Virus record (IMG/VR): IMGVR_UViG_3300001450_000210
Coordinates: 1 to 22,671 of that record
Origin: a virus
Direction: 5' to 3' (one strand)
DNA length: 22,671 nucleotides
Shown here: piece by piece, positions 1-22,671 of the stretch
Position numbering within the stretch: the first letter of the stretch is position 1
Layout of the letters: each line of letters opens with the position of its first letter
Notes under the pieces: generated by a model
Told to the model about the DNA's origin: nothing
Database searches by the model: none
The model's input: the letters and a program-made list of their open reading frames with translations, nothing else
Made by a program: the position numbers and the translations under genes

Positions 1-66
1 GGCAAGGCACCTGAAGATATAAAAGAAAAAGTTTTTAAGGGATTCGCAGAAGGTAGATCTAAGTAA
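1..66 (+). CDS. C-terminal end of an upstream gene, possibly small terminase subunit (partial)
   Basis: The frame is open from the first base and stops at TAA 64-66, giving the last 21 residues of a protein cut by the window edge. The fragment is charged (Lys, Glu and Arg rich) with no recognisable motif. Its stop overlaps the next start in a TAATG arrangement, which suggests translational coupling to the large terminase. The gene directly before a large terminase is often the small terminase subunit, so that is the best guess. The assignment rests on position alone. Confidence 0.5.
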   Translation, partial: GKAPEDIKEKVFKGFAEGRSK

Positions 67-2282
67 TGTACGAGCAAAGTTTAGTTAAAACAATAGAGCC
101 TGTTAAAAAGACTACTATAAGTAGACTTAATAAAGGTAAAAAGTGGGATTACGGGTATAATAAAGAACATGATATTATCGTGCTGTCTCACAGCGGTCAA
201 ATAGGTGAAATTATAGAAATACAAAATTTAGTAATAGCTTTACCAAAAGCACCTAAAAACGTTTATAAGAATCCTAATGACAAGTGGGTTAAGTTTGATC
301 AACCAAAAGAGCTAGAGCGTTTAAAAAATATATTTGATTGGAAAGCGTATCCTGAGGATCAAAAAGATCAATGGTATGACTATATAGATGAAGAGTTCAA
401 AAGAAGAGAAGAAGGCTTTTGGTTTGTAAACAAAGGTAAACCAACTTGGATAACAGGTACTCACTACATGTACCTACAGTGGAGTAAGATTGATGTTGGA
501 GCGCCTGATTTTAGAGAGGCAAATAGATTATTTTATATATTCTGGGAAGCTTGCAAAGCAGACAAAAGATGTTACGGTATGTGTTATCTAAAGAACAGAA
601 GATCAGGGTTTTCTTTCATGTCATCTGCAGAAACAGTTAACTTAGCCACACTTGCAAGTGATAGTAGATATGGGATACTTTCCAAAACAGGTGCAGATGC
701 AAAAAAAATGTTTACTGATAAAGTTGTACCTATATCAATTAACTACCCTTTCTTTTTTAAACCCGTCCAAGATGGTATGGATCGGCCAAAATCAGAGTTA
801 GCATATAGAGTGCCGGCTAGCAAATTTACAAGAAGAAAAATCACAGCTAACGAAAAGTTAGAGGATATAGCTGGTTTAGATACAACTATTGATTGGAAGA
901 ATACGGGTGATAATAGTTATGACGGTGAAAAATTAGCATTATTAGTACACGATGAAAGTGGTAAGTGGGAAAGACCTGATAATATATTAAACAACTGGAG
1001 GGTTACAAAAACATGTCTAAGATTAGGTAGTAGAATAGTTGGTAAGTGTATGATGGGTTCAACGTCTAACGCTTTAGATAAAGGAGGCGATAACTTTAAA
1101 AAACTATACAATGCAAGTGATGTCACTCAACGAAATAGAAATGGTCAGACAAAGTCTGGTTTATACTCTTTGTTCATCCCAATGGAATGGAACTACGAAG
1201 GATTTATTGACGAGCACGGAGTTCCAGTTTTCACTACTCCTGATATCGATGTCCTCGATCCAGGTGGTGAATTAATAGACGTAGGTGTAATAGATAATTG
1301 GCAAAATGAAGTAGATGGTTTAAAAGGAGATTCAGACGCTTTAAATGAATTTTATCGTCAGTTTCCAAGAACAACAGAGCACGCATTTAGAGATGAAGCT
1401 AGAGGGAGTATTTTTAATCTTGTTAAAATATACGAACAGATAGATTACAATGAAGAAATGTCTAGAACATTAGGGATAACTCAAGGTAATTTTCAATGGG
1501 TAAGTGGAATAAAAGATACACAGGTAATATTTTATCCAGATCCAAAAGGTAGGTTTAAAGTTAGTTGGGTACCACCTGTAAACATTCAAAATAACGTTAT
1601 AATTAAAAACGGTATTAGATATCCGGGTAATGAGCACATGGGTAGTTTTGGCTGTGACTCCTACGATATATCAGGAACTGTTGATGGAGCTGGCTCAAAA
1701 GGAGCGTTACACGGCCTAACTAAGTTTAGCATGGAAGATGCTCCAGCTAATAGCTTTTTTTTAGAATACTTGTCTAGACCACCAACGGCCGAGATCTTCT
1801 TTGAGGACGTTCTAATGGCTTTAGTATTTTACGGGATGCCTATACTCGCGGAGAACAATAAACCTCGCCTCTTGTATTATCTGAGGCGTAGAGGATACAG
1901 AGGGTTTAGTATGAATAGACCTGATAAGATATGGAACAAGCTATCTGTAGCAGAAAAAGAAGTAGGAGGTATACCCAACTCTTCAGAAGATATAAAACAA
2001 GCCCACGCGGCAGCAATTGAAATGTACATTCAAGATCACGTTGGCTTAAATAGAGAAGGTAATATTGGAAATTTATATTTCAACGAGCTATTAAATGATT
2101 GGAGTAGATTTGATATAAACAAAAGAACAAAACACGATGCGTCTATAAGTTCTGGTTTAGCTATAATGGCAAACAATAGGCATTTATACGCGCCTAATCC
2201 AAGTGTAAATAAAGCACCGGTAAATATAAGTTTCGCAAAATATGACCAATCTAACAATATGAGTAAAATAATTAAAAATTAA
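66..2282 (+). CDS. terL: Terminase large subunit (packaging ATPase and nuclease)
   Basis: This is the motor that pumps DNA into the prohead through the portal and cuts the concatemer. The 738 residues fit a two-domain terminase. In the ATPase half, a deviant P-loop lies at about residues 176-183 (KNRRSGFS), and a Walker B strand at 290-297 (LALLVHDE) carries D296 and the probable catalytic E297. In the C-terminal RNase H-like nuclease half, acidic candidates are D531 and D534 (GCDSYD), E580/D581 (FFEDVL) and D691 (HDASISSG). The ATG at 66 overlaps the upstream stop, and the N-terminal sequence (around residues 20-30, NKGKKWDYGYN) matches what I recall of marine viral terminases, so this start is preferred. 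The portal gene follows after 2 nt, the usual order. The missing classical GKS/T in the P-loop is noted separately. Confidence 0.93.
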   Translation: MYEQSLVKTIEPVKKTTISRLNKGKKWDYGYNKEHDIIVLSHSGQIGEIIEIQNLVIALPKAPKNVYKNPNDKWVKFDQPKELERLKNIFDWKAYPEDQKDQWYDYIDEEFKRREEGFWFVNKGKPTWITGTHYMYLQWSKIDVGAPDFREANRLFYIFWEACKADKRCYGMCYLKNRRSGFSFMSSAETVNLATLASDSRYGILSKTGADAKKMFTDKVVPISINYPFFFKPVQDGMDRPKSELAYRVPASKFTRRKITANEKLEDIAGLDTTIDWKNTGDNSYDGEKLALLVHDESGKWERPDNILNNWRVTKTCLRLGSRIVGKCMMGSTSNALDKGGDNFKKLYNASDVTQRNRNGQTKSGLYSLFIPMEWNYEGFIDEHGVPVFTTPDIDVLDPGGELIDVGVIDNWQNEVDGLKGDSDALNEFYRQFPRTTEHAFRDEARGSIFNLVKIYEQIDYNEEMSRTLGITQGNFQWVSGIKDTQVIFYPDPKGRFKVSWVPPVNIQNNVIIKNGIRYPGNEHMGSFGCDSYDISGTVDGAGSKGALHGLTKFSMEDAPANSFFLEYLSRPPTAEIFFEDVLMALVFYGMPILAENNKPRLLYYLRRRGYRGFSMNRPDKIWNKLSVAEKEVGGIPNSSEDIKQAHAAAIEMYIQDHVGLNREGNIGNLYFNELLNDWSRFDINKRTKHDASISSGLAIMANNRHLYAPNPSVNKAPVNISFAKYDQSNNMSKIIKN

Positions 2283-2284
2283 AG

Positions 2285-4693
2285 ATGGCGGAATCAGTTA
2301 TAAATACAAATTTTCCAAGCCAAGTTGTTAGCGATTTAGAGAAAATGAGCTTTGACTATGGCGAAAAAGTTGCAAAAGCCATTCAACACGAATGGTACGG
2401 TAAAACTTATGGGACAAACAATAGGTACAACCACAATGGTTCTAAATTTCATAATTTAAGATTATACGCTCGAGGTGAGCAGTCTGTACAAAAATATAAG
2501 GATGAGTTATCTATAAACGGTGATTTGTCCTATCTTAATTTAGATTGGACACCTGTTCCAATAATTTCTAAATTTGTAGATATAGTTGTTAATGGTATAG
2601 CTGAAAGATTATATGATATAAAAGCTTATTCACAAGATCCTTTCGGTGTTGTTAAAAGAACTGAATACATGCAGCAAATTCAGAAAGATATGAAAATGGC
2701 GGAGTTTGACAAGTTTGTTAAAGAAAAGTTTTTCTTAAACACTAAAGAAAGTCAAATGAAGGAATTACCAGCTACCGAAGAAGAACTATCTTTACATATG
2801 CAGTTAACTTATAAGCAAGCTATAGAGTTGGCAGAAGAGCAAGCGATAAACATGCTAATGAAAGGCAATCAGTATGATTTGATAAAAAGAAGATTTTATC
2901 AAGATCTAGTTGTATGTGGTATTGGTTGTGTTAAAACAACATTTAACACCTCTGAAGGAGTTACTGTTGACTATGTTGATCCAGCTAACTTAGTTTATTC
3001 CTACACAGATTCACCATTTTTTGACGATATATACTATGTTGGAGAGGTTAAAACAATACCTGTAAACGAGCTTAAAAAACAGTTTCCTTATATATCACAA
3101 GAGGATTTGGAAGAAATAGTATCTTCTAGAGGTAGTACTAAATACAGTGGTTATAATGGTACTAATGTTTCCATAGATGCTGATAATAATAAGGTTGACG
3201 TATTATATTTCAATTATAAAACTTATATGAATGAGGTTTATAAAATGAAAAAAACCGGCACTGGTGGTCAAAAAATTATTAAGAAAGATGACAGCTTTAA
3301 TCCTGGTAAAGCTAATGACAAATATGAAAAAGTATCAAAATCGTTAGAAGTTCTTTATGAAGGTGCTTATGTATTAGGGGCAAACAAACTTATAAAGTGG
3401 GAAAAATCTTCTAACATGATGCGTCCTAAAAGTGATTACACTAAAGTAAAAATGAATTACGCTATTGTAGCTCCTAGAATGTACGAGGGTAGAATAGACT
3501 CATTAGTAAACCGTGTTACTGGTTTTGCTGATATGATACAATTAACTCATTTAAAAATACAGCAAGTTTTATCAAGAGTAACTCCAGATGGTATATTTTT
3601 AGACGTAGATGGTTTAGCTGAGGTTGATCTAGGTAATGGTACTAACTATAACCCACAAGAAGCTTTAAATATGTTCTTCCAAACTGGTAGTATTGTTGGT
3701 AGATCTATGACTGGAGATGGCGATGGCAATCCTGGTAAAATTCCTATTCAAGAAATACAAAATGGCAATGGTGGTCAAAAAATGCAGAGTTTAATAACTA
3801 CGTATAACTACTACATGCAAATGATAAGAGATGTAACTGGTTTGAATGAAGCTAGCGATGGCTCTACTCCAGCGGAAAGATCTTTAGTAGGTGTTCAAAA
3901 AATGGCCGCAGCGAATTCTAATACGGCAACAAGGCATATATTGCAGTCTGGAATGTACTTAACTACAGAAGTTGCAGAGCAGTTATCTTTAAGAATATCT
4001 GATATTATAGAATACTCACCTACCAAAAATGCTTTTATAGAATCTATTGGCGCTCACAATGTAGCTACTTTAGACGAAATGTCCGACTTACATCTATATG
4101 ATTTTGGAATATTTTTAGAGTTAGAACCTGACGAGGAAGAAAAACAAATGCTAGAGCAAAACGTTGCTACGGCTTTAAGCCAAGGTAGCATTGAACTAGA
4201 AGACGCTATTGACTTAAGATCTATTAAAAACGTAAAACTAGCTAATCAAGTTTTAAAAATAAGAAGAAAACAAAAGGGAGACAAAGATCAACAAAGAACC
4301 TTGGAGCAAACTAAAGCTCAAGGAGAAGCACAAGCTAAAGCATCAGAAGCGGCTTCTGCGGCAGAAATAAAGAAAAATTCTTCTATAATGGAAACACAAA
4401 AACAATTAGAAGAATTAAAAACAAACGGTAAATCTAAAATATTACAGCAAGAGGCAGATATAAAAGAAAAGCTAATGCAATTAGAGTTTCAATATAACAT
4501 GCAATTAAAGCAATTAGAGGCAAAAACAAAATCAGAAAATCAAATTTTAGCTGAAAACCGTAAAGACGACAGAACAAAAATACAAGCATCTCAACAAAGC
4601 GAGTTAATTGATCAGAGAACTAACTCAAAACCACCTAAAAACTTTGAGTCTACAAGTAATAATACATTAGGTGGGCTTGACATGGGTATGTAA
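2285..4693 (+). CDS. Portal protein
   Basis: This is the dodecameric ring at one capsid vertex through which DNA enters and leaves. It sits 2 nt after the large terminase gene and upstream of scaffold and capsid genes. The 802-residue length matches large podovirus-type portals. The segment at residues 518-535 (TGLNEASDGSTPAERS) followed by an Ala/Asn-rich helix (KMAAANSNTATRH) is a conserved block I recall in marine phage portals. From about residue 610 to 780 the chain is dominated by Gln, Lys, Glu and Ala, with long predicted helices and no aromatic core. This is like the C-terminal helical barrel or coiled coil of P22-like portals that projects into the capsid. The start at 2285 lies directly after the terminase stop. 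Function is strongly supported by context; the fold was not tested. Confidence 0.9.
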   Translation: MAESVINTNFPSQVVSDLEKMSFDYGEKVAKAIQHEWYGKTYGTNNRYNHNGSKFHNLRLYARGEQSVQKYKDELSINGDLSYLNLDWTPVPIISKFVDIVVNGIAERLYDIKAYSQDPFGVVKRTEYMQQIQKDMKMAEFDKFVKEKFFLNTKESQMKELPATEEELSLHMQLTYKQAIELAEEQAINMLMKGNQYDLIKRRFYQDLVVCGIGCVKTTFNTSEGVTVDYVDPANLVYSYTDSPFFDDIYYVGEVKTIPVNELKKQFPYISQEDLEEIVSSRGSTKYSGYNGTNVSIDADNNKVDVLYFNYKTYMNEVYKMKKTGTGGQKIIKKDDSFNPGKANDKYEKVSKSLEVLYEGAYVLGANKLIKWEKSSNMMRPKSDYTKVKMNYAIVAPRMYEGRIDSLVNRVTGFADMIQLTHLKIQQVLSRVTPDGIFLDVDGLAEVDLGNGTNYNPQEALNMFFQTGSIVGRSMTGDGDGNPGKIPIQEIQNGNGGQKMQSLITTYNYYMQMIRDVTGLNEASDGSTPAERSLVGVQKMAAANSNTATRHILQSGMYLTTEVAEQLSLRISDIIEYSPTKNAFIESIGAHNVATLDEMSDLHLYDFGIFLELEPDEEEKQMLEQNVATALSQGSIELEDAIDLRSIKNVKLANQVLKIRRKQKGDKDQQRTLEQTKAQGEAQAKASEAASAAEIKKNSSIMETQKQLEELKTNGKSKILQQEADIKEKLMQLEFQYNMQLKQLEAKTKSENQILAENRKDDRTKIQASQQSELIDQRTNSKPPKNFESTSNNTLGGLDMGM

Positions 4694-4720
4694 ATTTATT
4701 AACTATTATTATATTATATT
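4694..4720 (+). promoter_or_regulatory. A/T-only translation leader of the scaffold-like gene
   Basis: The 27-nt gap between portal and scaffold-like genes is A/T apart from one C (4705), and has no purine-rich Shine-Dalgarno sequence. Its last bases (ATTATATT) and the following ATGGCAAA are the same as those before the gene at 7502. In Bacteroidota, A/T-rich unstructured leaders typically replace Shine-Dalgarno pairing, so this is probably a ribosome entry region. No promoter can be assigned in it. Confidence 0.4.
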
Positions 4721-5902
4721 ATGGCAAAAAAGAAAAAAGAAGAACCAATCGTAGATAACGATACTGGCTCGTTAAAAGTAAAAGAAAAAGTTGAAAAACA
4801 ACCAGATAGTAAGGAAACAAAAAGCGATGTTACTGAAGTTAAAGAAAAAATGGTTAAACCAGCAGAGGTTTATGAAGAAACGATAACTAAAGTAAACATT
4901 GACGAACCTAAAAAAGAAACTGAAGAGATTGAAGAGGTTTCTGAAAAAGTTTCCGAAGAAGTTGTTGAAACTGAAATATCTTTACAAGACATTAGTAACG
5001 AAGAAAAGGCTGAAGAAATAGCAAGTGTAGCTAGTAAAGCTATAAAAGAATCAATGCAAGAAAATATTGATTTACCAGAAAACATACAAAAGTTAGTTGA
5101 TTTTATGGAAGAAACTGGCGGTGATTTAAACGATTACGTAAGTTTAAACAAGGATTATTCTGAAATGGATAATCAAGATATACTACAAGAGTATTACAAA
5201 CAAACAAAACCTCATTTAAACAACGAAGAGATTAACTTCCTCATGGAAGATCAATTCTCTTTTGACGAAGAAGAAGATGAAGACAAAGATATTAAAAGAA
5301 AAAAACTAGCGTTAAAAGAGCAAGTTGCCAACGCTAAAAGCCACTTAGACGGGCAAAAGTCTAAATACTATGAGGACATTAAAGCCGGAAGCAAGTTGAC
5401 TAACGATCAGCAAGAAGCTTTAGAGTTCTACGATAAGTACTCGAAAGAGGCAGAGCAAACAAAACAATACGAGGAAAAAGCTAAAAGTACTTTCTTAAAT
5501 AAAACCAATAGGTTTTTTGGAGATCAATTCAAAGGTTTTGATTATGAGATCGGAGAAAAGAAATTTAGACTTAACGTAAGTGATGTTAATAAAGTAAAAG
5601 AAAACCAAAGTGACATAAATAACTTTATAGGAAAGTTTCTTGATAAAGATAGACAAATGTCAGATGAGGCTGGTTATCACAGGGCTTTATTTACCGCAAT
5701 GAATCCAGATACTATTGCTAATCATTTTTATGAACAAGGAAAGTCAGATGCGTTAAAAGAAAGCGTCAGTAATTCTAAAAACATAAACATGGACCCAAGA
5801 CAAGAGCTAAACAATAGCTTTAGTTCTAGTGGTACAAAAGTAAAAGTGCTTGGTGACACCACTGCTGATTTCAAATTTAAAATTAAAAACAAAAACAAAT
5901 AA
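4721..5902 (+). CDS. Putative capsid scaffolding/assembly protein
   Basis: This gene lies between portal and major capsid protein, the usual place for a scaffold or assembly protease. The 393-residue product opens with a Lys-rich start (MAKKKKEEP). A very Glu/Lys-rich low-complexity part follows to about residue 115, then helical charged segments with an acidic run near residues 180-190 (DEEEDEDKD). Cysteine is absent and Trp appears to be absent. A more ordered C-terminal part follows, with basic stretches near the end. Such charged, helical, core-poor composition is typical of scaffolding proteins that are lost or cleaved during maturation. I see no Ser-His-Asp or other protease motif. Alternative: an unrelated capsid-associated helical protein. 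The function is inferred from position and composition; I do not recognise the family. Confidence 0.6.
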   Translation: MAKKKKEEPIVDNDTGSLKVKEKVEKQPDSKETKSDVTEVKEKMVKPAEVYEETITKVNIDEPKKETEEIEEVSEKVSEEVVETEISLQDISNEEKAEEIASVASKAIKESMQENIDLPENIQKLVDFMEETGGDLNDYVSLNKDYSEMDNQDILQEYYKQTKPHLNNEEINFLMEDQFSFDEEEDEDKDIKRKKLALKEQVANAKSHLDGQKSKYYEDIKAGSKLTNDQQEALEFYDKYSKEAEQTKQYEEKAKSTFLNKTNRFFGDQFKGFDYEIGEKKFRLNVSDVNKVKENQSDINNFIGKFLDKDRQMSDEAGYHRALFTAMNPDTIANHFYEQGKSDALKESVSNSKNINMDPRQELNNSFSSSGTKVKVLGDTTADFKFKIKNKNK

Positions 5903-5922
5903 AAATTTAAAAATTTAAAATT
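5903..5922 (+). promoter_or_regulatory. A/T-only leader of the major capsid gene
   Basis: The 20 nt between the scaffold-like stop and the capsid ATG are pure A and T, with the unit AAATTTAA repeated. No Shine-Dalgarno sequence is present although this should be the most highly translated gene of the block. This fits initiation on an unstructured A/U-rich leader, as known in Bacteroidota. Confidence 0.4.
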
Positions 5923-7428
5923 ATGGCAATATCAAATCCTGGTGGTTTGTTAAATAGCGTGCCTGCTCCTTTTAAGCAAACGCTAGCAACAAACTACTTA
6001 GACCTCAACGGCGCAGCTGGGTGGGGACAACAATATGTACCAGATCTAATGGAAAAAGAAGCTGAGGTTTTCGGACCAAGAACAATATCAGGTTTCTTAC
6101 AACAAGTTGGAGCTGAAGAATCTATGACGGCTGATCAAGTTATTTGGTCAGAACAAGGTAGATTACACTTATCTTATAAGGCAACTGTAGCGACTGGTGG
6201 TGGAACAGTTATTGGTGCTGGTGGTGGTGCTTCTTCGAGAATCACGCTTACAAGTGATATCGACGGTAGAGCGTTAAACGCTGCTGGACACTCTATTAGA
6301 GTTAATGATACAGTTATTGTATCTGACTCTATTAATGGAGTTGTAAAATGTTTAGTTGGTGCTGTTACAGCAACTCAAATCGATGTTGTACCTTACGCTA
6401 ATGGCGCGCTTGTATTAGCAAATGGACCTGGAACTGGACTATCAACTGTATTAGTTTTTGGTTCTGAATTCGGTAAAGCGGATAGTTACAGATCAAGTAC
6501 TGGTACTGAAGTTAGTAGTAGAGGTGCTAATGAGCCAGACTTCCATACGTTCTCAAACAAACCAATCATCATGAAAGACTACTACGAAGTATCTGGATCT
6601 GATGTTTCTAAAATTGGTTGGGTTGAAGTTACGTCTGAAGAAGGTGCTTCTGGATACATGTGGTACTTAAAAGCTGAGTCTGATACTAGAGCTCGTTTTA
6701 ATGATTACATTGAAATGGCTATGCTTGAAGCAGAGAAAAATGACGCTACTTCTGATTTAGATGGTTCTGCTTGGTTAAATGGAACGGCTGCTACTGATAC
6801 TGTTGGTACTGAAGGTTTATTCGCTGCTATTGAAAGCAGAGGTAATATTACTTCTGGAATTACTGGTTTTAGTGCTCTTATTGATTTAGCTGAATTTGAT
6901 TCTATCTTAGCTGAGTTTGATTCTCAAGGTGCTATTGAAGAAAACATGCTGTTTGTAAACAGATCTGTTTCTTTAGCAATGGATGACATGCTTGCTGCAA
7001 TGAATTCTTACGGTGCTGGCGGTACATCTTACGGTGTATTTAACAACTCTGAAGATATGGCATTAAACTTAGGTTTTTCTGGTTTCCGAAGAGGTTCTTA
7101 TGACTTCTACAAGTCTGATTTCAGATACTTAAACGACAAGGCTACAAGAGGTGGTATTAATGCTACTGCTGGAAATAACGCTATTAGAGGTATAATGGTG
7201 CCAGCTGGAACTTCAACTGTATATGACCAAATGTTAGGGAAAAATCTTAAACGTCCGTTTTTACACGTTCGTTACAGAGCTTCTCAAACTGATGACAGAC
7301 GAATGAAAACTTGGACAACTGGTTCTGTTGGAGCTGCTACGTCTGCTTTAGATGCAATGCAAATCCACATGTTAACTGAAAGATGTTTAATTACACAAGG
7401 TGCTAACAATTTCATGTTATTGAAATAA
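5923..7428 (+). CDS. Major capsid protein (HK97-type fold likely)
   Basis: The 501-residue product resembles major capsid proteins I recall from marine Bacteroidota viruses. The N-terminus (MAISNPGGLLNSVPAPF), the early block at about residues 45-85 (EKEAEVFGPRTISGFLQQVG, then WSEQGRLHLSYKA) and the C-terminal block (RYRASQTDDRRMKTWTTGS, then TERCLI) are the recognisable parts. Residues 92-183 form a Gly, Ser and Val-rich beta stretch that looks like an inserted surface domain between two conserved blocks. Position agrees: it follows portal and scaffold-like genes and is followed by a strong hairpin terminator, as expected for a highly expressed gene. Codons are more uniform (GGT, GCT, TCT, GTT) than in neighbouring genes, also pointing to high expression. 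HK97 fold is inferred from the tailed-phage context. Confidence 0.88.
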   Translation: MAISNPGGLLNSVPAPFKQTLATNYLDLNGAAGWGQQYVPDLMEKEAEVFGPRTISGFLQQVGAEESMTADQVIWSEQGRLHLSYKATVATGGGTVIGAGGGASSRITLTSDIDGRALNAAGHSIRVNDTVIVSDSINGVVKCLVGAVTATQIDVVPYANGALVLANGPGTGLSTVLVFGSEFGKADSYRSSTGTEVSSRGANEPDFHTFSNKPIIMKDYYEVSGSDVSKIGWVEVTSEEGASGYMWYLKAESDTRARFNDYIEMAMLEAEKNDATSDLDGSAWLNGTAATDTVGTEGLFAAIESRGNITSGITGFSALIDLAEFDSILAEFDSQGAIEENMLFVNRSVSLAMDDMLAAMNSYGAGGTSYGVFNNSEDMALNLGFSGFRRGSYDFYKSDFRYLNDKATRGGINATAGNNAIRGIMVPAGTSTVYDQMLGKNLKRPFLHVRYRASQTDDRRMKTWTTGSVGAATSALDAMQIHMLTERCLITQGANNFMLLK

Positions 7429-7441
7429 GCACAATTATTTT

Positions 7442-7480
7442 AAAGAGTCGGGGCTTCGGCCTCGACCCTTTATTTTTATT
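7442..7480 (+). terminator. Strong UUCG hairpin with U-rich tail after the capsid gene
   Basis: The arms are 7442-7454 (AAAGAGTCGGGGC) and 7459-7471 (GCCTCGACCCTTT), closing a TTCG tetraloop at 7455-7458. Thirteen positions pair with one A-C mismatch and one G-U wobble, and the loop is the very stable C(UUCG)G type. A U-rich run (ATTTTTATT) follows, giving a standard intrinsic terminator. It begins 13 nt after the capsid stop and only 30 nt remain between the stem and the next ATG, so partial read-through is expected. In an otherwise AT-rich region this GC block stands out. Confidence 0.88.
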
Positions 7481-7501
7481 AATTTTATTATATATTATAT
7501 T
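7481..7501 (+). promoter_or_regulatory. A/T-only leader before the gene at 7502
   Basis: After the terminator U-tract, an all-A/T segment runs to the ATG and ends in the same bases (ATTATATT, then ATGGCAAA) as the leader before 4721. No Shine-Dalgarno sequence and no room for a full promoter between hairpin and start codon. It is best read as a translation leader. Confidence 0.35.
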
Positions 7502-8353
7502 ATGGCAAAGAAAAAAGAAAAAGTGCTTACACAGGCGGACCCTGGAGATGAGCACATGGAACAAGTGGTAGTTGAAACTCCACCGGTTGTAGAACAACCA
7601 AAAACAACAGAAAGATTAAAACCTAAAAACGAGTGGGAAATTAAAGATAGAATGTACTATTTAAAAGGAAATAAAAAACCTTTATCTAGATCTGTTAAAG
7701 CCACTGGTATTTATTGGTTTGATGAAAAAGTAGGTTACGAAAGAGAGCTTAAGTATTGTCAAAACCAAAAAACGCCTTTTGTAGATGAAATGAAAGGTGA
7801 TCAAAGATTAGAGCATATTATATTTAGATCTGGATCTTTGTTTGTTCCAAAAGAACAAACTGTTTTACAAAAATTATTATCTTTATATCACCCAGATAGA
7901 AACATTTTGTATAAAGAATACCAACCAGCGATGTTAGCGGCTGAAGAAATAGACGTGTTACATATACAGGTTGATGCGCTTATTGCTGCTAAAAGTTTAG
8001 ATATAGATACAGCTGAAGCTATAATGAGAGTAGAAAAAGGCTCTGAAGTGTCTGGATTAAGCACTAAAGAACTTAGAAGAGATTTGTTAGTTTTTGCTAG
8101 AAAAAACCCTAAGTTATTTTTAGAATTAGCTGACGATGAAAATGTAATACTAAGAAACTTCGGTATAAAAGCTGTGGAATCTGGTATACTAAGACTATCA
8201 ACTGATCAAAGAAACTTTTTATGGGGTTCTAATGGAAGAAAAATAATGACTATTCCGTTTGATGAACATCCTTATACCGCTTTAGCGCATTGGTTTAAAA
8301 CTGATGAAGGTATGGAGATTTACTCTAATATAGAAAAAAGAATGAATGAATAA
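7502..8353 (+). CDS. Conserved virion-block protein of unknown function
   Basis: A 283-residue protein encoded directly downstream of the capsid gene. The N-terminal 50 residues are Lys, Glu, Val and Pro-rich and probably disordered. The ordered part starts near residue 47 (WEIKDRMYYLKGNKKPLSR) and contains an aromatic patch (GIYWFDEKVGYERELKY). It continues with RSGSLFVPKEQ, LLSLYHP, a helical region around residues 140-225 (LRRDLLVFARKNPKLFLELA), and a C-terminal block (WGSNGRKIMTIPFDEHPY, then HWFKTDEG). I recall this architecture beside capsid genes of marine Bacteroidota viruses, always without a known role. It could be a minor capsid or head-completion protein. There is no signal peptide, membrane segment or enzyme motif. 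It is flanked by two intrinsic terminators, so its dose may be set separately from its neighbours. Confidence 0.75.
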   Translation: MAKKKEKVLTQADPGDEHMEQVVVETPPVVEQPKTTERLKPKNEWEIKDRMYYLKGNKKPLSRSVKATGIYWFDEKVGYERELKYCQNQKTPFVDEMKGDQRLEHIIFRSGSLFVPKEQTVLQKLLSLYHPDRNILYKEYQPAMLAAEEIDVLHIQVDALIAAKSLDIDTAEAIMRVEKGSEVSGLSTKELRRDLLVFARKNPKLFLELADDENVILRNFGIKAVESGILRLSTDQRNFLWGSNGRKIMTIPFDEHPYTALAHWFKTDEGMEIYSNIEKRMNE

Positions 8354-8362
8354 CAAAATAAT

Positions 8363-8391
8363 ATGGTTGCCCTTCGGGGCGACCATTTATT
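8363..8391 (+). terminator. Second UUCG hairpin, after the gene at 7502
   Basis: The arms are 8363-8372 (ATGGTTGCCC) and 8377-8386 (GGGCGACCAT) around a TTCG tetraloop at 8373-8376. All ten positions pair, with one G-U wobble. The following TTATT is only a weak U-tract, so termination may be partial. The hairpin begins 9 nt after the upstream stop, and 18 nt separate it from the ATG at 8405. An in-frame ATG lies inside the left arm (8363), where it would be sequestered. Confidence 0.8.
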
Positions 8392-8404
8392 AAAATTTAA
8401 TTTT

Positions 8405-8566
8405 ATGAAAAGAAAATCAAAAGGATTAGGTGATACGATACATAAGGTTACTAAATTCTTAGGAATAAAAAAAGTAGTAGATAATGTAAGTAAAGTTACT
8501 AAAAAAGATTGTGGTTGTAAAAAAAGACAACAAACATTAAATAGATTCTTTCCTTACGATAAATAA
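8405..8566 (+). CDS. Small basic protein with CGC motif, function unknown
   Basis: A 53-residue, strongly basic protein starting MKRKSKGLGD, with a short helical part (IHKVTKFLGIKKVVDNV) and a C-terminal motif DCGCKKRQQTLNRFFPYDK. I recall similar small proteins with a terminal CGC and LNxxFP motif near capsid genes of marine Bacteroidota viruses; none has a known role. I place the start at 8405, not at the in-frame ATG 8363. The upstream ATG is the base of a terminator hairpin, and the 14 residues it would add are encoded by the stem-loop and an A/T leader. The motif at 8405 also has the A/T leader typical of this window. Two cysteines alone would not complete a zinc site, so metal binding would need dimerisation. 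It could bind nucleic acid or assist head completion. Confidence 0.72.
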   Translation: MKRKSKGLGDTIHKVTKFLGIKKVVDNVSKVTKKDCGCKKRQQTLNRFFPYDK

Positions 8567-8574
8567 AAAAAAAT

Positions 8575-9267
8575 ATGATTAGTATAGACACAGTATATCA
8601 AACGGTGCAAGCTTTGGCTAACAAAGAGCAGAGAGGCTATATAACGCCTCAAGAGTTTAACTTGTTTGCTAATCAAGCATTAAACGACATATTTGATCAG
8701 TACATATATGATTTAGCAGCTTTTACCGAGAGAAGACCAAAGATGGACATGCTAGGTGATTCTGTTGGAACTGTTATGCGTAAATTAGAAGCATACACTT
8801 CATTTGTTAACGTAACGGGTGGAACAACGTTACCACCTGGAGTACATACTGGGCAGATTTTTTTAGGGGCTGGTGGTACTAGAAGAACATTAAAAGAGAT
8901 TGATCCAGATTTAGTTTCTGATTTCTATGCTTCAAAATGGCATAAGCAGGGGTTTACTGATGCAGTGTTTTTTAAAGATGGGCACAAAAGAATTCAAGTA
9001 TGGGATAAAACAGGACAAATTCTCACAAATGTTACAGTTGAGGTTATAAGTGGTAGGCCAGCTATGTGTTACTGGGGATATACAGTTGTAAATGAAAAAG
9101 CGACATATAATCCTGGTACAACGCAAAATATTGATTTAGACCCAGCTGAACAAGCAGATATTGTTATTAAAATATTAAAGATGGCTGGTATATCTACAGA
9201 GGATCAACAGTTATACTCTGCCGGTGCAGCTGAGGATGCAGTGAACACTCAAGAAGAAAATAAATAA
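8575..9267 (+). CDS. Probable head-tail connector/ring protein
   Basis: A 230-residue product with a distinctive helical N-terminus (MISIDTVYQTVQALANKEQR, then GYITPQEFNLFANQALNDIF) that I recall from marine viral genomes, where it sits between capsid and tail tube-like genes. The middle and C-terminal parts (about 75-200) look beta-rich, with LKEIDPDLVSDFYASKW and a strand-rich stretch to YWGYTVVNEKATYNPG. An acidic, Gln-rich tail ends the chain. An A-only spacer (8 nt) separates it from the small gene upstream, and the next gene begins 2 nt after its stop. By analogy with crAss-like phages it may be one of the ring proteins under the portal, or an adaptor similar in role to P22 gp4 or T7 gp11. 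This role is inferred from order. Confidence 0.6.
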   Translation: MISIDTVYQTVQALANKEQRGYITPQEFNLFANQALNDIFDQYIYDLAAFTERRPKMDMLGDSVGTVMRKLEAYTSFVNVTGGTTLPPGVHTGQIFLGAGGTRRTLKEIDPDLVSDFYASKWHKQGFTDAVFFKDGHKRIQVWDKTGQILTNVTVEVISGRPAMCYWGYTVVNEKATYNPGTTQNIDLDPAEQADIVIKILKMAGISTEDQQLYSAGAAEDAVNTQEENK

Positions 9268-9269
9268 CT

Positions 9270-10652
9270 ATGGCTTTAACAAACGCAAGCGGCGGTGGGG
9301 GCGCTACATCTCCATCTACTTATTACCCAGGTAACAACCATGGGGAGTATCAATTTATATATATAAGTGAAATAATAGATAATTTTACCGCTGCCTATGT
9401 TGGTGAGGGTAAAATACTTCAAAGTGTACTTAAGGGAGACGTTACTTTCCATGCTTATAGAGCATTGCAAGAACTACACTATGACACTGTTAAGTCTATA
9501 AAATCGCAAGAAATAGAGGTTTGCCCAAACCTAATAATGCCACTGCCACATGATTATGTTAATTACGTTAAATTAGCTAGTGTAGATAGCAACGGTATAG
9601 AACACGTCTTATACCCAATGAGACATACTAGCAACCCGTTTGCTATAGAACAAAACTACACAACAACACTAGCGGATGGCGAAACAACAGAAGACACTTG
9701 TCAAGACTGTGGGGACACGGGTGCTACCTATGTATACAATGGTTCTGATTTAGAAGATCAAGATATAGATTGCTCTGCGAGTGAGGTAACGTGTTCTTAT
9801 GACACATCCTGGAGTCTAGCAACGGTAGTTGATGGTGATACAGCTGATCCAGAAAAAATTGCAGGAGCTAGCGCAACTAGAAATTACTTAAATAGAGTAT
9901 ATGGAACTGATGTTGATGGAGTTGGTAGTCCAGGGCGTACTGCGTATTGGTACAAACTATTTGATGCTATAGATTCTTATTGTAACTGCCTAGCCAACAA
10001 TGGGGTTGCCTCCATTGATTCTTGCGGTGTTAATGACGGTAGTAATTGGACTAATTTTCCTGTAACAGACACTTCTCCTACTTTAAACGTATTTTTTCAG
10101 ATGGGGAATGGACCTTGGTCTCATATTAGTAATACATCAACCGCAAATATTACATCAACAATCTCAGCATCAGGACTATTTCCATCTCAAACAGTTATTA
10201 GCCCTGAAAGCGCTAGCCACACTTCAGATTCTTGGGATAGATATAGAAACGCTAGTAGCGGAGGTAGTGTAAGTAATGATAATTTAGGACAAAGATACGG
10301 TTTACAAGCAGAGCATGCCCAGACAAATGGTAGTTATTATATCGACGACCTAAACGGTAACATACATTTTAGTTCTAATATATCGGAGCAAACTATAATT
10401 TTAAAATACTTAAGTGATGGTGTTGGTACTGAAAATGATTCTATGATACATAAGTTTGCAGAAGAAGCTATGTACAAGCATATAGCTTATGGTTGTGCTT
10501 CTGCTAGAATAGATATTCCAGAAGGCGTTATACAGAGATTAAAAAAAGAAAGAGCAGCGGAAACAAGAAAAGCAAAAATAAGATTATCAAATATTAAAAT
10601 TGAGGAAATTGCGCAATTGATGAGAGGTAAATCTAAATATATACAACACTAA
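9270..10652 (+). CDS. Probable tail connector/tubular protein with a Cys-containing insertion
   Basis: A 460-residue protein whose two ends look conserved and whose middle does not. Residues about 25-125 (YISEIIDNFTAAYVGEG, then FHAYRALQELHYDTVKSI and CPNLIMPLPHDYVNYVKL) resemble the N-terminal part of connector or tubular-A-like tail proteins of marine viruses. Residues about 345-460 (RYGLQAEHAQTNGSYYIDD, then HKFAEEAMYKHIAYG and RKAKIRLSNIKIEEIAQLM) resemble the C-terminal part. Between them, about residues 130-340 are rich in Ser, Thr, Asp, Gly and Cys, with CQDC at 144-147 and a CNC further on, and look like an inserted surface domain. A 2-nt gap separates it from the previous gene and a 1-nt gap from the next, so all are probably one operon. 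Role inferred; an internal tail function with an exposed insertion fits best. Confidence 0.6.
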   Translation: MALTNASGGGGATSPSTYYPGNNHGEYQFIYISEIIDNFTAAYVGEGKILQSVLKGDVTFHAYRALQELHYDTVKSIKSQEIEVCPNLIMPLPHDYVNYVKLASVDSNGIEHVLYPMRHTSNPFAIEQNYTTTLADGETTEDTCQDCGDTGATYVYNGSDLEDQDIDCSASEVTCSYDTSWSLATVVDGDTADPEKIAGASATRNYLNRVYGTDVDGVGSPGRTAYWYKLFDAIDSYCNCLANNGVASIDSCGVNDGSNWTNFPVTDTSPTLNVFFQMGNGPWSHISNTSTANITSTISASGLFPSQTVISPESASHTSDSWDRYRNASSGGSVSNDNLGQRYGLQAEHAQTNGSYYIDDLNGNIHFSSNISEQTIILKYLSDGVGTENDSMIHKFAEEAMYKHIAYGCASARIDIPEGVIQRLKKERAAETRKAKIRLSNIKIEEIAQLMRGKSKYIQH

Positions 10653-10653
10653 T

Positions 10654-11883
10654 ATGCCAGAGTTAAAACATACTTTTAGGGGTGGTAAAATGGAAAAGGA
10701 TCAAGACGAGAGAATCGTCCAAAATGGTCTTTATAGAGAGGCTTTAAATATATCTGTTTCAACTTCAGAAGGATCTGATGTTGGTTCGGCTCAAAATATA
10801 TTAGGTAATATACGTGTTAGTGAGGCAACTAAAGGTTTAACTCAAGATAATGCAACTTTATCTGGCGAGCTAATAAACGAAGGAGGATCTTGGGCTTTTG
10901 GAGGAACTGATAAATTCACAAACAATCATATAGCTGTTACCGTAGACCCACAGACAGATAAATTATATAGATTTGTTAACTCAGTACTAATAGCAGATGA
11001 ATGGTCGGGGGCTAACTCAATGGTAACAATGATGATGGATAGAATTGTAGAGTTTGATACTAGTAAACCCCTTGACGCTAATTGGCAAGTTAAAGAATCA
11101 GCTGTTATGGTTGATATTTATTACGTAAAAGACGTGGCTGTTACTCCAGAGATGCTATGTAATGATAATAGTGGTGATATGATTAGGTTTAAATTAATAC
11201 CAGCACCAACAGCTACGCTAAATAAAAAGAATCAGTTAAGATGGGGCATGAGAGTTTTTAGTAGTGATGCTAATGGGGTTATTTTAGAAGGTTTTATTAC
11301 AAACGTAGACTATGTTAGTGGTTGGATTTATGTGCAAACTAATTCTATTGGAGTAGAAAATTGGACTGGTGGAGTTGTGGAATTTTTTGGAGATAGAAAC
11401 TTAAACTTTGATCCTGATAGAAACATAACAGGTATAAATATACTTGATGGCATGATATTTTGGACAGATAATTATTCTGAACCAAAAAAAGTAAACATCA
11501 AAAGAAGTAAAATGGGTAGTAACACCTCTTTGTGGTCAACAACGCCCGGTTTAATAGGTAGATATCAAAGCTTGCCTGTCATGAAAATAGATGATTTTTT
11601 ACAACACACCGTTTTAATTGCGGATGAAAAAGTTACTTATGACTGTGCTATAGATGATTTAGTTTGTGACGATGGTTCTGGTTGGGTTCAAAGTAAAGAT
11701 ATTGACGATCCAATACCACCACCAGAACCGGTGGACGATACAAATCCTTTGTTAAATCAAGAGGAGCAATGGATCGATGATTTAGCTAATTCAACTGGAA
11801 GTGGAGGTTACTCTGGAGCGGCGCAACTAACTCTAGATGATGATGCGTTAGAACCAGATCAATCTCAAAATTACTCGTTATAA
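10654..11883 (+). CDS. N-terminal part of a tail stabilisation/muzzle-like beta-propeller protein (split gene)
   Basis: The 409-residue product begins with a block I recall as the signature start of very large marine and crAss-like tail proteins: HTFRGGKMEKDQDERIVQNG at about 6-25, then EALNISVSTSEGSDVGSAQN. Beta strands follow, with NILDGMIFWTDNYSEPKKV at about 262-280, a typical propeller-blade motif. In relatives I recall, this motif continues in the same chain into an EEHxTVIKK-type block; here that block is instead in the next gene. The last 75 residues are acidic and low-complexity (PPPEPVDD, DDDALEPDQSQ) and may be an added linker. The stop shares its last A with the next ATG (TAATG at 11881-11885), so the next gene can be translated by reinitiation. 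The two products probably assemble together. Confidence 0.65.
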   Translation: MPELKHTFRGGKMEKDQDERIVQNGLYREALNISVSTSEGSDVGSAQNILGNIRVSEATKGLTQDNATLSGELINEGGSWAFGGTDKFTNNHIAVTVDPQTDKLYRFVNSVLIADEWSGANSMVTMMMDRIVEFDTSKPLDANWQVKESAVMVDIYYVKDVAVTPEMLCNDNSGDMIRFKLIPAPTATLNKKNQLRWGMRVFSSDANGVILEGFITNVDYVSGWIYVQTNSIGVENWTGGVVEFFGDRNLNFDPDRNITGINILDGMIFWTDNYSEPKKVNIKRSKMGSNTSLWSTTPGLIGRYQSLPVMKIDDFLQHTVLIADEKVTYDCAIDDLVCDDGSGWVQSKDIDDPIPPPEPVDDTNPLLNQEEQWIDDLANSTGSGGYSGAAQLTLDDDALEPDQSQNYSL

Positions 11884-14800
11884 TGATGAAAAATAAAAAA
11901 GCATCTCCATTAAAATTTCAAACCATCATGTCAACGATGGTGGCCACTATATCAGCTGGTATAAATTCTGGAATTGAAAAAATAAATGAACTAGGAAAAC
12001 CTAGACCTCAAGTAAATGATCTGTGTGAATTTTCAGAAACATGTAGGCCTGTTTTTGTATTAGAAAAACACATGACGGTTATTCGAAAGGGTCCAACCAT
12101 GCCTTTAGATATAGAATTATATCAATTTGCTGACGGAACTAACACAAACTATGTAACAGAAGGCGTTGCTACTAAAGCTGTTTTTTATGGAAGTTACATG
12201 GATTCTACACATAATTATACAGAGGATATAGATACGTTATTAGCTGGTAATTGGCCTCCTTTACAAACTGGTTATGGTAGAGGTATTGATGGTTCTAATA
12301 TAAGTGCTTTTTACACTAGAAATAAAGTTCAAAAAAAGGCTGGCGATGAGGTTATAATACCTATAGATATAACTCAATCGGGTGAAGATTGGGAAGCAAA
12401 CGATCAACTAATAATCAAGCATGATTATGATGATGGGTTTGGTAACATAAAAACAGCCACTTGTAGATGTCAAATAATAACAGCGGCTCAAACGAGATGG
12501 ATTGATGACGGTATGGGTGGTGAAGATTGGGTAAGTCCTAGTTGGAGCCCTTATTCGCATCACTCTACAAATCCACCAACTAACTTTCCTTCACCGGGAA
12601 CAAAAGCTACTTGGGGTATGTATAAACTTCCTGGTGATGGGGCTGACAAATTTGTTCACGCTAAGATTATGTCTATGTCTGGTAACTTCCCAATACTAGG
12701 AACAAAAGGAAGCCACGCATACGAAGTTGAATTAGTACAAATAGAGCCTTTATTTAAAGTAAAATTCCCTAGATTTTCTTATAGATATAAATATGAAGAC
12801 GGAGAATACTCTGTTTTTGCACCTTGGTCTGAAATAGCTTTTGTGCCAACTGGATTTGACTACTCACCTAAAAAAGGTTATAACTTAGGCATGGAAAATG
12901 CTCTAAGACTCTTGAAGGTTTTAAACTGGAGGCCAAGTAATTGCCCTAAAGACGTTGTTCAAATTGATATATTATACAAAGAGTCTAACTCGCCAAACGT
13001 TTATACGGTAGAAACATTCCAAAAAGATGATCCAATACCAGCTGGTGAAACACAGAACTACTGGGACACCCCCGCTAATGGTAGTCATTTTGGTAAGTAT
13101 ACCATTAAAACAGAGTTAATACATAAGGTTGTTGCTTCTAATCAATTATTAAGACCTTGGGATAATGTGCCAAGAAAGGCTATAGCCCAAGAAGTTACCG
13201 CTAATAGATTAATATTTGCTAACTACTTACAACAATACAATGTAGAAAAAATTGATTCTTTAAACGAAAGAGTAAGTATTAAACCATCGTTTTTCACACA
13301 GGTTGAAGAATTAAATCCTTGGGGAGAAACTGATGCTGTAGAAGATAATGGTGAGTTAGGGCAACCAGTTAAATCTTTAAAATCACAAAGAACATACCAA
13401 TTAGGAGTTGTATATAGAGATAAGTATGGTAGAGAAACTCCAGTATTAACATCAAAATCAGGATCTGTTGATATTCAAAAACGTGCTGCCAGCTTACAAA
13501 ATAGATTAAATGTTAGACTAATGTCAGATCCACCTTATTGGGCTGAATCATACACTTTTTACATAAAAGAAACTTCTAACGAATATTACAATCTAGCTAT
13601 GGATCGCTGGTACAATGCTAAAGATGGTGGCGTTTGGCTTTCCTTCCCTTCTTCTGAGAGAAATAAAATAACTGAAGATAGCAATTTAATATTAAAAAAG
13701 AAACACGATTCTAACGCTTTTACCGAATATGATGTTTCTTACAAGGTATTGTCGATAAAAAACAACGCGCCTAAGTTTATAAAAACAGACGCTAAATATT
13801 GGGGATCAGCACCAATAATGTTACCTCCACCTGGCTGGGGTCATGTTGGTAACTGGGATACTGGTATGTTACATCCAACTGGATTACCGCTACCTAATAG
13901 GATGAATATAGATGTAATAGCAGAGTACTTTGATTCCACAATGTTAAAAGGTTTATCTGGTTTTAATGGAGCTCAGATTAGAATAACACAGTCACCAGGC
14001 GTACCATCAGCATACAATGATGTCGCTAGTGATTTAACAAATTACACTAATTGGTATGACGTTGCTAACATTAGTTATATTGGACCTCCAACTGAAACTT
14101 ATTTTGATGAAAATGGTTTTGAGCAAGAAGTGCAGGGTCAAGCCACTAGGTTAGTTAGAATAGCACTTGAAACAGCTTTTGGTGATGATGCTTTGTTTTG
14201 TGTGTCTGATTCCGTTATAACACCTTTCGTAGTTAACACCGCCAACTCTAATATATCTATGGCTAGAGGTTTATCTATAGAGGCTAGAACCATGCAAGAA
14301 AAAGAGAAAGCTCAATTTCAGGGTAGATTCTTTGTTAAAGTTTTAAGAGATGCTAACGTTGAGGCTAATATAGTACAATCTCAAAGAGTAGAAGGCGATA
14401 AGTACCAAGTGCTACAATCTAAAGATTTAAAATATATATGTGTTGCTCATCCAGGCACACAAGATTGGAACCATGATCCAACTTACTATATACCACCTAA
14501 TTTAGATTGGGCTAGTGGAGTTACTCAAGACAGAACACATTTGGTTAGTTCTTATGGTAAGTATGCAGGAAGATTAGCTCCTTACTTAGATTCTGCAGTT
14601 GCAGTTCAACTCCCACCTTCTTCTTCTCCGTACTGGCCTTATGGACCTAGTAACTTTACAGATGGTGTTTTTACAAAACCAGGACCAGACGGCAACTGGT
14701 GGAACAATGTAAATGCTGATTTAGGTTATTTATCTGGTAATCCAAAAATATTTCCTGACACAAGTCCATCTTTACACGGTTGGCCAAGTTATGGTCCTAA

Positions 14801-17800
14801 AAGCCTAGCTTGGGCCCCTCCAGCTATGTGGGGGCTTGCGGTTGGTGAAAAGGCTAGTGTTAGTGCTGGTACAATGCAATATGACTATTTGTCTGCAACT
14901 TCTTATCCGGATGGTGCTATTCTTGATTTATCTATGGGATGTGATGCTGGTGGTACTGGTAACGGTCAAACAGCTGGGGATTGCATAGCCGATCCTATTC
15001 ATACTTGGACTTATACTGGTGGTATTGGTACGGAAGGGGCTGTTATAGCCGCTAATGCTAAAGATAGCAAGCTATATCCAACTGCTGGTAATCCATTTGC
15101 CTTACCCGCTGTTTGGGGTAATCAAGGTGATTTACTATCAGATCCCGCTGCTGCTGGTGGCGCTTGGCCACAAGGAAAGCAACCATATTATGATTTAAGC
15201 ACAATGACCAAACTAAGGGTTCACTGGTACAGCTTGTGGAGAGGTAGAGATGACATACTTAGTGATTGGCCTTTAGGTCGTTTTCACCCTGATAGATGGT
15301 TTATAGATAAAGCTGGTGCAGCTAGTGGAGGTAGTGGCGCTGGTATATGGGACGATGGAAATGTGTCTTTCATGCAAGTTTCATATTGGGGCGTTGGCTC
15401 TGAGGCTTCTTATAATAGAGAGTCTAACACTGTTTTAGCAGCTAAACACCAGCCTTCTGAACTTCTATTTGCAGATGCAATGGCAACTGTTGGTACTATG
15501 TTTAGGTTTAAACAAGATCCGGATCAAATCGTTTACACTATAACTAGAGCTGAAATTGAGCCAGATATATGGAATTATGAATCACCCGTAGGATCATGGG
15601 GTTATTCAGATGATGGGACTGAAGTCAAAGGTGGGGGTGGAATGATGGGTGGTTTAGCGCCTCCTTTTGGTGGGTATGTTAAAGGTAGCAATTTAGCTGG
15701 TGCAACGGCATTTATATCTGATGTTGTTGAGCGTAAAACCCACCACACTAATAGAGCTAAGTTAACTGGTGGCGCTCCATACAACCGTAGAGTTAGATAC
15801 ACTATAACTTTAGATAAAATAATAGGTACAGAGGGTCCGTCTGCTTTTCACCCTATAACAAATCACGTTGATGTTGATGGTCTTTCTAATATAAAAAGAG
15901 GAAGGATGAAGTATAGTACTGACCTACCTAATCTAAGCACTACTTATGGAGCCACACCACCTTCGCAGTCGTGGTATAATCTTAATTCTTATTGGAACGC
16001 GGCCAATGGAGCTGGTGGAAGTATAAACTCTCAACCAAACGATATAAACGATTCCTACTACACTAATAACCCTAAAGCATATATTGGATTACATGAAAGG
16101 GGTTTAAACGAAACAACTATTGAGGTTATATCCTTGTATACTGGTAAAGATAGAGACTTTCCAATGAGTAACAACCCAGCTATATGGGAAACAGAACCAA
16201 AGGAAGATGTTGGTTTAGACATATATTACGCGGCTAGCCCTTCTTATCCTATTCAATTAAAAAGACATAGGTGGGATGGTAATTTAACTGGTGCAGATGG
16301 AAACACTGGTAGTGATGAAGTAGACGCAAGTGGTGCTAATTGGTATGACTTCTCACACAGAAGCGAGGAGATAATAAAAGTCGGCTCAACTGTTATCGCT
16401 GATGGCTTTCAAGAAATGAAAATATGCGCTGTTAAAGGTGATGTTATATTTTTTGATAGAATAATAGAGGACGACGCTGATGTGTTAACTGATTTAGGAG
16501 TTGGAATGACCTTGAAAATTATTTGGCAAGGAGAAGGTACTTATTATGGCGCTACAAACGATACTGAGTGGGTTGAGGTTACTGTTACTGAGGTTTTAAG
16601 CAATTCAGCTTATAGAATTGGAGACTTTAACAATCTACAGGGTCACACCCATCAAGTACTACACGGTTTAGGTTATTTCAATTGCTATTCTTACGGTACT
16701 GGAGTTGAATCTAATAGAATAAGAGATGATTTTAATGCCATAACAATAGACAAGGGTATTAAAGCGTCCATGCCTTTAGCTGAGCAGTTTAAAGAAGAGA
16801 GAAAAGGTAGTGGCTTGATATTTTCTGGTATATATAATTCTACTAGTGGTGTTAATAGAACAAATGAATTTATCCAAGCCGAGCCAATAACTAAAGATCT
16901 AAATCCAATAAATGGTTCAATTCAAAAATTATTTGCTAGAGATACTGACTTGGTTACATTTTGTGAAAACAAAGTATTTAAAATACTTGCTAAAAAGGAC
17001 GCATTATTTAACGCTGACGGAAATACAAATGTAACTTCTAATCAAGCTGTATTAGGTCAATCAATTCCATTTGGCGGTGAGTATGGTATATCAAAGAATC
17101 CAGAATCTTTTGCGCAAGAATCATATAGACTATATTTTACAGATAGAGATAGAGGATCTGTTTTAAGACTATCTAAGGACGGTTTGACACCTATTTCAGA
17201 TGCAGGCATGAAAGATTGGTTTAGAGACAACCTAAGGTTCTCTAAATCATTAAGGGGTAGTTACGATGATAGAGACAATCAATATAATTTAACCATAGAA
17301 ACTATGGATCAAGATGCTAACGAGAAAGCTTATACCGTTAGTTATACTGAAAAAACAAGAGGATGGGTTAGTTTTAAAAGCTTTGTTCAACAAGGTGGTA
17401 TTAGTCATAAGAATACCTATTACACCTTTCCATCTAATAAATACAACAGAATAACCGCAAACAACCCTTGGGGACATGCGTATGGAGCTGCTTTAGGTGT
17501 TTTAGATTATACAGCTGAAATTTACCAACATAGTTTAGATATAGATTTAAAACGACTTGTTACATCAAATTCCAATGGTAGTCCAAATATTGTCGTTACG
17601 GACGGTCAAGGTACTATACTGCCTGGTATGAATGTAGAGGGAGATGGTATACCAACAGATACTAGAGTCGACCTAGTAAATTGCGATGGTAGTAACTGCT
17701 TAATACAACTAAACTTTGGTATTGGTCTACAGACAGGTGTTTGGATAATAACTAATACAGAATTAACATTTACAACCGCTAGAAATAGATTCTATGATGT

Positions 17801-19607
17801 TGACTCTTACTCTATGGTTAAAGTGTTATTTAACGGCGCACAAGGCACTGTTAAAAGATTTAAAACCCTTAATTACGAGGGTACTCAAGCAAGAGTAACT
17901 CAAGATACATCTAATCTTCACCAAATAATAGATCCTTCAACTATGGTTATAGTTCCAATAGGGCAGGATTACTATGATAATCACCATAAACTAGGTTGGA
18001 GAGTACATAACATATATACTGATCTGCAAGAAGGTCAAATGGCTGAGTTTATTGACAAAGAAAACAAATGGTTTAATTACGTTAGAGGTTATAGTGAAGC
18101 AGGTGATGGTGATTTCTTAGATACAGGTGAGTTTTCTTTACAAGGGTTAGGTTTTACTGGAGATTTAGACGACCCTATTTATGGTTGTACTGACATATCG
18201 TCTCCGGAATATGATGATACCGCAAATATAGATGATGGTAGTTGTTGGACTGGAGCTGAGGGCTGTACGGATCCAAACGCCTTAAACTTTAATGCAAGTG
18301 CTTTAGATGACGATGGTTCATGTATATTACCTGTTTATGGGTGTACAGATATTACAGCATTTAATTTTGATCCTCTACAAGACCCTGTGCCCAATGTAGA
18401 TGATGGTTCATGCTACCCAGTTATTATTGGTTGTTTGGATACTTTAGCTTTTAATTATATTACCCCATCAGGATCTCCTCAATTAGACGTTAACACGGCT
18501 TGCGTTGATGATAGTGGAGCTCCAAACGGTTACGATGGAGTTAATTGTTGTATAGATGTTATACCTGGTTGTACGGATCCAACCGCTATGAATTATAATG
18601 CATTAGCAAATACAGATGATGGTACATGTGAATACTGTATATATGGTTGTATGGATGCTGTTTATGATAATTACGATGCTAACGCAACATGTGATGATGG
18701 TTCATGCGCTGACAATGTTTATGGTTGTACAGATGTATTCTCTCCAGATTACGATCTAAATGCAAATATACCATGTAATACAACTAATCCTGACGATGTG
18801 GATCATTACGATGGCGTTAGTGTAACTATTGACCCTAGTAAAGACAACTCATGTTGTGGTACTAGCGGATGCACGGATGCTTCTGCGTATAATTATGATC
18901 CAACTGCAACTGCTGATGATGGGTCTTGTATTTACAACTCGGCTGTCGGTTGTACAGATGATTCAGCGGTCAACTATAATCCTGGTGCTACAGTACCTTG
19001 TGATGGCACTAACAGCGCTGAACCTTGTTACGGTGCTCAATCAGGTCCAGATTGCTGTTGTAACCCTTGTGTAGATGGCTGTAGAAATCCATCAGCAGAT
19101 AACTACGATCCTTTAGCTACCTGCGATGACGGATCATGTGTTTATGGAGGATGTAATTATGGATGTATGGATGTTAATGCTACAAACTATAACGCTGATG
19201 CAACGTGTGATGATGGTACTTGTTTAGGTGTAACACCACCAAATTTTGCAACTGGATGTACAGACCCAACTGCAACCAATTATGACCCGCAAGCGGTCGT
19301 TGATGACTTATCGTGCTCGTATTGTCATCCATCTGCTGGGTGTATGGCATGGATGGCGCCGGAAATCTGCGTGGATCTAACCTCTTTTAATAATGGTAAT
19401 TTAACTTCAGTATATTTTCCAGGACAAGTATGGACAGATTCATTACACTTCTGGGAGTTTTGGGCTGAACACTTAAATGACACGCTTGTAAACGTAAGTA
19501 TTGATGGAGATGTACTAGAGACATTTATGAGTGGATGTTGTATGAGCGGATTAACCATTCCAAAAGAAATAATTACTAATTTAGATAAAAACGGAGATCC
19601 ATATTAA
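11883..19607 (+). CDS. Giant tail protein: muzzle-like propeller, Trp-rich insertion and C-terminal Cys repeats
   Basis: A 2574-residue protein taking a third of the window. Residues 1-40 are basic, then Ala/Ile-rich (MMKNKKASPLK start). Residue 55 onward resumes the tail-propeller sequence left unfinished by the previous gene (VFVLEKHMTVIRKGP at 57-71, then SYRYKYEDGEYSVFAPWSEI near 300). About 905-1290 is Trp/Pro/Gly-rich and looks inserted. About 1620-1900 is the best conserved part (SGIYNSTSGVNRTNEFI, SIQKLFARDTDLVTFCENK, YRLYFTDRDRGSVLRLSKDG). The propeller-like part ends near 2085. Residues 2101-2490 hold twelve GCTD...DDGSC repeats, followed by an 85-residue cap rich in Trp, Phe and Cys. 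There is no signal peptide. In crAss-like phages the equivalent protein forms the tail muzzle, so distal tail and host contact are likely. The start at 11883 is fixed by the TAATG overlap. Ca2+ binding and disulfides in the repeats are inferred. Confidence 0.75.
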   Translation: MMKNKKASPLKFQTIMSTMVATISAGINSGIEKINELGKPRPQVNDLCEFSETCRPVFVLEKHMTVIRKGPTMPLDIELYQFADGTNTNYVTEGVATKAVFYGSYMDSTHNYTEDIDTLLAGNWPPLQTGYGRGIDGSNISAFYTRNKVQKKAGDEVIIPIDITQSGEDWEANDQLIIKHDYDDGFGNIKTATCRCQIITAAQTRWIDDGMGGEDWVSPSWSPYSHHSTNPPTNFPSPGTKATWGMYKLPGDGADKFVHAKIMSMSGNFPILGTKGSHAYEVELVQIEPLFKVKFPRFSYRYKYEDGEYSVFAPWSEIAFVPTGFDYSPKKGYNLGMENALRLLKVLNWRPSNCPKDVVQIDILYKESNSPNVYTVETFQKDDPIPAGETQNYWDTPANGSHFGKYTIKTELIHKVVASNQLLRPWDNVPRKAIAQEVTANRLIFANYLQQYNVEKIDSLNERVSIKPSFFTQVEELNPWGETDAVEDNGELGQPVKSLKSQRTYQLGVVYRDKYGRETPVLTSKSGSVDIQKRAASLQNRLNVRLMSDPPYWAESYTFYIKETSNEYYNLAMDRWYNAKDGGVWLSFPSSERNKITEDSNLILKKKHDSNAFTEYDVSYKVLSIKNNAPKFIKTDAKYWGSAPIMLPPPGWGHVGNWDTGMLHPTGLPLPNRMNIDVIAEYFDSTMLKGLSGFNGAQIRITQSPGVPSAYNDVASDLTNYTNWYDVANISYIGPPTETYFDENGFEQEVQGQATRLVRIALETAFGDDALFCVSDSVITPFVVNTANSNISMARGLSIEARTMQEKEKAQFQGRFFVKVLRDANVEANIVQSQRVEGDKYQVLQSKDLKYICVAHPGTQDWNHDPTYYIPPNLDWASGVTQDRTHLVSSYGKYAGRLAPYLDSAVAVQLPPSSSPYWPYGPSNFTDGVFTKPGPDGNWWNNVNADLGYLSGNPKIFPDTSPSLHGWPSYGPKSLAWAPPAMWGLAVGEKASVSAGTMQYDYLSATSYPDGAILDLSMGCDAGGTGNGQTAGDCIADPIHTWTYTGGIGTEGAVIAANAKDSKLYPTAGNPFALPAVWGNQGDLLSDPAAAGGAWPQGKQPYYDLSTMTKLRVHWYSLWRGRDDILSDWPLGRFHPDRWFIDKAGAASGGSGAGIWDDGNVSFMQVSYWGVGSEASYNRESNTVLAAKHQPSELLFADAMATVGTMFRFKQDPDQIVYTITRAEIEPDIWNYESPVGSWGYSDDGTEVKGGGGMMGGLAPPFGGYVKGSNLAGATAFISDVVERKTHHTNRAKLTGGAPYNRRVRYTITLDKIIGTEGPSAFHPITNHVDVDGLSNIKRGRMKYSTDLPNLSTTYGATPPSQSWYNLNSYWNAANGAGGSINSQPNDINDSYYTNNPKAYIGLHERGLNETTIEVISLYTGKDRDFPMSNNPAIWETEPKEDVGLDIYYAASPSYPIQLKRHRWDGNLTGADGNTGSDEVDASGANWYDFSHRSEEIIKVGSTVIADGFQEMKICAVKGDVIFFDRIIEDDADVLTDLGVGMTLKIIWQGEGTYYGATNDTEWVEVTVTEVLSNSAYRIGDFNNLQGHTHQVLHGLGYFNCYSYGTGVESNRIRDDFNAITIDKGIKASMPLAEQFKEERKGSGLIFSGIYNSTSGVNRTNEFIQAEPITKDLNPINGSIQKLFARDTDLVTFCENKVFKILAKKDALFNADGNTNVTSNQAVLGQSIPFGGEYGISKNPESFAQESYRLYFTDRDRGSVLRLSKDGLTPISDAGMKDWFRDNLRFSKSLRGSYDDRDNQYNLTIETMDQDANEKAYTVSYTEKTRGWVSFKSFVQQGGISHKNTYYTFPSNKYNRITANNPWGHAYGAALGVLDYTAEIYQHSLDIDLKRLVTSNSNGSPNIVVTDGQGTILPGMNVEGDGIPTDTRVDLVNCDGSNCLIQLNFGIGLQTGVWIITNTELTFTTARNRFYDVDSYSMVKVLFNGAQGTVKRFKTLNYEGTQARVTQDTSNLHQIIDPSTMVIVPIGQDYYDNHHKLGWRVHNIYTDLQEGQMAEFIDKENKWFNYVRGYSEAGDGDFLDTGEFSLQGLGFTGDLDDPIYGCTDISSPEYDDTANIDDGSCWTGAEGCTDPNALNFNASALDDDGSCILPVYGCTDITAFNFDPLQDPVPNVDDGSCYPVIIGCLDTLAFNYITPSGSPQLDVNTACVDDSGAPNGYDGVNCCIDVIPGCTDPTAMNYNALANTDDGTCEYCIYGCMDAVYDNYDANATCDDGSCADNVYGCTDVFSPDYDLNANIPCNTTNPDDVDHYDGVSVTIDPSKDNSCCGTSGCTDASAYNYDPTATADDGSCIYNSAVGCTDDSAVNYNPGATVPCDGTNSAEPCYGAQSGPDCCCNPCVDGCRNPSADNYDPLATCDDGSCVYGGCNYGCMDVNATNYNADATCDDGTCLGVTPPNFATGCTDPTATNYDPQAVVDDLSCSYCHPSAGCMAWMAPEICVDLTSFNNGNLTSVYFPGQVWTDSLHFWEFWAEHLNDTLVNVSIDGDVLETFMSGCCMSGLTIPKEIITNLDKNGDPY
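18183..19337 (+). repeat. Twelve Cys/Asp-rich protein repeats (GCTD...NYDP...DDGSC) in the giant tail protein
   Basis: The repeats cover residues 2101 to about 2485. Each starts GC(T/M/L/R)(D/N), has an aromatic-rich centre (typically NYDP or NYNP, then A), and nine end in a DD(G/L)(S/T)C motif. Repeats 4, 7 and 9 are longer and instead end in a Gly/Asn/Asp-rich stretch with CC or CCC. The order is short, short, short, long, short, short, long, short, long, short, short, short. Three repeats carry an extra Cys before DDG (TCDDG). I count about 43 Cys from residue 2101 to the end. The Asp/Asn spacing recalls thrombospondin type 3-like calcium-binding repeats common in Bacteroidota surface proteins. 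DNA copies are diverged, so the array is not recent. Confidence 0.85.
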
Positions 19608-19610
19608 AAT

Positions 19611-21263
19611 ATGAATATAATATTAAGAGCAAACATAATTGATGAGGGTGTTAACGTTCAATACAAAGTATTACCGCTACCGTTAGAGAATAACACTGTG
19701 GAGTTATTAATATCACCTGTAAGCGGCTACACTATAATAAGTGATGATTTTTCTCATGGCTTATTACCAACTCAAATAACTTCAATGTCCTTTGTTCAAG
19801 TTGGTCCTAATGTTGTTGCATCTGTTCAGGTTTCTGATACGATAAACAATAGTGTAACGCAAAATATTTCTTTACCCATAATAATAGAGTCAAAATTAAA
19901 TATTGACATATTTAAAATAAACAGCATAGTAAAAGAAATAAAAAATACTACTAGCCAAACTTTATCTAGTTTTCCAACTTCTATAGACGTAGATAGACAG
20001 GTACATACTATAACAAATCAATTGGGTAACAAGGTTTTAGTTTTATCAAAAACAATAGTAGCTATTAATGGTTACTATTTTGATCACGAACCTAATTACA
20101 ATATTACTGGTAACCACGAAAGATACAGTGTAACAAGTGATATTATTAGAGGTGTAAACAATAAAATCATAAGAAAAACTTTTAACGTATACTACACTTC
20201 CCCGTTGGACTTAAAGTCAGTAGGAGAAGATGATAATATAGAGTTTTTTGCTAGTACATATAAAGAACAAGCAAGACCAAGTGCTAAGGTAGCTAAATCT
20301 AAAGATGATTATGATATATATTCTTTTGACAAAGGTAGGCAAATAGGAATTCAGGGCGGGATAAAAATAATGAAAATAAGAGGTGTTCCAGGTACAGAGT
20401 TTAAGTTAATGATACATGATAGTTTAAAGAAAACATATAACTTTGCTTCAGGAGTGTTTGAGGCTGGTGGTGGAATGTTGATTGACAAAATACCATCTAT
20501 AATAGGTGATTCTGCGTACGGAGAATATATTATTGCTGCAAAAATACCAAAATCATCTACAAACCAAAGCATACAAGTTACGCTAAACACTGACAAGGTC
20601 ATTGATCACCAAGCGTTGCAAGTTGCTTTAAATCCAGAATTAAATCCTGCTAGCAGTAGTGATATAGTTTCAACAAGCATTCAGTCTATACTTCCTTCAA
20701 CTCAAGTTATAGGTAAAGAAGTACAGCAGGTTGTAACTGAGCAAGAGGGTGTAATCGCCTCAGTAATGACATTTTTATTTGGTAACAGTGAATCTACTTA
20801 CACTGTTGATAAAATAGAATTTCAAAAAAATGGTGTCAACAATAGTTCTACTACTAGTGTTATTTCTGATAAAGCAGAATATAAAAAGAAATCTAGTGAC
20901 ATAGAGTTTACAGCGTTATTACGACCAACCGATAGATCTAAAGGTATACAAATAGTAAGACAACCACTACACTCTTCTAAGGATGCTTTTGTTAATTGGG
21001 ATAGTGGGTCAGGCAAAGCCACAGCGCTTACAAGTGGTGGGGTTTCAATAACCAACGATTGGTTTATGAGCGTTGCGGACGTAGCAGCTGCTCCTATGTT
21101 TGAAATAACTACAAGAGTCTTTGGAGTTGGAGAACCATTAACGTCCGATGATTTATTTACGTTTATACAGATTGAAGGTAGGATAACTGGTATAACTCAT
21201 GGTAAAGGAGATATAACAGCAAAACTTGATTTAACTAATTTTACAACACTAGGATCATTATAA
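19611..21263 (+). CDS. Probable beta-rich virion protein, function unknown
   Basis: A 550-residue protein that I do not recognise at family level. It begins 3 nt after the giant tail gene and ends 1 nt before the next, so it belongs to the same transcription unit. Composition is Ser, Thr, Ile and Val-rich, with alternating strand patterns over most of its length, and no Cys or signal peptide is apparent. Features seen are an N-terminal beta domain (about 1-95), a helical segment near 95-120 (IFKINSIVKEIKNTTSQ), a beta domain around 120-310 including YTSPLDLKSVGEDDNIEFF and GIQGGIKIMKIRGVPG, and a central low-complexity Ser/Gln/Val region (about 330-390). A C-terminal beta part (GVGEPLTSDDLFTFIQIEG) follows. 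Repeated immunoglobulin-like domains are possible. It is most likely a tail-associated or fibre-like virion component by location. Confidence 0.55.
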   Translation: MNIILRANIIDEGVNVQYKVLPLPLENNTVELLISPVSGYTIISDDFSHGLLPTQITSMSFVQVGPNVVASVQVSDTINNSVTQNISLPIIIESKLNIDIFKINSIVKEIKNTTSQTLSSFPTSIDVDRQVHTITNQLGNKVLVLSKTIVAINGYYFDHEPNYNITGNHERYSVTSDIIRGVNNKIIRKTFNVYYTSPLDLKSVGEDDNIEFFASTYKEQARPSAKVAKSKDDYDIYSFDKGRQIGIQGGIKIMKIRGVPGTEFKLMIHDSLKKTYNFASGVFEAGGGMLIDKIPSIIGDSAYGEYIIAAKIPKSSTNQSIQVTLNTDKVIDHQALQVALNPELNPASSSDIVSTSIQSILPSTQVIGKEVQQVVTEQEGVIASVMTFLFGNSESTYTVDKIEFQKNGVNNSSTTSVISDKAEYKKKSSDIEFTALLRPTDRSKGIQIVRQPLHSSKDAFVNWDSGSGKATALTSGGVSITNDWFMSVADVAAAPMFEITTRVFGVGEPLTSDDLFTFIQIEGRITGITHGKGDITAKLDLTNFTTLGSL

Positions 21264-21264
21264 C

Positions 21265-21651
21265 ATGGCATTAATAAACATATCATTTCCCTACGCTTTA
21301 AACGTTTCAGTGCAACCAACAGACACACTGTACGCTACGCTAACGCTACCTTCTGTATCACCAAACAGTCAGTCTGGTACAAATAATCCAAACATGAGTT
21401 CTAAAACAACTCCTATGGCCGTAGGTATTGTAACACAAGTTAATCACGCTCTTAATACTATTCAGTATGATGATAGTGGTTTTTCGGGAATAGTGCTGAC
21501 TAGCGCTCATTATTTATTTTTTAGCAAAGATAGAATTGCAAATGTATCTGGATTAATAGGTTATTTTGCCGAGGCAGAGTTTAGAAACGAAAGTACAAAG
21601 CAAACTGAAATACACGCTACAGCGGTAGATTTTGTAGAAAGTAGTAAATAA
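21265..21651 (+). CDS. Small conserved virion-block protein, function unknown
   Basis: A 128-residue protein starting 1 nt after the previous stop. It begins MALINISFPYALNVSVQPTD and is mostly beta-strand in pattern. The C-terminal half (HYLFFSKDRIANVSGLIGY, then FAEAEFRNESTKQTEIHATA and VDFVESSK) is a recognisable block that I recall in similar short proteins of marine Bacteroidota viruses, where it also follows large tail genes. There are no cysteines, enzyme motifs or membrane segments. The size and the beta pattern suit a small tail or decoration protein, but nothing in the sequence proves this. It ends the run of 1-3 nt spaced genes; a 42-nt A/T-rich gap follows. Confidence 0.6.
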   Translation: MALINISFPYALNVSVQPTDTLYATLTLPSVSPNSQSGTNNPNMSSKTTPMAVGIVTQVNHALNTIQYDDSGFSGIVLTSAHYLFFSKDRIANVSGLIGYFAEAEFRNESTKQTEIHATAVDFVESSK

Positions 21652-21693
21652 TCGCTAAAAAGTGTAACTATAATTGTAATAAAATATAATAAA

Positions 21694-22200
21694 ATGAATG
21701 AAAAAGAATTAAAAGAAGAAATAAAAGCTTTAGATCAAAAAGCCTCAACAAACAAGTTGGTATGGAGGCAGTTAACTGATAGTGATTGGGAGACATTAAA
21801 ATCTTGGTGGGCAGCTTGGCCTGACTGGCCTGTTCCACCCGCTAAAGACTTTTTGCCTCAAGATGGTAAAGGTGGTATAATGATAGAGAAGGATAAAAGA
21901 CCTATAGTAGCTGGGTTTTTGTACCAAACAAATTCAAAAGGAATACTACTAGAATGGATAATATCAGATCCAGATTATAGAGATGCCGATAGAGATACTG
22001 CTGTTGAAATGTTAATAAGTCAAGCAGAGCAAATTAGTATTAATATGGGTTATAAGTACATGTTTACTATTGGTAGAAATCCTGATTTAACAAAAAAGCA
22101 TGAAAAACTAGGTTGGTCAGTTGATAAAAAACCTTCCTATGAAATAGCAAAAGTAATATCTGGACCTGGATCTAAAGGATATAAACCAAACAACAAATAA
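21694..22200 (+). CDS. GNAT-fold acetyltransferase-like protein with unusual cofactor loop
   Basis: The 168-residue length and pattern fit the GNAT fold: a helical start, strands around 60-85 (GGIMIEKDKRPIVAGFLYQT), a strand ILLEWIISDP, a helix and the closing GYKYMFTIGR...HEKLGW that GNAT proteins use near their C-terminus. A Trp/Pro cluster occupies residues 38-46 (WWAAWPDWP). GNAT enzymes normally move an acetyl group from acetyl-CoA to an amine, binding the pyrophosphate with an R/QxxGxG/A loop. Here the loop at 92-103 reads DPDYRDADRDTA, so its glycines are missing and catalysis is uncertain. It lies inside the virion block, 42 nt after the previous gene and 3 nt before the next. That hints at modification of a virion or host protein, or a purely structural role. 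No substrate can be inferred. Confidence 0.68.
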   Translation: MNEKELKEEIKALDQKASTNKLVWRQLTDSDWETLKSWWAAWPDWPVPPAKDFLPQDGKGGIMIEKDKRPIVAGFLYQTNSKGILLEWIISDPDYRDADRDTAVEMLISQAEQISINMGYKYMFTIGRNPDLTKKHEKLGWSVDKKPSYEIAKVISGPGSKGYKPNNK

Positions 22201-22203
22201 AAT

Positions 22204-22671
22204 ATGGCAGCAGTAACAGCAATAGTAGCCGGCTCGGTAATGATAGCCGCAGGTACGGTTAAAGCAATATCAGGCGGTAAAGACAAGAAAGCAGCTAAAA
22301 AGAAACAAGCAGCGGCTGAGGCTGGGTTACATGCCGCTCAAGATGCTCTTGCTGCTGTAGATACTTCAAATCCTTATGAGGATGCAAAAAACGCTTACGA
22401 GGGGTTAGACAATAAAATGGCTGATCTTGACAATGCCTATGATGATGCTGAGAATAAGTTTGCTGGTATGGAAAATAAGATGAAGGGTCAGAAAAATGCA
22501 TTCGAAGATATGGAGAATTCATTTGAAGATTTAACGGTAAATACTCAACAAGCGGAGTTTGAAGCGCAGCAAAACGCACAGAACCAAGCTAACATTATGT
22601 CTAGCATGGCTGGTGCTGCTGGTGGTTCCGGTATCGCTGCTTTAGCACAGTCTATGGCTAACGCCGGTGCT
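22204..22671 (+). CDS. Internal-virion-like protein, N-terminal part (runs off the window)
   Basis: The frame opens at ATG 22204, 3 nt after the acetyltransferase-like stop, and stays open for 156 codons to the window edge, so the protein is cut. Residues 1-20 are hydrophobic (MAAVTAIVAGSVMIAAGTV), then a short Lys-rich stretch (KDKKAAKKKQ) and an Ala-rich helix. Residues 58-106 are seven exact heptads, followed by a block (FEDLTVNTQQAEFEAQQN, then GGSGIAALAQSM) that I recall in marine viral virion proteins. The hydrophobic start followed by helices resembles podovirus internal virion or cargo proteins that are ejected and touch membranes. In crAss-like phages cargo-type genes also follow the muzzle gene. 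Function is inferred from this pattern and position. The antisense frame over the same bases is not a gene. Confidence 0.68.
   Translation, partial: MAAVTAIVAGSVMIAAGTVKAISGGKDKKAAKKKQAAAEAGLHAAQDALAAVDTSNPYEDAKNAYEGLDNKMADLDNAYDDAENKFAGMENKMKGQKNAFEDMENSFEDLTVNTQQAEFEAQQNAQNQANIMSSMAGAAGGSGIAALAQSMANAGA
22375..22521 (+). repeat. Seven perfect heptads with an invariant Asn
   Basis: Residues 58-106 of the last protein fit the pattern [YFM]-x-x-[LAMQ]-[DEK]-N-[KAS] seven times without a gap. An eighth unit starts (FEDL) and then breaks. The large side chain at the first place and small or hydrophobic one at the fourth are the a and d positions of a coiled coil. The Asn in the sixth place is never varied. 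The DNA copies have diverged, so the repeat is kept at protein level. Confidence 0.8.

Follow-up and report, generated by a model that had tools for sequence, protein, structure and literature searches.

A two-chain muzzle protein predicted from adjacent genes in a clade of uncultured crAss-like phages

The window (IMG/VR record IMGVR_UViG_3300001450_000210, 22,671 nucleotides) comes from an uncultured marine crAss-like phage and represents its virion block. Based on PHROG matches, the gene order is TerL, portal, MCP and two tail-ring-type proteins, followed by two genes designated here A and B; the features of A and B and of the tail-ring gene before them are on the + strand. The gene upstream of A (bp 9270-10652) encodes a tail ring/tubular-type protein (PHROG 13977), giving a gp43-gp44-like gene order. 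Gene A (bp 10654-11883) is an intact ORF encoding a 409 aa protein, made up of a core (residues 1-326, bp 10654-11631) and an A-specific acidic C-terminal tail (residues 327-409, bp 11632-11880; 83 aa with 20 D/E and 1 K/R). This tail is predicted to be mostly disordered based on its composition and on low pLDDT values at approximately residues 330-409 of the A AlphaFold model. Gene B (bp 11883-19607), also an intact ORF, encodes a 2574 aa protein. It begins with a B-specific leader outside the shared profile (residues 1-53, bp 11883-12041) with the basic start MMKNKKASPLK, followed by a core (residues 54-1868, bp 12042-17486), a C-terminal muzzle domain (residues 1965-2090, bp 17775-18152, matching the single-chain profile described below from column 1339 on) and an array of approximately 12 GCTD..A.NYN..A..DDGSC repeats (residues 2101-2480, bp 18183-19322). 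The stop codon of A (TAA, bp 11881-11883) and the start codon of B (ATG, bp 11883-11885) overlap by one base in the sequence TAATG (bp 11881-11885), as a previous sequence-only reading of this DNA had reported. Two further details of that reading were recovered at the same positions: the HMTVIRKGP block at B residues 63-71 (bp 12069-12095) and the upstream limit of the B frame, which is open only to bp 11844. It had also described an acidic end of A and a basic, alanine-rich start of B; the last 71 residues of A contain 17 D/E and 1 K/R and the first 30 residues of B contain 4 K/R and no D/E, so both descriptions of charge hold, but with only three alanines in those 30 residues the start of B is not alanine-rich. 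The A and B proteins of IMGVR_UViG_3300025168_000625 are 100% identical to those of the window.

Both proteins show similarity to parts of single-chain muzzle proteins. Positions 1-49 of PHROG 14478 (1474 positions) match the start of A, and later parts of this profile match B (E-value: 4.1e-109; best stretch 906-1141). When a profile built from 19 single-chain muzzles was used, columns 1-177 aligned with A residues 1-326 (E-value: 1.2e-53) and columns 178-1346 with B residues 54-1868 (E-value of approximately 0 for B), while columns 1339-1640 aligned with B residues 1965-2330 as a second domain. At the A/B boundary the columns abut, with none missing or overlapping, and the additions are the 83 aa A tail and the 53 aa B leader. 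This alignment to single-chain relatives, which the sequence-only reading had proposed as a check, bears out its main claim that one tail propeller protein is encoded by two coupled genes, as do the single chains of isolate relatives and three clade members with both halves in one gene. At columns with a conservation of ≥ 95% among the single chains, 145 of 152 cells (95%) are kept in the A part of the split chains and 329 of 336 (98%) in the B part. The Pfam family PF25731 (crAss_MUZ) matches A residues 6-75 (E-value: 6.5e-5) with a score of 21.7, below the gathering score of 27, and does not match B; 5 of 14 single-chain relatives match this family at an E-value ≤ 0.01, the first at 37.6 bits and above the cut-off. 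Because no muzzle was matched when A, B and a 14-sequence profile were searched against PDB sequences, the link to ϕcrAss001 gp44 was made using hhalign and fold comparison. The family profile of the relatives aligns over its full length with muzzles of gut crassviruses, gp44 among them (hhalign E-value: 5.4e-22), and its N-terminal part alone aligns with gp44 residues 9-159. The crass-fold region is present in B, although the alignment is weak there and model confidence is low. Based on these sequence comparisons, A and B are predicted to be, together, one crassvirus muzzle (tail gate) protein of the ϕcrAss001 gp44 family.

Like A and B in the window, gp44 (PDB 7qol and 7qok; PF25731) is encoded after a tail-ring gene, and the two muzzles are homologous end to end with the same domain order. 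However, gp44 is a single 1371 aa chain, whereas the window muzzle is encoded by two ORFs in different frames, cut at the equivalent of gp44 residues 154-163 (approximately), and has an extra A tail, B leader and C-terminal repeat array. The gp44 structure consists of a ring-joining domain and a seven-bladed propeller that is interrupted by IG1 (residues 163-292) between blades 2 and 3, with blade 3 interrupted in turn by the IG2/crass domain (PMC10172136). By alignment, the cut maps to the linker joining blade 2 and IG1: the A core would carry the ring-joining N-terminus and propeller blades 1-2, and the B core the start of IG1, the later blades and the IG2/crass-domain region. The split propeller of the sequence-only reading is thus retained with the cut placed in this linker instead of inside a blade, and the second gene does resume the propeller but would also hold IG1, IG2 and the crass-domain region. 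Cellulophaga phage ϕ38:1 gp097 (Pervagoviridae, Callevirus) is annotated as a structural protein and has the same gene order, but it is a single 1324 aa chain in which a short junction loop of 31 aa separates the profile halves. In an AlphaFold model of its residues 1-1200, the blade strands end at residue 149 and are followed by a linker, with the next strand at residue 178; modelled alone, its blades 1-2 have pLDDT values of mostly 76-92. This model matches the solved muzzles 7qol and 7qok with an E-value of about 2e-22, and unrelated propellers score much more poorly. In contrast, A modelled alone is ordered only at approximately residues 88-300 and its conserved first 86 residues are disordered, as would be expected if A needs B, and a Foldseek search with A alone gave no significant match (best E-value: 6.5e-3, small beta-barrels). 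As the ϕ38:1 and A models were made with different alignments, the contrast between them is only suggestive that A needs B. The T7 nozzle (gp12) is a single chain. Its tail tip, with ring-joining and propeller parts, is described as similar to the muzzle, which is distinct from it in its IG and crass domains (PMC10172136).

From 360 loci, 167 non-redundant muzzles were classed (L006 and L221 were left unclassed because of a contig gap and a contig end, respectively). Fourteen of these are split and 153 are single-chain. IMG/VR contigs L002-L005, L007-L010, L211, L214, L216, L220, L223 and L225 share the split position of the window, with short spacing; single-chain isolate relatives include ϕ38:1, Gundel_1, elemo and gp44. 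The exact abutment of the A and B profile matches and the recurrence of the split in 14 non-redundant genomes are more than chance. A sequencing or assembly error in which an indel breaks one gene into two frames typically leaves overlapping ORFs in different frames, and the muzzle of Panino is broken in this way inside a conserved blade motif. Such an error is scarcely credible here, and for the clade it is refuted, for three reasons. First, the 14 contigs sharing the split come from several metagenomes. Second, all three relative frames are represented, several with multiple stops between the halves. Third, each side of the junction has clade-specific extra sequence outside the family profile. 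In Panino itself (a Maribacter phage, PP540027.1; L032:8434-12347), the muzzle is annotated as two ORFs of 947 and 320 aa with the frame break inside the conserved GSIQKLF..DTDL motif, which looks like an indel or sequencing error; as an indel-type break at another place, it was rejected as a further split of this kind. Dulem virus 41 and cr108_1 were also rejected as other split muzzles, having single ORFs on inspection.

In the relatives, the distance from the A stop to the B ATG is 0-28 nt and every relative frame (0, 1 and 2) is represented. This combination indicates that frameshifting, a lost stop or assembly error is not a general explanation, and the two frames differ in the window, in agreement with the earlier view that the arrangement is not a simple lost stop. 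Introns and inteins are common in some crAss-like groups (PMC7886860), but one between the halves is hardly conceivable: the one-base overlap in the window and the 0-28 nt elsewhere leave no room for an intron and no frame for an intein, and both are excluded by this spacing. Programmed frameshifting or stop readthrough could instead yield one fused chain, as stop recoding is common in crAss-like phages (PMC7886860) and in L008/L009 and L223 the halves differ by one in-frame stop only. This stop is a lone TAG in L008/L009 (L009:9998-18982), whose remaining long ORFs all terminate with TAA, and a lone TAA in L223; from their sequences, TAG recoding or readthrough is possible in the former and readthrough in the latter. 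We nevertheless consider a fused product very unlikely as an account of the split, because the window frames differ, the relatives use three relative frames and at least two in-frame stops separate A from B in L216, L214 and L225. No canonical X XXY YYZ heptamer was seen in bp 11844-11883 by eye (as opposed to a program scan), and frameshifting as the general mechanism was rejected following frame analysis across the relatives. The split is free of the TAG question in 13 of the 14 genomes, or in 12 if L223 is also doubted.

In all but three of the single chains, the profile halves are no more than 156 residues apart. The exceptions, L255, L012 and L011, have 264, 373 and 633 extra junction residues, respectively. 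In trees based on five other virion genes (portal, MCP, p7502 and two ring proteins), one clade (100/100) holds the 14 split genomes, these three long-insert single chains and the two unclassed loci, with L255 and L011 nested among the split genomes (100/100 and 99/100). At least three fission/fusion changes are required to explain the tree, and constraining the split genomes together (one origin, no reversal) was rejected (p-AU 7e-70). These phylogenies indicate that the chains have been split and fused more than once in the clade. L012 was basal in the first trees and took no settled position when more genomes were included; that the long insert preceded the split is likely rather than proven. 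The single chain of L011 has an internal SPLK where many B chains begin (compare MKKFKKTSPLK), which suggests a re-fusion.

When neighbouring genes are found fused in relatives, this is classically taken as evidence that their products function jointly, and the A-B fusions seen here argue in this Rosetta-stone manner that A and B act together. The opposite possibility, that A is now a free accessory protein (for example, in receptor binding) and that B works without it, might be suggested by the variable GCTD-repeat tails of A in many relatives and by B being the larger part. This is most improbable: the ring-joining end and blades 1-2 are missing from B, and within the locus only A was found to match them; A keeps the single-chain invariants; and of the three relatives in which both parts are fused, two or more are nested among split genomes.

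What has been shown for this two-chain crassvirus muzzle is the homology of its parts, their exact complementarity, the conserved split, the gene order and the existence of fused relatives. It is very probable that A and B are two chains of one muzzle, cut in an insert of the blade 2-IG1 loop, that co-assemble. In the single-chain phages, the polypeptide forms the ring-joining strands and blades 1-2, leaves the propeller for IG1 and returns to it for blade 3; IG2 together with the crass domain comes next, followed by the other blades and the C-terminal part. Members of this clade would have taken a long insert into the loop that links blade 2 and IG1, and the gene would then have been cut inside this insert, leaving A with the ring-joining N-terminus and blades 1-2 and B with everything else. 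Close linkage (0-28 nt, and TAATG in the window) would allow coupled translation to make equal amounts of the two proteins, which would close the same seven-bladed propeller, with six of each chain per virion. We infer this translational coupling, the non-covalent reassembly and the 6:6 stoichiometry; co-assembly at 6:6 in the virion is the most likely arrangement.

In relatives, the GCTD repeats found at the B C-terminus of the window also occur in junction inserts and in A tails, the latter with further sequence, and a simple motif count gives 1-8 repeats at these two sites in most clade members. The A tails are short (61-132 aa) in the window, L214, L216 and L220, and are 303-1192 aa in length with GCTD repeats in most split relatives. 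Among eight complete genomes (several contigs are cut, making B counts incomplete for some), the repeats tend to be concentrated at one site, the A tail or the B C-terminus, with A/B counts of 0/12 in the window, 0/10 in L214, 1/11 in L220, 3/0 in L005, 4/0 in L223, 6/0 in L007 and 1/0 in L211; L004 (4/4) is an exception to this one-sided pattern. The split would give the tail tip another free chain end, able to hold variable GCTD-repeat display domains, and based on these eight genomes we infer that this is its most likely benefit. A stronger proposal, that the two-chain state is selected rather than neutral, with receptor-display arrays carried on either chain, a propeller of two non-covalently joined chains that opens differently during ejection and a clade alternating between fused and split forms, is rather doubtful. 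Searches of a limited literature collection for split nozzle proteins and for GCTD repeats in phages gave nothing relevant. A short stretch of the array resembles macrophage-expressed gene 1 protein, but not significantly (E-value: 0.096).

The SPLK start of B recurs on other B chains and on other late genes. SPL[KNHQR] is found in the first 19 residues of 13 of 879 ORFs, a 23-fold enrichment over the rest of the ORFs (p 2e-12); six of the 13 are B chains and the rest are other genes, mostly downstream of the muzzle. Sites include bp 11883-11915 of the window, L044:19787, L047:17763 and 19014, L074:18947, L089:16946, L108:18016 and L163:5785. This N-terminal motif may perhaps be a sorting or processing tag.

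The crassvirus muzzle has been described as highly conserved and as a likely gate for DNA and cargo, and the variation in its length reported to date lies in the crass and IG2 regions. What is new here is a lineage with a two-chain muzzle cut between blade 2 and IG1 and with repeated fission and fusion. The position of the cut shows where this essential gate tolerates a break, and the two-chain muzzle is a natural test of which contacts hold the propeller shut. It is also a warning to annotators that the N-terminal piece, A, belongs to the muzzle. The longest muzzle seen was a single chain of at least 4235 aa (L080:8489-21193). Downstream of B, bp 21694-22200 of the window encode a 168 aa protein matching PHROG 17252, a family that does not assign a function; in Manatee Spring phage, an N-terminal acetyltransferase-like annotation lies at a similar place (a comparison of position, not of homology).
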